Assembly (NCBI RefSeq): GCF_003259375.1
Contig: NZ_QLLN01000004.1
Coordinates: 62,001-126,000, forward strand
DNA length: 64,000 bases
Direction: 5' to 3'
Source of the DNA: Arenibacter echinorum
GTDB taxonomy: Bacteria; Bacteroidota; Bacteroidia; Flavobacteriales; Flavobacteriaceae
The notes beneath the pieces were generated by a model that made no database searches, had not been told where the DNA came from, and saw only the letters and a list, made by a program, of their open reading frames with translations. The translations under genes and the position numbers were made by a program. Shown in pieces: positions 1 through 64,000 of the stretch. The stretch's first letter is position 1. Every line of letters starts with the position of its first letter.

Positions 1-275
1 ACCTCAAAATCCGGTTCAATTTTTCTGGCTGCAGAAAGGGATATCTCTTCGTTAGGATCTTCAACTTCCCCGTCTTCTACCACAACCCTGTTTCTCCAAA
101 TCTCCAAATCCCCTTTATCCGGGTTTATAATGATATCGAAATTGTCATCGGAACCAAACTTCTTCTTTAACGCATTCCTAAAAACATCCTCCAAAATCGC
201 CATTAGCGTTACCCTATCTATGAATTTATCATCTTTAAATTCCGAAAAAGATTCGATTAGCGCAATATTTTCCAT
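1..275 (-). CDS. nusA: Transcription termination/antitermination factor NusA (5' part only)
   Basis: The minus-strand frame starts at the ATG at 275 and runs off the left edge, giving about 91 N-terminal residues. It opens MENIALIESFSEF and continues with VTLMAILEDVFRNAL and a DEEIS-like acidic stretch, which matches the NusA N-terminal RNA-polymerase-binding domain. The S1 and KH RNA-binding domains would lie outside the window. It follows rimP by 13 bp on the same strand, the usual rimP-nusA-infB order, so both are probably read from the rimP promoter. NusA binds RNA polymerase and modulates pausing and termination. Identity rests on the N-terminal sequence and the synteny. Confidence 0.93.
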   Translation of the reverse strand, partial: MENIALIESFSEFKDDKFIDRVTLMAILEDVFRNALKKKFGSDDNFDIIINPDKGDLEIWRNRVVVEDGEVEDPNEEISLSAARKIEPDFE

Positions 276-288
276 TTTTGAACTACAA

Positions 289-750
289 TTAAAATTTTAA
301 TACAACTTTAGCTTCCTTAATATCAGAAATTGCAATTTGCTGCTTTTTCTGAACCGTAATTTTCCCTTTTCCTATGGGTTTGGGTTCCCTATCTTTCCAC
401 TCCAGGGTGATACTATCCCCTGATGCCTCTGTCAACTTGCCTTCGAATTCCCTATCCTGGGTCTTAACTTCAAGTTTTCTACCAATATTTTTTGTGTACT
501 GCCTGGGCAACTTGATCGGAGAAGCCGCTCCCGCAGAAGCCACTTCCAAGGAAAAATCCTCTTCCTCCCGGTCCAAATTGTGTTCTATGGCCCTACTTAC
601 ATTCATGCAATCCTGCAAGGTAACTCCATGGTCACCGTCCAAGGTTATCCTTATTTTATTATCTGCGGATATCGAAAAATCCAATAAAAAAAGTGATTGA
701 TTCTCCTTTAACGCTTCCTCTAAAAGTGCAGTAACTTTATCCTTCAACAT
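289..750 (-). CDS. rimP: Ribosome maturation factor RimP
   Basis: A 153-residue protein of normal RimP length. The N-terminal alpha/beta domain carries the family pattern (DGDHGVTLQDCMNVSRAIEHNLD, then SLEVASAGAASPI in place of the usual EVSSPG stretch). The C-terminal half (about 85-153) is the SH3-like barrel. RimP assists late maturation of the 30S subunit. It is the first gene of the rimP-nusA unit and lies about 150 bp downstream of a canonical Bacteroidota promoter, leaving a long leader with a strong hairpin. Family assignment is secure; how the leader regulates it is inference. Confidence 0.93.
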   Translation of the reverse strand: MLKDKVTALLEEALKENQSLFLLDFSISADNKIRITLDGDHGVTLQDCMNVSRAIEHNLDREEEDFSLEVASAGAASPIKLPRQYTKNIGRKLEVKTQDREFEGKLTEASGDSITLEWKDREPKPIGKGKITVQKKQQIAISDIKEAKVVLKF

Positions 751-800
751 ATACTTCGGTTTTATTAAACATATGCTCCCAAATCTGAAATCGACCTGCC

Positions 801-884
801 TCAGAATATAACGTAAAGCTGTTTTCTTACCGTGCCGTTTAAATAAAGTATAGTAATAAAAGAGGGGACAAAATGTCCCCTCAT
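801..884 (-). CDS. Possible 27-residue leader peptide upstream of rimP
   Basis: Inside the rimP leader an ATG at 884 opens a 27-codon frame (MRGHFVPSFITIL..., TGA at 801-803). Its first codons are the 9-bp hairpin at 862-882. It starts about 20 nt after the likely transcription start and ends 50 nt before rimP. No convincing ribosome-binding site is visible, and the frame could simply be a by-product of the structured RNA. It is listed because position and hairpin overlap would suit an attenuator peptide. Confidence is low. Confidence 0.18.
   Translation of the reverse strand: MRGHFVPSFITILYLNGTVRKQLYVIF
850..884 (-). promoter_or_regulatory. Hairpin in the rimP-nusA leader (attenuator-like)
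   Basis: A perfect 9-bp inverted repeat, GAGGGGACA at 862-870 and TGTCCCCTC at 874-882, has a 3-nt loop. Read on the minus strand it is followed by TTTTATTACT, so it has the shape of an intrinsic terminator. It lies between the TAnnTTTG promoter (911-918) and rimP (start 750), with no gene upstream that it could terminate. A 5' attenuator or RNA-stabilising hairpin is the simplest reading. Confidence 0.6.
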
Positions 885-910
885 GAATACTTTATATTCT
901 TTCAGCACCG

Positions 911-939
911 CAAATATACATAATTTTTAGATTCCACAA
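911..939 (-). promoter_or_regulatory. Promoter of rimP-nusA (Bacteroidota type)
   Basis: On the minus strand TTG (939-937) is followed after 18 nt by TATATTTG (918-911). This fits the -33 TTG / -7 TAnnTTTG pattern of the main Bacteroidota sigma factor. Transcription would begin near position 904, giving a leader of about 150 nt before rimP. Confidence 0.7.
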
Positions 940-1316
940 TAATCTAAGTTATTTATTCTAAAAAGGATTCCAAAAATTACGGACACTCTACAAAGGCCAA
1001 TCCTTCTATATCACAAAAAAATAACAAAAACTAATCCCTACATTTCAAACCATGCCTTAACCCTTGTGCGCGGCATTTTTAATAGCAATGTTCATTCCCA
1101 GATGGACATTTTGCAAAAACCTTAAAATGTATAGTTAAAAATAATCCCAGATGACTATACCTTCCAAACCAGACCAAACCAACTTCACTGGTTATCTCCC
1201 TGTTTCCATTCAATTATTGAAGATTGGCTAAATTATCATCATACATTGAGTAAAATCAAGTAGTTTTTAATAAAGGTTCATCATATTTTTAGAGCTCGTA
1301 ACAAGCACATTGACCG
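940..1316. other. Intergenic stretch, no gene seen
   Basis: These roughly 380 bases between the rimP promoter and the fucosidase gene show no convincing frame, RNA gene or strong inverted repeat. A weak match to a -7 box (TATTTTTA, 1284-1291) lies about 25 bp before the fucosidase ATG and may be its promoter. Confidence 0.5.
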
Positions 1317-3674
1317 ATGATTAAATTAACAGAACTGTGTGCCTTTTTAATGGCCTGCCTTATTAGTTGTAACATTCTTGCGCAAACACCTTTTGAGAAT
1401 CCAATAAAAAAACAAGAACGGCTTGGATCCCCACTAGTAGAAACCTCTCCCTTTGTTTTCGACAATAAATTATACCTGTTGGAAAACAACCAAAAGTTTT
1501 GGGATGTGCCGGGAGCAAAGCCAGGAGATTTTTTCCACGAGGACGAAGTTCGCATAAGGGACATAGAATCAGGAAAACTAATTTCGGTTCCCTTAAAAAA
1601 TCATGGTTTTGGAACTGTATTGGTCTGGAAAGGCGTTGTTTACGTTTTTGCCGGAAATTACGGAAAAGGAAAACCATGGCGTAAGATGACAGAAATAACC
1701 ATGACCAGTTCTAAAAATTTAAAGAATTGGACGAAGCCCCAAACTGTATTTAAGGCGTCAGGTGAAGAGTTCTTTTTCAATACCGCGGTCTGCAGGGGCA
1801 AGGATAAGTTTATACTACTTTACGAGACCAATGACTCCCAATGGAAACCATTTACATTCCGATATTTGGAATCAACGGATCTGATCAACTGGAAGGAGAT
1901 TCCCGATGCCATTTATGGAACTAACAAATATGTAGGTGGTCCTGCTTTATACTATGAAGGAGGTTGGTATTATACCCTCTACCTGGAGGCACTTAACAAA
2001 TCATGGGAAACACATATTACGCGCTCAAAAGATTTGATTCAATGGGAGGATGCACCGAAAGAGAGGCCTTTCGTTACTTTTGACTCAACCCACTTTAACA
2101 TGCCATTGACTGATCCTAAAATCAGCGAAAATAATGCCTCTGATGTGGAATTGTGTTATTTCAATGGCAAAACCATTCTTTATTTTACGGGAGGAAATCA
2201 ACAAATTGCAGGTGATTTGCAAAGGGCTACTTATAAGGGAACACCCCGGCAGTTGTTTGAACATTTTTTTAAAGATACTGGAAAACAGTCCAAAGCTCCA
2301 CCCGAACATGAAGGCGAATGGGCGCCGGTATTGACTGCAGGCGAGAGCAAACTGGGCGTTCAAATTACCCCCACATCGGAGTTCCAAACCAAACCCACCC
2401 CTCAACAGCTTGTGTTTCAGGAAAGACAATTGGGAGCATTTGTTCACTACGGTCCAGCTGCTTATATCGAATCCGATATGATGTCCGTTCCTGATGCCGA
2501 TATTTTCAACCCTTCCCAATTGAATGCCGAGCAATGGGTGAAAACTGCCAAATCCTTTGGCGCCAAGCATATTGTTTTAACAGCAAAACATCATAATGGC
2601 TATTGCCTGTGGCCAACCGAAACTACGGATTACTCCATAAAGAAATCCCCCTGGAAAGAGGGCAAAGGCGATGTGGTGGGCGAATTTGTAAAAGCTTGCC
2701 GCAAATATGATATTGAAATTGGCCTATATATCTCAGGGGGCGATAAGCATTTTGGATGCAGTAGTACCACAGACCCCCAGGGTGAAAGAAAAATTGTAGG
2801 GGATATCCACAAGTACTTTCCCGTATTTATGGAACAACTGAGGGAACTACTGACCAACTATGGCGAGATATCATACCTTTGGTTCGATGGCGCCTACGAC
2901 CCCTTTGGCTGGGATGTAATGGACCCTGAAACCATGCAACCATTTGGAACAGCCTACGGCGATGCTATCCATTCCATGGTAAAACATCTACAACCCCAAG
3001 CAGTGATAATGGGAGGGACCAAACCCGATGTAAGGTGGTCTGGGAGCGAACAAGGTTGGGCCGCTTATCCCTTGGATAATATTGTAAAACCAGGAGAAGG
3101 TCTCGACATGTGGGTGGGGCCACAAAATGCCGGATGGATTCCTGCTGAGGCCAATCTGCATACCAGAAGTACCTGGTTCTGGACACCAAATTCGGACAAT
3201 ACATTGAGGGATATTCCATTCTTAAAGAAAGTATATTTTGAATCGATAGGGCGTGGCGCCAACCTCCTTGTCAACATGACACCAGACACCACTGGCCTTA
3301 TTCCAGAGGCTGAAGTAAAGCGATTATCCGAATTTGGCAAGTCGCTGGAAGAGACTTTTGCATCACCTTTGGGCAGTACCTCCTCAAAAGCTGATCAACC
3401 CAATAACCAACTTGGCATTGATTTTCACAAAAAGCAAAAAGTGAACCTACTGGTCCTTGAGGAAGATATTGAAAATGGCCAACACATCAAGTCATATAAA
3501 GTTGACGCCTACATTGACAAGCAATGGAAAACTATTGCAGAAGGCCAAAGCATAGGCAGGAAGCGCATTCAAACTTTCCCTGTGGCCAAAACCTCAAAAC
3601 TCCGACTTACCATGGACGGGGAAGATGAAAGGATGTTTATTGATAATTTTACAGTTTATTTTTCGGAAAAATAA
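1317..3674 (+). CDS. Secreted alpha-L-fucosidase (GH29) with N-terminal five-bladed-propeller-like domain
   Basis: The 785-residue protein starts with an export signal (about residues 1-22, LISCNILAQ; LISC at 15-18 could also act as a lipobox). Residues about 25-335 look like a GH43/GH32-type beta-propeller (KNLKNWTKPQTVF, STDLINWKEI and SKDLIQWED are the repeated blade motifs). From about residue 365 it is a GH29 alpha-L-fucosidase barrel: LGAFVHYGP, TAKHHNGYCLWPT, then YLWFDGAYD with Asp524 as the expected nucleophile. Residues about 700-785 form a C-terminal beta-sandwich. GH29 enzymes release L-fucose with retention. GH29 proteins are usually 430-600 residues, so the extra N-terminal module is unusual. 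It converges on two sialidase-family genes, suggesting a small glycan-degradation locus. Whether the propeller is catalytic or only binds carbohydrate cannot be told here. Confidence 0.9.
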   Translation: MIKLTELCAFLMACLISCNILAQTPFENPIKKQERLGSPLVETSPFVFDNKLYLLENNQKFWDVPGAKPGDFFHEDEVRIRDIESGKLISVPLKNHGFGTVLVWKGVVYVFAGNYGKGKPWRKMTEITMTSSKNLKNWTKPQTVFKASGEEFFFNTAVCRGKDKFILLYETNDSQWKPFTFRYLESTDLINWKEIPDAIYGTNKYVGGPALYYEGGWYYTLYLEALNKSWETHITRSKDLIQWEDAPKERPFVTFDSTHFNMPLTDPKISENNASDVELCYFNGKTILYFTGGNQQIAGDLQRATYKGTPRQLFEHFFKDTGKQSKAPPEHEGEWAPVLTAGESKLGVQITPTSEFQTKPTPQQLVFQERQLGAFVHYGPAAYIESDMMSVPDADIFNPSQLNAEQWVKTAKSFGAKHIVLTAKHHNGYCLWPTETTDYSIKKSPWKEGKGDVVGEFVKACRKYDIEIGLYISGGDKHFGCSSTTDPQGERKIVGDIHKYFPVFMEQLRELLTNYGEISYLWFDGAYDPFGWDVMDPETMQPFGTAYGDAIHSMVKHLQPQAVIMGGTKPDVRWSGSEQGWAAYPLDNIVKPGEGLDMWVGPQNAGWIPAEANLHTRSTWFWTPNSDNTLRDIPFLKKVYFESIGRGANLLVNMTPDTTGLIPEAEVKRLSEFGKSLEETFASPLGSTSSKADQPNNQLGIDFHKKQKVNLLVLEEDIENGQHIKSYKVDAYIDKQWKTIAEGQSIGRKRIQTFPVAKTSKLRLTMDGEDERMFIDNFTVYFSEK

Positions 3675-3783
3675 ACTGCAAAATTAGAATCAATATTAGA
3701 AAACCAAATGGAAATCTTGGGACTTCTATAGCATCAATCCATTTTATTGCTAAATATGCACCTTTATAACCTAAATTATTGGA

Positions 3784-4947
3784 TTATTCTGCACCACCTT
3801 GGCTTATAAGTATCCGTCGATTAAAAACTTCTAAAATTATTCTGCTGGAAGCCAGCGCCACATCTTCCTCAGAAAAACTAGTAACAAAGATCTTCTGATC
3901 ACTTCTGCGGTTATAATCGTAGGTAATATAAATAGTTCCATCATTTGATTGCTGACCATCTGGATAGGACACATCTTTTCTTTCATCCAGTAACAACCCA
4001 TCGGACCATGAATATCCATCATCTTTTGAAACAAAAGCCATGAGGTGGGAACGTCCAATTTTCATATCTATTGGCCCATGTTTTACTAGTAAAAGATTTC
4101 CAGAATTGAGTCGATAAATGAAAAATCGAGCAGTGGGGTGTTGAATTCTAGAGGGTATTAGTGAAGTCCAAGAATAACCTTTATCGTTTGAAATACTTTC
4201 ACCCATCCCATATTTGGTTCTAACAAGCATCCATAATGACCCATCCTTTCTCTCAACAATCATGTGTTCATCAGCATTACGCGCCGATTCTGGAACGTTA
4301 ACGGCGCCCCGTACTTGCCAGCTTTGGCCATGATTAACTGATACAACTGCTTTTGCCCCATCGTTTATTTGCCATGTTGAGACTGGTAAAACCCATTCAC
4401 CTGTAGATAATACGACTGGCTTACACATCATAATACCATCAACAATTCGTTTAGGGGTGGGCCAAGTTGGGTTACTTTCTTCTGGATCATCCATCGTCAA
4501 AACCCACACACCTGTATTAATGCCATCGTAATGCTTATCCATCTCCTTATGAATTGATTGAGACCAAAAAATCCAGAGTTTACCTTCAGGGTCAATCCAT
4601 AGTTCAGGATCAAATGCCCGAACAGGACCCTGTTTATCAGAATCTATCACAAGTACTTCTTCCCAAGTTTGCCCTTGATCTCCACTAGTAGCAACAACTA
4701 CATAATTATTAGCATCTTCCCCCGGTGTTATTCCAGAATACCATGTAGCCCACATTCGCCCTTTAGGGCTAACAGCGAGGCTAGAAATACCAGTAAATTT
4801 TCTGTTTTCGGGTGAATAATACTCCACTGATGATGGATTCTTTATTAGTTTGGGCGGATCAAGGAAGGATTTATCCATTTGACCAAGACACAAATTGTAT
4901 GTCATTGTGGTGATAAGAAATACGCAGCAAACTTTTAAATTCATCAT
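3784..4947 (-). CDS. Secreted sialidase-superfamily (BNR/Asp-box) protein
   Basis: A 387-residue protein with an N-terminal signal peptide (cleavage probably after LCLGQ, near residue 23). It has several Asp-box repeats, SxDxGxTW-like: SGDQGQTW, VNHGQSW, SNDKGYSW and SKDDGYSW. These mark the six-bladed propeller of sialidases and BNR-repeat glycosidases (PF13088-like). Two ATGs (4947, 4944) are equivalent starts. The gene is downstream of and on the same strand as a second Asp-box protein, 70 bp apart, and both face the fucosidase. The substrate may be sialic acid, but other exo-glycosidases share this fold, and I could not confirm the arginine triad and Tyr/Glu pair needed for true sialidase activity. 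Confidence 0.75.
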   Translation of the reverse strand: MMNLKVCCVFLITTMTYNLCLGQMDKSFLDPPKLIKNPSSVEYYSPENRKFTGISSLAVSPKGRMWATWYSGITPGEDANNYVVVATSGDQGQTWEEVLVIDSDKQGPVRAFDPELWIDPEGKLWIFWSQSIHKEMDKHYDGINTGVWVLTMDDPEESNPTWPTPKRIVDGIMMCKPVVLSTGEWVLPVSTWQINDGAKAVVSVNHGQSWQVRGAVNVPESARNADEHMIVERKDGSLWMLVRTKYGMGESISNDKGYSWTSLIPSRIQHPTARFFIYRLNSGNLLLVKHGPIDMKIGRSHLMAFVSKDDGYSWSDGLLLDERKDVSYPDGQQSNDGTIYITYDYNRRSDQKIFVTSFSEEDVALASSRIILEVFNRRILISQGGAE

Positions 4948-5017
4948 ATATCAAATTTATTTATAAATCCAATTTGGGCTTAATCTATTAATTTGTTTAG
5001 TCTCCTAGGCGTTCTAG

Positions 5018-6280
5018 TTACTTCTCCGTCATGGCCTTAACATTAAAGTAGGTGCCCACGAGTTCACTTTTCCAATGATCGTTTGGGTTGGTGCGGGAAT
5101 ACACTACCAGCAAAATGTCCGGAGCTACTTCCGCAACTGATACATAATTTCCGCAATCCGGGGGATAAAGATCATTATAAAATGGAATAATTGGACCCCA
5201 GGTATCGCTCTCCCCTAGATTAAACATTATCCAGTTGCCCGGTCGCCCATAAGTAAGTGCTATAATCCCATTTATCATTAGAGTGGCATCCGGCCAAACA
5301 CCATGGGAAGTTATGGGGTCCGGCATACTCCAGTTTTTACCACCATCAACTGAAACAGTCTTATAGATAGGTGTTTGTTGCCCAAAACTGAAAGGCATTT
5401 TATTATCCCAATCATTGTTATTAAAGCTACCTAAGGAGGCCTGGTAACTTGCACCCGACCTCATGTAGCAATTAATTTTACCGTCGGGAAGGACCAGCAA
5501 TGATGCTTCATTAAAGCCTTCTCCCCTATTATCTTCCGACATATCAAAGGCTACCGTAGATAGATAATGCCACGTCTTACCTCTATCAGAGGATTTTAGA
5601 ACAATGTCTCGGAATTTATTCTCAATGGATTTCTTGTCCCCACTTCTGAGGTACATACTCATAAGAAGGCTCCCATCATTGAGTCCAACAATATTACGGC
5701 ATAAAACGCCCGACCAATTTTTAAATTTTTCAGGCAAATAAACTCTTGCAGGATCACTTACCCTAGTTAATCCATTATCCTTTGAACGAAAAAAATTAGC
5801 TTCCAAAACTCCTTCTTCATCGGTCTTTTGCAAAGAGATTTCCGGTCTTCCCGCGCTGGTCGAACCTCCCGCCTGATTATCCGATTGAAACATGACTACT
5901 TCCCCATCCGGATCAGGGTACTGGTAGGTAGAATTTTCTAGAATATGGGCTACCTGGAGCCAAGTCTTTCCACCATCACTAGAACGCCTGTCAAAAACCT
6001 GAATATCCCCATTATTGAATTTAAAAACACTGCCGGCAGGGCAGAAAAATTCTTGTTCGGGAACAATTACATGGGTTTCCCCTCTGATCACCTTAACGCC
6101 CGGAACATAACTCACCCTAGACTTGACCTTCTCATATTCGGGATTAAAATCATAAGCCGATTTACCTGCACTGCCAGGCTGCTCCTTTTGGTGTTTCTGA
6201 GCTAGTGCCCTTGTAGAGGAAAAGCATATTATAGTTAGGCATAGAAAAACACTAAGTCTTGAAAAATTACGTAAATTCAT
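5018..6280 (-). CDS. Secreted sialidase-superfamily (BNR/Asp-box) protein, second copy
   Basis: A 420-residue protein with a signal peptide ending near ALAQ (about residue 28). Asp-box motifs SSDGGKTW, SSDRGKTW and SVDGGKNW place it in the BNR propeller superfamily. RPEISLQK and the long loop NEASLLVLPDGKINCYMRSG recall exo-sialidase-like proteins. It differs clearly from the neighbour at 3784-4947, so the two are distant paralogues rather than a recent duplication. It is the upstream gene of the pair and the likely start of the transcript. The natural substrate is not visible; together with GH29 the pair would suit removal of terminal sugars from a branched host or algal glycan. Confidence 0.72.
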   Translation of the reverse strand: MNLRNFSRLSVFLCLTIICFSSTRALAQKHQKEQPGSAGKSAYDFNPEYEKVKSRVSYVPGVKVIRGETHVIVPEQEFFCPAGSVFKFNNGDIQVFDRRSSDGGKTWLQVAHILENSTYQYPDPDGEVVMFQSDNQAGGSTSAGRPEISLQKTDEEGVLEANFFRSKDNGLTRVSDPARVYLPEKFKNWSGVLCRNIVGLNDGSLLMSMYLRSGDKKSIENKFRDIVLKSSDRGKTWHYLSTVAFDMSEDNRGEGFNEASLLVLPDGKINCYMRSGASYQASLGSFNNNDWDNKMPFSFGQQTPIYKTVSVDGGKNWSMPDPITSHGVWPDATLMINGIIALTYGRPGNWIMFNLGESDTWGPIIPFYNDLYPPDCGNYVSVAEVAPDILLVVYSRTNPNDHWKSELVGTYFNVKAMTEK

Positions 6281-6799
6281 AATTGTACTCTCTTTATTAA
6301 TTTGGTCGCTTTTTGATACAACAACATGTTGACGCCCCTAGGTAAAACAACATTCTTGATTTAAACGATTAAGCAAATTTCATGAAAGTATCTCATTTTT
6401 TTATCGTTGAATAAAAGTGGGAATATAATATGAAACACTCCATATTCCAACTTTGTCCGATTTTTTTTGGAAATTAAGTATATGCTTTTTATAAGCTTAT
6501 AACAATCCAAATGTAGTTGATGTCGCCCACAAAAAGAGATATTGCACATTTTACATTGCTGATAATCAATTTTTATGATGTCATATTTACATTAAACTAA
6601 AGAGACATAAACAATGGGTGAACAAACCTGGAAAAAAACTGTTCAACCAACAATTTTCCACGGAAAAGCTATTAGGAACAAGTATACGATTTATAAAAAT
6701 ATCGCTATGGTAGTTGGATTATGAAATGTTACTTTTTTACTGAAAAGAAGTTGGGATTATACCTAATCTCCGGCATTTGGAGAATTTCATCTAAAATAA
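6281..6799. other. Intergenic stretch without a supported gene
   Basis: This is AT-rich DNA between the sialidase-like gene and the tRNA-Gln terminator. Short frames exist (for example a 36-codon frame from the ATG at 6614), but none has recognisable composition, ribosome-binding site or family. No clear -7 box for the 6280 gene was found. Confidence 0.5.
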
Positions 6800-6829
6800 A
6801 AATCCCAATACCTTTGCATTGGGATTTTA
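6798..6829. terminator. Terminator after tRNA-Gln
   Basis: AAATCCCAAT (6800-6809) pairs with ATTGGGATTT (6818-6827) around an 8-nt loop, with A/T tracts on both sides. It lies 17 bp past the 3' end of the minus-strand tRNA and so would end its transcript. Confidence 0.7.
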
Positions 6830-6845
6830 CTTCTAAACTTTAAGT

Positions 6846-6916
6846 TGGCCTACTAGGACTCGAACCTAGAACGACTGGACCAAAACCAGCTGTGTTACCA
6901 ATTACACCATAGGCCA
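6846..6916 (-). tRNA. tRNA-Gln (anticodon TTG)
   Basis: The minus strand gives a 71-nt cloverleaf without encoded CCA. The acceptor stem TGGCCTA pairs with TAGGCCA, the anticodon loop is TTTTGGT between CTGG and CCAG, and the T-arm is CTAGG-TTCGAGT-CCTAG. Anticodon TTG reads CAA/CAG glutamine codons. A canonical promoter lies upstream and a hairpin terminator downstream, so it is transcribed alone. Confidence 0.93.
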
Positions 6917-6934
6917 CTACCTCGTTTGAGCGTG

Positions 6935-6964
6935 CAAATTTAAAACAAAGTTTTATATGCACAA
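6935..6964 (-). promoter_or_regulatory. Promoter of tRNA-Gln
   Basis: Minus strand: TTG (6964-6962), 19-nt spacer, TAAATTTG (6942-6935). This is an exact TTG-N19-TAnnTTTG promoter ending 18 nt before the tRNA 5' end. A nearby inverted repeat (GCACAAA/TTTTGTGC, around 6959-6976) overlaps the -33 region. Confidence 0.72.
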
Positions 6965-7200
6965 ATATTTTTGTGCCATATTCCAAAAAAATAGAAAAAT
7001 ATTCCACCACAACCAGCACTGTAAGGGTTCCAGCAACAGCATTAACTACTTGCCCTTAAGGAATACTCCTTTGCATTACCCACATTGGCCTACTTAATGA
7101 AGTCGCCTTGACCCATATATCATGTTAAAGGTTTATGAAATATATATCCCATTATATTTTTAAATTAGTAAATTCGCCCTTCGGACAAACGACAAACCGC

Positions 7201-10200
7201 ATGTTTTCAAAAAATTTCAAAAAATGGGATACCATCACAGGATGGTTTGTTTTTTTTATAGCCCTTATCACCTACGGAATAACTGTTGAACCCACTAGTA
7301 GTTTTTGGGATGCAGGTGAATATATCTCAACAGCGGCCAAACTACAGGTAGGGCATCCACCAGGAGCACCTTTACTGCAAATGATCGGGGCATTTATGGC
7401 CCTGTTCGCCTTGGAACCTACCCAGGTTGCAAAAATGGTAAACCTCGTTTCCGGGGTTTCCAGTGCCTTCACCATCCTCTTTATGTTTTGGACCATTACC
7501 AACCTAACAAGAAAACTAATTTCTAAAGAGGAAGTCATAACAAATAGCAAAGCTTTGGCCATTTTAGGGAGTGGTATCGTAGGTTCCTTGGCCTTTACCT
7601 TTTCTGATAGTTTTTGGTTCAACGCAACAGAAACCGAAGTCTACGCAATGGCCAGTTTAATTATGTCCCTGCTGCTGTGGCTAGGATTAAAATGGGTAGA
7701 TGACCTGGAGAATCCAAGAGGTAATAAATGGATAATACTTATTTCTTTTGTGGTTGGACTTACCTTTGGAATACAGTTTATGGGGTTCCTGGCGATACCC
7801 ACAATTGGTTTGTTGTACTACTTTAAAACCTACCAAACCACTACCATTAAGAATTTTCTATTGGCCAATATTATTGTGGTTGCCATATTGATGCTGGTCT
7901 ATAAATTTTCATTGACCTATGTGCTAAAAGTTTTTGGTTGGAGCGAGGTGTTTTTTATCAACACCATTGGCCTACCATTTAACTCGGGAACCATTATCAT
8001 GGGCCTCATTTTTATAGGAGTTTTTTATTGGGGTTTACGTTATACCCGCAATAACAACTACACAATAGCAAACACCATTGTGCTCTGTCTAATGTTTTTA
8101 TTTTTAGGGTTCTCTTCTTGGCTAATGCTTCCCATTAGGGCAAATGCCGATGTGGTAATCAACGAAAACGATCCTTCGGATGCCAGATCTTTGTTGGCCT
8201 ATTACAACCGTGAACAATACCCCGGAGTAGACAGCCCGGTTTATGGCGCCTATTACTCCGACACTTTTGCGCCTGCAGGCGATGAAAAGGACGAGAAACC
8301 CAAATACGAAAAAGACCTAAAGGCAGGAAAGTATATTATTGTAAACAACTATGAGGATGCGTTACAAGGACCAAACTCTGATCATGTGGGACTCTTGCCA
8401 CGGATGTGGAGCGAACAAAATGCAGAGAATTATATGAAGTATTTTGACCCGCTGACCTTTAGGATAAAATCTGATTACCTTGGAAACAACGAACTAAGGG
8501 AAGCCGTAAACCAATTTAAGGACGGTTACGCCAAGGGAGAAATAGACACTTCCCAATATATGAGATTCCTTAGAGAGTTTAGCGAATATATTGATGTACA
8601 GCCCCCAACAGTAATGCAAAATATAAAATACATGTTCCAATTTCAGTTTGGCTATATGTACTGGCGTTATTTTATGTGGAATTTTGTTGGCAAGCAAGAT
8701 GATATACAAGGAAGATATGACAACCATGGAAATTGGTTAAGCGGTATAAACTTTGTTGACAATGCCAGGTTGGGCAGCCAGGAGAACCTTCCTAGCGATA
8801 TTAAGAACAACAAAGGCAGGAACACCTATTTCTTCCTCCCCTTACTTCTAGGTATTATTGGTCTTATCTTCCAAATAAGCAAAAACCCCAAACAATTTTG
8901 GGCTTTATTCGTATTCTTTATGTTTACGGGTATTGCCATCCAGTTTTACACCAATCCGGCCATTTTTCAACCAAGGGAGCGGGACTATTCCCTAGTGGGC
9001 TCCTTTTATGTTTTTGCCCTCTGGATCGGCTTGGGGGTGTACGGACTATTTGATGAATTCCAAAAGCTATTGAGTCCCAAAATATTGGCTCCCGGAATTA
9101 CTATTCTCTGCCTTTTGGCCGTACCGGGAGTAATGGCATTCCAAAATTGGGACGACCACGACAGATCCAATAAATTTACCGCTAAATCTACCGCAAAGGC
9201 CTATCTGGAATCGACCAAGGAAGACGCGGGCGCAATTTTGTTCACTATTGGGGACAATGATACTTTCCCTCTGTGGTACGCCCAGGAAATTGAAGGTTAC
9301 AGAACGGACGTACGCGTGGTAAACACAAGCCTTTTTGCCACAGATTGGTATATAGACCAAATGAAAAAGAAGGCCTACGAAAGTGAACCTATTCCCTCTC
9401 AACTTACCCATAACGAATACAAATGGGGATCTAGGGACGCCATATACTTTAACGAACTTACCGAGAGCAGATGGGACATAAAAGACTTTATGAACTGGGT
9501 AGGTAGTGACAAGGAACAAACGAAATTTAGAAGTATATTACAGAAGAAAGGCGCGGATCTGAGTCAGTATTCCGAAAGCAATTTGGATGTTGTCTACTAT
9601 CCGACCAATAAAATTAGGGTTCCGGTAAACAAGAAAAATGTTCTGGAGAGTGGCTTGGTCAAAGAAAAAGATTCGGCATTAATTGTTGATTATATTGATA
9701 TTGACCTACCAAAAAGTGCCCTGCCCAAGAACCGAATCCTGATGTTGGACATCATTGCCAACAATGACTGGAAACGCCCCATATATTTCTCCGGGGGAAG
9801 TTTTGATGCCGCAGAATACATTTGGATGAAAGATTATCTTCAATTGGATGGCCTAGTCTACAAACTGGTCCCTATTAAAACAACCAATAGGAGTACTTAT
9901 GAGATGGGTAGAATAGATTCCGATCTTATGTACGACATTGTAAAAAAATGGGATTGGGGCAATGCGGGAAGCCAGGATATCTATCACGACCCCCAAACAA
10001 GAACACAGGCTCTTTCCTTTAGAGGTAACTTGGCGCGGCTTACCGAAACTTTGATAGACGAAAACAAGATTGAAAAGGCGAAGGACGTCATCAATATTGC
10101 AATGGAAAATATGCCTGTTGAATATTTCGGGTACTACGCTTTTGTAGAACCTTTTATAGATGGATATTTTAAAGTAGGGGAAACCCGAAAAGCTAGGGAC

Positions 10201-10533
10201 CTATTTCAAAAATTAAAAAACATTTATCAGGAACGATTGAATTATTACGCCAATTTACCCTTTGAGGAACAGCGAATGTTCTTGGACGAAATTATTCCCG
10301 ACCTAGAGGCCTACAGTAGAAATATAGACATTTTAATCACTAACCAGGATCAGGAAACCGCCGAAAAGGAAACGCTTATCTTCAACGAATACATAGAGAA
10401 GTTTGAACGCTTTTATCGCAACGATCCAATGGAGGGCATACAGGCTCCAACTTCGGATCCCGATCTAATAGATTCATCTGCTATAGATGCTATACCGGAA
10501 GAACAATTGGATAGCATAGCAATTCCGGAATAA
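7201..10533 (+). CDS. DUF2723 / GT117-type multi-spanning glycosyltransferase-like protein (TMEM260 family)
   Basis: I chose the ATG at 7201 (MFSKNFKKW) because family members begin there; a longer frame from 7135 adds 22 residues of unlike sequence. The 1110-residue product starts with a run of membrane helices. The first loop carries the family signature VEPTSSFWDAGEY followed by LQVGHPPGAPL, with the acidic residue expected of GT-C enzymes. The second half (from about residue 660) is a large extracytoplasmic region with a C-terminal helical repeat part. The family is related to eukaryotic TMEM260, an O-mannosyltransferase. In Bacteroidota the donor and acceptor are not established, though protein O-glycosylation is plausible. 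A bidirectional terminator follows. Confidence 0.85.
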   Translation: MFSKNFKKWDTITGWFVFFIALITYGITVEPTSSFWDAGEYISTAAKLQVGHPPGAPLLQMIGAFMALFALEPTQVAKMVNLVSGVSSAFTILFMFWTITNLTRKLISKEEVITNSKALAILGSGIVGSLAFTFSDSFWFNATETEVYAMASLIMSLLLWLGLKWVDDLENPRGNKWIILISFVVGLTFGIQFMGFLAIPTIGLLYYFKTYQTTTIKNFLLANIIVVAILMLVYKFSLTYVLKVFGWSEVFFINTIGLPFNSGTIIMGLIFIGVFYWGLRYTRNNNYTIANTIVLCLMFLFLGFSSWLMLPIRANADVVINENDPSDARSLLAYYNREQYPGVDSPVYGAYYSDTFAPAGDEKDEKPKYEKDLKAGKYIIVNNYEDALQGPNSDHVGLLPRMWSEQNAENYMKYFDPLTFRIKSDYLGNNELREAVNQFKDGYAKGEIDTSQYMRFLREFSEYIDVQPPTVMQNIKYMFQFQFGYMYWRYFMWNFVGKQDDIQGRYDNHGNWLSGINFVDNARLGSQENLPSDIKNNKGRNTYFFLPLLLGIIGLIFQISKNPKQFWALFVFFMFTGIAIQFYTNPAIFQPRERDYSLVGSFYVFALWIGLGVYGLFDEFQKLLSPKILAPGITILCLLAVPGVMAFQNWDDHDRSNKFTAKSTAKAYLESTKEDAGAILFTIGDNDTFPLWYAQEIEGYRTDVRVVNTSLFATDWYIDQMKKKAYESEPIPSQLTHNEYKWGSRDAIYFNELTESRWDIKDFMNWVGSDKEQTKFRSILQKKGADLSQYSESNLDVVYYPTNKIRVPVNKKNVLESGLVKEKDSALIVDYIDIDLPKSALPKNRILMLDIIANNDWKRPIYFSGGSFDAAEYIWMKDYLQLDGLVYKLVPIKTTNRSTYEMGRIDSDLMYDIVKKWDWGNAGSQDIYHDPQTRTQALSFRGNLARLTETLIDENKIEKAKDVINIAMENMPVEYFGYYAFVEPFIDGYFKVGETRKARDLFQKLKNIYQERLNYYANLPFEEQRMFLDEIIPDLEAYSRNIDILITNQDQETAEKETLIFNEYIEKFERFYRNDPMEGIQAPTSDPDLIDSSAIDAIPEEQLDSIAIPE

Positions 10534-10540
10534 AGGACAC

Positions 10541-10573
10541 AAAAAAACCGAGACTTAAGTCTCGGTTTTTTTT
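10541..10573. terminator. Bidirectional terminator between DUF2723 and thioredoxin-like genes
   Basis: The perfect palindrome CCGAGACTTAAGTCTCGG (10548-10565) is flanked by A7 on the left and T8 on the right. It lies between convergent genes and can end both transcripts. Confidence 0.9.
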
Positions 10574-10590
10574 GTATAATGTTTAATTAG

Positions 10591-10887
10591 TTAGAGATAC
10601 TCATTGAGTATACCTATAAGGGTATTAGCATCCTGTTCCCCACTTTGCCTCCAAACCATTTCACCTTTCTTGTATATCATCAAGGTTGGCAGGCCTTTCA
10701 CCCGCAATGCTTGGGAAAGCTCCTTATTCTTATCCACATCAATCTTAATAACCTTGCCCTTATCGCCCAAGGCCGCGGCAACATCCCGTAGTACAGGGTG
10801 CATGGCTGTTGACTGTTCGTTCCACTCAGCGTAAAAATCCAATAGCACGGGAACATTAATATCAATTAATTCACCAAATTTAGACAT
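10591..10887 (-). CDS. Thioredoxin-fold protein lacking the active-site cysteines
   Basis: A 98-residue protein with full thioredoxin layout: LLDFYAEW before the active-site loop, KVIKIDVDKN as the central strand, and GLPTLMIYKKGE with the cis-proline. Where thioredoxins have WCGPC this protein has WNEQS, so both redox cysteines are gone and no cysteine remains in the protein. It therefore cannot do thiol-disulfide exchange. A chaperone, scaffold or partner-binding role is possible. It is a single gene between a bidirectional terminator and the metallophosphoesterase gene (91 bp upstream on the same strand). Confidence 0.88.
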   Translation of the reverse strand: MSKFGELIDINVPVLLDFYAEWNEQSTAMHPVLRDVAAALGDKGKVIKIDVDKNKELSQALRVKGLPTLMIYKKGEMVWRQSGEQDANTLIGILNEYL

Positions 10888-10978
10888 ATACTATACATTG
10901 GGTTATAAATCAAAAATAAGAAAAAATGTTAAAACACAACTAGTGCTATCGTTTTTGTCGACAAGGTAGTAGTTAAAA

Positions 10979-12208
10979 TCAGGTTAACGACCTCTTTTTT
11001 AAGGTAATTACAGTAATTTCTGGCCATATACCCACCCTTCCAGGGTATCCCAAAAATCCAAATCCCCGGTTTACATTTATCATCTGCCCCATTTCTTCGT
11101 ACACCCCGGCCCAATACTTATACCTCCATTTAGCCGGGCTCCATTTTATCCATCCTGGAATTTCTATTCCAAATTGCATCCCATGGGTATGTCCGCTTAA
11201 GGTGAGATGATAGTGATAATCATCTTTTAAAACTTGATCCTCCCAATGGGATGGATCATGGCTCATTAGAATTTTAAAATCATCCTTGTTAATATTGGAG
11301 ACAGCCTTTTTAAGGTCTCCCGCTTTTTTAAATCCTCCCCTGCCCCAATTTTCAACACCTATCAAAGCAATCCTATCCCCTCCTTTTTGCAAGTACCTAC
11401 TATCGTTTAATAAGAGGTCAAAGCCCATGTCCTTTTGAATATTTTTAAGATCGGTCAAGTTATTGCTTTTGGCCTCTTCGGTTTCCCAGCTTACATAATC
11501 CCCATAATCATGGTTCCCCAAGACTGAAAACTTCCCGTCTTTTGCGTTTAAGGTAGAAAAAAGGTCTTTCCAAGGCAACATTTCCTCTGCCATGTTGTTC
11601 ACCATATCTCCCGTAAAAAGCAACACATCACTTTTTTGCTTATTTATCAAGTTTATTGCGTATTCAATTTTCTCCCTATTATCAAAACTACCACTGTGCA
11701 CATCCGATATTTGGGTTATTTGATATCCATCGAAGCTATTGGGCAAATCGTCGAATTCCAAATTATACTTAAGTACTTTAAAATTATACTTCCCCTTAAT
11801 CATCCCATACAACAAGGCCGAAAATGGCAAAGCGGCAATACCCATGGCAAGGGTACTTAAAAAACGTCTTCTCGCGGGTAGGCTGAATTCTTTGGTGCCG
11901 CCAAATATTTTGTGATAGCTTGCAGTAAGAAATCTAAAAATATCTTCGGAGAATAAAAATACAATGGTAATCAACATAAAAGTGAGGATTGCCAACAAGA
12001 GACCAAAAGCATAACTTTTTGGTACACTCAACACCCTACCAGGGGCATCGCCCATGGTAAACTGATAAATGAAATTCCCTAAAACAAATAGTGATAATGC
12101 CATATAAGCATAATAGACCCAGGGATATCGGGTTGAGGCCTTTATGGCTTGCAAAGTATAAATTCCGAGCGTTATATAAATGACAATAAAAACAATCCAA
12201 CGTAGCAT
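10979..12208 (-). CDS. Membrane-anchored metallophosphoesterase (calcineurin-like, YaeI type)
   Basis: A 409-residue protein. Three to four hydrophobic segments occupy residues about 1-150. The rest is a calcineurin-like phosphoesterase with all metal motifs: QISDVHSG, LLFTGDMVNN, VLGNHDYGDY, ILMSHDP and LTLSGHTHGMQ. This arrangement is typical of YaeI-like enzymes, which remove pyrophosphate or phosphate from membrane-linked substrates such as UDP-diacylglucosamine. The exact substrate is not readable here. It lies 50 bp from cutC on the same strand and may be cotranscribed with it. Confidence 0.88.
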   Translation of the reverse strand: MLRWIVFIVIYITLGIYTLQAIKASTRYPWVYYAYMALSLFVLGNFIYQFTMGDAPGRVLSVPKSYAFGLLLAILTFMLITIVFLFSEDIFRFLTASYHKIFGGTKEFSLPARRRFLSTLAMGIAALPFSALLYGMIKGKYNFKVLKYNLEFDDLPNSFDGYQITQISDVHSGSFDNREKIEYAINLINKQKSDVLLFTGDMVNNMAEEMLPWKDLFSTLNAKDGKFSVLGNHDYGDYVSWETEEAKSNNLTDLKNIQKDMGFDLLLNDSRYLQKGGDRIALIGVENWGRGGFKKAGDLKKAVSNINKDDFKILMSHDPSHWEDQVLKDDYHYHLTLSGHTHGMQFGIEIPGWIKWSPAKWRYKYWAGVYEEMGQMINVNRGFGFLGYPGRVGIWPEITVITLKKRSLT

Positions 12209-12258
12209 TCCTTATTTTTTTAGTAAAGATATTGGTTTCAAATCCATTAGGTGGTTTT

Positions 12259-12987
12259 TTACTTTTCTTTAACTAGGCGGACCACCTCCTTCAGAGTAGC
12301 CAAATCGCTGATGCCAATTTCATCATCCCTAAGAAACCCGGGGCTGCTCATTGGAATTTCAGGTGTATGATCCAACGTTTTATGAAATTTTATCCCGGAC
12401 AAATGCACTGCGCCAAAGCCCGGCTGCTTAAATTCCAACACATTAGTATCGCGTATACCTCCCCCGGGCATTATAACACAGCCCTTGGATTTTTTTAACA
12501 ACCCGGTCAACAACTCCATTCCTTGAACCGAAGAATTTTGCTGCCCAGAGCTTAATATGGTATCTACTTCCAATTCCTGCAATTGCAACAAAGTAGCCAT
12601 AGGATCCCCTACCCAATCGAAAGCCCTGTGAAAGGTAAATTGCAAAGGTCTGGACACCTCTATCAATTCTTTTGTCCTTTTATAATCCAAGGTAAAATCC
12701 CTTAACAGCACCCCTGAAACAATTCCATTAAAACCGAGGTCCCTGCACAATGCAATATCCCTTTTCATAATCTCAAATTCCAGATCGGAATAGGTAAAAT
12801 CCCCACTTCTGGGTCTTATCAATACATTTACTGGAATAGAAATATGTTTCTTTATAAGCTGCAAGAGACCAAAAGAAGGGGTGACCCCACCTACGGCAAG
12901 CTCCGCACACAACTCAATTCGGTCAGCACCAGCTTTTTGGGCATTTAGGGCAGATTCTAAAGAATTGGCACATACTTCTACAATCAT
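12259..12987 (-). CDS. cutC: CutC-family TIM-barrel protein
   Basis: I placed the start at the ATG at 12987 (MIVEVCANSLESA), where the family begins; an upstream ATG at 13023 would leave only 6 bp to the divergent gene. The 242-residue product has the CutC signatures AGADRIELCAELAVGG, PVNVLIRPRSGDF, FHRAFDW and ILSSGQQ, and IMPGGGI near the C-terminus. CutC was named for copper tolerance, but its TIM-barrel fold and conserved acidic/Arg pocket look enzymatic. Here it is back to back with a glycosylasparaginase, a partner from N-glycan breakdown, which supports a carbohydrate-related role. That link is inference. Confidence 0.88.
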   Translation of the reverse strand: MIVEVCANSLESALNAQKAGADRIELCAELAVGGVTPSFGLLQLIKKHISIPVNVLIRPRSGDFTYSDLEFEIMKRDIALCRDLGFNGIVSGVLLRDFTLDYKRTKELIEVSRPLQFTFHRAFDWVGDPMATLLQLQELEVDTILSSGQQNSSVQGMELLTGLLKKSKGCVIMPGGGIRDTNVLEFKQPGFGAVHLSGIKFHKTLDHTPEIPMSSPGFLRDDEIGISDLATLKEVVRLVKEK

Positions 12988-13029
12988 ATTTCTTATATTT
13001 AGAGCCTTAAAATTAAGTAACACTGTCTT

Positions 13030-14025
13030 ATGAAAAGAAGAAATTTCCTTAAAAATTCCACCTTGAGTACCGCTGGAATAATATCAGCACCACTTTTCGC
13101 ATCATATAGCGATGCAAAAAAAGAGTTACCGCCTACGTCAGAAGGTATGGAAACGGTAAAACCTATTGTCATTTGCACTTGGAATTTCAAGAATGCCACG
13201 GCAAAGGCTTGGGAGGTTCTGGAAAAAGGAGGCTCTTCGTTGGATGCAGTAGAACAAGGGGTAATGATAGAGGAGGCAGATCTTAGCAACGAAACGGTCG
13301 GCAACGGCGGAAGACCGGACAGGGATGGCCATGTTACCTTAGACGCCTGTATCATGGACAAGGATGGAAACTGCGGGGCGGTGTTATGTATGGAAAATAT
13401 TGCCCATCCTATTTCTGTTGCAAGAAAGGTAATGGAAGACACACCCCATGTAATGTTGGCCGGAAAGGGAGCAGAGCAATTTGCCTATGAAAAAGGGTTC
13501 CCTAAAACCAATTTACTTACTGAAAAGGCAAAAAAAGACTGGTTGGAGTGGAAAAAGAAATCCAAGTACGAAACCATTATCAATATAGAAAACCACGATA
13601 CCATAGGTATGTTGGCCATTGATAAAAATGGAGATATTGCGGGAGCCTGTACCACAAGTGGAATGGGCTATAAAATGGCCGGACGTGTTGGCGACTCCCC
13701 GATTATAGGGGCCGGACTGTTTGTAGACAACGAAGTTGGCGGGGCAACAGCAACAGGAGTCGGGGAAGAAGTAGTGCGAACCGTTGGCAGCTTCCTTATC
13801 GTGGAACTTATGCGCCAGGGGAAATCGCCACAAGAGGCATGCGAGGAAGGCGTAAGACGAATCATGGAAAAGAACAAGGACAGAAGGGATTTCCAAATTG
13901 GGTTTATCGCCATCAACAAGAAAGGGGAAACTGGAGGTTATTGCATACATCCTGGATTTAGCTATAGCAAATTTACAGAGGCAGGACAAAGCAACAACCC
14001 GACGGAGACTTTTTTGAAATCCTAA
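13030..14025 (+). CDS. N4-(beta-N-acetylglucosaminyl)-L-asparaginase (glycosylasparaginase)
   Basis: A 331-residue precursor with a twin-arginine-like export signal (KRRNFLKNSTLSTAG, residues 2-16), so it is probably periplasmic or lipid-anchored. It is an Ntn-hydrolase: the chain should self-cleave before Thr191 in NHDTIGML, freeing the catalytic threonine of the beta subunit. GGRPDRDGHVTLDA and the late TSGMGYKMAGRVGDSP substrate loop match aspartylglucosaminidases. It cleaves the GlcNAc-Asn bond left after glycoprotein digestion, giving aspartate and GlcNAc. The gap to the divergent cutC start is 42 bp, so the promoters must overlap. The family is well known from flavobacteria (Elizabethkingia glycosylasparaginase). 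Confidence 0.9.
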   Translation: MKRRNFLKNSTLSTAGIISAPLFASYSDAKKELPPTSEGMETVKPIVICTWNFKNATAKAWEVLEKGGSSLDAVEQGVMIEEADLSNETVGNGGRPDRDGHVTLDACIMDKDGNCGAVLCMENIAHPISVARKVMEDTPHVMLAGKGAEQFAYEKGFPKTNLLTEKAKKDWLEWKKKSKYETIINIENHDTIGMLAIDKNGDIAGACTTSGMGYKMAGRVGDSPIIGAGLFVDNEVGGATATGVGEEVVRTVGSFLIVELMRQGKSPQEACEEGVRRIMEKNKDRRDFQIGFIAINKKGETGGYCIHPGFSYSKFTEAGQSNNPTETFLKS

Positions 14026-14069
14026 TAATCAATTTCACAATATCCAAATCTTAACAAGACTCAAACATA

Positions 14070-16913
14070 ATGGCTGAACAAAAAAGACTTTTCTTACTTG
14101 ATGCATATGCACTCATTTTTCGGGGTTATTACGCACTCATAAAAAACCCAAGGATAAACTCCAAGGGAATGGATACCTCCGCCATTATGGGATTCATGAA
14201 TTCTTTATTGGACGTAATAAGAAGGGAAAAACCGGATCATTTGGCAGTTTGTTTTGACAAGGGAGGAAGTGCCGACCGTACCGAAATGTTTGCCGAATAC
14301 AAAGCCAATAGGGATGCCACTCCCGACGCCATTAAAATAGCCGTGCCTTATATTCAGAATATATTGAAGGCCATGCATATTCCCGTAGTGGAACTGGAAG
14401 GAATGGAGGCCGACGATATTATAGGCACCTTGGCCAAGCAGGCGGAAAAAGAAGACTATAAGGTATACATGGTTACCCCGGATAAAGATTTTGGACAATT
14501 GGTATCCGAGAACATTTTTATGTACCGCCCGGCAAGATTGGGCAATGGCATAGAAATTTGGGGCATTCCCGAAGTCCAAAAACGCTTTGGCGTTGAACGT
14601 CCGGAACAGGTAATAGATTATTTGGGGATGATGGGCGATGCAAGTGACAACATTCCAGGATTACCAGGAGTGGGCGACAAAACCGCCAAAAAATTTATTG
14701 AGGAATTCGGTTCAATGGAAAATTTGCTTGCCAATACCGATAAACTCAAAGGCAAAATGAAGGAAAAGGTCCAAGAAAATGCAGAGTTGGGCATTCTTTC
14801 CAAAAAACTGGCCACCATATTTGTGGATTGCGATGTAACCTTTGACGCCAAAGACTACGAGCTTTCCATGCCCGATGGCGAAAAAGTACAGGAGATTTTC
14901 GAGGAGCTGGAATTTCGTAGACTAAAAGACCAATTCCTAAAGCTCTTTTCGTCCGAATCGGATAGCGATAGCACAGCGGAGAGTAAGCAAGAGCCCAACA
15001 CTTCAAAAAAGAAACAAACAGAGGCGGGAGGGGGCCAATTTTCCTTATTCGGAGGTGACGGTCAGGTCACGGGAGGAACAATAAAGGAAGTATCCAGTAG
15101 AAAAAATATAAAGGAAGTTTCCCATGTATACCAAAGTATACTGCCTGGGATGGCCATGAAACTTTTTATTCTGAATTTAATGAAACAAACTTCGGTTTGT
15201 TTTGACACCGAAACCACCGGACTTAATCCACTTACGGCAGAGTTGGTGGGAATAGCTTTTAGCTGGGAAGCCGGTAAAGGATTTTATGTTCCATTTCCCG
15301 AAGACAGGGAGCAGGCACAGGAGATTATTGAACAGATACGACCTTTTTTTGAGGCGGAAGACATTGAAAAAATTGGGCAGAACCTAAAGTATGACATCAA
15401 GGTGCTGCACAAATATAACATCTCCTTAAAGGGCAAATGCTTTGATACCATGCTTGCCCATTACCTTATTAATCCGGACATGCGCCATAACATGGATGTG
15501 TTGGCAGAAACTTACTTAAACTACACCCCCGTTTCAATAACGGAGCTAATTGGAAAAAAAGGAAAAAACCAATTATCTATGAGGGATGTTCCTTTGGAAC
15601 AACAAACCGAATATGCCGTAGAGGATGCCGATATCACTTTTCAATTGGCACAACACTTTCGACCAGAATTGAAAGAGGCAAAGACGGAGGAATTATTCAA
15701 TAATATAGAAATTCCCTTATTACACGTCCTGGCCGACATGGAACAGGAAGGAATCAACCTGGACAAGGCCTTTTTAAATTCGCTTGCCAAGGATCTGGAC
15801 AACGACATCAAAAACCTGGAATTAAAGATCTACAAGGAAGCAGGGGAGGAATTCAATATTGCGTCACCAAAACAATTGGGTGAAATATTATTCGATAAAC
15901 TAAAACTGGTGGACAAACCCAAAAAGACCAAAACGGGTCAATATTCCACAGCAGAAGATGTACTGTCCTATCTGGCAAAAGACCATGAAATAATTCAAAG
16001 TGTATTGGACTATCGTGGGCTCAGCAAACTAAAGAGCACCTATGTGGATGCCCTACCGGAACAAATTGAGGAAAGTACAGGCCGAGTACATACGGACTAT
16101 ATGCAAACCGTTGCCGCAACCGGAAGGTTAAGCAGCAACAACCCCAACCTTCAAAACATCCCCATTAGAACGGAACGGGGAAGACAGGTAAGAAAGGCAT
16201 TTATTCCAAGAAACGAAAACTACACCTTATTGGCAGCGGATTATTCGCAGATAGAATTGCGGATTATTGCCGCTCTTAGCGATGAGTCTACCATGATAGA
16301 GGCCTTTAAAAACGGAGAGGATATTCACGCCTCCACCGCTTCCAAGGTATTTAATGTCCCCTTAGAAGATGTTACCAGGGAACAGAGAAGCAATGCCAAG
16401 ACAGTGAATTTTGGAATAATATATGGAGTTTCGGCTTTTGGATTGAGCAACCAAACCGACCTATCCCGTGCGGAAGCCAAGGAGCTAATAGAGACCTATT
16501 ATAAAACCTACCCAAAATTGCGCAACTATATTAGTGAACAAATAGAATTCGCTAGAGAAAATGGGTACGTGCAAACGGTATTGGGGAGACGCAGATACTT
16601 AAAGGATATTAATGGAAGTAATGCCATTGTACGTGGAGCCGCGGAACGCAACGCAGTAAATGCGCCAATTCAGGGAAGTGCCGCTGATATTATAAAAATT
16701 GCAATGATCAATATTCATAAAAAACTCGAAGAAGGAAAATACCAAAGTAAGATGCTCCTACAAGTGCATGATGAATTGGTGTTCGACGTATATAAGCCCG
16801 AATTGGAGGAATTAAAGACCATGATCAAGACAGAAATGGAAAACGCCTATAAATTATCCGTGCCCTTAGATGTGGAATTGGGCGTTGGAAATAATTGGCT
16901 GGAGGCCCATTAA
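14070..16913 (+). CDS. polA: DNA polymerase I
   Basis: A 947-residue three-domain enzyme. Residues 1 to about 300 are the 5'-3' exonuclease (LLDAYALIFRGYYA, VCFDKGGSADRTE, EADDIIGTLA, GLPGVGDKTA). Residues about 370-560 are a 3'-5' exonuclease with CFDTETTGL and AVEDADITF, so the proofreading acids are kept, unlike in Thermus. The C-terminal polymerase has AADYSQIELRI (motif A), RSNAKTVNFGIIYG (motif B) and LLQVHDELVF (motif C). A low-complexity linker (about 295-345) separates the flap nuclease from the rest. The enzyme processes Okazaki fragments and fills repair gaps. A strong hairpin terminator follows. Confidence 0.97.
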   Translation: MAEQKRLFLLDAYALIFRGYYALIKNPRINSKGMDTSAIMGFMNSLLDVIRREKPDHLAVCFDKGGSADRTEMFAEYKANRDATPDAIKIAVPYIQNILKAMHIPVVELEGMEADDIIGTLAKQAEKEDYKVYMVTPDKDFGQLVSENIFMYRPARLGNGIEIWGIPEVQKRFGVERPEQVIDYLGMMGDASDNIPGLPGVGDKTAKKFIEEFGSMENLLANTDKLKGKMKEKVQENAELGILSKKLATIFVDCDVTFDAKDYELSMPDGEKVQEIFEELEFRRLKDQFLKLFSSESDSDSTAESKQEPNTSKKKQTEAGGGQFSLFGGDGQVTGGTIKEVSSRKNIKEVSHVYQSILPGMAMKLFILNLMKQTSVCFDTETTGLNPLTAELVGIAFSWEAGKGFYVPFPEDREQAQEIIEQIRPFFEAEDIEKIGQNLKYDIKVLHKYNISLKGKCFDTMLAHYLINPDMRHNMDVLAETYLNYTPVSITELIGKKGKNQLSMRDVPLEQQTEYAVEDADITFQLAQHFRPELKEAKTEELFNNIEIPLLHVLADMEQEGINLDKAFLNSLAKDLDNDIKNLELKIYKEAGEEFNIASPKQLGEILFDKLKLVDKPKKTKTGQYSTAEDVLSYLAKDHEIIQSVLDYRGLSKLKSTYVDALPEQIEESTGRVHTDYMQTVAATGRLSSNNPNLQNIPIRTERGRQVRKAFIPRNENYTLLAADYSQIELRIIAALSDESTMIEAFKNGEDIHASTASKVFNVPLEDVTREQRSNAKTVNFGIIYGVSAFGLSNQTDLSRAEAKELIETYYKTYPKLRNYISEQIEFARENGYVQTVLGRRRYLKDINGSNAIVRGAAERNAVNAPIQGSAADIIKIAMINIHKKLEEGKYQSKMLLQVHDELVFDVYKPELEELKTMIKTEMENAYKLSVPLDVELGVGNNWLEAH

Positions 16914-16925
16914 GCCCAGGCTTAT

Positions 16926-16973
16926 AAAAAACAGGAATGCCGTTGGTTTAAAACAACGGCATTCCTGTTTTAA
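16926..16973. terminator. Terminator after polA
   Basis: AAAACAGGAATGCCGTTG (16928-16945) pairs with CAACGGCATTCCTGTTTT (16954-16971) over 18 bp around an 8-nt loop. It separates polA from the convergent lipoprotein gene and can act in both directions. Confidence 0.9.
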
Positions 16974-16995
16974 GTTATAGCTATTTATCAGGATA

Positions 16996-17496
16996 TTATT
17001 TTCTCTTAAAGAGAAGCTGTCCACCTGCATTTAAATTTGGAATATCAAGGTCAGCTGCATCCAAGGTCATAACATCACCATCAATGGTCACATCTACAGA
17101 GATCTCCTGCTGATATTCATCCGTATAGGTTAGTTTGCCATCGGCATAAACATAAACAGTGGTTTCCGTATCCTTTTCGGTAGGACAAGGAATATCAAAA
17201 CCATTCCCTTCGGAATTTAAACCAATTTCCAGATACTGTATCGAATTTTCAATGATAATCGTTAAATCCTGTTTAAAATCGAAACTCAGTACATAACACT
17301 CTTTCGCAGTTAAAAAGGCCAATAAATCCCTGGCATTTTTTTCATCATCACTGGCGGTATCATTATTAACCTTAAGTTCATAGGCTTGCCACACGCCCAC
17401 TATCGAGTCCTCCTTGGATTTATCATCATCACTGTCCGAGGAACATGAAAAGAAAAGACCGGTAACAAGAAAAAGTAATAAAAACTTAATTTTCAT
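16996..17496 (-). CDS. Lipocalin-like lipoprotein
   Basis: A 166-residue protein with a lipoprotein signal: hydrophobic start, lipobox FFSC and Cys18, followed by an acidic SDSDDDKSKED linker. The mature part begins SIVGVWQAYEL, the usual opening of lipocalin-like lipoproteins (DUF4923/PF13648 type) in Bacteroidota, and continues as short beta strands (YVLSFDF, TTVYVYADGKLTYTD, VTIDGDVMTL). The acid-rich +2 region fits surface-export signals described for Bacteroidota, but that is inference. The ligand is unknown. It is monocistronic. Confidence 0.7.
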   Translation of the reverse strand: MKIKFLLLFLVTGLFFSCSSDSDDDKSKEDSIVGVWQAYELKVNNDTASDDEKNARDLLAFLTAKECYVLSFDFKQDLTIIIENSIQYLEIGLNSEGNGFDIPCPTEKDTETTVYVYADGKLTYTDEYQQEISVDVTIDGDVMTLDAADLDIPNLNAGGQLLFKRK

Positions 17497-17822
17497 CTTT
17501 TTTTAAAATTTACATTGTATTAAAAGCTAACGCATTATAGTACAAATTAGTATCCCAGCTAATCCAAACAATTGAACAGGCTGCCAAACTTAGCCAAACT
17601 GCGCCTAAAAACTAAGAAAATTGGATACTCAATGTATTGAAATTTAAAAACATTGACCATGTTTTGACAATCTGCCATATCAACTCCAAAAAGCCAATAA
17701 AACTTCTTTGAATTTATGCCGAGCAAAAGTCTTATAGTATACAAAAACCAATTATTGGGCTGGCAAAGTTTGCTTAATTTCACAATATTGGAAAAAACTA
17801 TAAAATAATAAGAAACAACCAT
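17497..17822. other. Intergenic stretch before rplM, no gene seen
   Basis: About 330 bases between the lipoprotein start and the rplM promoter. No coding frame with family resemblance, RNA gene or strong inverted repeat was seen. Confidence 0.5.
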
Positions 17823-17852
17823 TTGGAATTCAACTTAATAATTGTACATTTG
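17823..17852 (+). promoter_or_regulatory. Promoter of rplM-rpsI
   Basis: TTG (17823-17825), 19-nt spacer, TACATTTG (17845-17852): a textbook Bacteroidota promoter. Transcription should start near 17859, so a coding start at 17870 is unlikely and the GTG at 17900 is preferred. Confidence 0.8.
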
Positions 17853-17899
17853 CAGCCCGTTAAACGGGATTGAAGTGTTTAATCAATAAATATATTAGT
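17853..17899 (+). promoter_or_regulatory. rplM 5' leader with small hairpin
   Basis: Directly after the -7 box lies CCCGT-TAA-ACGGG (17856-17868), a 5-bp hairpin at or next to the transcript's 5' end, then about 30 AT-rich nt to the GTG start. Ribosomal-protein leaders that bind their own product are known for several Bacteroidota operons; whether this is one cannot be decided from one sequence. Confidence 0.35.
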
Positions 17900-18355
17900 G
17901 TGGATACATTAAGCTACAAGACGATTTCGGCCAATAAGGCGACCGTTGACAAACAATGGTTACTAGTTGATGCTGAAGGAGAAACATTGGGCCGTCTTGC
18001 TTCTAAAGTAGCGCAGTTACTTAGAGGGAAGTACAAGCCTAGTTTTACACCACATGTTGATTGTGGGGATAATGTTGTTATTATCAATGCAGAAAAAATC
18101 AACCTAACCGGAAAGAAGTGGGATTCAAAAACTTACGTTCGTCACACCGGTTATCCAGGAGGCCAGAGGTTTACAACGGCTAAAGAAATGTTGGCTAAAG
18201 ATCCAGCGCGTATACTAGAGAAATCGATTAAAGGTATGTTGCCCAAAAACAAATTGGGTGCAGAGCTTTTCCGTAATCTGAAGGTGTATGCAGGCTCAGC
18301 CCACAACCAAGAAGCACAAAAACCAACAGCAATTAACTTAAACGATTTTAAGTAA
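17900..18355 (+). CDS. rplM: 50S ribosomal protein L13
   Basis: A 151-residue protein from the GTG at 17900 (read as [16 protein letters not shown], the flavobacterial L13 start). A longer frame from the TTG at 17870 would begin only 17 nt after the promoter's -7 box. Typical L13 motifs are [47 protein letters not shown] and the [17 protein letters not shown] helix. It binds 23S rRNA early in 50S assembly. The stop codon overlaps the rpsI start (TAATG), so L13 and S9 are translationally coupled, as in most bacteria. Confidence 0.95.
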
Positions 18356-18741
18356 TGGAAATGATTCATAAAATTGGTAGAAGAAAAACTGCAGTTGCCA
18401 GAGTTTATGTTACTGAAGGTAAAGGTAACATTACCATCAACAAGAGAGACTTAAGCAACTATTTTCCTACAGCAACATTACAGTACAAAGTAAAGCAGCC
18501 ATTTACCTTAACCAACAACGAAGAAAACTTCGACGTAAAAGTTAATGTATATGGTGGCGGTATTACAGGACAGGCGGAAGCAGTTCGTTTGGCATTGTCC
18601 AGAGCATTATGCGAAATGGATGCCGAGAACAGATTGGTTCTTAAGCCAGAAGGTCTTTTAACCAGAGATCCAAGAATGGTTGAACGTAAGAAATTTGGTC
18701 AGAAGAAAGCTCGTAAGAAATTCCAGTTCTCTAAACGTTAA
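18355..18741 (+). CDS. rpsI: 30S ribosomal protein S9
   Basis: A 128-residue protein starting [19 protein letters not shown] and ending in the basic [12 protein letters not shown] tail, which reaches the P-site tRNA in the ribosome. [21 protein letters not shown] is the conserved core. The start overlaps the rplM stop by one base. No T-tract terminator is obvious after it; a small inverted repeat (CCGTATT/AATACGG, 18744-18774) follows directly. Confidence 0.96.
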
Positions 18742-19015
18742 TACCGTATTAACAAATCAAATACTGAAATACGGCAATTCTCTTAATGGTTATCATGAAG
18801 AAATTGGCAGATTTGGTATAATTTTTAATTGTTCATTGAAAACCCTTGTCATAGGGTAAGTAATAATCCAAAGTTAATCATAGGGTTTCTCCTTAAGGGA
18901 AAATTCAATGCATTCAAATTCTGGATAAATTAGTTTAGCATCTAAATATTAAAGGCTGCCTACAGGCACCACTTTAGTATTGCTAATTCAAAGGAACGTA
19001 AACTAAAAAATAAAA
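18742..19015 (+). promoter_or_regulatory. rpsB-tsf leader with mutually exclusive pairings
   Basis: The 274-bp stretch before rpsB has no TAnnTTTG box. It contains AAACCCT (18840-18846), which can pair either with a near partner AGGGT (18853-18857) or with a farther AGGGTTT (18882-18888). Both partners sit in a repeated TCATAGGGT. Such alternative pairing is the usual design of an attenuator or autoregulatory r-protein leader. An inverted repeat at 18744-18774 may close the upstream transcript. Its function is inferred only. Confidence 0.35.
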
Positions 19016-20086
19016 ATGGCAAACAAAGTTGAAGTAAAAGACCTTTTAGAGGCAGGTGTACATTTTGGTCACCTTACCAGAAAATGGAATCCGAACATGG
19101 CTCCCTATATCTACATGGAGCGTAACGGAATTCACGTTATCAATCTTTATAAAACAGTTGCAAAACTAGATGAGACCAACGAGGCTCTTAAAAAAATTGC
19201 AGCATCAGGTAGAAAAATACTTTTCGTAGCTACCAAAAAACAAGCAAAGGATATTGTTGCTGAAAAAGCAGGCAATGTAAACATGCCCTACATCACTGAA
19301 AGATGGCCAGGTGGTATGTTGACCAATTTCGTTACTATTCGTAAAGCCGTAAAGAAAATGGCTTCTATTGATAGAATGAAGAAAGACGGTACCTTTAACA
19401 CGCTTTCCAAAAAAGAGCGTTTACAAGTTGACCGTTTGCGTGCCAAGTTGGAAAAAAACTTAGGTTCTATTTCTGAAATGACACGTCTACCAGCTGCTTT
19501 GTTTATTGTTGACACCATGCGTGAGCACATCGCTGTAAAAGAAGCACAAAAATTGAACATTCCAATTTTTGCAATGGTAGATACCAATTCCGATCCAAGA
19601 CCAATCGATTTTATCGTTCCATCCAATGATGATGCCTCCAAATCCATAGAGGTTATTATGGCATCTGTAACTTCAGCTATTGCAGAAGGATTAACAGAAC
19701 GTAAATCTGAAAAGCAAAGTGAGAAAGAAGGTGGAGATGAAGCCAAACCAAAGGAGAAAAAAGCAAAGGTAGCCTCAGAAGAAAAAGAATCGGAACCAAA
19801 AGCAGAGAAAGCTCCCAAAAAAGCTAGTACTTCTGGAGACGATCTAACTAAAGTAGAAGGCATTGGCCCAAAGATTGCTGAAATTTTTCAAGAAGCAGGT
19901 ATAAACACTTTTGCTGATCTAGCCGACAAATCAGAAGAAGATCTTAAGGACATCCTTACTGAATCAGGCCCAAGATACGCTTCCAAAAATCCAGCGTCAT
20001 GGCCTAAGCAGGCTCAAATGGCTGCAGATGGTAAATGGGATGAATTGCAGGAATGGCAAGATAGCGTTAAGGGAGGAATAGAATAA
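19016..20086 (+). CDS. rpsB: 30S ribosomal protein S2 with C-terminal helix-hairpin-helix extension
   Basis: Residues 1 to about 228 are ordinary S2 (LLEAGVHFGHLTRKWNPNM, IYMERNGIHVINL, TERWPGGMLTNF, DTNSDPRPIDFIVPSNDDA). The protein continues with a Lys/Glu-rich linker (about 230-272, SEKQSEKEGGDEAKPKEKK...) and then a compact domain from about 275: LTKVEGIGPKIAEIFQEAGI, typical of helix-hairpin-helix/DUF4332-like modules. The total of 356 residues compares with roughly 230-290 for most S2. The same kind of tail is known on L21 of flavobacteria; on S2 it is less usual. S2 is needed for S1 docking on the 30S. It is followed by tsf, the normal order. Confidence 0.95.
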   Translation: MANKVEVKDLLEAGVHFGHLTRKWNPNMAPYIYMERNGIHVINLYKTVAKLDETNEALKKIAASGRKILFVATKKQAKDIVAEKAGNVNMPYITERWPGGMLTNFVTIRKAVKKMASIDRMKKDGTFNTLSKKERLQVDRLRAKLEKNLGSISEMTRLPAALFIVDTMREHIAVKEAQKLNIPIFAMVDTNSDPRPIDFIVPSNDDASKSIEVIMASVTSAIAEGLTERKSEKQSEKEGGDEAKPKEKKAKVASEEKESEPKAEKAPKKASTSGDDLTKVEGIGPKIAEIFQEAGINTFADLADKSEEDLKDILTESGPRYASKNPASWPKQAQMAADGKWDELQEWQDSVKGGIE

Positions 20087-20182
20087 TTCTCTTTTTACTA
20101 AAAACAGAATATAAATTTAACATTAACCTAGATTAGGATTACATTTCAATCTTAATTTAGGTGAAAATTAAAACAAAATAAA

Positions 20183-21007
20183 ATGGCTAAAATTACCGCC
20201 GCTGAGGTAAACAAATTAAGACAAACAACGGGTGCAGGCATGATGGATTGCAAAAATGCATTGGTTGAAGCAGAAGGGGATTTTGAATTGGCAATTGAAA
20301 TCTTACGTAAAAAAGGACAAAAAGTTGCCGCCAAAAGAGCTGACCGTGATTCTTCCGAGGGTGCTGCTATTGCCAAAGTAAATGCAGACAACACTACTGG
20401 AGTTATCATTTCTTTGAACTGTGAAACCGATTTCGTTGCCAAGAACGACACTTTTGTTGCTTTGGCCAACGACTTGGCAGACCTAGCCTTAAATTTCGAC
20501 ACTAAAGAAGATTTCTTGAATGCCGATTACAAAGGAAACTCTGTACAGGATAAACTTACCGAACAAACAGGTGTTATTGGCGAGAAAATTGAAATAGGTG
20601 GATTCAGCAAACTTTCCGCTCCATTTGTTGGTTCTTACATTCACGCTGGAAATAAAATAGCTACTTTAGTAGGACTTTCTGCTGCTGTTGAGGGTGCTGA
20701 CGTTGCCGCTAAAGATGTTGCCATGCAGGCAGCCGCTATGAATCCAGTAGCTTTGAACGAAGAAGGAGTTGATCAGTCGATTATTGATAAAGAAATCGAA
20801 ATTGCCAAAGATCAATTACGTCAAGAAGGAAAGCCAGAAGCTATGTTGGACAATATCGCTAAAGGTAAATTGAACCGTTTCTTCAAAGACAATACTTTGG
20901 TGAACCAAGATTTTATTAAGGACAGCAAACAAAGTGTAGCCCAATACGTAAAATCTGTTGATTCCAAATTGGAAGTAACAGGATTTAAAAGGGTTGCTTT
21001 AGGATAA
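20183..21007 (+). CDS. tsf: Translation elongation factor Ts
   Basis: A 274-residue protein with the N-terminal UBA-like segment VNKLRQTTGAGMMDCKNALVEA and the nucleotide-exchange motif NCETDFVAKND, whose Asp-Phe pair enters EF-Tu. There is one core domain plus the C-terminal ARQEGKPEAM-like helix region (LRQEGKPEAMLDNIAKGKL). It recycles EF-Tu from GDP to GTP. It lies 96 bp after rpsB and is closed by a hairpin terminator. Confidence 0.96.
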   Translation: MAKITAAEVNKLRQTTGAGMMDCKNALVEAEGDFELAIEILRKKGQKVAAKRADRDSSEGAAIAKVNADNTTGVIISLNCETDFVAKNDTFVALANDLADLALNFDTKEDFLNADYKGNSVQDKLTEQTGVIGEKIEIGGFSKLSAPFVGSYIHAGNKIATLVGLSAAVEGADVAAKDVAMQAAAMNPVALNEEGVDQSIIDKEIEIAKDQLRQEGKPEAMLDNIAKGKLNRFFKDNTLVNQDFIKDSKQSVAQYVKSVDSKLEVTGFKRVALG

Positions 21008-21027
21008 TCCTTAAGTACCAAGCATAT

Positions 21028-21062
21028 AAAAAACGCCTTTACAATGTAAAGGCGTTTTTTTA
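21028..21062 (+). terminator. Terminator after tsf
   Basis: AACGCCTTTACA (from 21032) pairs with TGTAAAGGCGTT (to 21056), followed by T-rich DNA through 21061. It closes the rpsB-tsf transcript and may also serve the convergent M61 peptidase gene. Confidence 0.9.
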
Positions 21063-21211
21063 TGCACTAAAATCAGATTATAGAATTTGTAAGCCTAAAT
21101 AAAGGCAAGGAAATTGTTATCCAGTTTCTTACCTAAATATTAACATTGAAAGGCATAATACATTCCAATTTAACCACTTGCTCTTTTTCTTAATTGCTTT
21201 GTCGACAGCTA

Positions 21212-23104
21212 TTAACCTTTCAACCACGCTTCCCGCAGTTTGATCTGTTGTTCGCCAGCCCCTTCCATTGGAACCAACTTAACGACATCCAAAGTAGGCA
21301 CCCCAACCTTCCCGCTCAATGTAATTTCCTCATCCCCTCTTTGCACCACCATTACAATTTCCTTGTCGGAATCCCAATTTATGCTCTGCCCTATAAGTAA
21401 TCGAATATTGACCAGATTGGTCAATTTACCATCAACACTCTTGATTATATCTCCCCCTTTGGCTCCCAAATTATTAAAAAAGCTGTTCAATTGAATGCCT
21501 TCCCTAACAAAAATGGCATTGTCATTTGCCGGATCTACATCTATGTAAGGTACCTCACCATCAAAAAAATATCCTGTAGCCTCTTCCTGCTCCGTTGTTT
21601 GTAGTCCCACCTTTTTCCAATACGCATCGTAATCTATAGGTGTATTTCCAATGACATTGGTATTAAAGAATTCTCCTATTTCCGTATACGTCATAGCAAT
21701 GATTTCATCAATCAACTTGTCATCCTCAAAAGGTTTGGAATCTCCATATTTTTTGGAAAGTTCCTTCATCAACCATAAAACACCTTTTTCCCCTCCACTT
21801 AACTCCCTAAGGTTAATATCCAAAGCCATATTAATCAATGCCCCTTTTTCATAAACGTTGGCATAATTTTTCTTGTAGGGCTCTTCCAATATATTTTTGC
21901 TCATTACGATAAAAGACATCCTATCATCATAGGTTTTGGATCTCTCGATCTTCTCCATAAGCCTTTGATAAAAATCTTCCTCGGTAATCAACCCTTGTTG
22001 AATTTGAAAAAGATTGGCAAAATATTCGGTAGTCCCTTCATACATCCATAAGTGCATGGACATTTTGGGGTGATTAAAATCAAAATATTGTATTTCATTG
22101 GAGTGAACCGTCAAGGGAGTAACGATATGAAAAAATTCATGGGCAACCGTGTCAAAAATTGCCTCTTCCAATCGCTCCTTCGATATTTGTTCCGGCATTA
22201 CCACTACCGTAGAAGTATGGTGCTCCAATGCCCCAAAACCTATAGCATCATTATCATCCATATTGGAAAGATAAAGAATAATGGTATAGTGCTTGGTACT
22301 GTTAATATCTCCCAGAAATGCCTTTTGACCCCGCATCATTTTTTCCATCCCTGCCTTTAAACTAGCAGCTGTAAAAAGACCATTGGGAGAATAAACACTT
22401 AAGGTTACCGCAATATCGTTTACTTGAAATGTTTCCGTACTTGGGTTGGAGTACATTATAGGATTATCTATAACCTCAAAATAACGATTGGCCACAAAAA
22501 TATCTGTTTCCGGCCTATTTACATCCTGTATTCCTTTAACCAAGGACGTTACAGGCTCCAATCCATCTGGGGCAGAAATTTCCAATGAATAAGGTATTTC
22601 TTCAAGACCATCAAAATAACCCACAAAGCCATGAAGGTTCAACATAAAGTTCTTCCCCTTTAGAATATTGGTCCCGGACGGTGAAAAGACAGGATCACTC
22701 ACCTCTACTTCGGTATCATAGGTATCGTTTACCCAATAATCAATTTTATCCAAATCCTTGGCATTGATAATCCTCCAAGTATTATCATCCAACTTTTCTA
22801 CCTTTAACTCCCCTCCTTTGTAATCCAGGGCCTTGAATTGCTCTATATACTTTCCATAATTGTCATCGCTATAGGTGCCCGGCACTGTCTTAGGAATAAA
22901 AAAGGAAACTGTATCGGCTACAAATGCCGCCGGATCCAAAATCACATTTACTTTATCGTCTACAACATTGATCAAATTGATTTTCGCAATTACTGAGGCC
23001 TTATCGGCAAACACCAAGGTCTTTGTGGTGCCACAACCTTGGAACACCAAAATTGCAACCCCTAAAATCCATGATTTTTTAAATAACCCTATTCTATTCG
23101 TCAT
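21212..23104 (-). CDS. M61-family metallopeptidase lipoprotein with PDZ domain
   Basis: A 630-residue protein with a lipoprotein signal (VFQGC, Cys24). The M61 catalytic core carries the zinc motif HEFFH at residues 322-326 (VAHEFFHIVTPL), followed about 30 residues on by WMYEGTTEYFA, which supplies the third ligand Glu. The N-terminal half is the beta-rich M61 domain. A degenerate PDZ domain lies near 530-610 (GAKGGDIIKSVDGKL). M61 enzymes are glycyl-type aminopeptidases facing the periplasm or outside. It sits alone between translation genes, which says little about substrate. Confidence 0.9.
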   Translation of the reverse strand: MTNRIGLFKKSWILGVAILVFQGCGTTKTLVFADKASVIAKINLINVVDDKVNVILDPAAFVADTVSFFIPKTVPGTYSDDNYGKYIEQFKALDYKGGELKVEKLDDNTWRIINAKDLDKIDYWVNDTYDTEVEVSDPVFSPSGTNILKGKNFMLNLHGFVGYFDGLEEIPYSLEISAPDGLEPVTSLVKGIQDVNRPETDIFVANRYFEVIDNPIMYSNPSTETFQVNDIAVTLSVYSPNGLFTAASLKAGMEKMMRGQKAFLGDINSTKHYTIILYLSNMDDNDAIGFGALEHHTSTVVVMPEQISKERLEEAIFDTVAHEFFHIVTPLTVHSNEIQYFDFNHPKMSMHLWMYEGTTEYFANLFQIQQGLITEEDFYQRLMEKIERSKTYDDRMSFIVMSKNILEEPYKKNYANVYEKGALINMALDINLRELSGGEKGVLWLMKELSKKYGDSKPFEDDKLIDEIIAMTYTEIGEFFNTNVIGNTPIDYDAYWKKVGLQTTEQEEATGYFFDGEVPYIDVDPANDNAIFVREGIQLNSFFNNLGAKGGDIIKSVDGKLTNLVNIRLLIGQSINWDSDKEIVMVVQRGDEEITLSGKVGVPTLDVVKLVPMEGAGEQQIKLREAWLKG

Positions 23105-23316
23105 TTTTTATTGATTTTATTAATCGTTTTTTCCAAAAATACCATACCCCTCTAGGCACTGACATAGCAGGAAATGGCATTTTTCAGTTATAAAATGGTG
23201 GAACTGGAAAAACTGACGCAAGATTATAAAAATAAATCTACCTTCCCATATGCATTAGGAAATAATTAAGGATAGACGAATCGTACGCGCCAAGCCACTT
23301 CATAAATATTTTTGAT

Positions 23317-23324
23317 TATTTTTG
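23317..23324 (+). promoter_or_regulatory. -7 box of the pyrH-frr promoter
   Basis: TATTTTTG at 23317-23324 matches TAnnTTTG. No good -33 TTG lies at the right distance. It ends 2 bp before an upstream ATG (23326), so that ATG would precede the transcript and the ATG at 23347 is taken as the start. Confidence 0.55.
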
Positions 23325-23346
23325 CATGAAATTAATCAACATCACG

Positions 23347-24054
23347 ATGCATTACAAAAGAATACTTTTAAAACTCAGTGGAGAAGCCCTTATGGGCACT
23401 AAGCAATACGGCATAGACGCACAGCGTTTATCCGAATACGCAGAGGAGATCAAGGAAGTAGTTGACAAAGGTATAGAAGTTGCTATTGTAATCGGTGGTG
23501 GAAATATTTTCAGAGGATTGGCAGGTGCCAGTAACGGAATGGACAGGGTACAAGCGGACCATATGGGGATGTTGGCCACCGTGATAAATGGATTGGCCCT
23601 ACAAAGTGCCTTGGAATTGCAGGGAGTACAGACCAGATTACAATCTGCCATAAAAATAAATGAGGTAGCCGAACCTTTTATCAGAAGACGCGCCATGCGA
23701 CATTTGGAAAAAGGCAGAGTAGTCATATTTGGCGGCGGTACAGGAAATCCATATTTCACCACAGATTCCGCTGCTGTATTAAGAGCTATAGAAATTGAAG
23801 CCGATGTAATTTTAAAAGGGACCCGAGTGGACGGTATTTATACCTCCGACCCGGAAAAAGACAAAACAGCTACCAAATTTGACACGATAACCTTTAAAGA
23901 TGTACTAACAAAGGGACTAAAAGTTATGGATACCACAGCCTTTACCCTAAGCCAGGAAAACGAATTGCCTATTGTTGTTTTTGACATGAACAAAAAAGGA
24001 AACCTTATGAAGTTGGTTTCCGGAGAGAATATAGGAACCGTTGTAAATCTATAG
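23347..24054 (+). CDS. pyrH: Uridylate kinase (UMP kinase)
   Basis: A 235-residue protein, the usual length, from the ATG at 23347 ([17 protein letters not shown]). The in-frame ATG at 23326 is too close to the promoter. It belongs to the amino-acid-kinase fold: LKLSGEAL and [10 protein letters not shown] bind nucleotide and [17 protein letters not shown] is the conserved phosphate loop, and [11 protein letters not shown] closes the ATP site. It makes UDP from UMP in pyrimidine synthesis. frr follows after 41 bp and is probably cotranscribed, the usual tsf-pyrH-frr neighbourhood interrupted here by the M61 gene. Confidence 0.96.
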
Positions 24055-24095
24055 TTTTGGCACTATTTGTGTTAAATCATTAAAAAAAATAGCAT

Positions 24096-24650
24096 ATGAA
24101 CGAAGAAATTAAATTTATACTGGATACTACCCAAGAAGGGATGGATAGTGCTATAGCACACCTTGAAAAAATGTTTTTAAAAATTAGGGCCGGAAAGGCA
24201 AGTCCGGTAATGTTGTCCAGTGTAATGGTGGAATATTACGGCTCCCCCACCCCATTGTCCCAGGTTGCAAATGTGAATACCCCAGACGCAAGGACCTTGT
24301 CCGTTCAGCCATGGGAAAAGAACATGCTACATGAAATTGAAAAAGCCATAATGAACGCCAATCTTGGATTTAATCCTATGAACAACGGCGATTTCGTAAT
24401 TATAAACGTACCTCCCCTAACGGAAGAAAGAAGAAGGGATTTGGTAAAACAGGCAAAGGCTGAAGCGGAAGACGCAAAGATAGGTGTCCGCAATGCACGT
24501 CAGGAAGCCAACAAAGAAATTAGAGGCCTGGAAGCGTCAGAAGATTTACAGAAGAACGCAGAAGCCGATGTTCAGGCACTCACCGATAAGTATATTAGAA
24601 AGATAGATGCCTTCCTTGAGTCCAAGGAGGCGGAAATCATGAAGGTATAA
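24096..24650 (+). CDS. frr: Ribosome recycling factor
   Basis: A 184-residue protein of standard length. It shows the two-domain RRF pattern: helix KIRAGKASPVMLSSVMVEYYGSPTPLSQVAN, then the beta domain TLSVQPWEK, then the long C-terminal helices with LTEERRRDLVKQAKAEAEDAK and VRNARQE. With EF-G it splits the post-termination ribosome. It is the last gene of the pyrH-frr transcript, closed by a 40-nt palindromic terminator. Confidence 0.97.
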   Translation: MNEEIKFILDTTQEGMDSAIAHLEKMFLKIRAGKASPVMLSSVMVEYYGSPTPLSQVANVNTPDARTLSVQPWEKNMLHEIEKAIMNANLGFNPMNNGDFVIINVPPLTEERRRDLVKQAKAEAEDAKIGVRNARQEANKEIRGLEASEDLQKNAEADVQALTDKYIRKIDAFLESKEAEIMKV

Positions 24651-24664
24651 TCCTCAAAGTATCA

Positions 24665-24708
24665 AAACTAAAAGAGCGACCCCTAGGGGTCGCTCTTTTA
24701 GTTTTTCC
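24665..24708. terminator. Terminator after frr
   Basis: A perfect 40-nt palindrome at 24665-24704, centred on CCCCTAGGGG with arms AAACTAAAAGAGCGA and its complement, is followed by T-rich DNA. Confidence 0.93.
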
Positions 24709-24759
24709 CGACCCTTACTATTTAGTACCAGCTTCCTAGGAACAATAACAATCATTCTC

Positions 24760-24767
24760 TACCTTTG
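24760..24767 (+). promoter_or_regulatory. Possible -7 box upstream of the MMPL permease
   Basis: TACCTTTG at 24760-24767 matches TAnnTTTG and lies about 110 bp before the ATG at 24877. No clear -33 element is seen. Confidence 0.4.
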
Positions 24768-24876
24768 CGCTCGAATAATTTTAGAATCCGAAAGACCTGT
24801 TTAAATCATAACGGTTTATTGGTTTTTTTAAGGTTTATATGCCAAATAAGCATTCTATAATAAGACGTTTCACTAG

Positions 24877-27279
24877 ATGGTTGCAAAGTTAACGCGAGGA
24901 TTTTGGGCAAAAATAGCACGGATAATACTTAGGAACAGAATTATAATTCTAGTCCTACTGGCCATTATGACCATTTTTATGTCCATGCAATGGGACAAAA
25001 TGAGGTTTTCCAATTCGCAGGCCAACCTCCTGCCAGATCACCACCCTGTAAACCTGGAATATCTTTCTTTTCTAAAACAATTTGGGGAAGAAGGCAATGT
25101 TGTTGTTTTGGCCGTTAAGGACAGTTCCCTATTTACCCCTGAAAAATTTAATCGCTGGAACAAGCTCAGTAAGCAACTAGGGGCCTTCCCTGAGGTGGAC
25201 TTTGTATTGTCCACAGACAATTTACAAGAGCTCGTAAAAGACACTGTAAAACAAGAATTTGTTATGCAGCCTTTTATAAAACAAACCCCACAAACCAAAA
25301 AGGAGGTTGACAGTCTAACCAATCATCTTTTTAATGATCTTCCCTTTTACGATAACCTTATCTACAATAAAAAAACACATACCATACGCAGTGTAATTTA
25401 TTTGGACAAGGATATTGTAAATACCTCCGTACGCAAGGACTTTATATTGGAAGACCTGTCTACTTTGGTCAAAAATTTTGAAAAAGAAACCGGCCTCGAT
25501 GTTCATATTTCAGGCATGCCCTATATTAGAACAATGAACTCCCAAAATATCATTGATGAAATTGGGAAATTTATTCTTGCGGCACTAGGGGTTACCTCCT
25601 TGATCTTCTTTTTCTTTTTCAGAAGTTTTAGGGCTACAATGATTTCCATGTTCGTGGTAATTATCGGGGTTATGTGGGCTTTTGGAATATTGGGCCTGTT
25701 ACAATACGAGATTACGGTACTTACCGCCCTAATTCCACCATTAATTATTGTTATTGGTATTCCCAACTGTATCTTTCTTATCAACAAATACCAACAAGAA
25801 GTTAAAAAGCACGGAAACCAGGCCTTGTCATTACAACGTGTAATCTCAAAAATTGGTAACGCAACCTTAATGACCAATGTTACTACAGCTTCAGGTTTTG
25901 CCACATTTATTATTACGGATAGCAAACTACTCAAAGAATTCGGTATTGTTGCCTCCATCAATATTATCGGAATATTTGTGCTTTCCCTCTTGATAATTCC
26001 GATTATCTATAGCTTCATGTCCCTTCCAAAACACAAGCATTTAAAACACTTGAATACGAAGTGGATAGAAACTTTTGTTAGCTGGATGGAAAGAATTGTT
26101 AGAGAGAGAAGGATTACTGTTTATATAGTATCCATTGCTCTTTTGGTAACTAGTATAATTGGAATTTATCAAATAGACATTTCCGGAAGCCCTATAGAGG
26201 ACATGCCAAAAAAAGCCGAGTTTTTTCAGGATATACGGTTTTTTGAACAGGAGTTTGACGGAATAATGCCCGTAGAAATTGTGGTAGATACCGAGAGGCC
26301 CAAAGGGGTCTTAAAACCTACCACCCTGAGAAAGATGGACGAGTTGGGTACGGTGATAAATGAAATTCCCGAACTTTCCAGACCAGTTTCAGTGGTGGAT
26401 TTAGTTAAATATTCCAAACAGGCCTTTTACAGCGGCATCCCCAAATATTATCAACTGCCCACCTCCCAAGAAAACACTTTTATTATGGATGTCGCCCGCA
26501 AATCAGCAGACAACGGCAACCTACTGAGTAGTTTTGTAGATAGCACCGGACAGGTAGCGCGGATGACCACGTACATGAAGGATGTTAAAACATCCCGAAT
26601 GGAAGCCATAGAGGCTAAACTAAAGGAAAACATTGACAAAATCTTTCCTGCGGACAGGTACACGGTTACCATGACCGGGAGCGCCCTTCTATTTTTAAAG
26701 GGGACCAAATATTTGGTAAAAAACCTGATTATGTCCCTGGCCTTGGCCATTGGCCTTATTGCCCTCTTTATGGCCTATCTTTTCCGATCGTTTAGAATGA
26801 TCGTAATTTCATTGATACCCAACTTATTGCCGCTGGTGATAACAGCAGGAGTAATGGGATTTGTAGGGGTGCCCATTAAGCCTTCCACTATTTTGGTGTT
26901 TAGTATCGCTTTTGGAATTTCGGTAGACGACACCATACACTTTTTGGCCAAATACCGGCAGGAACTCACAAGCAACCATTGGAGGATTAAAAAATCGGTC
27001 TATGCAGCCTTAAGGGAAACCGGAGTAAGCATGTTTTACACCTCCATTGTACTGTTTTTTGGATTTTCGGTCTTCATAATATCAAGTTTCGGAGGAACTG
27101 TGGCTTTAGGAGCATTGGTTTCGGCTACCTTATTGTTCGCCATGCTGGCCAACCTTATTTTATTACCCTCTTTGCTCCTTTCTTTGGAAAGAAGCATTGC
27201 CAACAAACAGGTACTAAAAGAACCACAAATAGACATTCTTCCCAAGGAAGAACTCAATATCACGGATAAGGAGGAATAG
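24877..27279 (+). CDS. MMPL/RND-superfamily permease
   Basis: An 800-residue protein with the duplicated RND layout. One helix (about 20-40) and a periplasmic loop are followed by a five- to six-helix block (about 230-390). A second start helix (about 415), a second loop and a second helix block (about 620-780) complete the repeat. Both blocks carry SSD-like segments (VIGIPNCIFLINKYQQE and FGISVDDTIHFLAKYRQEL), the second with the Asp-Asp pair used for proton coupling. The size and lack of a docking-domain porter pair set it apart from AcrB-type pumps. It is closer to MMPL/HpnN-like lipid exporters. Substrate unknown; no adaptor or TolC gene lies nearby. Confidence 0.82.
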   Translation: MVAKLTRGFWAKIARIILRNRIIILVLLAIMTIFMSMQWDKMRFSNSQANLLPDHHPVNLEYLSFLKQFGEEGNVVVLAVKDSSLFTPEKFNRWNKLSKQLGAFPEVDFVLSTDNLQELVKDTVKQEFVMQPFIKQTPQTKKEVDSLTNHLFNDLPFYDNLIYNKKTHTIRSVIYLDKDIVNTSVRKDFILEDLSTLVKNFEKETGLDVHISGMPYIRTMNSQNIIDEIGKFILAALGVTSLIFFFFFRSFRATMISMFVVIIGVMWAFGILGLLQYEITVLTALIPPLIIVIGIPNCIFLINKYQQEVKKHGNQALSLQRVISKIGNATLMTNVTTASGFATFIITDSKLLKEFGIVASINIIGIFVLSLLIIPIIYSFMSLPKHKHLKHLNTKWIETFVSWMERIVRERRITVYIVSIALLVTSIIGIYQIDISGSPIEDMPKKAEFFQDIRFFEQEFDGIMPVEIVVDTERPKGVLKPTTLRKMDELGTVINEIPELSRPVSVVDLVKYSKQAFYSGIPKYYQLPTSQENTFIMDVARKSADNGNLLSSFVDSTGQVARMTTYMKDVKTSRMEAIEAKLKENIDKIFPADRYTVTMTGSALLFLKGTKYLVKNLIMSLALAIGLIALFMAYLFRSFRMIVISLIPNLLPLVITAGVMGFVGVPIKPSTILVFSIAFGISVDDTIHFLAKYRQELTSNHWRIKKSVYAALRETGVSMFYTSIVLFFGFSVFIISSFGGTVALGALVSATLLFAMLANLILLPSLLLSLERSIANKQVLKEPQIDILPKEELNITDKEE

Positions 27280-27349
27280 TCCGTTGATTAAAATATTTTT
27301 TACCCGGTATATACAGATATACACCCAATTTATATTTTTGCAAAAAGGC

Positions 27350-27357
27350 TATCTTTG
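27350..27357 (+). promoter_or_regulatory. -7 box of asnS promoter
   Basis: TATCTTTG at 27350-27357 matches TAnnTTTG and lies 25 bp before the ATG at 27382. It overlaps the TTG at 27355 that begins the longer frame, which excludes that start. Confidence 0.6.
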
Positions 27358-27381
27358 CCACTTAATTTACAAGGAATTCAA

Positions 27382-28815
27382 ATGAACACATTTAGCGTAA
27401 AAGAGCTACTATCCCCAGATCATTTACACCAAGAAGTTGTTGTAAACGGTTGGGTAAAAACCTACAGGAGCAATAGATTTATTGCTTTAAACGATGGGTC
27501 CACTATAAACAATATTCAATGCGTAGTAGATTTTGAGGAATTTGATGAAAATTTATTAAAACAAATTAATACCGGAGCTGCACTTAAAATAAGCGGCACC
27601 TTGGTGGAAAGCCAAGGAAAGGGGCAGTCCGTGGAGATACAGGTAAAGGAAATAATGGTTCACGGAGGAGCAGACCCTGAGGCCTACCCTATTCAACCCA
27701 AAAAACACTCCTTGGAGTTTTTGAGGGAAAAAGCACATCTACGTGTAAGAACAAATACGTTTGCAGCTATCATGAGGGTTCGTTCGGCCCTTTCGTTTGC
27801 CGTACATCAATATTTTCAAAAAAATGGATTCTTTTACGTTCATACTCCTATAATTACCGGTTCGGATGCGGAAGGAGCAGGAGAAATGTTCAGGGTATCC
27901 ACTTTAGATAACAAAAAGCCGCCTTTAACAGAGGATGGGGAAATAGACTATAAGGAAGATTTTTTTGGTAAAGAGACCAATTTAACGGTATCTGGACAGC
28001 TTGAAGCCGAAACTTATGCCATGGGACTTGGGAAGGTCTACACTTTTGGCCCCACTTTTAGAGCTGAAAACTCGAACACTTCAAGACATTTGGCCGAATT
28101 TTGGATGATAGAGCCCGAAGTAGCCTTTAATGACCTGGACGCCAATATGGATTTGGCCGAAGACTTCATTAAGGAAGTCATTAATTACGCTTTGGAAAAT
28201 TGTATGGAAGACCTACAGTTCCTGGAGCAGCGATTATTGGACGAAGAAAAGAGCAAGCCACAGGCCGAGCGCAGTGAAATGCCGTTGATAGAAAAACTTA
28301 AGTTTGTTTCAGACAATACTTTTAAGCGAGTAACCTACACCGAAGCCATAGACATTCTTAGAAACAGTAAACCCAACAAAAAGAAGCAGTTTAAATACCT
28401 TATTGACGAATGGGGTGCAGACCTACAAAGTGAGCACGAACGCTTCTTGGTGGAAAAACATTTTAAATGCCCAGTAATACTATTTGATTATCCAGCAAAA
28501 ATAAAGGCATTTTATATGCGTTTAAATGAGGATGGCAAGACAGTCAGGGCCATGGACATACTGTTCCCAGGTATTGGTGAAATAGTAGGAGGATCGCAAC
28601 GTGAGGAGCGCTTGGACATCCTATTGGAAAAGATCAAAGCCTTGGGGATTGATGAAAAGGAACTTTGGTGGTATTTGGATCTTAGGAAATTTGGAACGGC
28701 CGTACATAGTGGTTTTGGACTCGGTTTTGAGAGATTGGTATTGTTTGCAACAGGAATGGGCAATATCAGGGATGTAATACCTTTTCCAAGAACCCCGCAG
28801 AATGCTGAATTCTAA
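27382..28815 (+). CDS. asnS: Asparaginyl-tRNA synthetase
   Basis: A 477-residue class IIb synthetase from the ATG at 27382 ([10 protein letters not shown]). The N-terminal OB-fold (about 1-105) binds the anticodon ([21 protein letters not shown]). The catalytic core shows motif 2, [25 protein letters not shown], and motif 3, [16 protein letters not shown]. The C-terminus [16 protein letters not shown] is the AsnRS signature that separates it from AspRS. It charges tRNA-Asn directly. It is followed by rpoN after 40 bp, a common flavobacterial pair. Confidence 0.97.
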
Positions 28816-28855
28816 TCTTTATTATTTAACTTTATAAGATAGATCACCGTTATAA

Positions 28856-30313
28856 ATGCTGAAACAACACCTACAGTTTAAATTATCGCAGAAATTATCT
28901 CCTCAACAAATACAGTTGATGAAGTTGATTCAATTGCCTACGCAGGCCTTTGAACAACGGCTAAAACAAGAGCTGGAGGAAAACCCTGCCCTGGAAACTG
29001 GAAAGGAAGAAGGTGAAAGCCAAGATGATGATTTTGAGGATTTGTACGATAATGAATCGGATAGTGAAAGCATAAATGCGGAAGATATAAATATTGATGA
29101 TTATTTAAGTGATGACGAGATTCCTGATTATCGCACACAAGCCAATAATTACAGTTCCGATGATGAGGAAAAAAATGTGCCATATGCGGCCGGGATTTCT
29201 TTTAATCAATATCTTATAAATCAGTTGAACACTATTTATTTAACTGATGAGGAATGGTCCATTGCCGAATTTTTAGTGGGAAGCGTAGATGAGAGCGGGT
29301 ATATAAGAAGACCACTTGCGGATATAATGGACGACCTGGCCTTTACCCAAAACATTTATACAGAGGAAAAGACCATTAAAAAAGTATTGCACATAGTTCA
29401 GGATCTAGACCCCGCCGGTGTAGCCGCCAGAACGCTGGAAGAATGCCTTCTTATTCAATTAAAAAGGAAGCAAATGACCCCAAGTGTAGATTTGGCCATT
29501 CAGTTGTTGGAAAAATCCTTTGAGCAGTTTACCAAAAAGCACTATCAAAAACTTATTCAAAAACACAATATTACAGAGGAGCAACTAAAGGATGCCATTG
29601 CAGAAATTGAACGTTTAAATCCTAAACCTGGAGGTTCCTATTCCGGGAATAACAGAATTGTGGAACACGTGGTCCCCGATTTTTCCATACGTATTGTTGA
29701 CGGGGAATTGGAGCTTACCCTGAACGGAAGAAATGCACCTGAGCTACATGTTTCACGCGAGTACAACAACATGCTGGAAGGGTACAAAAACTCCAAGGAA
29801 AAGTCGAAGTCCCAAAAGGACACCGTGATGTTCATTAAGCAAAAGTTGGATGCGGCCAAATGGTTTATTGACGCCATAAGGCAGCGTCAGCAGACCCTTT
29901 ATATTACCATGAACGAGATCATGGAATATCAAAAAGAGTACTTCCTGACCGGGGATGAACGCAAATTACGCCCCATGATCCTGAAGGATATAGCCGATGG
30001 TATTGGTATGGACGTTTCTACAGTCTCCAGGGTAGCCAACAGTAAATACGTTGATACGCCCTATGGCACAAAACTGATAAAAGACTACTTTTCCGAATCC
30101 ATGAAAAACGATCAGGGAGAAGATGTATCTACCAAGGAAATAAAAAAGATTTTGGAAACTGTTATTGGAGAGGAAACCAAGAAAAAACCGTTAACGGACG
30201 ATAAATTGGCCGCTATTCTCAAAGAAAAAGGCTACCCCATTGCCCGACGTACCGTTGCAAAATATAGGGAACAACTGGATATTCCGGTGGCCAGGTTGAG
30301 AAAACAGATTTAA
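28856..30313 (+). CDS. rpoN: RNA polymerase sigma-54 factor
   Basis: A 485-residue protein with all three sigma-54 regions. Region I is the glutamine/leucine-rich activator-responsive N-terminus (LSQKLSPQQIQLMKLIQLP). Region II is an acidic stretch of about 70 residues (DDDFEDLYDNESDSESINAED...), longer than in many homologues. Region III has the core-binding and helix-turn-helix parts and the RpoN box, given here as ARRTVAKYREQL. It directs RNA polymerase to -24/-12 promoters that need an AAA+ activator; no such activator gene lies in this window. The stop overlaps the next start by one base (TAATG). Confidence 0.96.
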   Translation: MLKQHLQFKLSQKLSPQQIQLMKLIQLPTQAFEQRLKQELEENPALETGKEEGESQDDDFEDLYDNESDSESINAEDINIDDYLSDDEIPDYRTQANNYSSDDEEKNVPYAAGISFNQYLINQLNTIYLTDEEWSIAEFLVGSVDESGYIRRPLADIMDDLAFTQNIYTEEKTIKKVLHIVQDLDPAGVAARTLEECLLIQLKRKQMTPSVDLAIQLLEKSFEQFTKKHYQKLIQKHNITEEQLKDAIAEIERLNPKPGGSYSGNNRIVEHVVPDFSIRIVDGELELTLNGRNAPELHVSREYNNMLEGYKNSKEKSKSQKDTVMFIKQKLDAAKWFIDAIRQRQQTLYITMNEIMEYQKEYFLTGDERKLRPMILKDIADGIGMDVSTVSRVANSKYVDTPYGTKLIKDYFSESMKNDQGEDVSTKEIKKILETVIGEETKKKPLTDDKLAAILKEKGYPIARRTVAKYREQLDIPVARLRKQI

Positions 30314-30918
30314 TGCGACTATTCCTCAAGATCACGTCTTACCTTTTACACCCGCTTTTTGTACCATTTGCAGGCACCATAGCCTATTTCCTGATTACCC
30401 CCAAATACAGTCCGTTAGAGGTTCAGAGCGGAAACATTTTGCCCATATTTATACTCACCATAATTATACCCATTATATTTTACCTGATCTTGCGCAATCT
30501 GGGTATTGTGAGTTCCGTATTCATGCCCAAACTCCAAGAAAGGAAATATCCTATATATATTAGCCTAGGACTGCTTATAATGGTCTTATTTAAGGTAATC
30601 CCCAATAACTTTACCATAGAGTTGCATTACTACTTTTTAGGGCTTATAGCGGGCTTATTTAGCGCCCTTGTCTTATTATTTCTAAACTTCAAGTGCAGTA
30701 TGCACCTATTGGGCATGGGAAGCCTATTAATGTACTTAATAAACCTGAGTATACACTTTGAAATCAATGTTACTATTGCCATTAGCATAGTTACATTGCT
30801 CAGTGGCCTAGCAGCCACCTCCAGACTATATTTGAACGCCCACACCAAAGCAGAAGTCTTAATTGGCTTTGCAATTGGCCTATTCACCCAATTATTTACG
30901 ATTAAATTTTGGCTATAA
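30313..30918 (+). CDS. Small PAP2-like membrane protein coupled to rpoN
   Basis: A 201-residue protein with about six hydrophobic segments and little else. Near the C-terminus SRLYLNAHTKAEVLIGFAIG resembles the last catalytic motif of PAP2 phosphatases (SRxxxxxHxxxxVxxG). A degenerate SMHLLGMGS sits where the middle motif would be, and the first motif (KxxxxxxRP) is not evident. It may act on isoprenoid or lipid phosphates or be inactive. The start overlaps the rpoN stop, so the two are translated together; this pair recurs in flavobacteria to my knowledge. Confidence 0.6.
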   Translation: MRLFLKITSYLLHPLFVPFAGTIAYFLITPKYSPLEVQSGNILPIFILTIIIPIIFYLILRNLGIVSSVFMPKLQERKYPIYISLGLLIMVLFKVIPNNFTIELHYYFLGLIAGLFSALVLLFLNFKCSMHLLGMGSLLMYLINLSIHFEINVTIAISIVTLLSGLAATSRLYLNAHTKAEVLIGFAIGLFTQLFTIKFWL

Positions 30919-31605
30919 AATATAGAAAATAAGTCCCACCTTAAGCGGCTTAATTTCAATGACTTCTCCAGATTGTTCCATCACCCCATCATTGAACAGC
31001 GAACTGAGTGCATAATAAATATGAACATTGAAGGTATTGTACCCTACATTTAAGGTTAGACCATATTGAAAGTCCCTTATATCTTTGTTTACAAAGATTA
31101 TTCTCTCAGAGCTTGAAACATATTTGGACCTGCCGTCGAAAACATAACCAAGTTTAACACCGGTATATATTCTCCAAAACTTATATTCCTCTGAGGTCGA
31201 ATTGCGCCATCTAAACTGAAAGGGAACCTCCAGGACGTGCGTGGCAATTTTATTTCTCTTGAAGTCGGCATCACTGTCCAAAACCGTATATTCTACATCG
31301 GACCCCTGCTGGGAAGCCAACAAATTAGTATAATAGGAATTTATACCATAACCTAAACCAATACCGATACCCATGGTCCTTTCGTAACTCAAGGGAATAT
31401 CCTTTATAAAACCGGCCTGCAAACCATATGACAGGTTTCTTTGGGAAACATCGGCTGGAAGATTAGTGGCAAAATTATAGGTAAGTCCGAAATAAAATTG
31501 ATCTTCCAAATATTTCCTATCCAAGTCCCTATTGGATTCCAAAACCTGCCCAGTAACAAAAGTACTGGAGAACATAAGTATAATTAATATGCAGGAAAAC
31601 CTCAT
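30913..31605 (-). CDS. Outer-membrane beta-barrel protein (porin-family-like)
   Basis: A 230-residue protein from the ATG at 31605 (MRFSCILIILMFSSTFVTGQ, a signal peptide). A frame 18 residues longer would start inside the terminator hairpin at 31636-31670, so it was rejected. The mature part is rich in alternating aromatic/polar strands (DQFYFGLTYNF, GIGIGLGYGINSYYTN, THVLEVPFQFRWR, YGLTLNVGYNTFNVHIYYA), as in 8- to 10-stranded PF13568-type barrels. It resembles PorT-type proteins in size only. It overlaps the PAP2-like gene by 6 bp tail to tail. Confidence 0.7.
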   Translation of the reverse strand: MRFSCILIILMFSSTFVTGQVLESNRDLDRKYLEDQFYFGLTYNFATNLPADVSQRNLSYGLQAGFIKDIPLSYERTMGIGIGLGYGINSYYTNLLASQQGSDVEYTVLDSDADFKRNKIATHVLEVPFQFRWRNSTSEEYKFWRIYTGVKLGYVFDGRSKYVSSSERIIFVNKDIRDFQYGLTLNVGYNTFNVHIYYALSSLFNDGVMEQSGEVIEIKPLKVGLIFYIL

Positions 31606-31632
31606 AGCCCAATAAAGGTAATTAATTAAACA

Positions 31633-31672
31633 TAAAAAAAACGCTCCAAATATATGCATTTGAAGCGTTTTG
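31633..31672 (-). terminator. Terminator of the exbB-exbD cluster
   Basis: On the minus strand AAAACGCTTCAAAT pairs with ATTTGGAGCGTTTT (one mismatch), followed by a run of T. It lies 22 bp past the last exbD stop. Confidence 0.85.
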
Positions 31673-31693
31673 ATTCTCTTATCCTTTTACTAA

Positions 31694-32176
31694 CTATTGC
31701 AAATTCCTGAAAGCATCACCTTCATAGGTGGTATAATTTACTTTCAAGGCGTTTACTTTTCTAAGTTCTTGTTTTATATCGGAAATAATACCCATATTGG
31801 CTTCCTTGTCCACTTTAAGCGCGGTTGTCAATACATTTTGTAATTCCTGTGGCTTTTTGGCCCTTTCCATCAAAATATAATCTCCAACTTCAGATGCATC
31901 GGCAAATTTATCGTTCAATTGAATTTTGGATTCGGTACCATAGGTCTTTTCATACTCACGGGTAGGTTTCCCAACATAAATATAGATTACCCTATCCTTC
32001 TTTTCCAATTTTTTGATTTCCGTAGCATTGGGCAGCACATTTTCCACCTTCAAGGTACTATCTTTCATAACTGTAACCGTCATAAAGAAGAACAAAAGCA
32101 TAAAAACGATATCTGGCAAGGATGCAGTATTCACCGCAGGTAAGGCCGCATCTTTTTTCTTATTAAATTTTGACAT
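31694..32176 (-). CDS. exbD: ExbD/TolR-family protein (second copy)
   Basis: A 160-residue protein with a single N-terminal membrane helix, ASLPDIVFMLLFFFMTVTV, in which Asp22 is the proton-carrying residue of ExbD/TolR. The rest is periplasmic and ends with a small peptidoglycan- or TonB-facing domain (MGIISDIKQELRKVNAL). It is the last gene of a four-gene minus-strand cluster (ExbB-membrane protein-ExbD-ExbD) that should energise TonB or a gliding/secretion motor. Two different ExbDs with one ExbB are common in Bacteroidota. Confidence 0.9.
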   Translation of the reverse strand: MSKFNKKKDAALPAVNTASLPDIVFMLLFFFMTVTVMKDSTLKVENVLPNATEIKKLEKKDRVIYIYVGKPTREYEKTYGTESKIQLNDKFADASEVGDYILMERAKKPQELQNVLTTALKVDKEANMGIISDIKQELRKVNALKVNYTTYEGDAFRNLQ

Positions 32177-32201
32177 AGTATCTTGTTTTTAACTTCTCAA
32201 T

Positions 32202-32822
32202 TTAGTTTGACGATGTTTCTGCCTCTGAAAGCTTCTGTGGAAACAAATCCTGTATTCTCTTAACCTTCTCCTTCAATTCCTCACGAACATTGTCCGGAGT
32301 TTCAGGATTAAGATATTCAGCTTCCATATCCGTAAAATCCTTCTTGAACAAACGCTGGGCTTCCCTATTTCTAAGATCGTTATAGGCTCCAACCAATTCG
32401 TTTTGAACGGTAATATAGGTTCCGTACTTCGTCTCCCTATCGTTCTTAAGCGATATAATGGCTTTGGCAGGACTATCGGATGACGATACATCCCTTTTAC
32501 CTTTGCAGTAACTGCAATAGTCAGCAGATCCCGATGGTGCTCCTCCATTGTCCAAAAAGGCAATGGCCTTGGCCCTTAAATCCTTAATATTTGTTAGCTC
32601 ATCATCAGCCAATAACTGTCCATCACGGTTAAGATTGACCTGAAATATATTCTTTTGCTTAATGATTACATCTGTATCGGGCGGCTCAATTGGTGGCAAC
32701 ATACGATCTAATCCTGCATCCGTTTCAATAGTGGTAGTCACTAGGAAAAAGATAAGCAATAAGAACGCTATGTCTGCCATAGAACCTGCATTAACCTCTG
32801 GTGGTGCTCCTCTTTTTGGCAT
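32202..32822 (-). CDS. exbD: ExbD/TolR-family protein (first copy) with a CxxC insertion
   Basis: A 206-residue protein. The membrane helix MADIAFLLLIFFLVTT has the functional Asp17. The periplasmic part is longer than in typical ExbD (about 140) because of an insertion around residues 95-115. This contains YCSYCKG with Cys103 and Cys106, a CxxC pair that could form a disulfide or bind metal in the periplasm. The C-terminus has an acidic coiled-coil-like stretch (about 155-200). It lies 25 bp upstream of the second exbD. Confidence 0.9.
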   Translation of the reverse strand: MPKRGAPPEVNAGSMADIAFLLLIFFLVTTTIETDAGLDRMLPPIEPPDTDVIIKQKNIFQVNLNRDGQLLADDELTNIKDLRAKAIAFLDNGGAPSGSADYCSYCKGKRDVSSSDSPAKAIISLKNDRETKYGTYITVQNELVGAYNDLRNREAQRLFKKDFTDMEAEYLNPETPDNVREELKEKVKRIQDLFPQKLSEAETSSN

Positions 32823-32836
32823 AATATTTTATTTTA

Positions 32837-33280
32837 TTATTTACTAATCATTTTCTTAACTCCGGACCACAACATGGCACCTACAGCTATAATGGTAAGG
32901 ATAAAAAATACATTCAATCCCATACCTATGGTTTTCACTGTGCTCTCAGTAGTTGGCACTCCCTTTTTGGCCATTTCTTCCAAATTAACATCGGTTCCAT
33001 TAGCTAGGGCATAAGAAATAATTACGACCACCAAAAGACCACCTACACCAATTAAGGTTTTCTTAAGGGCACCTTTGGATGTCAACAAGTTCATCAATCC
33101 AAAAAGAACCGAGGCCGCTATCGCAATCCCCAACAATAAATAGGTAATAATGAACATGAAGTTCATGGACCCATTATTTATGGCTTCCGTTGCGGGAACG
33201 TCTGTACTAGGAAGCTGAAACCAAAGTATGGCACCAATCGCTCCGAGTACAACTAATATTATTTTAACAATTTTATGCAT
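32837..33280 (-). CDS. Conserved four-helix membrane protein of the ExbB/ExbD cluster
   Basis: A 147-residue protein with four hydrophobic segments (about 3-22, 43-67, 75-96, 118-141) and short loops. I know no named function. It is placed between ExbB and the first ExbD with gaps of 26 and 14 bp, so it is very likely cotranscribed and may be part of the motor complex. The same position is occupied by similar proteins in other flavobacteria, to my knowledge. Confidence 0.75.
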   Translation of the reverse strand: MHKIVKIILVVLGAIGAILWFQLPSTDVPATEAINNGSMNFMFIITYLLLGIAIAASVLFGLMNLLTSKGALKKTLIGVGGLLVVVIISYALANGTDVNLEEMAKKGVPTTESTVKTIGMGLNVFFILTIIAVGAMLWSGVKKMISK

Positions 33281-33306
33281 GATACTTTAAGTATTTAGTG
33301 TCCGAC

Positions 33307-34056
33307 TTATTTTTTGTGATCTGCCAACATATCAATCAAACTGATTGATGAATCTTCCATGTCATTTACAATACTGTCAATCTTGGCAATGATGTAATTG
33401 TAGAAGATTTGAAGGATAATCGCAGTAATAAGACCGAATACTGTGGTCAATAACGCCACCTGAATATCACCTGCAATAAGAGAGGCACTCAAGTTACCAA
33501 CAGCTGCAATTTTCTGGAAAGCCTGAATCATACCGATTACCGTACCCATGAACCCAAGCATTGGAGCTACTGCGATAAACAAAGACAACCAAGAAACGTT
33601 CTTCTCCAATTGACCCATTTGCACACCTCCGTAGGCAACAACTGCCTTCTCTGCAGATTCTATACTGTCTCCAGCTCTTTCCAATCCTTGATAGTAGATA
33701 GAAGCAACAGGACCTTTTGTATTTCTACAAACCTCCTTGGCAGCCTCAATGCCACCGGAAGCCAAAGCATCTTCTACTTGTTGCTTAAGTTTAGTAGTGT
33801 TGGTAGTTGCAAGGTTTAAATAAATAATCCTTTCAATAGCTACGGCCAAACCAAGAATTAAACACAAAAGAACAATACCCATAAATCCGGCACCACCCTG
33901 TATAAATTGCTCCTTAAGCACTTGGGTAAAACCTTTTTCCGCTGCTGGAGCTGCATCTTGCAAAATGGCTGCTGCTGCAACAACTTTTGCACTTACTGTA
34001 TTTGTACCTGCCACAAATAACCCAGCCGTTGCCAGGATAGAGAATAATCTTTTCAT
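33307..34056 (-). CDS. exbB: MotA/TolQ/ExbB proton-channel family protein
   Basis: A 249-residue protein. An N-terminal signal-like helix (about 1-24) and a short periplasmic part precede the first ExbB helix (MGIVLLCLILGLAVAIERIIYL). After a cytoplasmic loop come the two conserved helices (VAPMLGFMGTVIGMIQAF and ALLTTVFGLITAIILQIF) with the polar residues lining the proton path. With the ExbDs downstream it converts proton-motive force into mechanical work across the envelope. It is the first gene of the cluster; no clear TAnnTTTG box was found in the 80 bp before it. Confidence 0.92.
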   Translation of the reverse strand: MKRLFSILATAGLFVAGTNTVSAKVVAAAAILQDAAPAAEKGFTQVLKEQFIQGGAGFMGIVLLCLILGLAVAIERIIYLNLATTNTTKLKQQVEDALASGGIEAAKEVCRNTKGPVASIYYQGLERAGDSIESAEKAVVAYGGVQMGQLEKNVSWLSLFIAVAPMLGFMGTVIGMIQAFQKIAAVGNLSASLIAGDIQVALLTTVFGLITAIILQIFYNYIIAKIDSIVNDMEDSSISLIDMLADHKK

Positions 34057-34135
34057 TTCTTTGAAACTTAAATTTAGTTAGTTAATAGGGTTAAAGATAA
34101 AAAAAATTCGCAATATAAAAATTAAAACTTAACAG

Positions 34136-34223
34136 CAGAGAGGAAGGGATTCGAACCCTCGATACCCTTGTGGGGTATACACACTTTCCAGGCGTGCGCC
34201 TTCGACCACTCGGCCACCTCTCT
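34136..34223 (-). tRNA. tRNA-Ser (anticodon GGA)
   Basis: The minus strand gives an 88-nt class II tRNA. The acceptor AGAGAGG pairs with CCTCTCT, with discriminator G. The anticodon loop is CTGGAAA, there is a long variable arm (TATACCCCACAAGGGTAT), and the T-arm has GTTCGAATC. Anticodon GGA reads UCC/UCU. CCA is not encoded. Confidence 0.93.
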
Positions 34224-34289
34224 AGTTATAGTTATCGGGCAGCCAAATAACAAAAAAAATATTAGTTAAAGAAATTTAGACTGTTATTT

Positions 34290-35336
34290 TTATTGCATTT
34301 CGCCCCTGAGAGATGTTTCATATATGGTTTTGAACAACTTAGGGGAAATATTATTTCCAAGTAAATACATCAACTTGGTAATTGCCGCTTCGGTTGTAAT
34401 ATCCTTACCATTAATAACTTGTAAGCTTTCAAGGTGCTTACTAGTTTCATAGCGTCCCATAAGAACACTTCCCCCGGAACATTGTGTTACATTGATAATA
34501 AAAATTTCTCTCTCCATAGCTTTTTTCAGCTCCAAAGTAAACCATTCATCAGTAGGAGCATTTCCAGAGCCATATGTTTCCAGGACCACTGCTTTTAAGT
34601 TAGGTGAATTTAAGATGCTATGCAAGACTGTTTGGTTAAATCCGGGAAATAATTTCAAAATGACCACATTTTGATCCATAACCTTATGAACTTTCAGCTT
34701 TTTAGTTGCATTTGCCCTAAACAAATACTCTCTGTTTACCTTTAAATGTACCCCAGACTCTATTAAAGCCGGATAATTTAAGGAGGCAAAAGCTTCAAAA
34801 TGTTCCGCATTGATCTTTGTAGTTCTGTTTGCCCGGTACAATTTATATTCAAAATATAACCCTACCTCTTGGACTACAGGCTTACTGTCTTCCCTCAATG
34901 CAGCTATCTGGATGGAGGTGATCAAATTCTCCTTGGCATCCGTCCTTAAATCACCAATAGGCAACTGGGAACCTGTAAATATGACCGGTTTTCCCAAATT
35001 CTCCAACATATAGCTCAAAGCTGATGACGTATAGCTCATAGTGTCACTCCCATGAAGCACCACAAACCCATCATGGGAATCATAATGTTCTTCTATTATT
35101 TTGGCAATATTTATCCAATGTTCAACATTCATATTGGAGGAATCTATTGGAATATCGAAAGAAACACTGTCTATAGCGCAATCCAATTGACCGAGCTCGG
35201 GGATATTTTTGATTAATTTATTAAAATTAAAAGCCTTCAGCGCCCCGGTATCGTAATCCTTGACCATACCTATGGTCCCTCCCGTATAAATGAGAAGGAT
35301 TTTGGTTTTTTTCACTGTAGAATTTCTATTTTTCAA
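34290..35336 (-). CDS. ansA: Type I L-asparaginase
   Basis: A 348-residue cytoplasmic-type enzyme without a signal peptide. Both catalytic motifs are present: IYTGGTIGM with the nucleophilic Thr, and VVLHGSDTMSYT with the second Thr and Asp of the triad. TGSQLPIGDLRTDAKENL is typical for type I enzymes. The length fits AnsA (about 340). It hydrolyses asparagine to aspartate and ammonia. It lies 88 bp from tatD on the same strand, in the usual flavobacterial order with tRNA-Ser and exbB. Confidence 0.93.
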   Translation of the reverse strand: MKNRNSTVKKTKILLIYTGGTIGMVKDYDTGALKAFNFNKLIKNIPELGQLDCAIDSVSFDIPIDSSNMNVEHWINIAKIIEEHYDSHDGFVVLHGSDTMSYTSSALSYMLENLGKPVIFTGSQLPIGDLRTDAKENLITSIQIAALREDSKPVVQEVGLYFEYKLYRANRTTKINAEHFEAFASLNYPALIESGVHLKVNREYLFRANATKKLKVHKVMDQNVVILKLFPGFNQTVLHSILNSPNLKAVVLETYGSGNAPTDEWFTLELKKAMEREIFIINVTQCSGGSVLMGRYETSKHLESLQVINGKDITTEAAITKLMYLLGNNISPKLFKTIYETSLRGEMQ

Positions 35337-35424
35337 TCTTAATAATTGTTTAGGGTTAAAAATAAGGAGGCGCTTCCAGTACCAATTGAGAACTTTCCAT
35401 AAGGCAACTTGTCAGGAGACCTAT

Positions 35425-36192
35425 TTATATTCCAAACACTTCTCGGGAGTTAGTGGTAGTAATTGCAGCAACTTCTTCTTTGTCCATGGCATAAATATGT
35501 GCCATTTTTTCCAAAACGTTCACCAAATAAGCACTTTCGTTCCTTTTTCCACGGTAAGGAACAGGTGCCAAATAAGGAGAATCCGTTTCCAAAACCACAT
35601 GTTTCAGGTCTATTTCCCCAAGAAAAGTATCAATTTTACCATTTTTAAAAGTAACTACTCCGCCAATACCCAATTTCATATTATAGGAAATTGCCTTCTG
35701 TGCCTGCTCAAAAGTACCCGTAAAGCAATGAAAAATTCCAAAAAGGCCATCGCTTTTTTCTTCTTCCAGGATTTGGAATATTTCATCAAAACCCTCCCTG
35801 CAATGGATAACTATAGGATATGCGTACTTTTTTGCCCACTGTATTTGCTGTTTAAAGGCAATCTGCTGCTCCTTTAGAAAAGTTTTATCCCAATACAGGT
35901 CGATGCCGGTCTCCCCTACTGCGTAAAATTTCCTGGACGCCAACATTTCCTCAACGTGGGCAAGTTCCTTTCTGTAATCTTCCTTTACATGTGTTGGATG
36001 CAGCCCCGTCATAAGAAAGATGTTCTCCGGATATGCTTTTTCCAAATCGAGCATGGCATTCGTATAGGTTGAATCTATTGCAGGAATAAAAAACCGCTTT
36101 ACCCCCAATTCCATGGCTTTCTCTATGACCAAACTGCGATCTTCATCAAAAGCTTCACTGTATAAATGGGTATGTGTATCTGTTAATATCAT
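35425..36192 (-). CDS. tatD: TatD-family metal-dependent hydrolase
   Basis: A 255-residue TIM-barrel with the metal ligands in order: LTDTHTHLY, GETGIDLYWDKT, PIVIHCREGFDE, GIFHCFTGTFEQA and LETDSPYLAPVPYRGKRNE. TatD enzymes are Mg-dependent 3'-5' exonucleases acting in DNA repair or degradation; despite the name they do not take part in Tat export. The gene is divergent from a retropepsin-like protease with 39 bp between starts. Confidence 0.92.
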   Translation of the reverse strand: MILTDTHTHLYSEAFDEDRSLVIEKAMELGVKRFFIPAIDSTYTNAMLDLEKAYPENIFLMTGLHPTHVKEDYRKELAHVEEMLASRKFYAVGETGIDLYWDKTFLKEQQIAFKQQIQWAKKYAYPIVIHCREGFDEIFQILEEEKSDGLFGIFHCFTGTFEQAQKAISYNMKLGIGGVVTFKNGKIDTFLGEIDLKHVVLETDSPYLAPVPYRGKRNESAYLVNVLEKMAHIYAMDKEEVAAITTTNSREVFGI

Positions 36193-36208
36193 AGAACAAA
36201 AATAGGAT

Positions 36209-36216
36209 TATCTTTG
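36209..36216 (+). promoter_or_regulatory. -7 box before the retropepsin-like protease
   Basis: TATCTTTG at 36209-36216 matches TAnnTTTG, 16 bp before the ATG at 36232. It overlaps the TTG of the longer frame (36214). Confidence 0.6.
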
Positions 36217-36231
36217 ACAAAAAAAGTACAT

Positions 36232-36672
36232 ATGCCCAGCCTTAAAGTTTTTCTACATAAAAAAAAATACATCGCCATTCCTTTAGTGCTTACGGCTACA
36301 AACCACTTTGAAGTTACTGCCACTATAAATGGAGTTAAAGGCAGGTTTATATTGGATACAGGAGCATCCAACACCTGCATTGGTCTGGACAAAATAGAAT
36401 TCTTCAAATTAAATTCCAAAGATTCCAAAATAAAGGCAGCCGGGGCAGGAGCCACGGAAATGTTCACCAAACTATCAACCAAAAACGTTATAGAAATAGG
36501 AAAATGGTTTAAACACAAACAGAAAATAGTCCTATTCGACCTAGTCCACGTCAACCAGGCCCTGACCTCCCACCAAGCCATGCCGGTCGATGGGATTATT
36601 GGGGCGGATATCTTAAAAAAAGGAAGGGCCATTATCGACTACCAAAAAACCCGACTTTACTTAAAACAATAA
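36232..36672 (+). CDS. Retropepsin-like aspartic protease
   Basis: A 146-residue protein from the ATG at 36232 (MPSLKVFLHKKKY); an upstream TTG lies inside the promoter. GRFILDTGASNTCIG carries the DTGAS aspartic-protease motif, with a matching hydrophobic-hydrophobic-Gly segment late in the chain (VDGIIGADILKKGRAIIDY). One motif per chain means it works as a homodimer, as retropepsins do. There is no signal peptide, so it is cytoplasmic or membrane-associated. Substrate unknown. A hairpin follows before the convergent odhB. Confidence 0.8.
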   Translation: MPSLKVFLHKKKYIAIPLVLTATNHFEVTATINGVKGRFILDTGASNTCIGLDKIEFFKLNSKDSKIKAAGAGATEMFTKLSTKNVIEIGKWFKHKQKIVLFDLVHVNQALTSHQAMPVDGIIGADILKKGRAIIDYQKTRLYLKQ

Positions 36673-36676
36673 ACCC

Positions 36677-36720
36677 AAAAAAATAAGACCTGCCAGATTT
36701 CGAAATCCCGACAGGTCTAT
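36677..36720 (-). terminator. Terminator after odhB
   Basis: AGACCTG (36686-36692) pairs with CAGGTCT (36712-36718), with extra internal pairing GATTTCGAAATC. On the minus strand it is followed by TTATTTTTTT. It lies 44 bp past the odhB stop. Confidence 0.8.
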
Positions 36721-36761
36721 GTTATTCCAGGCGGGGATTCCCCCACCAACAAAATACTATA

Positions 36762-37985
36762 TTAAAGCTCCAGCGCCCTTTTGACGTTGTTGTCCATCAA
36801 CAACTCTTCAGGGCTCTCCAAAGCTTCCTTAACTGCTACTAGGAAGCCTACAGACTCTTTACCGTCAATAATTCGGTGATCGTAGGACAAAGCAACATAC
36901 ATTATAGGTGCTATGGCTATGGCCCCATCACGGGCAATGGGCCTTTCCACTATATTGTGCATCCCCAAGATTGCACTTTGGGGAGGATTGATAATTGGAG
37001 TGGACAACATGGAACCAAATACCCCACCATTGGTAATGGTAAAGGTGCCCCCTGTCATCTCATCGACAGTAATCTCTCCTTCACGAGCTCTTATTGCCAA
37101 TCTTTTTACTTCGGATTCCACACCTCTGAAGGTTAAATTTTCTGCGTTGCGGATAACAGGCACCATAAGACCTTTTGGGCCGGAAACCGCTATACTGATA
37201 TCACAGAAATCATAAGAAATCATTTCCTTGCCGTCTATCATGGAGTTCACGGAAGGATACATTTGCAACGCCCTTATTACAGCCTTTGTAAAAAAGGACA
37301 TAAATCCTAAACCAACATTATGTTTGTTCTTAAAGTCTTCCTTGTATTGGTTTCTCAATGCAAAGATGGCCGACATATCCACTTCGTTAAAAGTGGTCAA
37401 CATTGCCGTCTCGTTCTTGGCAGCTACCAATCGCTCGGCAACCTTACGGCGCAGCATGGACAATTTGGTTCTACTATCACCTCTGGACCCTCCTGTAGGA
37501 GTACCCATAGATGGAACTGCGTTAACGGCATCTTCCTTGGTAATGCGCCCATCCTTTCCAGTGCCTTTTATAGTTGAGGCATCCATATCCTTCTCGGCAA
37601 GTATTTTCTTTGCAGCTGGTGAAGCTGATCCAGACGCATAGGAAGTTTTTTCTTGTTTTACCTCGGTTTTCTGTTCTGCTACTTCCTTAACTTCAGGCTT
37701 TTTCTCCGCTGCTTTTTCTTCACTCTTGGCGGCCCCTGCAGGTTTGGAAGCGCTAGTGTCTATTAAACATACCACCGCACCTACTGCAACAGCATCTCCT
37801 ACCTCAGCCTTTAAGGTTATAATGCCACTTTCCTCGGCTGGCAATTCCAATGTAGCCTTATCCGAATCTACTTCCGCTATTGCTTGATCTTTCTCCACGT
37901 AATCACCATCGCTCACCAGCCATTCTGCTATCTCTACTTCTGTAATGGATTCCCCTGGAGAAGGGACTTTCATTTCTAAAATCAT
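36762..37985 (-). CDS. odhB: Dihydrolipoyllysine succinyltransferase (E2 of 2-oxoglutarate dehydrogenase)
   Basis: A 407-residue E2. Residues 1-80 are one lipoyl domain with Lys43 in [13 protein letters not shown] as the lipoylation site. An Ala/Pro/Lys/Glu-rich linker (about 80-125) leads to the E3/E1-binding domain ([31 protein letters not shown], about 123-160). The acetyltransferase-fold core ends with [10 protein letters not shown], whose His is catalytic. It transfers the succinyl group to CoA in the TCA cycle. It lies downstream of odhA by 116 bp on the same strand, and the operon ends at the hairpin beyond. Confidence 0.96.
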
Positions 37986-38101
37986 GTTTTATAATTTTAA
38001 TTTGTGTTTTGTCTTAACTCGTTTTTAATTTTAACTTTTATTAAATTTCCCTTTTTGGACATTTAGGACTTTTCACCTATCAATACCCAAAGTAAATAAA
38101 A

Positions 38102-40912
38102 CTATTTATCAGTAGATTCAGGGTTTCTCCCCATATTGTTTTTGTTTATATCAAAAACATAATCTATTACCTGCTGATGGCGGCGTTTGGAGCGTACTGC
38201 ACTACCAGCAGCCGGGGAAGCGTAAAATCTTCTGGAGGCCACCCTTAATTTGTGCGCCTCGCTAAAGTGCATGGTTAAATGCCCCCAAGCACCCATATTT
38301 CTTGGTTCTTCCTGGGCCCAAACTTTGTCTTCGGCATTTTTGTATTTATCCATTATCACCTTCATATGCTCTGTAGGCACCGGAAACAATTGTTCTATCC
38401 TCACCAAGGCTACATCCTCCCTATTATTTTCTTCCCTAAAGGCCAATAGGTCGTAATAGAATTTACCGGTACAGAAAACCAAACTCTTAATTTTGGATAC
38501 TTCAGCGGTTGCATCATCAATTACCGTTTGGAATTCTCCGTTTGCAAATTCCTCAACTGTTGATACTGCCCTGGGATGCCTCAATAAACTTTTTGGCGTA
38601 AACACTATTAACGGTTTCCTGAAATTCACCTTCATTTGTCTTCTTAACAAATGGAACATATTTGCCGGGGTAGAGACATCGGCGATATACATATTATCCC
38701 TTGCGCATAATTGTAAGTAGCGCTCCATACGGGCTGATGAATGTTCCGCACCCTGACCTTCGTATCCGTGCGGCAACAACATTACCAAACCATTCTGCAA
38801 TTTCCATTTATCCTCTGCTGCAGATATGTACTGATCTATCATAATTTGGGCACCATTACTAAAATCCCCAAATTGAGCTTCCCAAATCGTTAAGGTATTA
38901 GGGCTCGCCATAGCGTATCCATAGTCAAACCCAACTACACCATATTCCGATAAAAGAGAATTATATATTTGAAAATCTCCCTGTTTATCTGAAATATGGT
39001 TTAAAAGCATTACTTCCTCCTCACTTTCTTCCACTTTCATGACAGCATGACGGTGTGAAAAAGTACCCCTTTCAACATCTTGCCCGGACATACGCACTCC
39101 GTAACCTTCCTCCAAAAGAGTACCGTAGGCCAAAAGCTCTCCCATGGCCCAATCCAAGGCATCATTTTCAAAAAACATGGCCTTACGGTCGTTCACCAAT
39201 TTCTCAACTTTACGCAAGAACTTTTTATTCTTGGGCAACTCGGTCAACACCTTGGCTATGTCCGTAAGTTTCTTTTTATCGTATTTTGTATCTACCGCAT
39301 CCATCATCTCCCACTCGCGTACATGGGTATACCCGCTCCATTCATCTGCCATGAATGGGGTAATTACAGTCTTATCCTCTTTTCTGGAGTCTTCCAATTC
39401 CTCCTCAAGGGAAGCTTTGTACTGTTCTTCAAGTTCTTGCACAAAACCATCGCCAATAATACCTTCCTTAATCAATGCCTCTGCATAAATATCCCTTCCG
39501 TTTTTATGCTTGGCAATCGCCTTGTAGAGTTTTGGCTGGGTAAAACGCGGCTCATCGCCTTCATTATGACCATATTTCCTATATCCCAAAAGATCTAAGA
39601 ATACATCCCTTTGAAAACGCATGCGAAATTCCAGGGCAAAAAGTGAGGCATGCACAACTGCCTCGGGATCATCCGAATTAACATGTAGCACCGGACTCAA
39701 GGTTACCTTGGCCACATCCGTACAATAAGTAGAACTACGGGCATCCAAATAATTGGTAGTAAACCCAATTTGATTATTAACAACAATATGGATAGTACCA
39801 TTGGTTTTATAACCGTCCAAATTTGCCATTTGAACCATCTCATAAACCAATCCCTGACCCGCAATAGCAGCATCACCATGCACTACAATGGGCAATACTT
39901 TGGAAAAATCGTCTTTATAACGAGCATCCTGCTTTGCTCTGGCAATACCTTCAACAACGGCACCAACAGTCTCCAGGTGGGAAGGGTTTGGCGCGATGTT
40001 CATAATTATTTTCTTTCCATTTTTAGCTTTCCGCTCAGAGGTCCATCCCAAATGGTATTTTACATCACCGTCAAAAATTTCCTGCTCGTAATCCTTACCA
40101 TCGAACTCGCTAAAAATATCCTTTGCCTTCTTTCCAAATATATTGGTAAGAACGTTTAAGCGGCCCCTATGGGCCATACCCATAACAAATTGTTCAACGC
40201 CCATTTCTGCAGCCTTTTCCACAACCGCATCCAATGCAGGTATCAAAGATTCATTTCCTTCCAAGGAAAACCTCTTTTGGCCCACATATTTGGTATGCAA
40301 GAAGCTTTCAAAGGAAACTGCTTCATTTAATTTCTTAAGAATATGCTTTTTCCTGTCGGCATCATATTTGGGATGATTGTCATTGACATTCAACCAATTC
40401 TGGATCCATTCCACCCTCTCAGGGTTTCTGATATACATATATTCCACACCAATGGCATCACAATAGATGCTTGTAAGGTGCACAATGATTTCACGCAAGG
40501 TGCTGGGACCAATTCCCAAAATTTCCCCTGCAGTAAATGTGGTATCCAAATCGCTTGGAGCAAGTCCAAAATTCCCAATCTCCAAAGTAGGGAAATACTG
40601 TCTTCTTTCCCTAACCGGGTTTGTTTTGGTAAATAAATGTCCTCTAGTCCTATAACCATCAATAAGCCGAACTACCTGAAACTCTTTCTGAAGCTTCTCG
40701 GGAACCTCTACCTCATGACCTCCAGCTACGGACAATGGTGCTGTCTGCGATTCATCGACCATCCCGTCCATGGAATTTTCCATACCAAAATCAAATCCTT
40801 GAAAAAAGGCCCTCCAACTAGGCTCTACACTATCCGGATTTATTAAATACTTATCGTATAATTCTGCGAAATAAGAAGTATGCGCAGCGTTTAAAAAGGA
40901 ATATTTATCCAT
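38102..40912 (-). CDS. odhA: 2-Oxoglutarate dehydrogenase E1 component
   Basis: A 936-residue protein from the ATG at 40912 (MDKYSFLNAAHTSYFAELYDKYL). The longer frame from 40969 is rejected because the promoter box at 40949-40956 lies within it. The N-terminal E2-binding segment (LINPDSVEPSWRAFFQGF) and the thiamine-diphosphate site (VHGDAAIAGQGLVYEMVQM...) are clear. HRGRLNVLTNIFGK, YRKYGHNEGDEPRFTQPKLY and VMLLPHGYEGQGAEHSSARMER are all characteristic of the E1o family. It decarboxylates 2-oxoglutarate and passes succinyl to OdhB. The third subunit (E3, Lpd) is not in this window. Confidence 0.97.
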   Translation of the reverse strand: MDKYSFLNAAHTSYFAELYDKYLINPDSVEPSWRAFFQGFDFGMENSMDGMVDESQTAPLSVAGGHEVEVPEKLQKEFQVVRLIDGYRTRGHLFTKTNPVRERRQYFPTLEIGNFGLAPSDLDTTFTAGEILGIGPSTLREIIVHLTSIYCDAIGVEYMYIRNPERVEWIQNWLNVNDNHPKYDADRKKHILKKLNEAVSFESFLHTKYVGQKRFSLEGNESLIPALDAVVEKAAEMGVEQFVMGMAHRGRLNVLTNIFGKKAKDIFSEFDGKDYEQEIFDGDVKYHLGWTSERKAKNGKKIIMNIAPNPSHLETVGAVVEGIARAKQDARYKDDFSKVLPIVVHGDAAIAGQGLVYEMVQMANLDGYKTNGTIHIVVNNQIGFTTNYLDARSSTYCTDVAKVTLSPVLHVNSDDPEAVVHASLFALEFRMRFQRDVFLDLLGYRKYGHNEGDEPRFTQPKLYKAIAKHKNGRDIYAEALIKEGIIGDGFVQELEEQYKASLEEELEDSRKEDKTVITPFMADEWSGYTHVREWEMMDAVDTKYDKKKLTDIAKVLTELPKNKKFLRKVEKLVNDRKAMFFENDALDWAMGELLAYGTLLEEGYGVRMSGQDVERGTFSHRHAVMKVEESEEEVMLLNHISDKQGDFQIYNSLLSEYGVVGFDYGYAMASPNTLTIWEAQFGDFSNGAQIMIDQYISAAEDKWKLQNGLVMLLPHGYEGQGAEHSSARMERYLQLCARDNMYIADVSTPANMFHLLRRQMKVNFRKPLIVFTPKSLLRHPRAVSTVEEFANGEFQTVIDDATAEVSKIKSLVFCTGKFYYDLLAFREENNREDVALVRIEQLFPVPTEHMKVIMDKYKNAEDKVWAQEEPRNMGAWGHLTMHFSEAHKLRVASRRFYASPAAGSAVRSKRRHQQVIDYVFDINKNNMGRNPESTDK

Positions 40913-40948
40913 GAAAAAAGTCTCTCTGTCTTTTGAACAAAATTTATT

Positions 40949-40956
40949 CAAAAATA
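40949..40956 (-). promoter_or_regulatory. -7 box of the odhAB promoter
   Basis: TATTTTTG on the minus strand (40956-40949) matches TAnnTTTG and lies 36 bp before the chosen odhA ATG. Confidence 0.6.
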
Positions 40957-41017
40957 CAACATTTAGCATATCTAAGCTTATCTTAGCTCTGAATAATGGA
41001 AAATTATTACAATAATT

Positions 41018-41548
41018 ATGATAAATCGCTATTCCTTAAAAAAAAGCTTGATTTTATGTGTTTTTTTCACGGCATTTTGGGGCTTAGGTTATTCGCAACA
41101 GACGATTAGGAATTCCGATTTTTGGAACCAGGTATATTTTGGAGGCAATTTAGGCCTCGGTTTTGGCAACAATTCCTTTAATGCATCCATCTCTCCCAGT
41201 GCTATTTACCAAGCTACCGAGCAATTCGGTGTAGGTGTGGGAGTTAATTTTAATTATGCGAAATTTAGGGATGCAAAATTAGTGGCTTATGGAGGAAGTT
41301 TACTATCTCTGTTCAATCCAATTCGTGCGCTACAACTTTCTGCCGAGCTGGAACAGCTAAGGGTATATCGCGTACTTGAACTTGACGGTAGCAACCTGGA
41401 GGAAAATTATTGGTCACCGGCCTTGTTTCTGGGAATAGGTTACGGCAATAGAAATGTAACCGTGGGCATACGCTACAATGTTCTGCACGACCAACAAAAA
41501 AGTATTTATGCCGATGCCTTTATGCCCTTCGTCCGCGTATATTTTTAG
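41018..41548 (+). CDS. Predicted outer-membrane beta-barrel protein next to odhA
   Basis: A 176-residue protein with a signal peptide (cleavage probably after LGYSQ, near 27). The rest is short beta strands rich in Gly and aromatics (NQVYFGGNLGLGFGNNSFNASISPSAIY, FGVGVGVNFNY, ALFLGIGYGNRNVTVGIRYNVL), ending in the aromatic residue FVRVYF expected of Bam-inserted barrels. No family name is recognised. It is divergent from odhA with about 100 bp between starts and one base from the next convergent gene. Proximity to odhA does not imply any role in 2-oxoglutarate metabolism. Confidence 0.7.
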   Translation: MINRYSLKKSLILCVFFTAFWGLGYSQQTIRNSDFWNQVYFGGNLGLGFGNNSFNASISPSAIYQATEQFGVGVGVNFNYAKFRDAKLVAYGGSLLSLFNPIRALQLSAELEQLRVYRVLELDGSNLEENYWSPALFLGIGYGNRNVTVGIRYNVLHDQQKSIYADAFMPFVRVYF

Positions 41549-41549
41549 G

Positions 41550-41906
41550 CTAAGACCCGTACTCCTTTCTGAACCACACTTTTTGCCATTCCCTTTTCAG
41601 TATCTCAAAGGTCACTTGTTCCGAAATTTCAACCACATCGGTGGCTTCAATGGCTTTGACCACTTTCTCGGGGACATCAATAATATAAAGCAAGTTTAAA
41701 TAATCGGTGAATTTCTCCATGATCAAATAATATACTTTCTCATGTACCAGGGTTTTTAGATCCTTGGGAGATATCTGGTCCGGTAATTCTATAAATACAT
41801 TGGCGAACACAAAATCCTTCTGCAATTGCGATACTAGATCCTGATAGAGACTTTGGTCCTTAGCATGTTTTAGAAGTGCCGAAATGTTGGGGAATTTTAC
41901 AACCAT
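41550..41906 (-). CDS. Conserved hypothetical protein
   Basis: A 118-residue, probably helical cytoplasmic protein with no signal peptide and no motif I recognise. The middle (VHEKVYYLIMEKFTDYLNLLYIIDVPEKVV) and the charged C-terminus (ILKREWQKVWFRKEYGS) look like a folded domain, not a shadow of another gene, and the strand opposite has no better frame. It converges on the beta-barrel gene with a 1-bp gap. Function unknown. Confidence 0.6.
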   Translation of the reverse strand: MVVKFPNISALLKHAKDQSLYQDLVSQLQKDFVFANVFIELPDQISPKDLKTLVHEKVYYLIMEKFTDYLNLLYIIDVPEKVVKAIEATDVVEISEQVTFEILKREWQKVWFRKEYGS

Positions 41907-42076
41907 ATGCTATTTACGAAATTTTACTTGAAATGGTTTTTAAGGAAGCGCAATAAAGCCATCTTTTTCGATAATTCCCCAGTCTTGGGACTATTTTCGT
42001 TGAAAATATTTAGAAAAAACGGATTTCGCCCTAAGGTTTTCTATTTTTAACCAAGAAATTTCACGTTGCCTTAAGA

Positions 42077-42505
42077 TCAAGGATTAGTTATGACAATATC
42101 TGTTTCCCCTTCAATAAGTGTAACATGGCAGCAATCTGCACCTACCGTGTAATTCGAATCAACCAATAGCTTATCATCGACATATCCCCGGAAATTTATT
42201 TCAAGTTTCTTATTTCTATATTTTGCAACATATTTATCGCTGAATAAAGGATAAGTGCCATTTTTCGTCATCCATCCATACTCACTACTTGAAGCATCAA
42301 GCGTGATATTTTCTCCATTAGTCAGATCATCAACCTTAAAACTGTCCAAGGCCACGGCAACACCATCCTTATCTTTGACACTTATCGTAATGGTCCTGTA
42401 TTCCTCTGTACAGATTGCATCCATACAATTTGGTGTATCATCCGTACCGTTATCACTGCAATTTAGCGCTAGCAAAACCGTTAATAAACCAACAAATAAT
42501 TTCAT
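42077..42505 (-). CDS. Small lipoprotein with beta-sandwich-like mature part
   Basis: A 142-residue protein with a lipoprotein signal: VLLALNC lipobox, Cys16, followed by SDNGTDD. The mature part is beta-rich with several cysteines (NCMDAICTEE near the start, GADCCHVTL near the end) that could pair in the periplasm. The central SVKDKDGVAVALDSFKV resembles carboxypeptidase-regulatory-like or Ig-like folds found in Bacteroidota lipoproteins. No function can be named. It stands alone. Confidence 0.65.
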   Translation of the reverse strand: MKLFVGLLTVLLALNCSDNGTDDTPNCMDAICTEEYRTITISVKDKDGVAVALDSFKVDDLTNGENITLDASSSEYGWMTKNGTYPLFSDKYVAKYRNKKLEINFRGYVDDKLLVDSNYTVGADCCHVTLIEGETDIVITNP

Positions 42506-42660
42506 AAACCCTTTTTATTTTAGGATGCACAAGATTTGGATGGGTTGCTTTCTTCAAGGCTAATTTATTTGAACTACTAGGTAATACCCACAAATAGAGA
42601 GGGATGACTATTTAGACAACCCTCCTACATTGTTAAAATAGAAAAATAGATTCTAGGGGT

Positions 42661-43677
42661 TTATTTCCTGATTTTTTCCTCCCAAAGCCAGGCCGACTTC
42701 ATAGCTTCATCCAGAGTAGATTCAGCCTTCCAACCCAAAACTTTGTTTGCCTTTGTGGTATCCGCATAGGCCGATGTAATATCGCCAGGTCTTCTGTCCA
42801 CAATTTTATAGTTCAATTTTTTTCCGGAAACCTTTTCGAAGCTTTTTATGACCTCCAAAACAGTGCTACCCGTTCCCGTACCTACATTGAAGACTTCATA
42901 ATTATCCTGGTTCTTGCCATTCATCAACCTTTCCAAAGCCACTACATGGGCCTTGGCCAGATCTACCACATGAATGTAATCCCTAATGCAGGTACCATCC
43001 TCGGTAGGATAATCGCCGCCGAACACGGAAAGCTGCTCCCTGATGCCCATGCCTGTTTGGGTAATAAACGGTACCAAATTTTGAGGAACACCAATTGGCA
43101 ATTCGCCAATTTCCCCACTAGGATGTGCTCCCATTGGATTGAAGTATCTAAGGGCAATAGCATTTATACCCGGTGTTACCTTACAGGTATCACGAATTAT
43201 TTCCTCGCCCATTTGTTTGGTATTGCCATAGGGTGATTCCGCCGTTTTTACTGGCGCACTTTCGGTAATGGGCATTTTATCGGCCTGTCCGTAAACGGTA
43301 CATGAGGAACTAAAGATGAAACTGGATTTGTTTTTTTGAGAAAGTTCCTTAAGCAAGTAAACCAAAGTACCAATATTGTTCTCGTAGTACAACAAGGGTT
43401 TTTCCACGCTTTCACCAACAGCCTTGGATGCCGCGAAATGAATTACGCCGGCAACATCCTGATGCCTTTTAAAAAAATCCTCCACTTTTGATCTTTCTTT
43501 CAGATCTATTTTTTCGAAAATTGGTCGCTTCCCCGTAATGGCCACAATACCGTCCAAGACCTTTTCGGTCGAATTGGACAGATCGTCAATAATAATTACT
43601 TCATAGCCTTTATTCTGTAATTCTACCGTGGTATGGGAACCTATAAATCCCAAGCCGCCCGTTACGAGTATTTTCAT
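42661..43677 (-). CDS. galE: UDP-glucose 4-epimerase
   Basis: A 338-residue short-chain dehydrogenase/reductase. GGLGFIGSH is the NAD-binding glycine motif, SSSCTVYG holds the catalytic Ser, and YGNTK holds Tyr and Lys of the triad. ALRYFNPMGAHPSGEIGE and VFNVGTGTGSTVLEV are standard GalE segments. It interconverts UDP-glucose and UDP-galactose, feeding galactose catabolism and surface-polysaccharide synthesis. It lies downstream of a sugar aminotransferase gene on the same strand (67 bp). Confidence 0.95.
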   Translation of the reverse strand: MKILVTGGLGFIGSHTTVELQNKGYEVIIIDDLSNSTEKVLDGIVAITGKRPIFEKIDLKERSKVEDFFKRHQDVAGVIHFAASKAVGESVEKPLLYYENNIGTLVYLLKELSQKNKSSFIFSSSCTVYGQADKMPITESAPVKTAESPYGNTKQMGEEIIRDTCKVTPGINAIALRYFNPMGAHPSGEIGELPIGVPQNLVPFITQTGMGIREQLSVFGGDYPTEDGTCIRDYIHVVDLAKAHVVALERLMNGKNQDNYEVFNVGTGTGSTVLEVIKSFEKVSGKKLNYKIVDRRPGDITSAYADTTKANKVLGWKAESTLDEAMKSAWLWEEKIRK

Positions 43678-43744
43678 CTATTGATTTTTATTTTAAATTT
43701 TGGTTTTCATTATTGATAAATTGAACTTGACCAAACTTAAGCGT

Positions 43745-44905
43745 TTAACTATTACCTCCAATAAACTGGTTAATGGTTTGGGTGATAAAATTAATTTGCT
43801 CGTCGTCCAGCTCGGTGTGCATTGGCAAAGAAATTACTTCCTTGACCAATTGATTGGTTACAGGAAAATCCTTCTCATCATAACGTTCATCCAAATAGGC
43901 CTTTTGCCTATGTAAAGGAATGGGATAATACACACCGCATGGAATTTGTTTTTCTGCCAAATGCTTTACCAACGCATCGCGTTGTCCGTTCAAAATCCTT
44001 AAGGTATATTGGTGGAACACATGACAATCGCAGGTTTCGCAAATCTCGGCACAGGAATTGGCCATTTGAGGTACAATAATATTTTTGTTTCCCCCAAAAG
44101 CCTTGGAATATTTTCTTGCCGCTGCCCTCCTACTGGCATTATAACCATCCAATCGGGACAATTTGGAACGTAAAACCGCTGCCTGAATAGAGTCCAACCT
44201 AGAGTTGACACCCACTACATCATGATGGTAGCGTTCGTACATTCCATGGTTCACAATTCCCCTCAGGGTATGCGCCAGGTCATCATCATTGGTAAAAATA
44301 GCGCCGCCATCCCCATAACAACCTAAGTTCTTGGAAGGGAAAAATGAGGTTGCAGCTACATGCCCCATAGTACCTGCTTTCTGTTTTTTACCATTTTTAA
44401 ACGTATAATCAGCCCCAATGGCCTGGGCATTATCCTCTATGACAAAAAGCTTATGTTTTTCTGCAATTTCAAGAACTGCATCCATATTGGCACATTGGCC
44501 AAAAAGATGAACAGGTACTATAGCCTTGGTTTTAGGAGTAATTGCTTTTTCAAGGGCCACGGGATCTATATTAAAACTATCTGGCTCCACATCTACCAAG
44601 ACCGGGGTTAGTTGCAACAGTGCAATCACCTCTACAGTAGCAGCAAAGGTAAAATCGGCCGTTATTACCTCGTCACCTGGTTTTAGACCCAAGCCCATCA
44701 TCGCTATTTGAAGGGCATCGGTCCCATTGGCACATGGGATAACGTGCTTCACCTCCAAATAGTCCTCCAATTCCTTTTGAAAGGCATGTACTTCGGGGCC
44801 ATTAATAAATGCGGATGTTTCCAAAACATTGGAAATGGAGGCATTTACTTCCTTTTTTATGACTTCATATTGACCCTTTAGGTCTACCATTTGAATTTTC
44901 CTCAT
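43745..44905 (-). CDS. DegT/DnrJ/EryC1/StrS-family PLP aminotransferase
   Basis: A 386-residue protein from the ATG at 44905 (MRKIQMVDLKGQY); the longer frame crosses the promoter box at 44952-44959. PLP-fold motifs are ANGTDALQIAMMGLGLKPGDE, PVHLFGQCANMD, VIEDNAQAIGA and SFFPSKNLGCYGDGGA, whose Lys forms the aldimine. The family aminates keto-sugar nucleotides for LPS O-antigen and related glycans, commonly giving 3- or 4-amino sugars. VFHQYTLRI and CGVYYPIPLHRQKAY resemble WbpE/QdtB-type enzymes. It probably shares a transcript with galE. The sugar itself cannot be read. Confidence 0.9.
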   Translation of the reverse strand: MRKIQMVDLKGQYEVIKKEVNASISNVLETSAFINGPEVHAFQKELEDYLEVKHVIPCANGTDALQIAMMGLGLKPGDEVITADFTFAATVEVIALLQLTPVLVDVEPDSFNIDPVALEKAITPKTKAIVPVHLFGQCANMDAVLEIAEKHKLFVIEDNAQAIGADYTFKNGKKQKAGTMGHVAATSFFPSKNLGCYGDGGAIFTNDDDLAHTLRGIVNHGMYERYHHDVVGVNSRLDSIQAAVLRSKLSRLDGYNASRRAAARKYSKAFGGNKNIIVPQMANSCAEICETCDCHVFHQYTLRILNGQRDALVKHLAEKQIPCGVYYPIPLHRQKAYLDERYDEKDFPVTNQLVKEVISLPMHTELDDEQINFITQTINQFIGGNS

Positions 44906-44951
44906 CGAATAAAACTTAGATTCCAAACTTGGTTTGGCGCGAACAATATTA

Positions 44952-44959
44952 CAAAAATA
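44952..44959 (-). promoter_or_regulatory. -7 box of the aminotransferase-galE promoter
   Basis: TATTTTTG on the minus strand (44959-44952) matches TAnnTTTG, 46 bp before the ATG at 44905. Confidence 0.55.
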
Positions 44960-45020
44960 AGGATTGGCAGCCAATGGAATTTATATAAAGAAACGTATTT
45001 TAGCCCCAAACGAAGATTCT

Positions 45021-46256
45021 GTGTTTGCCATATATAATTTTGCCGTACAATTATCTGCTCTTTTCCTGAAATTGATTGCTTTGTTCCACCCAAAAATTAA
45101 ACTTTTCGTAGATGGGCGGAAAGAAGTAGTGTCCTATTTACAGAAAAATATTTCAGAGGGAGATTCAACAATATGGATACACACGGCCTCTTTGGGCGAA
45201 TTTGAACAAGGCCTTCCTATAATAGAACAGTTAAAAGAAAATTATCCCCAATCTCGAATATTGGTAACCTTTTTTTCCCCTTCGGGCTATGAGGTCAAAA
45301 AAAATACAGCTGCGGCCGATGTGGTTACCTACCTACCAATGGACACCAAAAAAAACGCTATAAAATTCTTGGATCTTGTCAATCCCAAGTTGGTCATTTT
45401 TGTCAAGTACGAAATTTGGCCAAATTACCTGAGAACCTTATCCCAAAGGAACATCCCCACCCTATTGATCTCCGCACTCTTCAAAGAGAATCAAGTTTAC
45501 TTTAAAAATTACGGTGGTTTCATGCGAAAAGCCCTCCACAACTTCACCCATATTTTTGTTCAGGATACCAAATCCATTGAATTATTAAGTAAAATCAACA
45601 TCAAGAATACCGCTATTAGTGGGGACACCAGATTTGATAGGGTTATTGAAATTCTTGAAAGGGATAACAACCTGGCCTTCATGGAAGATTTTAAAAATGG
45701 CGCACAAACCTTGGTGGCCGGTAGCACTTGGCCCGATGATGAGGAAGTATTGGTACCTTATATAAATACTGGCGAATCCTCCATGAAATTTGTTCTTGCC
45801 CCGCACAACATTAAACCGGAGCACATCAACAAACTTAAGTCCTCCATCAATAAGAAAACAATACTTTATTCGGAATTGGAGAATAAGGATTTATCCTCCT
45901 ACGAAGTTCTTATCATAGACACCATTGGCATTTTGACCAAAGTTTATAGTTACGCGGAAATTTCCTATGTAGGCGGGGGTTTTGCCACCGGATTGCACAA
46001 CACTTTGGAACCTGCAGTATACGGTATTCCCGTAATTATTGGCCCAAACTTTAAAGGATTTAAGGAAGCTGAAGATTTGGTCAATAAGGGCGGAGTATTG
46101 GTTGTTAGATCACCAAAAGAATTCTTTACCCTGATCAACCACCTACTAAAAGACGAGGCCTACCTTAAAAAGACCGGGGATATCAACAGCACTTATGTCT
46201 CTGAAAATAAAGGGGCAAGCATCCAAATCATGACATATATACGTACATTAATTTGA
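45021..46256 (+). CDS. waaA: 3-Deoxy-D-manno-octulosonic acid (Kdo) transferase
   Basis: The product is about 411 residues. I place the start at the GTG at 45021 (read MFAIYNFAVQL), because homologues begin with this membrane helix; the only upstream in-frame start is a TTG at 44964 that adds an unrelated 19 residues. Motifs are LFVDGRKEV, IWIHTASLGEFEQGLPII, ILVTFFSPSGYE, ALFKENQVYF and YVGGGFATGLHNTLEPAVYGIPVI, the latter typical of the GT30 nucleotide-sugar site. WaaA adds Kdo to lipid A precursor at the inner membrane, so the cell makes Kdo-containing LPS. It is divergent from the sugar aminotransferase, another envelope-glycan gene. Confidence 0.9.
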   Translation: MFAIYNFAVQLSALFLKLIALFHPKIKLFVDGRKEVVSYLQKNISEGDSTIWIHTASLGEFEQGLPIIEQLKENYPQSRILVTFFSPSGYEVKKNTAAADVVTYLPMDTKKNAIKFLDLVNPKLVIFVKYEIWPNYLRTLSQRNIPTLLISALFKENQVYFKNYGGFMRKALHNFTHIFVQDTKSIELLSKINIKNTAISGDTRFDRVIEILERDNNLAFMEDFKNGAQTLVAGSTWPDDEEVLVPYINTGESSMKFVLAPHNIKPEHINKLKSSINKKTILYSELENKDLSSYEVLIIDTIGILTKVYSYAEISYVGGGFATGLHNTLEPAVYGIPVIIGPNFKGFKEAEDLVNKGGVLVVRSPKEFFTLINHLLKDEAYLKKTGDINSTYVSENKGASIQIMTYIRTLI

Positions 46257-46273
46257 ACACCTATGTTACGACT

Positions 46274-46534
46274 ATGCAAAATTCCCGAATTCTATACCTG
46301 GTTTCCCTGACCACTTTTGTCCTATTCTGTCTCTCGTGCAGGGAACCTCTTGGCGAACAACAAGGCACTACACCACCAGAAAATGCCGTTCCTTCGCCTA
46401 AAAAGAAGGATATCAAGAAGACAGAACCAGAAAAAGTTGCGCCCCAAAGGGACAAAAACACCCCTACCAAATCCAAAAATGGACAAAAGCCCAAAGCAAG
46501 GGACACCCTTGCGCCCAAAATTGCACTGTCTTAA
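46274..46534 (+). CDS. Small Pro/Lys-rich lipoprotein
   Basis: An 86-residue protein from the ATG at 46274, 17 bp after waaA. Residues 1-22 are a lipoprotein signal ending FCLSC. The rest is an extended, charged tail (PSPKKKDIKKTEPEKVAPQRDK...) with no predicted fold. Such tails can span the periplasm, but function is unknown. It is likely cotranscribed with waaA. The short length and low complexity make it less certain than its neighbours. Confidence 0.5.
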   Translation: MQNSRILYLVSLTTFVLFCLSCREPLGEQQGTTPPENAVPSPKKKDIKKTEPEKVAPQRDKNTPTKSKNGQKPKARDTLAPKIALS

Positions 46535-46594
46535 ATACTCCATACATTTGGTTTGTTTTTTTTGTTAGCTTTACAAAAATCCACAAACCAAATT

Positions 46595-47911
46595 ATGAAT
46601 TCCAAAATACTTCGCATTTCCCTTATTGCCGCTTTGGCCGGTTTTTTATTTGGCTTCGACACCGTAGTTATTTCAGGTGCCGAGAAAAAATTACAACTTT
46701 TATGGAATTCCTCCGAAGCTTTTCACGGAACAGTTGTGATTGGCATGGCTTTGTTCGGAACTGTAATTGGAGCTATATTGGGAGGCATCCCCACCAACAA
46801 AATTGGCAGAAAGAACACCCTTATTTGGATTGGGATACTATATTCGGTCTCGGCAATAGGATCTGCCTTTGCAAATGATCCCGTTACCTTCGGAATATTC
46901 AGATTTATTGGCGGTTTGGGAGTTGGTGCCTCCACGGTTGCGGCCCCTTCCTATATCTCCGAAATTGCCCCGGCAAAAGACCGCGGAAGATTGGTTGGCC
47001 TTTACCAGTTTATGCTTGTATTTGGTATCATGGTGGCATTCATGTCCAATTACGCCCTCAGCAACATGGGTGAAAACGATTGGCGATGGATGGTTGGCGT
47101 TGAAGCTTTCCCCGCAATAATATATACCTTATTTGTCCTTACGGTACCAAAAAGTCCAAGATGGCTTTTGACCAAAAACAGGACCGAAGAAGCAAAAAAA
47201 ATACTAAATTCCATAAATCCGGACCTGTCCGTGGAAGAATTGGAAGCCGAGATCGCCTATGGAGAAGAAGTTGGGGCCGCGTCCGAGAATATTTTTATGA
47301 AAAAATATCGCTTTCCGTTGACCCTGGCCTTTTTAATTGCCTTTTTCAATCAATTTTCAGGGATAAATGCCTTTTTATACTATGCTCCCCGAATATTTGA
47401 AGCAGCCGGACTAGGTGAAAGTACAGCACTGCTCAGCAGTATAGGGATCGGTATCACTAACCTCATCTTTACCTTTTTGGGCATATTTCTTATAGACAGA
47501 CTTGGGCGTAAACAACTAATGTATTTTGGCTCCATTGGCTATATCATTTCCTTATCGCTCGTAGCCGCGGCATTTATTTTGAACTGGGAAGGCATGGCCG
47601 TCCCGATTTTTCTTTTCTTGTTTATTGCATCCCACGCTATAGGCCAAGGGGCTGTAATCTGGGTTTTTATCTCCGAAATATTTCCAAATCATTTGAGAGG
47701 TTCGGGTCAGGCTTTTGGCAGTTCAGTACATTGGGTATTGGCATGGCTTATCCCATCGTCTATCCCTGCACTTTTTGCTTGGGTAGGTCCTGGGCCCGTA
47801 TTTGGATTCTTTGCCTTTATGATGGTTTTGCAATTGATCTTTGTAATTTTCATGATGCCGGAGACCAAAGGAATTACACTGGAAGAACTTAGCAAAAAAC
47901 TGAGTAAGTAA
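46595..47911 (+). CDS. Sugar-porter family MFS transporter
   Basis: A 438-residue protein with 12 membrane helices from the ATG at 46595 (MNSKILRISLIAALAG). Sugar-porter signatures are all present: LFGFDTVVISGAEK in helix 1, RFIGGLGVGASTVAAPSYISEIAPAKDRGRL, PKSPRWLL before the central loop, NQFSGINAFLYYAPRIFEAAG (helix 7 sugar site), DRLGRK, and PETKG near the C-terminus. It resembles XylE/GLUT-type H+-symporters. The substrate is probably a hexose or pentose; the adjacent genes do not fix which. Confidence 0.92.
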   Translation: MNSKILRISLIAALAGFLFGFDTVVISGAEKKLQLLWNSSEAFHGTVVIGMALFGTVIGAILGGIPTNKIGRKNTLIWIGILYSVSAIGSAFANDPVTFGIFRFIGGLGVGASTVAAPSYISEIAPAKDRGRLVGLYQFMLVFGIMVAFMSNYALSNMGENDWRWMVGVEAFPAIIYTLFVLTVPKSPRWLLTKNRTEEAKKILNSINPDLSVEELEAEIAYGEEVGAASENIFMKKYRFPLTLAFLIAFFNQFSGINAFLYYAPRIFEAAGLGESTALLSSIGIGITNLIFTFLGIFLIDRLGRKQLMYFGSIGYIISLSLVAAAFILNWEGMAVPIFLFLFIASHAIGQGAVIWVFISEIFPNHLRGSGQAFGSSVHWVLAWLIPSSIPALFAWVGPGPVFGFFAFMMVLQLIFVIFMMPETKGITLEELSKKLSK

Positions 47912-48063
47912 GAAAATACCACTTGTTGATTTCCAGCACTTTATCGAAAATTTCAACTGTACAACGGATTAGTATACTAATTCATGGTCGTTTAACGGAT
48001 TTGACTTCAAAACACATGATAATTTGAGGATAATTCATTAAATTGTTTTAAAATCTAAATATC

Positions 48064-48192
48064 ATGGAAGATGTTACTTTTGGCACAAGGGTGCTCAATG
48101 GATTCCTTAGCCTTATGGTTGTAGTATTGGTAGCCATTTTGTTGGCTGTGGTAGTCTGTTTGATTTTAGCAGCTTTTGGTTTCTTTAAATAG
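48064..48192 (+). CDS. 42-residue single-span membrane peptide
   Basis: ATG at 48064, TAG at 48190-48192. The peptide reads MEDVTFGTRVLNGF and then an uninterrupted hydrophobic helix (SLMVVVLVAILLAVVV...), ending GFFK. The charged, non-random N-terminus and a clean helix make a real membrane peptide plausible. There is no strong ribosome-binding site, but flavobacteria often lack one. It lies alone between the MFS gene and a possible terminator. No family is known to me. Confidence 0.45.
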   Translation: MEDVTFGTRVLNGFLSLMVVVLVAILLAVVVCLILAAFGFFK

Positions 48193-48239
48193 CACACAAA
48201 ATTTGCTTCCACTTCTTAGCCCATTAAAGTTTTACCCCC

Positions 48240-48264
48240 TAATTGGGCATGCCCAGTTTTTTTA
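48240..48264 (+). terminator. Possible terminator after the small membrane peptide
   Basis: TGGGCATGCCCA (48244-48255) followed by GTTTTTTTA: a short palindromic stem with a T run, 52 bp after the 48192 stop. Confidence 0.5.
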
Positions 48265-48317
48265 TTTCCCTATGGTTTGATATTATAATATTCATTAAAA
48301 ATTGAATCAATTTTCAT

Positions 48318-49769
48318 CTAGCTTACCATTGGTTCCCCGAACAAGTCTAAGATAGGTTTCCCCTGTCCATCGGGTGTGGTGTAAAAGGGCCTCCCTTCTA
48401 TAGTATAATTGGTTTCTGGATCCATGCCCAAGGCGTGATATATGGATTGATGCACCTGATCTATCACTACCGGGTTTTCGATGGAAGAACAAGGACGTTC
48501 ATCCGCTGTTTTACCATAGACCAAACCTTTTTTAATTCCACCGCCCCACATAAGAATAGAGCTGCCATCCGTAAAATGTCTATGCATACCGTAAAACTTT
48601 TCATCCTCGATAATATCCGGTTGATCCACTTGGTCCTGAACAGGTACTCCGGGGCGTCCTTCCATAATGGCGTCCCTACTAAATTCACTGGCCAGAATAA
48701 TCAGTGTTCTATCCAAATGCCCTGACTCGTCCAGATCTTTAATAAGCTGGGCAATAGGCCTATCTATAAGCTCTTTCATTTTCGCCGCGCGGGTATGACC
48801 ATTTTCATGGGTATCCCAGCCAAGAAATGGTTCATACTCCGTTGAAACACTTATAAACCTACCTCCGTTCATGGCCAGTCTTTTTGCCAACAGGCACCCC
48901 AGACCAAATCTGCCTGTATTGTAGGTATCATATACCTCTTTAGGTTCTTGGCTCAAATCGAACACCTTGGCTTCGGGAGAATTTAACAACCGATAGGATT
49001 GCTCCATGGAGCGCATCAAAGATTCCCTTTGATAATCACTGCCCCCCTCCATAATCTTGCTCTTATTGGCCAACTCCTTATAAAGCTTATAACGGGCTTC
49101 AAATCGCTTCAGTGACATCCCTTGTGGCGGCCTTACACTATCCAAACCTGTGGAAGGGTCGGGTATTAGAAACGGGCCATATTCACTCCCTAAAAATCCA
49201 GCGGAATGAAACGCCTTTAGCTCCTCGGCTTCCCCAACCGTAAAACGTTGGCCCATGGCAATAAATGGGGGAATAACAGGATTTACAGGGCCCAACTCTT
49301 TGGCAATCCAAGCACCTATGTGTGGAGCTTGGACCGATTGTGGGGGCTCATAGCATGTATGCCAATGGTACTGATGCCGCGTATGCAGGATATGACCAAG
49401 ATCGGCCGATTTATAGGAACGGATTATGGCTCCTTTATCCATTACCCCTCCTATAGCTTCCAATCCCTCAGAAAAATGGAGGCCATCCACTATAGTAGGC
49501 ACCTTTGGAAAGGTACTTAAAACTCTTTTGCTCTCCACTCCCTTGGAATAAGGCACATATGCCTTGGGGTCAAATGTTTCCGTATGGGCCATTCCCCCAG
49601 CCATCCAAAGTAATATAACCGTATCCGCTTTGGAGGTTATTGAAGGAGCCGAATTACAGGAACTTAAAAAACTGGCAATGGGAATACTGGTTGTGGCTGC
49701 CGACAGACTGGCTGCGGCCATCTTTTTTACAAAATCCCTACGTGCATTGATATGTAAATCCTTATCCAT
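48318..49769 (-). CDS. DUF1501 protein (exported, sulfatase/phosphatase-fold)
   Basis: A 483-residue protein with a Tat-like leader (NARRDFVKKMAAASLSAA, residues 7-24). DUF1501 proteins belong to the alkaline phosphatase/sulfatase superfamily. Visible are VILLWMAGGMAHTETFDPK, NGGRFISVSTEYEPFLGWDTHENG, LIILASEFSRD and DHW/GMHRHFTDGSSILMWGGGIKKG. It starts 6 bp after the cytochrome-DUF1549/1553 gene ends, so they form one transcriptional unit. This pair is frequent in Planctomycetes and some marine Bacteroidota, often near glycan or sulfatase genes. Biochemical role is not established. Confidence 0.88.
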   Translation of the reverse strand: MDKDLHINARRDFVKKMAAASLSAATTSIPIASFLSSCNSAPSITSKADTVILLWMAGGMAHTETFDPKAYVPYSKGVESKRVLSTFPKVPTIVDGLHFSEGLEAIGGVMDKGAIIRSYKSADLGHILHTRHQYHWHTCYEPPQSVQAPHIGAWIAKELGPVNPVIPPFIAMGQRFTVGEAEELKAFHSAGFLGSEYGPFLIPDPSTGLDSVRPPQGMSLKRFEARYKLYKELANKSKIMEGGSDYQRESLMRSMEQSYRLLNSPEAKVFDLSQEPKEVYDTYNTGRFGLGCLLAKRLAMNGGRFISVSTEYEPFLGWDTHENGHTRAAKMKELIDRPIAQLIKDLDESGHLDRTLIILASEFSRDAIMEGRPGVPVQDQVDQPDIIEDEKFYGMHRHFTDGSSILMWGGGIKKGLVYGKTADERPCSSIENPVVIDQVHQSIYHALGMDPETNYTIEGRPFYTTPDGQGKPILDLFGEPMVS

Positions 49770-49775
49770 TATTGC

Positions 49776-52619
49776 TTAGTATATAAATTGAAATTCGGGC
49801 GAAATGAACATAGACCAAAAAAGGTCCTGCAATGCCTCTTCTTTCGCATCGGTTTGCAAGGCACTTAACATTATTCCCTTTTCCTTATCGGTTGGATTTC
49901 TACCCAAGGTCTTTTGATATAGATTATGTACTATTTCCTCATTGCGATCACCATACTTCTTAAGCCATTCGGCTGCGCCTTCCTTGAGTACGCCATTAAA
50001 ATATTCGCCATTGGTCAGCTCCAGCGCCTGCAACAAAGTAGCTTGTTCGTCTCTTGTGGTGGCCACATTTTCCCTAGTGGGCCTACCCATAACCTTCATA
50101 AACGGATGTTGTTTTACAAGACTGGCCCTAGCAAATTCCCTTTCCGAACTTTCAAAGGTAAAATTCACCAATTTGTCCCAGTTACTGGAACCGTAATTGC
50201 GTGCCCCTTGCCAGCCGTCATCATCAAATTTGGCGCTTACCCATCCTGCCTCAGGTAGTTTGTCGCTGCTTTTCCATTTATCATTGGAAGTGATCAACTT
50301 TTCCGAGCCATCCTCATATTGAACTTTCATGGTGAACAGGATTCCTGCGGGATTGGCGATGGTGCCCTCATTGTTACCCTCTATAGCCAATATATTTTCC
50401 CCTTGAACCAGCATGTCGTTTACCTCCAAACGATCTACTTTTCTCCAATCCGTACCTTCCGATATTTTTTTACCATTGAGATAAAGAACATAAGAATGAT
50501 CCACTGAAATCAATGCTTTTGCCGTCAGTATTTTATTATCATTTAAATTGAAGCTATTCCTAAAATATCGTTTCCCTGGTTCGGGCAATACATCACGATC
50601 AAACTTAATTTCCCTGTGCCAGATCCTATTGGAAGGCAGCCCTTCATTATTGGGGTCATACGCTGCGGCGTAATACATGGGGGCGACTACCTGGCTAACG
50701 GCATCGGAAAACTGTTCTGCACTTAATCGTCTTAGTATAGGCCCCTTAAACACATACCCCTTTTGCAAATCCTCCTGATTTTCCAATCTAGTCGATTCAA
50801 GCTGATAGGACTTTGAGGTCATGATCGTTTTCATTAAGTGCTTTATGTCATAGCCAGACTCTACAAAATCGGCGGCCAACCAATCCAAAAGAACGGCATT
50901 CCATGGATCATTGTCCATTTCATCTACCGGTTCTACGATCCCTCTTCCCATAAAACGCTTCCAAAACCTGTTGGTAATGGTTCGGTACAGTCTTCCGTTC
51001 TCCGGTTTTACCATTACCTCTGAAAGTAAGAGCAATCTTTCCTTTACACTCTCCGCTTCTACCGAGCCTAGTTCTGGATATAAAAAATTTACTTCGGCCA
51101 TTTTCCCAATGGGCATATCACACCGGTTAAGTTCCATTATGGAATCCGCAAAAATCGAGGCGAATCCGTAGGATTGTTCCAAAGTAAGATTGCTAACAAA
51201 ACTGTTATGGCAGGAGGCACATTTTACGTTCACCCCCATCAAAGACTGACCTATATTTTGGGCAGCCTGCATTTCTGTACGTTGACTGGCATTGACCAGG
51301 CCCCGCCACTTAATCCCTTTAATAAATCCTTCCGATTCCTCGTTCGGATTTATCAATTCTTTTACCATAACATCATAAGGCTTATTTTCCATAAGCGACT
51401 TGTACAACCAATCTGTAATCTGCTTGCGTCCTCCAGTTATAAATCCTGGACCGCTGTAATCGTTCCTGAGTATATCGTTCCAAAAACTCAACCAGTTTTG
51501 AGTATAATTATGCTTATCGCCCAACAACTCATCTATGAGCTTAACTCTCTTCTCCTTATCCCCATTGTTTACAAATTGATCTATTTTAAGCGGTTCTGGA
51601 AGCAGACCTAGAATATCCAGATAGGCTCGTCTTATAAAGGTCCTATCATCTACCACCTCTGGCCATTTCAACTTTTTTTCCTTAAAATAGGAATCCATTA
51701 TTTTATCTATGGGATGACTTTCCAAACTGCCCTTTGGTAATTCTGGTTGTGATAGGGCCAATTCGGCCTCAGGAAAAATCTTTAATGCCCCATCAGACCA
51801 TTTTGCTCCATTTTTGATCCACAATTCAATCAACCTTATTTCACTATCCTTCAATACTTTCCCCTTCTTTGGCATTACATCATCATGATCGGGAGGAAGG
51901 CTTACCCTAAGGAACATTTCGCTCTCCTCCGGCTTGCCCTCAACAATAATAGGGCCCGACTTTCCTCCTTGGTATACCCCGCGTTTATTGTCCAGTACCA
52001 AATCGCCTTTTTGCTTGTTTTCACTATGGCATTGATAGCAGTTATGTGCCAAAATTGCCCTGACCCCCAAGTTTAAGTCTTCCTGCTGCGCTTCGGACAA
52101 AGAATCCAAACCCTTTAATTCTGCAAAAAGCACCTTTGTCCTTTCGGTATCATAAGACTCTTGATTATGGGACAAGACGCTGGTTAAATAATCTTCCCCA
52201 TGGGTTAGATTTGCTCCCAAATGACCAGCGACAACCAAAACCAATACAGTTGCAAATAGTCCAAATCGATAATATATATAAGTGGTAAGTTTTCCTTTCA
52301 AGGTAGTGTGCAACAAATAACCGGTAACAATGGCCAAAACAGCTGTGGCAATACCCGCATTCTGGTGAAACAGGACCAAATCGCCTTCATAATCGTCGTG
52401 GGTACGAAGCAACCAACCCAAGAGCGCGGCCAGCACGGCGAATGCAGCCCCCAAAAAAACCATCCAATTAATTCCCTCCCTGAGGCCTTGTCTTTTTCCA
52501 CCTAGGGTCAAAAACTCCAAAAATAAAGCAACCACCAACAAGCCTATGGGAAAATGCACCACCAAAGGGTGAAAGCGCCCCATCAACTGAAATATCCAGT
52601 CCCAAGAATTAATGTCCAT
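49776..52619 (-). CDS. Membrane-bound cytochrome c-like DUF1549/DUF1553 protein
   Basis: A 947-residue multidomain protein. An N-terminal four-helix membrane domain (about 10-135, DUF2231-like, HPLVVHFPIGLL) precedes a cytochrome c-like domain with heme motif CYQCH (Cys194, Cys197, His198) and distal-Met candidate DVMPKKGKV. Then come the DUF1549 region (ELPKGSLESHPIDKIMDSYF..., FIRRAYLDILGLLPEP) and a second CASCH (about 467-471). A beta-sandwich insertion (about 640-790) sits before the C-terminal DUF1553 (NGEYFNG, YQKTLGRNPTDKE). This is the planctomycete PSCyt1-PSD1 arrangement with an added membrane anchor. It may pass electrons from a periplasmic oxidation; the substrate is unknown. Confidence 0.9.
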   Translation of the reverse strand: MDINSWDWIFQLMGRFHPLVVHFPIGLLVVALFLEFLTLGGKRQGLREGINWMVFLGAAFAVLAALLGWLLRTHDDYEGDLVLFHQNAGIATAVLAIVTGYLLHTTLKGKLTTYIYYRFGLFATVLVLVVAGHLGANLTHGEDYLTSVLSHNQESYDTERTKVLFAELKGLDSLSEAQQEDLNLGVRAILAHNCYQCHSENKQKGDLVLDNKRGVYQGGKSGPIIVEGKPEESEMFLRVSLPPDHDDVMPKKGKVLKDSEIRLIELWIKNGAKWSDGALKIFPEAELALSQPELPKGSLESHPIDKIMDSYFKEKKLKWPEVVDDRTFIRRAYLDILGLLPEPLKIDQFVNNGDKEKRVKLIDELLGDKHNYTQNWLSFWNDILRNDYSGPGFITGGRKQITDWLYKSLMENKPYDVMVKELINPNEESEGFIKGIKWRGLVNASQRTEMQAAQNIGQSLMGVNVKCASCHNSFVSNLTLEQSYGFASIFADSIMELNRCDMPIGKMAEVNFLYPELGSVEAESVKERLLLLSEVMVKPENGRLYRTITNRFWKRFMGRGIVEPVDEMDNDPWNAVLLDWLAADFVESGYDIKHLMKTIMTSKSYQLESTRLENQEDLQKGYVFKGPILRRLSAEQFSDAVSQVVAPMYYAAAYDPNNEGLPSNRIWHREIKFDRDVLPEPGKRYFRNSFNLNDNKILTAKALISVDHSYVLYLNGKKISEGTDWRKVDRLEVNDMLVQGENILAIEGNNEGTIANPAGILFTMKVQYEDGSEKLITSNDKWKSSDKLPEAGWVSAKFDDDGWQGARNYGSSNWDKLVNFTFESSEREFARASLVKQHPFMKVMGRPTRENVATTRDEQATLLQALELTNGEYFNGVLKEGAAEWLKKYGDRNEEIVHNLYQKTLGRNPTDKEKGIMLSALQTDAKEEALQDLFWSMFISPEFQFIY

Positions 52620-52770
52620 AGCAGTAATTTAATATTTTTTTGTATGCTAATGTTACTTTAAATGTAAGGTTTAATTTACTCAACCTAATTTTATGCCTAT
52701 TACATTTATTTTCCTCTAAGTTAACTATTCGATTTAAAAATGCAAGACCAAGTGCCGCTGATATTCCCAA

Positions 52771-52798
52771 AAAAAAAAACAACCCTCTTGGGTTGCAT
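52771..52798 (-). terminator. Terminator of the 94-residue membrane protein gene
   Basis: CAACCC (52780-52785) pairs with GGGTTG (52790-52795) around TCTT. On the minus strand it is followed by a run of 10 T. It lies 75 bp past the 52871 stop. Confidence 0.8.
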
Positions 52799-52870
52799 TT
52801 AATAATTATTGACCATACCATTACAATGTCTCAGTGATAAAAACAACCAAGACCGATTTAGGCCGGAATT

Positions 52871-53155
52871 TTATTTTTTTGTTTTTTTAATGCTATCAAC
52901 TTCTTTTCTGAACCTTAAAATCATTAAACTATCCAATTGACCACCAATACTGTCCCTCATAGAAGCCCAGTTTTGGTCGTTCATATCCCCTGCATACCGC
53001 ATTATCTTGTTAAATCTGGCCACATTGAAGCGGTTGGCCTTCCAGGCTGCCTTGGTACTTTCTTGATGTTTTAAATCCTGCAAGTAAATACCAATCCCAA
53101 AACCAACTATGACAAGCCCCAATATCAATAACCAACGGGCGGATGTTTTAGACAT
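52871..53155 (-). CDS. Hypothetical single-span membrane protein
   Basis: A 94-residue protein with one N-terminal helix (LLILGLVIVGFGIGIYL, about 9-25) and a charged helical remainder (KANRFNVARFNKIMRYAGDMND..., DSIGGQLDSLMILRFRKEVDSIKKTKK). No family recognised. The soluble part is probably periplasmic or cytoplasmic coiled coil. It is a single gene with its own terminator. Confidence 0.55.
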   Translation of the reverse strand: MSKTSARWLLILGLVIVGFGIGIYLQDLKHQESTKAAWKANRFNVARFNKIMRYAGDMNDQNWASMRDSIGGQLDSLMILRFRKEVDSIKKTKK

Positions 53156-53716
53156 TATTCCGAATTTAGATTAAAACAATAAAATGTTCCATTGAGATAC
53201 CACATTATATTTACGTAAAAATTGGTATCCATGGACCGCTAATTTTAAGAATCTTTTCTATGACCTTAGTACCAAGCGCTACTATACGAACTTGGCAACG
53301 ACCAATAACAATACAATAATCGCATAAGCACCGCTACATGTCAATACCAGGTCTATAAAATTGAATTTCTTTTTCATTCCTTATTTTTATTGTTTTCCAT
53401 AGTCATCACCATTCCACAGGAGGGGTAATTATATTTGATTGGGTTATATTCCTAGGTTTAAATTTCAACTGTGCATTTAAGCTACAATTCCATTTCTAAA
53501 GTTAGCATGGAAGGCCGAGGTTTCAAAATATCAACGTTCAACGCTAATAAACCATGGATAAAATGTAGATTTCCCTAAAAAATGCACCAAAAACAAGGTG
53601 GTCGATTTTTATAAGCTAAAGAAAAACTATTAGTGAAAGCCTCAAATTTGGTCCTCAAATTCTGGACACCTTTATTTATTTAAAGATCAAAAAACACAGT
53701 TACCAAACTAGAGTCA
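53156..53716. other. Intergenic stretch, one small frame only
   Basis: Apart from the 31-codon frame at 53282-53377, this 560-bp AT-rich stretch shows no recognised gene or RNA. A short direct repeat (CTCAAATT...CTCAAATT, around 53641-53661) is the only other structure noticed. Confidence 0.5.
53282..53377 (-). CDS. 31-residue predicted membrane peptide
   Basis: Minus-strand ATG at 53377, TAG at 53284-53282. The peptide starts MKKKFNFIDL and continues as one hydrophobic helix (AYAIIVLLLVVAKFV). A good ribosome-binding site-like AAGGA precedes the ATG, and an 8-codon frame (MENNKNKE) ends in the overlapping ATGA, which would allow coupled translation. Basic N-terminus plus helix is the pattern of small single-span regulators. 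No homologue is known to me; the evidence is composition only. Confidence 0.4.
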   Translation of the reverse strand: MKKKFNFIDLVLTCSGAYAIIVLLLVVAKFV

Positions 53717-54688
53717 CTACAAGTTTATAACCACATTGCCTCTTTTGCGGCCAGTGTCCACATAGCTATGGGCCTTATCAACTTCATGAAGGGTATAGCG
53801 TTTATCTATGACCAATTTTAATTTCCCAGCATTCAAAAGATTTGTGAGCTCATGCAACATGTTCCTAAGCTTTGGAACAGCTACAAGTCCGGTCGCCGCA
53901 AACTTTGCTTTTTTGCTGCCAAATTTAGAGGTCCACAGCATTTGAAATAATAGTGGCATACTTAATACTGGTGAGAGGTAGGTGCCATTTTTCGTAAGTA
54001 TTTCTTTGCATGCAGGGAATGAGCTCTTACCCACTGTATCAAAAATAACATCATAACTGTTAGCTGTTTTAGTAAAATCTACCTTTGTATAATCTATGGC
54101 ATGATCCGCTCCAAGCGATCTTACCATGGCAAAATTGGAAGAACTGCAAACCGCGGTTACATCCGCGCCAAGATAATTGGCCAATTGCACCGCTGCAGAA
54201 CCTAAACTACCCGAAGCGCCATTTATAAGCACTCTTTGTCCACTTTTCACATTGGCCATTTCCTTTAAATAATTCCAAGAGGTCAAAGGCCCGTCACACA
54301 CACCTGCAAGTTCTTCATGAGCTACATTTTTAGGCCTAACCGCCACTAAACCTTCTTCTGAAACACATAAATATTCCGCATTAGAGCCTGCACCAAATAT
54401 CGACTCCCCAAAGACTTCATCCCCTACTTGGAAACGTTGCACACTGCCGCCAACAGCCTCAACTATTCCAGAAAAACCCGTACCGGCTATAGGATACTTG
54501 GGCTTTGTTAAACCAATAAAAAGTCTACCGTACCATGGATTCCCGCTTCGCATCATGGTGTCTGCCCTAGTTACACTGGCAGCTTTTACCTTTATCAAAA
54601 TCTCTTTCTCTTTGGGTAAGGGTTTTGGAACATCCTGAAGTTGTAAAACCTTGGGTGAACCATACTTTGTAATTATGATCGCTTTCAT
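53717..54688 (-). CDS. Zinc-independent MDR-family NAD(P)-dependent oxidoreductase (quinone reductase type)
   Basis: A 323-residue medium-chain reductase/dehydrogenase. The N-terminal GroES-like domain has EILIKVKAASVTRADTMMRSG and lacks the Zn-ligating Cys/His set. The Rossmann half has GQRVLINGASGSLGSAAVQLANYLGA and then SLGADHAIDYTKVDF. This is the quinone oxidoreductase/enoyl reductase subgroup, using NADPH to reduce quinones or alpha,beta-unsaturated carbonyls. It has its own promoter, preceded by an inverted repeat (54738-54759) that looks like an operator. Confidence 0.9.
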   Translation of the reverse strand: MKAIIITKYGSPKVLQLQDVPKPLPKEKEILIKVKAASVTRADTMMRSGNPWYGRLFIGLTKPKYPIAGTGFSGIVEAVGGSVQRFQVGDEVFGESIFGAGSNAEYLCVSEEGLVAVRPKNVAHEELAGVCDGPLTSWNYLKEMANVKSGQRVLINGASGSLGSAAVQLANYLGADVTAVCSSSNFAMVRSLGADHAIDYTKVDFTKTANSYDVIFDTVGKSSFPACKEILTKNGTYLSPVLSMPLLFQMLWTSKFGSKKAKFAATGLVAVPKLRNMLHELTNLLNAGKLKLVIDKRYTLHEVDKAHSYVDTGRKRGNVVINL

Positions 54689-54708
54689 TTTTTTATTTTT
54701 TATTTTGA

Positions 54709-54716
54709 CAAATGTA
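54709..54716 (-). promoter_or_regulatory. -7 box of the MDR oxidoreductase gene
   Basis: TACATTTG on the minus strand (54716-54709) matches TAnnTTTG, about 20 bp before the ATG at 54688. Confidence 0.6.
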
Positions 54717-54737
54717 TCCCATACCTCTAGGCCAGTC

Positions 54738-54759
54738 GTTCGGATTTTAGAATCGGAAC
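54738..54759. promoter_or_regulatory. Inverted repeat, candidate operator of the oxidoreductase gene
   Basis: GTTCGGATT-TTAG-AATCGGAAC: 9-bp arms with one mismatched position. It lies 22-43 bp upstream of the -7 box, near the -33 region, where an activator or repressor would bind. The half-site GTTCCGATT recurs at 56390 and 60834. Confidence 0.5.
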
Positions 54760-54829
54760 AAAATGGGTTAGTATGTTTTTATAGTAGGCATTGTAATTCT
54801 TATCACCTATGTGATAACAGACGATGTCC

Positions 54830-55273
54830 TTACTTTTTTAATTCCATATGTAAAATGGGGTAGGGTTTTCCTGAAGCATCCAATTCCGAACGACCTATTA
54901 TTTCGAAGCCACAATGCTTATAAAATTCAACAGCCTGTTCGTTCTGCTCATTTACATCGACAGCATTTACTTTAAATTCATTTATGGAAAATGTCAATAA
55001 ACTCTTGCCAATTCCCATTCCCTGGTATGCGGGGTGTATAAATAGCATTTCCAGATGCATACCTGCCACGCCCATAAAACCGATTATTTCCATAACCTTG
55101 TTCCTTATACACCTTAATTCGACAACATTTAAATACTCGTTCAATATTAGCGGTTTAAAATATTGAATGTCCTCTTCCCGTAAAAATTGGTGTGTGGCTC
55201 TGACAGAGGCCTCCCAAACCTCGACCACTTCAGGGAATTGGTCCTTGGAGATCTTATCTATTTTATATGTCAT
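54830..55273 (-). CDS. GNAT-family N-acetyltransferase
   Basis: A 147-residue protein with the GNAT acetyl-CoA site HPAYQGMGIGKSLLTF and the C-terminal strand pattern VNEQNEQAVEFYKHCGFEIIGRSELD. These single-domain acetyltransferases modify small molecules or N-termini; PYPILHMEL at the end is common in the YafP/ElaA-like branch. Target unknown. It is a monocistronic gene upstream of the oxidoreductase operator region. Confidence 0.88.
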   Translation of the reverse strand: MTYKIDKISKDQFPEVVEVWEASVRATHQFLREEDIQYFKPLILNEYLNVVELRCIRNKVMEIIGFMGVAGMHLEMLFIHPAYQGMGIGKSLLTFSINEFKVNAVDVNEQNEQAVEFYKHCGFEIIGRSELDASGKPYPILHMELKK

Positions 55274-55406
55274 TTGTATTACTCTTGGAGAGACCCTAAA
55301 AATAATATTTCTTGGCTATGTGTTGGATAAAGTTTAAAGCGAAGATTGAATTGTTGCTTGTTTATTATGGACTTAAGGAACCTTTTTTAAGCTCATGGCC
55401 TATTGG

Positions 55407-56315
55407 CTATTCACAGGTAATATTTAATTCTTGATATTCGGATATTGAAACATTAGGTATGTTCTGTCCACTTTCAATTTTAATACAATTTAAATTAGGA
55501 TTTCTATCTACCTTTAAATCAATTAATTCCTGATTACCGCCCACATTCAGATCCGTAAGCGAATTGCTTGAAATATAAAGGTGTGTTAAACTGGCATTAT
55601 GTTCAAGATCAATATTCTGAATTTTATTGTCAGAAATCAATAAGGTTTCCAATTTTACATTTTTGCTAAAATCTACAGAAGTTAGCTCATTCGTCGTTAG
55701 CAATATATTTTTCAGATTTATAGATCTTTTGACATCAAAGGAATGTAATATATTGTTACTTATTTTCAATATTTCAAGAGTTTCATTTTCAATGCTAAAT
55801 TCTTCCAATTCGTTAAAGGATAGATTTAATTCTTTTAAGTGAGCCGCTTTGGAAAGTCCGTTAATGGCACTAAGTTGGTTAGACTGCACATCCAACAAAA
55901 TTAAATTGGGGTTGTTACTGATATCAATGTTGGAGATATAGTTGCCAGCAAGAACTAAAGTGTCCAACAAAGTATTGTGAGTTAAGTCGATACCCGTTAT
56001 TTCCTGCTGCGTTGCAGATAGCTTCCTTAGCCCCACGAAGCCTTCAATTCCGGTCAAATCACTTATTACACCCTCACTTGAAAAATTTAAATCCAGAACA
56101 CTTACTTCCGAAGCATCTTTTCTCAACATCCTTTGATTTAGGACTCCGTCCGAATCTATACCCTCCTCTATTAAAACAGCTTCAAAACTAGAATCTGGTA
56201 TATACAGGTATTGATTTTCATAAGAGTCCTTATCGTTATTGGCACATGATGTTAATAAGATTGTAATCAGAATTGCTAAGAGAATTGCCTTCCCAATGAT
56301 AAATGTACTATTCAT
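55407..56315 (-). CDS. Leucine-rich-repeat lipoprotein
   Basis: A 302-residue protein with a lipoprotein signal (LLTSC, Cys24). After an N-terminal segment like other Bacteroidota LRR proteins (YIPDSSFEAVLIEEGIDSDGVLNQRML), it has about eight internalin-type repeats of 20-22 residues (LDTLVLAGNYISNIDISNN, LKELNLSFNELEEF, LETLLISDNKIQNIDLEHN, LTHLYISSNSLTDLNVGGN). It ends with a Cys pair (LNCIKIE, ITCE) typical of the cap. It is probably a surface protein for binding. The end of the cyclase-AraC gene upstream holds an AAGGTTCCGATT element 75-85 bp before the start. Confidence 0.85.
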   Translation of the reverse strand: MNSTFIIGKAILLAILITILLTSCANNDKDSYENQYLYIPDSSFEAVLIEEGIDSDGVLNQRMLRKDASEVSVLDLNFSSEGVISDLTGIEGFVGLRKLSATQQEITGIDLTHNTLLDTLVLAGNYISNIDISNNPNLILLDVQSNQLSAINGLSKAAHLKELNLSFNELEEFSIENETLEILKISNNILHSFDVKRSINLKNILLTTNELTSVDFSKNVKLETLLISDNKIQNIDLEHNASLTHLYISSNSLTDLNVGGNQELIDLKVDRNPNLNCIKIESGQNIPNVSISEYQELNITCE

Positions 56316-56380
56316 TATTAAGTCTAAAATGGTTTATTTGAGACAAAGATGTATAAAATGTCAGGACTGGTTGTTCTAAA

Positions 56381-58732
56381 TTACAAATCGGAACCTTTTA
56401 AGCCACTATTTTTTTTCCAATAAGCACTGGGGGTTGTACCCATTGTTTTTTTAAAATAGGTATTAAAGACGGTCTTGGAGTTAAAGCCGCTATCATATGC
56501 CAACGCCAAGATAGTGAGATGTCTTTGGGATTGGTCGGCCACCTTGGCCTTAAAGGTCTCCAGACGGTAGGTGTTCACATAGTCGGCAAAATTTTTCCCA
56601 TATCCCTCATTTAGCAGCTGTGATAAATGATTGGAAGGAATTTCCATCATTTCAGCCAAAATGGGAAGTGTAAGGTTGGGGTCCAAGTAGGGCTCCTCTT
56701 CCAACATCAAGCGATCCAAGTTTTTCCTGTATTCCTGTAGCTCCTTTTTATTGAACAACGATTTTTGATACTTCCGTTTCTTGGTCGAAAATTTACTGTC
56801 TTCACCCAAAACTTCCTTCCTAAGTTCCTTAAATCGAGGCATTCCGTACAATGGCCTGAGTATTGGATCCACAAAAATATAAATCATCATTGGCAATCTG
56901 TGGGCAATACCTTGTTCTATTAGGCTAATGGTTTCCGGTATCTTTCCCAACAACGCATTACACATAATAAGCAAGTTTAAGGCCCTCCCCATAAGATCGG
57001 TTGCCAGAGCAGCTTCCAACTTAGCAATTCCTCTTTCGGCTTGATCCTTATTACCTAATAATGCATGTGCCATCGTTGTTCCTCCGAGTCTCATGACATC
57101 TTCTGTTTCATTCTGCGGTAATTTCTCAAAAAAGGCCAATCCTTCCTTGCCTTTCCCCATCAATAACAGTGATTGTCCCCAATATAAGGTAGAGGTTTTA
57201 AAATCTGATTTGAGCTCAACCGCCTTTTCAAAACTAGTAATGGCGTTGCCATATTTTTCTTCGCAGTAATCAATAAATCCTTTGAGATGATAATTTACCG
57301 AGGAAAAAGGATCAAGCTGAAGGGCGGTTTCAATATAGGTCCGTGCCGCACCAAATTTTCCTTCAGCTACCAAAGTGGATGCCATACTGGGGTAATAATC
57401 CACAATTGGTCCAGCTTCATACACCCTATTCAAATGCCGATAGGTTCCTGGAAGATCCCATTTTTGAATCAAGGAGGCATAGGAAAGGTGCAATTGACAT
57501 TCGGGCAAATTTTCGTCCAATTCAATGGCCTTGTCCAAAAAAGGCTGTCCCTTTGCAAAGGCATCTTGTAATGGCACCAAACCTATTGTACCCAAAAGGG
57601 TGTAGGCCAGATGCATCCCCAAATGGGCCAATGCAAAATGTGGCCAATCCTTTATAATTTCTTCCAAAATTGAAATCCCCGTTTCAATATCGGACTTGCC
57701 CATCTTTAAAATATGATACCTACTTTTTAAATAACGTTGGTAGATATCCACTGGTACTTCTGGGTCTTGGACCAATTGGCCTTCAATTTCAAAATGACCA
57801 ATATGTTCCCGTAACCTTTCGGCAATGAGCAGGCTAATTTCATCTTGAACGGCAAAAACATCTTCCAAGGACCTATCAAAAGTCTCCGACCAAAAATGAA
57901 AATCATCCTTAACATCGATGAGCTGTGCAGTTATGCGCATTTTATTTTTGGACAAACGTACGCTGCCTTCCAAGATAGTAGACACATTAAGTTCCTTACC
58001 TATCTGGGCTATGGGTAGATTAACATTTTTAAAATGAAAGGAAGAGGTTCTAGAAGTTACTTTTAATCCCTTGATTTTAGCAAGGGCGTTTATGATTTCC
58101 TCTGTCATGCCGTCACTAAAATACTCATTGTCCGTACTGGAACTCATATTTACAAAGGGGAGAACAGCAATAGACTTGGGCTCATTTACTGGAACGTTCA
58201 CAAGACCGGAACGACTGGGCACCTGAATACCTTCATTTTTTACCGCAAATACTTCAACCGGTTTAGCAATATTCTTAAGACTAAAATGGCCCAAGGACAA
58301 GGTGGGAATATGTGGATGGTTTATAAGCTCATCATTTAGTTTCCCTGATAGCAAAATTGAACCTGCAATTCCCAGGCTCTCTATACGGGAAGCCAAATTT
58401 ACCCCGTCCCCATATACTTCCGTACCATCAAAAACAATATCCCCTAGATGTAACCCAATGCGAAGGGGCACGGCATTTTTCTTTTGCAAGGCTTTTTGTA
58501 TGGCAATGGCGCATTCCACTGCCTCCAACCCACTGGAAAAAATGCTCAGGGTTCCGTCGCCATAATATTGCAGGATATCCCCATTATAGAGTTTATGATT
58601 TTTTTCGAACTCCTGTCTATGTCGGGCCCGCATTTCCGCTGCGGCATTTTCATCCCTTTGCATCAGCGCGGTGTAGCCAACAATATCGGTAAACATTATG
58701 ACTGCAATACGGCGGTTTTTATTGCTTGGCAT
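56381..58732 (-). CDS. Class III nucleotide cyclase fused to TolB-like, TPR and AraC DNA-binding domains
   Basis: A 783-residue cytoplasmic protein without membrane helices. Residues about 5-165 are a class III cyclase: VIMFTDIVGYTALM with metal Asp16, YYGDGTLSIF with Asp59, and YGDGVNLASR with transition-state Asn112 and Arg116. Residues about 186-310 are the TolB/FlgO-like domain often seen with such cyclases (KSIAVLPFVNMS, EYFSDGMTEEIINALAKI). About 335-610 are TPR-like repeats, and about 685-783 an AraC-type helix-turn-helix pair (ILALAYDSGFNSKTVFNTYFKK, GTTPSAYWKK). Base-selecting positions carry Gln55 and Glu105, so ATP preference is not certain. A sensor, messenger synthase and regulator in one chain is unusual. 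It is divergent from a second cyclase (139 bp). Confidence 0.9.
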   Translation of the reverse strand: MPSNKNRRIAVIMFTDIVGYTALMQRDENAAAEMRARHRQEFEKNHKLYNGDILQYYGDGTLSIFSSGLEAVECAIAIQKALQKKNAVPLRIGLHLGDIVFDGTEVYGDGVNLASRIESLGIAGSILLSGKLNDELINHPHIPTLSLGHFSLKNIAKPVEVFAVKNEGIQVPSRSGLVNVPVNEPKSIAVLPFVNMSSSTDNEYFSDGMTEEIINALAKIKGLKVTSRTSSFHFKNVNLPIAQIGKELNVSTILEGSVRLSKNKMRITAQLIDVKDDFHFWSETFDRSLEDVFAVQDEISLLIAERLREHIGHFEIEGQLVQDPEVPVDIYQRYLKSRYHILKMGKSDIETGISILEEIIKDWPHFALAHLGMHLAYTLLGTIGLVPLQDAFAKGQPFLDKAIELDENLPECQLHLSYASLIQKWDLPGTYRHLNRVYEAGPIVDYYPSMASTLVAEGKFGAARTYIETALQLDPFSSVNYHLKGFIDYCEEKYGNAITSFEKAVELKSDFKTSTLYWGQSLLLMGKGKEGLAFFEKLPQNETEDVMRLGGTTMAHALLGNKDQAERGIAKLEAALATDLMGRALNLLIMCNALLGKIPETISLIEQGIAHRLPMMIYIFVDPILRPLYGMPRFKELRKEVLGEDSKFSTKKRKYQKSLFNKKELQEYRKNLDRLMLEEEPYLDPNLTLPILAEMMEIPSNHLSQLLNEGYGKNFADYVNTYRLETFKAKVADQSQRHLTILALAYDSGFNSKTVFNTYFKKTMGTTPSAYWKKNSGLKGSDL

Positions 58733-58871
58733 TAGTTTTTGGTCTAAGATTTTATTTCTTATAAAGACAACTCATTTCAAAAGTACAATAATTTGCAATA
58801 ACCCATTTTAAGGGACAATTTCAAAAAAGACATTAACTTTACGATGGTTTTCCAAGAGTTTATTTTTCTGT

Positions 58872-59969
58872 ATGTCCTTAAAATTATCTCCCAAAGTTAA
58901 AAGAAACCTTTCCCGAATAATCCCGTTCGGAATTATTTGGCTGGTATCTGGTTGGGTATTTTGGATCGTGGAGCAAGCCGCAGCGGGCAACTCCGACCAG
59001 GACCAATCCTCCAGGATTGCCATGAATTTTGAGGTATTCCTCTTTTCCAGCGCTGCCCTCATGATTGTTGGACTGCTTATTGGGACCATAGAACTCCTTT
59101 ATCTTAACCAAGTTTTTTCAAAAAAAAGTTTTACCAAGAAGATCGTATACAAAACCATATTTTACATTGTGTTGCTGTTAATCATAACCTGCATCACCTA
59201 TCCTATAGCCAAGAGCTTGGAACTGGACATTTCAATCTTTGACCAACGCGTCTGGGATATGTTCGGGGATTACCTTACCAGCATTACACACCTAAGTACC
59301 GATATACAGTTAGCGACATCACTTTTGGCCTCCTTATTCTACTCCGAAATCAGTGAAAATATAGGGCACGGTGTCCTAATGAATTTCTTTACAGGAAAAT
59401 ATCATACCCCTACCGAGGAATTGAGGATTTTCATGTTCTCAGATATGAAATCTTCCACCGCAATAGCGGAGCAATTGGGCCATATTAAATATTTTGAATT
59501 GTTAAAAGAGTATTACTCGGATTTTTCCGAAGCTATTATTCAACATTCAGGGGAAATATACCAATATGTTGGGGACGAAATTATTATCTCCTGGAAATAT
59601 GAGGCCGGTGTTGTAAACAACAATTGTATCAAATGTTTTTTTGCCATGAAAAAGGACCTTCACAAAAGGGCGGAATGGTATTCCTCCCACTACGGCATTA
59701 CACCTACCTTTAAAGCGGGATTTCACTTCGGGAAGGTAACTACAGGGGAAATAGGTGAGCTGAAAAAGGAAATTATATTTACCGGAGACGTCCTCAATAC
59801 CACCGCTAGAATTCAGGGGCTCTGCAACCCATTAAATGTAGACATCCTAATTTCCGGGGATTTGTGCCAAAGCCTAACCCTTGAACCGGAATTCAAAATA
59901 CAATCCTTGGGCAAAAACGAACTGAAAGGAAAAGAGCAAAACATGGAATTGTTCACTATTAAGGATTAG
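58872..59969 (+). CDS. Membrane-anchored class III adenylate/guanylate cyclase
   Basis: A 365-residue protein. The first 175 residues hold about three to four membrane helices (PFGIIWLVSGWVFWIVE, FLFSSAALMIVGLLIGTIELLYL, TIFYIVLLLIITCITYPIA, LATSLLASLFYSEI). The C-terminal half is a class III cyclase: IFMFSDMKSSTAI with metal Asp191, YQYVGDEIIISW with Asp235, and TGDVLNTTARIQGL with the Asn/Arg pair. It differs from the soluble cyclase next door but shares Gln in place of the usual ATP-selecting Lys. It shares a 139-bp divergent promoter region with the cyclase-AraC gene, so the two are probably regulated together. Confidence 0.88.
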   Translation: MSLKLSPKVKRNLSRIIPFGIIWLVSGWVFWIVEQAAAGNSDQDQSSRIAMNFEVFLFSSAALMIVGLLIGTIELLYLNQVFSKKSFTKKIVYKTIFYIVLLLIITCITYPIAKSLELDISIFDQRVWDMFGDYLTSITHLSTDIQLATSLLASLFYSEISENIGHGVLMNFFTGKYHTPTEELRIFMFSDMKSSTAIAEQLGHIKYFELLKEYYSDFSEAIIQHSGEIYQYVGDEIIISWKYEAGVVNNNCIKCFFAMKKDLHKRAEWYSSHYGITPTFKAGFHFGKVTTGEIGELKKEIIFTGDVLNTTARIQGLCNPLNVDILISGDLCQSLTLEPEFKIQSLGKNELKGKEQNMELFTIKD

Positions 59970-60021
59970 ATCAGCTTTACATTTACAGGATGTAGGCTTG
60001 CTAACCTTGCTGACAAACCAT

Positions 60022-60768
60022 CTAATCCAATGGCAAAAAAGTTAAGCTGATAAAAAGCAAATTGGTACCCATATGAACAAATAAGGGATATTTAAACCCA
60101 AAGCTTAGTCGTGTATATCCGGCAATGGTGGCACTAAACAACTGGGGCAAGGTTATAATGGGAAGTAACAGTACATTGGTACAGGTCAGTTCAAAATTAA
60201 AAATATGCAACCAGGCAAACAGCACACAGGAAAGGTAATAAATCCACCTAATATTATTCTCCCAAATAGCGGCTAACTTTTGGGCGATTTTTTTCCTATA
60301 CATTAAGGCATATGCAATTACACCAATAAACAGGGAGAGTAATACCCGGGTATAAAAAGTTTCATCTACTAGGCTCAGGTTGGTTTTGTATATGGCTTTT
60401 GTAAGCAAGTAATATGATAGCGACGTAAAAGTAAGAGCCGCATACAGCGGTTTAAACTTAAGACTCAATCTAAAGCATATTTCTTCATAGAGGGGTAGTA
60501 TTAAACCTCCCACCAAGAGGTAGGTTAAAGGAGCAAACCGCTCCGACATATTGGCATCCGTGATATTTTTTGGCTCATAAAAAACAGCCAGTACATTTGC
60601 TACCAATAGCGAAAAGACCAGTTTAATAAGGAACAATCCCAGGGTGTCGTATATTTTATTCCTGACTGTTAGATCTTTTAAGGGAAGATACTGGGGCTGA
60701 GAGACAAACTGCATTAAGTTCTTAATCAATCCCAAATAAAATTTTGGTTTTACAAAAGGGTAATTCAT
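60022..60768 (-). CDS. CPBP-family intramembrane metalloprotease
   Basis: A 248-residue protein with six or so membrane helices. It keeps the three CPBP motifs: LYEEICFR (catalytic Glu-Glu...Arg), FAWLHIFNF (His) and LFVHMGTNLL (His...Asn). The family (Abi/Rce1-like) cleaves membrane or prenylated peptides; in bacteria most members are untested. Its start faces the cyclase-less AraC regulator, with a 20-bp direct repeat in the shared 230-bp region, so it is a candidate target of that regulator. Confidence 0.85.
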   Translation of the reverse strand: MNYPFVKPKFYLGLIKNLMQFVSQPQYLPLKDLTVRNKIYDTLGLFLIKLVFSLLVANVLAVFYEPKNITDANMSERFAPLTYLLVGGLILPLYEEICFRLSLKFKPLYAALTFTSLSYYLLTKAIYKTNLSLVDETFYTRVLLSLFIGVIAYALMYRKKIAQKLAAIWENNIRWIYYLSCVLFAWLHIFNFELTCTNVLLLPIITLPQLFSATIAGYTRLSFGFKYPLFVHMGTNLLFISLTFLPLD

Positions 60769-60830
60769 GATATATTCTTTTAGTGTTCCATACTATTTTC
60801 TGGAGCAAGTTAGTCAGGAGGACACCCTTA

Positions 60831-60866
60831 AAGGTTCCGATTATCATTAAAAGGTTCTGATTTTCA
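60831..60866 (+). promoter_or_regulatory. Direct repeat, candidate AraC-type operator
   Basis: AAGGTTCCGATTATCA (60831-60846) and AAGGTTCTGATTTTCA (60851-60866) agree at 14 of 16 positions with a period of 20 bp, about two helical turns. AraC-family dimers bind such tandem sites on one DNA face. It lies 63-98 bp upstream of the CPBP start and 133-168 bp upstream of the AraC-type regulator start. Confidence 0.55.
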
Positions 60867-60998
60867 AGCGGGCCTTGATTTTAAAAATTAGTTCCTGAAT
60901 ATGACCCTTGCCGAGCTACTAAAACTGGATACTTTTAGATTAAAATTTGTATTTTAGTTGCGATTTTTTTCTATTTAACGAACAACCCCTGCCCACGA

Positions 60999-62792
60999 GT
61001 GCATACCTCTTTCAATCCAAAGTCTATTGCAGTACTCCCTTTTGTAAACATTGGAAGGGAAGAAAACGAGTACTTTTCGGACGGAATTACGGAGGAAATT
61101 ATCAATGCGCTGACCAAAGTCCGGGACCTAAAGGTAACTGCTAGAACATCTTCCTTTTACTACAAACAAAAGAATCTGGACGCCCGTCTTATAGGAAATG
61201 AGCTTGGAGTGGAAACATTACTGGAAGGAAGCGCAAGGATTGTAAATGATCGGGTAAGGATAACTGCCCAATTGATACGTACCGACACCGGATTTCATAT
61301 CTGGTCCGAGAATTTTGATCGCGACCTTTCCGATATATTTGAACTACAGGATGAGATTAGCCTACTAATCGCCGACAAGATTAGGGAGAACTTTGGGCAC
61401 TTGGAGGTTCAGGAACATTTAATTGAAGCCCCTACCAAAAATATTGAGGCCTACAAGCACCTTCTAAAGGGCCGTGAATTGCGCATGCGCTGGAACGCCC
61501 AGGATGTCAAGGATGCCATCCCCTATTTTGACCAAAGCATTACTCTAGACCCAAGTTATGCCGATGCCCATTTTGAAAAAGGTTGGTGCTTGGGAATGCT
61601 TGCCAGTTGGGGTTACTTGAAAAAGGATGAAGGACTTCTGGAGGCCAATAGGCACATTGATATTGGGCTGCAATTGAATCCCAACTCCGCCATGGGGCAT
61701 TATGTTAAGGGCACCATCAGTTTTTGGGGCTATTGGAACTATAAGGATGCCTTTGAACATTTACAATTGTCCCTTGAAATTAATCCTAATTCCTCGGAAG
61801 TACGTGATGCCATGGCAGACGGGTTTTCTGCCTTGGGAAAAATAGACGAAGCCTTGGCCAATAACGAAATGGCCTTGCGCATTAATCCCTTATCTGCCAA
61901 CCTATATTTCACCAAGGGCAATATGATTTATTTTAAAAAGAACTACCATGAAGCGGTTGTTCTTTTTGACAAGGCTTTATCAATAAATCCATTTTTTCCC
62001 TTGGCACTGGAAATGAAGGCTGCAGCCCTGATTTTAGATCGGCAGGTAGCTCTGCTGGCATCGTTTGTAGAAAATACTCCGCAGTTGGAACGACCTAATA
62101 CATATAGGGCCATTTACGACCTCATGCACAACGAAGATGTTTTTATTATATCAAAAAATGAAGTCGAAAAAGAGTTTCAGGAAGCCTCTGTGGTAAGTCT
62201 TCGTGCTTGGGACCTATATTACGAGGTTTATAGTGGCAATCATGAAATTGCCCTCGATATACTTGATGATCGAATCAAAGAGCGTTCTGGACAATTGTTC
62301 AATTTTAGAAACGATCCATTTTTAGAACCATTGCGTACCTATAGGAAATATAAGGAAATTGAAGACTCGGTATTTCTAACCCTCGATTTTCCAGAAGATA
62401 TTTTGGAACCCAAAAGTCCCGTAGCTTCATCCCCTTTGGACAATAGTCAAATTGAACATTACTCCGAAGCCATAGAACTATTAATGAATGAAAAAAAGCT
62501 ATACATTGACCCTGAACTTAGCTTAAAACAACTAGCCACCCATGTAGGTCTGCACGCCAACAAACTTTCATGGCTGTTGAACAATCATTTCGGTAAAAAT
62601 TTTAATGACTTCATTAATGGATTCCGGATATTGAAATTTCAAAAAATGGCCATAGATCCTGCCAATAAAAACCTGACACTACTTGGCCTGGCCTACGACA
62701 GTGGTTTCAACTCCAAGACTGTCTTCAACACTTTTTTTAAGAAAGAAACGGGGATGACACCCAAGCAGTGGGTGAAACAAAATACAACCTAA
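60999..62792 (+). CDS. TolB-like/TPR/AraC-family regulator without cyclase domain
   Basis: A 597-residue protein from the GTG at 60999 (no in-frame ATG upstream in the intergenic space). It begins almost exactly at the TolB-like domain (residue 8, KSIAVLPFVNIG; EYFSDGITEEIINALTKV), then TPR-like repeats (about 150-420; ANRHIDIGLQLNPNSA, ALANNEMALRINPLSANLY, AVVLFDKALSINPFFPLA), then an AraC helix-turn-helix (about 495-597; LGLAYDSGFNSKTVFNTFFKK, GMTPKQWVKQ). It is a paralogue of residues 180-783 of the cyclase fusion at 56381-58732. It could be a receiver or competitor of that protein. Confidence 0.88.
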   Translation: MHTSFNPKSIAVLPFVNIGREENEYFSDGITEEIINALTKVRDLKVTARTSSFYYKQKNLDARLIGNELGVETLLEGSARIVNDRVRITAQLIRTDTGFHIWSENFDRDLSDIFELQDEISLLIADKIRENFGHLEVQEHLIEAPTKNIEAYKHLLKGRELRMRWNAQDVKDAIPYFDQSITLDPSYADAHFEKGWCLGMLASWGYLKKDEGLLEANRHIDIGLQLNPNSAMGHYVKGTISFWGYWNYKDAFEHLQLSLEINPNSSEVRDAMADGFSALGKIDEALANNEMALRINPLSANLYFTKGNMIYFKKNYHEAVVLFDKALSINPFFPLALEMKAAALILDRQVALLASFVENTPQLERPNTYRAIYDLMHNEDVFIISKNEVEKEFQEASVVSLRAWDLYYEVYSGNHEIALDILDDRIKERSGQLFNFRNDPFLEPLRTYRKYKEIEDSVFLTLDFPEDILEPKSPVASSPLDNSQIEHYSEAIELLMNEKKLYIDPELSLKQLATHVGLHANKLSWLLNNHFGKNFNDFINGFRILKFQKMAIDPANKNLTLLGLAYDSGFNSKTVFNTFFKKETGMTPKQWVKQNTT

Positions 62793-62980
62793 CACAAAAA
62801 CGGTATTTTATAGGTTGCCCAAAAAAGGTTGATATAGCCAATAAGGGGATCCCTATTTATCTTGGCCCATCAATAAGTTCCAAATCCCACCCAAATAGTT
62901 CGGAAACATAAGTACGGGCGTTTGGCACCCACTACGTTTTCATCTTTGCCCCACAATTAATCCTAAAACCTATCACAAAG

Positions 62981-63700
62981 ATGAAAAAGCAATTATTATT
63001 ATTTATTACAATGGCCACCTTTACCGGAAAGACCATGGCCCAAGAGACTTTTATGGATGTAGTGATCAACTACACCCCAACAAGTCTTAATTATGGGGAC
63101 AACAACAAAGCCCTTAAAGATTTTAAAAAGGGGTATTGGGGACTTCAGGCTGGAGCCTCCTTCCAAGCCGGAATCAATGAGTACCTATCCTTGGTCCCCG
63201 AACTATATTTTGTTATGAAAGGAGGACGTTTGGAAAATAACAACCCCCTTACCGGCCAGGAAACCAAGATCAGGTTCAACACCCTGGACCTACCTGTAAT
63301 GGCGCGACTGCATTTTTGCAACCTATATGTAAATGCCGGACCAGTAGTAAGCTATAACCTGGGAGGTCGGTTAAAAACCGAGAGCGATGGCAACTTGCCA
63401 GGAGAAAAGTCCAAAATGGCATTCGGTTCGGAACAAGGCACCTATAGTCGCTGGGATGCCGGCCTACAATTTGGAATGGGCTATGAGTTCAAATTTAAAA
63501 AATCGAGACTCTTACTAGACCTGCGCTATCATTATGGCATGGTGGACATTGGCAACGGGGCCGACATGTATAACCGCTATTTTAATATGAATATCCTGCT
63601 TTCCAAAAAATGGAAAACAAATCCGTTGGGAAAGAAAAAGAGACAGGATCTTGCGTTTTGGGATGCATATGACGAGGAATTGGATAATCCGTTGAATTAA
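62981..63700 (+). CDS. Outer-membrane beta-barrel protein (PF13568-like)
   Basis: A 239-residue protein with a signal peptide (KKQLLLFITMATFTGKTMAQ, cleavage after Ala-Gln near 21). The mature part follows the small porin/PorT-like barrel scheme: GYWGLQAGASFQAGINEYLSLVPELYFVMKGG, TLDLPVMARLHFCNLYVNAGPVVSYNLGG, AGLQFGMGYEFKFKKSRLLLDLRYHYG. After the last strand there is a charged tail (KWKTNPLGKKKRQDLAFWDAYDEELDNPLN), unusual for these barrels, which normally end at the strand. It starts 188 bp after the regulator gene and may be under its control (inference). Confidence 0.75.
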   Translation: MKKQLLLFITMATFTGKTMAQETFMDVVINYTPTSLNYGDNNKALKDFKKGYWGLQAGASFQAGINEYLSLVPELYFVMKGGRLENNNPLTGQETKIRFNTLDLPVMARLHFCNLYVNAGPVVSYNLGGRLKTESDGNLPGEKSKMAFGSEQGTYSRWDAGLQFGMGYEFKFKKSRLLLDLRYHYGMVDIGNGADMYNRYFNMNILLSKKWKTNPLGKKKRQDLAFWDAYDEELDNPLN

Positions 63701-63757
63701 AATGTACCCTATTTATTGGTTACCAACCCGTAACAAAAACTTTTAATTCTTCCCACT

Positions 63758-64000
63758 ATGCTAAACAATAAAAGGATTGCCTTAATTGCGGGGGCACTTT
63801 ACCTTACAGTTATCGTCTGCGGCATTTTCGCCGAAAAATATGTTCGCTTCACATTGGTAAATTTAACCGATGGCGCCGAAACCGTAAGAAATATCAAGGA
63901 CAATGTAATGCTCTTCCGAATGGGTTTTGTTGCAGATCTAATAATGCAATTAGCGTATTTTCTGCTGCCCATAGTATTGTACCAATTATTCAAAAAAACA
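63758..64000 (+). CDS. DUF4386 membrane protein (5' part only)
   Basis: The frame from the ATG at 63758 runs off the right edge after 81 codons. It opens MLNNKRIALIAGALYLTVIVCGIFAEKYVR, a first membrane helix with the GxYL...GxFAE pattern of DUF4386 proteins, and continues FRMGFVADLIMQLAYFLLPIVLYQLF, a second helix. DUF4386 members are about 220-residue multi-spanning proteins of unknown role, commonly next to stress or signalling genes. Confidence 0.75.
   Translation, partial: MLNNKRIALIAGALYLTVIVCGIFAEKYVRFTLVNLTDGAETVRNIKDNVMLFRMGFVADLIMQLAYFLLPIVLYQLFKKT

Follow-up and report, generated by a model that had tools for sequence, protein, structure and literature searches.

The locus of gene A in Arenibacter echinorum poses the question of whether a single protein could couple the production of a cyclic nucleotide to direct control of a promoter, and whether the genes around it take part. 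The window analyzed here is the whole stretch of 64,000 nt, and its relevant features are compiled in Table 1. A sequence-only reading of positions 56,381–62,792 had described the product of A as a fusion of a class III cyclase, a TolB-like domain, TPR repeats and an AraC-type DNA-binding domain, and this was borne out by Pfam, by a model of the TolB-like part and by homologs. In Pfam, A shows a Guanylate_cyc match of 37.5 bits (residues 11–153; cut-off, 21.9 bits), TPRs spanning about residues 450–511 and, as in the AraC/XylS family, an HTH_18 match of 53.3 bits (residues 692–773; cut-off, 33.6 bits). The TolB-like part had no Pfam match above the cut-off, with FlgO at 22.1 versus 22.6 bits; its model (pLDDT 88.9) led with Foldseek to TolB N-terminal domains, PelC, LpoB and the periplasmic part of CadC (3ly7). 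Together with the TPRs, this part is likely a sensor or protein-binding region. By hydropathy, neither A nor D has a hydrophobic segment. A genome search for this order of domains, which that reading had proposed, found the architecture again at full length in many species among the best 80 of 472 relatives, so it is not due to chance.

Table 1. Positions of the features discussed, counted from the first nucleotide of the window.
Feature	Position	Strand	Basis
ADH, MDR-family oxidoreductase (quinone-reductase-like), predicted conserved target gene of A	53717..54688	-	Downstream linkage, ADH tree, Pfam and PDB matches
-7 promoter box TACATTTG of ADH	54709..54716	-	Begins 21 nt past the operator
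Predicted operator in the ADH promoter, GTTCCGATTCTAAAATCCGAAC (- strand)	54738..54759	-	Chance expectation for the window: 0.02 matches to the pattern
GNAT acetyltransferase, between LRR and ADH	54830..55273	-	Pfam
LRR, protein with leucine-rich repeats, probably the second target of A	55407..56315	-	Pfam LRR_4; operator 57 nt upstream
-7-like box CATCTTTG of LRR	56344..56351	-	Same 21-nt spacing
Predicted operator in the A–LRR interval, partly within the stop end of A	56373..56394	-	23.8 bits
Gene A (783 aa), joining a class III cyclase to a TolB-like fold, TPR and AraC/HTH_18	56381..58732	-	Pfam, homologs, model pLDDT 85.7
DNA-binding domain of A, AraC type (residues 684–775, approximately)	56408..56683	-	HTH_18 692–773
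TolB-like domain of A, residues 185–324	57761..58180	-	Own model and Foldseek
Cyclase domain of A, residues 1–172	58217..58732	-	Residue counts; Foldseek, with structures of the Ma1120 cyclase as best matches
B, class III cyclase with membrane segments, divergent from A and only an occasional neighbor	58872..59969	+	Pfam, hydropathy, distribution
C, possible CPBP/Rce1-like membrane protease	60022..60768	-	Weak matches
D, regulator with TolB-like, TPR and AraC parts but no cyclase, from an old clade distinct from that of A	60999..62792	+	Pfam, alignment to A, tree
Predicted operator behind D, promoter of E: GTTCGGAAACATAAGTACGGGC	62898..62919	+	Same place in L045, L046 and L047
-7-like box CATCTTTG of E	62941..62948	+	Same 21-nt spacing
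E, beta-barrel protein of the outer membrane, probably targeted by D	62981..63700	+	Pfam OMP_b-brl_2

Comparisons of gene neighborhoods were done with the loci of these best 80 of 472 relatives, 59 of them AraC-bearing and 21 AraC-less, so that the counts describe close relatives and not a random sample; loci retrieved under two labels (such as L182/L052, L187/L093, L184/L111, L185/L113 and G450:C12/L108) were counted once in the 59 and the 21. Alignment A1 comprises 50 of the 59 AraC-bearing loci plus the window. Among these 80, an ADH gene lies downstream of A, on the same strand and within 6 kb, in 45 of the 53 AraC-bearing homologs whose available downstream sequence exceeds 1.5 kb, as opposed to 0 of 18 AraC-less ones; these values include as AraC-bearing the frameshifted locus L080, which has an AraC piece, and would otherwise be 44/52 and 1/19. 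The distance from ADH to the A-type gene is 600 bp or less in 34 of 52 cases, and the next commonest neighbor family occurs in 7 of the 80 loci. The island delimited in the sequence-only reading was therefore too narrow, because ADH, the conserved partner, falls outside it.

Behind A there is a 22-bp palindrome, GTTCNGATTT-NN-AAATCNGAAC, which was found with a leave-one-out matrix within 3 kb in 54 of the 58 testable AraC-bearing loci, versus 0 of 19 AraC-less loci, among the same 80 relatives, as well as in 20 of the 24 testable loci outside the matrix set. ADH linkage and operator alike track the AraC part. The four loci with no site within 3 kb are L051, which has one at 5.3 kb, L058, L085 and L086. 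An unsupervised motif search in 35 regions, which omitted six near-duplicate loci, reached a log-likelihood of 443, compared to 78–84 in three shuffles. Of 66 sites, 55 have the TTTG of the -7 box at offset 25 precisely, as opposed to three for the runner-up offset, and the full TANNTTTG is found 16–26 nt past the site in 37 of 68 cases versus 0.5 in shuffled sequences, with many of these sites coming from related species and hence not all independent. The LRR gene and its site are also present in L045–L047, and sites precede other genes after A, such as a beta-lactamase-family hydrolase gene (L052, which is from Zobellia, L053 and L078) and an NmrA-like gene (L093).

In a scan of 30 genomes with a fixed palindrome pattern, the 5.19-Mb genome of A. 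echinorum contained the palindrome, allowing up to one mismatch, three times, all of them at the A/D locus, versus a single match to a reversed control pattern. A strict site was associated with the regulator in 11 of 15 regulator-bearing genomes; in the other four (G401, G045, G260 and G002) the looser matrix found sites in their respective stretches (L188, L213, L190 and L187). The usual sites of AraC proteins are asymmetric or direct repeats, which makes a palindrome atypical for a member of this family, and a protein other than A or D could be the one reading it. Upstream of A, a motif search yielded 113 versus 98–105 in shuffled sequences (width 20) and 91 versus 68–79 (width 14), corresponding to poly-A/T; the palindrome appears there only in L057 (19/22) and L068 (17/22), where it also precedes a divergent gene. 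Autoregulation of A is thus not indicated, since there is generally no such site upstream of this gene.

A second protein with the last three modules of A had been described some 2.3 kb away, starting at the domain border. Indeed, the starts of A and D are 2.27 kb apart, D is 35% identical to residues 185–776 of A, its start coincides with the border between the cyclase and the TolB-like domain, and it has an HTH_18 match of 50.2 bits (cut-off, 33.6 bits), again as in AraC/XylS proteins. D is not, though, a recent copy of A stripped of its cyclase: a tree of the regulators, with 94 of 99 rows after dropping five duplicates, placed it in a deep cyclase-less clade. An independent motif search behind cyclase-less regulators, run on 27 of 30 loci, retrieved the same half-site, and the joint pattern of operator plus TTTG was present in 11 of 37 cyclase-less loci and absent from 26, with no occurrences in shuffled sequences and 0/19 in the AraC-less control. 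Because one kind of operator serves as the predicted site for regulators of both the A and the D type, it is possible that D is a partner or competitor of A. Two half-sites upstream of D (60,833–60,844 and 60,853–60,864) are at most candidates, with four such matches in the window versus 2.16 expected; only one of the two is found in L045 and L046, and neither in L047.

The palindrome at a fixed distance from the -7 box before ADH, LRR and, behind D, E supports, by sequence comparison, the earlier idea that A controls local promoters directly. A could instead be a repressor of ADH, keeping the promoter shut until a signal frees it, which would agree with a site that adjoins the promoter and with the fact that promoter-proximal palindromic operators are common for repressors. 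However, repressor sites tolerate varied spacing, whereas here a single spacing prevails, with the operator ending 21 nt before the -7 box; this distance leaves the box free, a geometry expected for an activator contacting the polymerase, and AraC proteins are activators for the most part. We therefore consider repression unlikely, and local activation of transcription is the most likely role for both A and D. Our preferred model, which we regard as likely, is that A is a cytosolic one-component activator of ADH, and here also of LRR, through the 22-bp palindrome, and that D acts likewise on its own cluster. The AraC domain of A would bind the palindrome, with the operator edge 21 nt ahead of the target's -7 box, and from this position A would touch RNA polymerase and turn on ADH and, in A. 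echinorum, LRR, in response to some signal and perhaps for detoxification. D, a sister-type activator, would in the same way turn on E and a beta-lactamase-family hydrolase gene situated just outside the window.

The genes between A and D had been read as a divergent membrane cyclase and a CPBP protease. B agrees with this description, with a Guanylate_cyc match of 51.2 bits (residues 187–364, Pfam) and hydrophobic segments within residues 15–118. For C the likeness to CPBP/Rce1 proteins stands but is weak, because every match was below the cut-off (Pfam Rce1-like, 16.4 versus 22.4 bits; NCBIfam CPBP model, 30.8 versus 220 bits). The sequence-only reading had asked whether such neighbors are co-conserved with A, and a single signaling system with two cyclases, formed by A plus B-C-D and with D as partner or antagonist of A, would have several points in its favor: B, C, D and E stay together in L045–L047, two distant genomes from a single genus have B-like genes close to D-like regulators (L199 and L200/L201), L108 has a B-like gene directly behind an AraC-less cyclase-TolB-TPR gene, and the clusters of A and D have an operator type in common. 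Nevertheless, B, C and D are beside A in only three of the six other Arenibacter loci (L045–L047), and are missing in L048–L050, which retain the operator though they lack D. Among the 59 AraC-bearing loci of the best 80 of 472 relatives, B is near A in four, three from this genus plus one from Kriegella (L076); of 43 B-bearing genomes, four have it within 15 kb of an A- or D-type regulator, and homologs of C were found, among the fetched loci, exclusively in L045–L047. Given this distribution, and that D belongs to an old separate clade, B, C and D are not conserved partners of A, an outcome that the sequence-only reading had itself named as counting against it, and a two-cyclase system appears unlikely. 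Pycsar defense, which combines PycC pyrimidine cyclases with PycTM or PycTIR effectors (PMC11224242), was also discarded, as PADLOC gave weak PycC matches to B (35.7 bits) and A (16.3 bits) and none to C and D, in which no effector was recognized.

The cyclase domain of A conserves D16, D59, N112 and R116, which we take to be the Asp pair that binds metal and the Asn/Arg pair of the transition state in class III cyclases. Among the best 80 of 472 relatives, both Asp are kept in 58 of 58 AraC-bearing rows, the one remaining row being without this region, and N112 and R116 in all 59. Substrate is selected by a Lys/Asp pair in adenylate cyclases of this class and by Glu/Cys in guanylate cyclases. 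Neither pair is present in A, which has Gln55 in the Lys position and Glu105 in the Asp position; in the same set of relatives, the AraC-bearing rows have Gln in 58/58 and Glu or Asp in 51/59 and 8/59, respectively, and the AraC-less cyclases, which are of the same type, also have Gln in 21/21. The cyclase of A is probably active, with an unusual substrate-selecting pair of Gln plus Glu or Asp. These invariant residues, shared with the AraC-less proteins, could also mean that the cyclase is the main output and A a sensor cyclase whose AraC part regulates only its own surroundings, to which can be added a cNMP_binding-domain protein whose gene immediately precedes that of A in a locus from Zobellia. 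This neighbor, however, has homologs in only three more loci and may be there by chance, and several members of the A clade without cyclase retain both operator and target gene (L189, L190, L191 and L210). Two of the seven cyclase-less members of this clade (L188 and L207_12990) have no site directly behind the regulator. Since operator and ADH linkage go with the AraC part, a sensor cyclase seems improbable. Returning to A as an activator, its cyclase would be an added module, dispensable for operator recognition, that may report activation as a cyclic nucleotide or tune the dimer. In a more tentative reading, which we consider less likely than not, nucleotide cyclization might gate or report binding of the AraC activator at one palindromic promoter within one polypeptide, with a non-canonical choice of substrate, perhaps other than ATP or GTP.

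Regulators of the CadC type consist of a winged helix, a membrane segment and a periplasmic domain; A has in common with them a TolB-like fold within a transcription regulator, but it lacks a hydrophobic segment and has a cyclase and a C-terminal AraC domain. From the AraC/XylS family, with which it shares the C-terminal HTH_18/HTH_AraC and a predicted local target gene, A differs in its predicted 22-bp palindromic site and in a regulatory part made of cyclase, TolB-like domain and TPRs. The AraC-less class III cyclases of the best 80 of 472 relatives, with a TolB-like part in 12 of 21 and without it in nine, differ in turn by the absence of AraC, ADH neighbor and operator. Also close are the mycobacterial proteins of the Rv0386 type, which likewise join a class III cyclase to a DNA-binding domain, in the order cyclase, AAA ATPase and LuxR-type HTH (PMC3938503; PMC3466318), and for which an alternative mode of substrate binding was reported (PMC3466318). 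In contrast to them, A has an AraC-type HTH and a TolB-like plus TPR middle part instead of the ATPase, with no Pfam match to ATPase or LuxR domains at E up to 0.001; additionally, its family is found in Bacteroidota, Balneolota and relatives, and its operator and target can be predicted from sequence. Literature searches, in which subscription journals were thinly covered and which do not show absence, found no paper on this architecture or regulator family.

Fusions of cyclases to DNA-binding domains were already known, and it is the possible crosstalk between the two halves that the A family allows to address, as it offers a predicted operator and target, catalytic residues under strict conservation, and natural variants with and without cyclase on the same type of operator. 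Binding, transcription and cyclase activity could be measured separately with no more than a single protein and a 22-bp DNA. For this regulator family of Bacteroidota and Balneolota, the locus provides a testable local regulon with a fixed promoter geometry and, were the gating or reporting role of the cyclase true, A would be a transcription factor carrying its own second-messenger enzyme, with every activation of the target gene either announced by a cyclic nucleotide or under the control of one.

The sequence-only reading had described the domain sets of two regulators, A (cyclase, TolB-like part, TPRs and AraC domain) and D (the cyclase-less form), and their gene arrangement, all of which were confirmed (see table). 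The TolB-like middle of A gave no Pfam match above the cut-off; its structure model (pLDDT 88.9), nevertheless, matches PelC, LpoB, periplasmic CadC and the N-terminal domains of TolB proteins, and the label therefore holds at the fold level. The model of whole A (pLDDT 85.7, pTM 0.68) has Ma1120 cyclase structures as its best structural matches; in the regulator tree comparison, the core of A is 92% identical to that of the Arenibacter locus L046. Between A and D, gene B codes for a class III cyclase (Pfam) with hydrophobic segments within residues 15–118 (hydropathy), and the resemblance of C to CPBP/Rce1 is weak. The genome also contains a third, D-sized regulator (C3:641883; 39% identity to A) and further, more distant ones, so D is not the sole paralogue of A.

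Coordinates of the stretch and of the two regulator genes
Feature	Position	Strand	Remarks
Window	G000:C4:62001-126000		nearest to Arenibacter
A	56381-58732	-	class III cyclase domain, TPRs and AraC domain (Pfam)
D	60999-62792	+	35% identity, aligned to A 185-776

Homologues were sampled by comparing the cyclase domain with genome contigs and retaining the best 80 of 472 relatives; 59 of these 80 bear AraC behind the cyclase and TolB-like part (including the frameshifted L080) and 21 are AraC-less, 12 with and nine without the TolB-like part. ADH is the MDR-family oxidoreductase gene downstream of A, and motif discovery in the sequence upstream of it, from 35 regions, revealed a palindrome (log-likelihood of 443 at width 20, versus 78–84 in three shuffles); in its 22-bp form at least 17 positions were matched in 35 of 38 regions, the best of 760 shuffles reaching 15. 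Scored at 15 bits with a leave-one-out matrix in the best 80 of 472, this predicted operator stands at most 3 kb behind A in 54 of the 58 testable AraC-bearing loci and in none of 19 AraC-less ones; of the 24 loci that had not contributed to the matrix, 20 carry it. In the same sample, the matrix found no site in 133 kb within A genes and five in 405 kb of upstream flank, which lie in the D clusters of L045–L047, before a beta-lactamase-family, NmrA-like or other gene; shuffled sequence yielded one site of at least 12 bits in 1.24 Mb. Where the gene directly after A is a different one, it is this gene that the site precedes: beta-lactamase-family hydrolases (L052, L053, L078) and an NmrA-like gene (L093). 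No site was found in L058, L085 and L086, the last with a shorter protein and a weak AraC match, and the stretch of L099 ends too early for a call.

The sequence TANNTTTG is given as the -7 consensus of flavobacterial sigma-A (PMC9723704). Of 68 sites, 37 are followed by it at a distance of 16–26 nt (shuffled mean, 0.5), and for 36 of these the distance is 21 nt exactly. TTTG lies precisely at offset 25 for 55 of 66 sites (next offset, 3). Since sites are shared among related species, these counts are not all independent. TTTG at offset 25 is also found in the window's sites before ADH, LRR (a leucine-rich-repeat gene) and E (an outer-membrane beta-barrel gene behind D), and at the hydrolase site L216:6457 (offset counted by hand). 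The -7 box is at 42 nt in L055, L081 and L093 and at 41 nt in L109. This fixed spacing speaks for a putative activator touching RNA polymerase. Direct promoter control by A, as first proposed from the sequence, is well supported by the comparison. In L055, L081 and L093, operator-like half-sites lie between the palindrome behind A and the 42-nt box, as if there were two operators in tandem.

Linkage to ADH was counted among the best 80 of 472. Of the 53 AraC-bearing loci whose sequence runs on for over 1.5 kb behind A (L080 counted here), 45 have an ADH gene at most 6 kb downstream in the orientation of A, compared with 0 of 18 AraC-less loci; a downstream ADH on the opposite strand turned up in neither class, and any other neighbour family reached at most 7 of the 80 loci. 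The ADH tree has 80 rows and includes 57 regulator-linked ADHs (counting that of L208, about 13.6 kb from its regulator): 50 fall in one group free of unlinked ones (support 86), within which 40 share a group supported at 99, and seven lie outside; the linked label changes five times, versus 20.2 when shuffled. In the window, the LRR gene and a GNAT gene lie between A and ADH, whose next relative in the genome is 34% identical. In the PDB, the sequences closest to ADH belong to a quinone oxidoreductase, RTN4IP1 and a chloroplast quinone-oxidoreductase homologue, from which detoxification of quinones or unsaturated carbonyls would be a fair guess for its role.

The cyclase positions compared are D16 and D59 (metal-binding), N112 and R116, a substrate-selecting Lys and its partner Asp. 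Within the best 80 of 472, all 58 AraC-bearing rows that cover D16 and D59 retain both residues, and N112 and R116 are retained in 59 of 59; the Lys position is Gln in 58/58 AraC-bearing rows and 21/21 AraC-less relatives, and at the partner position 51 of 59 rows have Glu and 8 have Asp. From the kept catalytic residues and the Gln, the cyclase of A is probably active, with unusual substrate selection. B also has Gln, with Ile at the second position in a hand alignment with photoactivated cyclases (the automatic alignment gave Glu). A protein with a cNMP_binding domain (191 aa, L052:7705-8280; 32.1 bits in L052) is a neighbour of A in L052, L053, L055 and L093. In two Zobellia species and Maribacter antarcticus its gene has the orientation of A and ends some 620–640 bp upstream of it, and in Flavicella a homologue lies 1.3 kb downstream; this neighbour is a possible receiver of the cyclase product.

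Mapped onto the 94-row regulator tree, presence of the cyclase requires five changes, versus 29.5 when shuffled, at least three of the five being forced by well-supported branches; D belongs to a deep clade, all cyclase-less, in a tree whose deepest branches are weak. Seven cyclase-less proteins fall within the A clade: L189, L190, L191 and L210 keep both ADH and operator (in L210, before an alpha/beta-hydrolase gene preceding ADH), L209 has the operator without ADH, and L188 and L207_12990 show neither of the two immediately after the regulator. In none of L188, L207, L209 and L210 did a separate cyclase gene turn up. Judging from the operators kept in these cyclase-less members, the cyclase is dispensable for recognising the operator, provided that the site is read by proteins of the A clade.

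When the regions behind 27 cyclase-less regulators were searched for motifs on their own, the same half-site emerged, followed by GAT (159, versus 79 and 83 for two shuffled sets). Palindrome ends combined with TTTG at offset 25 are present in 11 of 37 cyclase-less loci and in 38 of 58 cyclase-bearing AraC loci (best 80 of 472); this joint pattern is found in none of 200 shuffles and 0/19 AraC-less controls. As four of the 11 are one Arenibacter locus (L216, L045–L047), fewer than 11 are independent. Around the cyclase-less regulators of L199, L201, L203, L211, L213, L214 and L216, NmrA-like NAD(P)-binding, beta-lactamase-family, alpha/beta-hydrolase and DUF4386 neighbours recur, together resembling one regulon type held in common by these loci.

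Allowing at most one mismatch, the pattern has three sites in the A. echinorum genome, which precede ADH, LRR and the hydrolase behind D (456 bases past the window's end), and the reversed control pattern one match; another pattern, with at most two mismatches, gave four sites, of which two belong to this locus and two lie elsewhere, and its control gave a single match. We scanned 15 regulator-bearing genomes and 15 comparison genomes, 13 of the latter without a match and two (G006, G008) with AraC-less relatives. A site at the regulator was counted by hand in 11 of the 15 (in G029, about 2.8 kb behind it); the strict pattern was not found at the regulator in G401, G045, G260 and G002, and a looser matrix gave sites in their stretches (L188, L213, L190, L187). 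Summed sites were 32 (13 at regulators) versus 15 control matches in regulator-bearing genomes, and 13 versus 14 in comparison genomes. Five exact sites occur in G000, G241, G237 (two, one elsewhere) and G288, and none in the 15 comparison genomes. By these scans, the strict predicted operator pattern is specific but incomplete.

The suggestion that B, C and D form a conserved neighbourhood with A was mostly not supported: L045–L047 have homologues of all three next to A, the three other Arenibacter loci (L048–L050) lack them, and Kriegella L076 has B alone beside A. The gene adjoining A in L048, L049 and L062, with hexapeptide-transferase repeats (Pfam) in L048, has a homologue 8.6 kb off in L045 and L046, so the block looks like either an insertion in those loci or a loss in the others. 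This hexapeptide-repeat gene is divergent from A (L048:7975-8595; also L049 and L062), is found at L216:10661-11281, and in other loci lies elsewhere within the same region. B-type cyclases are a separate family, present in 43 of 395 genomes of the phylum (E up to 1e-40) and within 15 kb of an A- or D-type regulator in four of the 43 (the A. echinorum genome, G153, G261 and G450). The place in G450 is the same locus as L108, where a B-like membrane cyclase (L108:10981-12090 = G450:C12:146388-147278) lies 61 bp behind an AraC-less cyclase-TolB-TPR gene, which hints at a link between both cyclase types far outside Flavobacteriaceae.

No description of the A-type architecture was found in the literature searched. 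Among known systems, we rejected the Rv0386 type, whose proteins have an ATPase and a LuxR domain, whereas A has neither, the CadC type, which has a membrane segment that A lacks, and Pycsar. The sequence of A places it in the AraC family and also among the class III cyclases, and it probably works like a local AraC-type activator.
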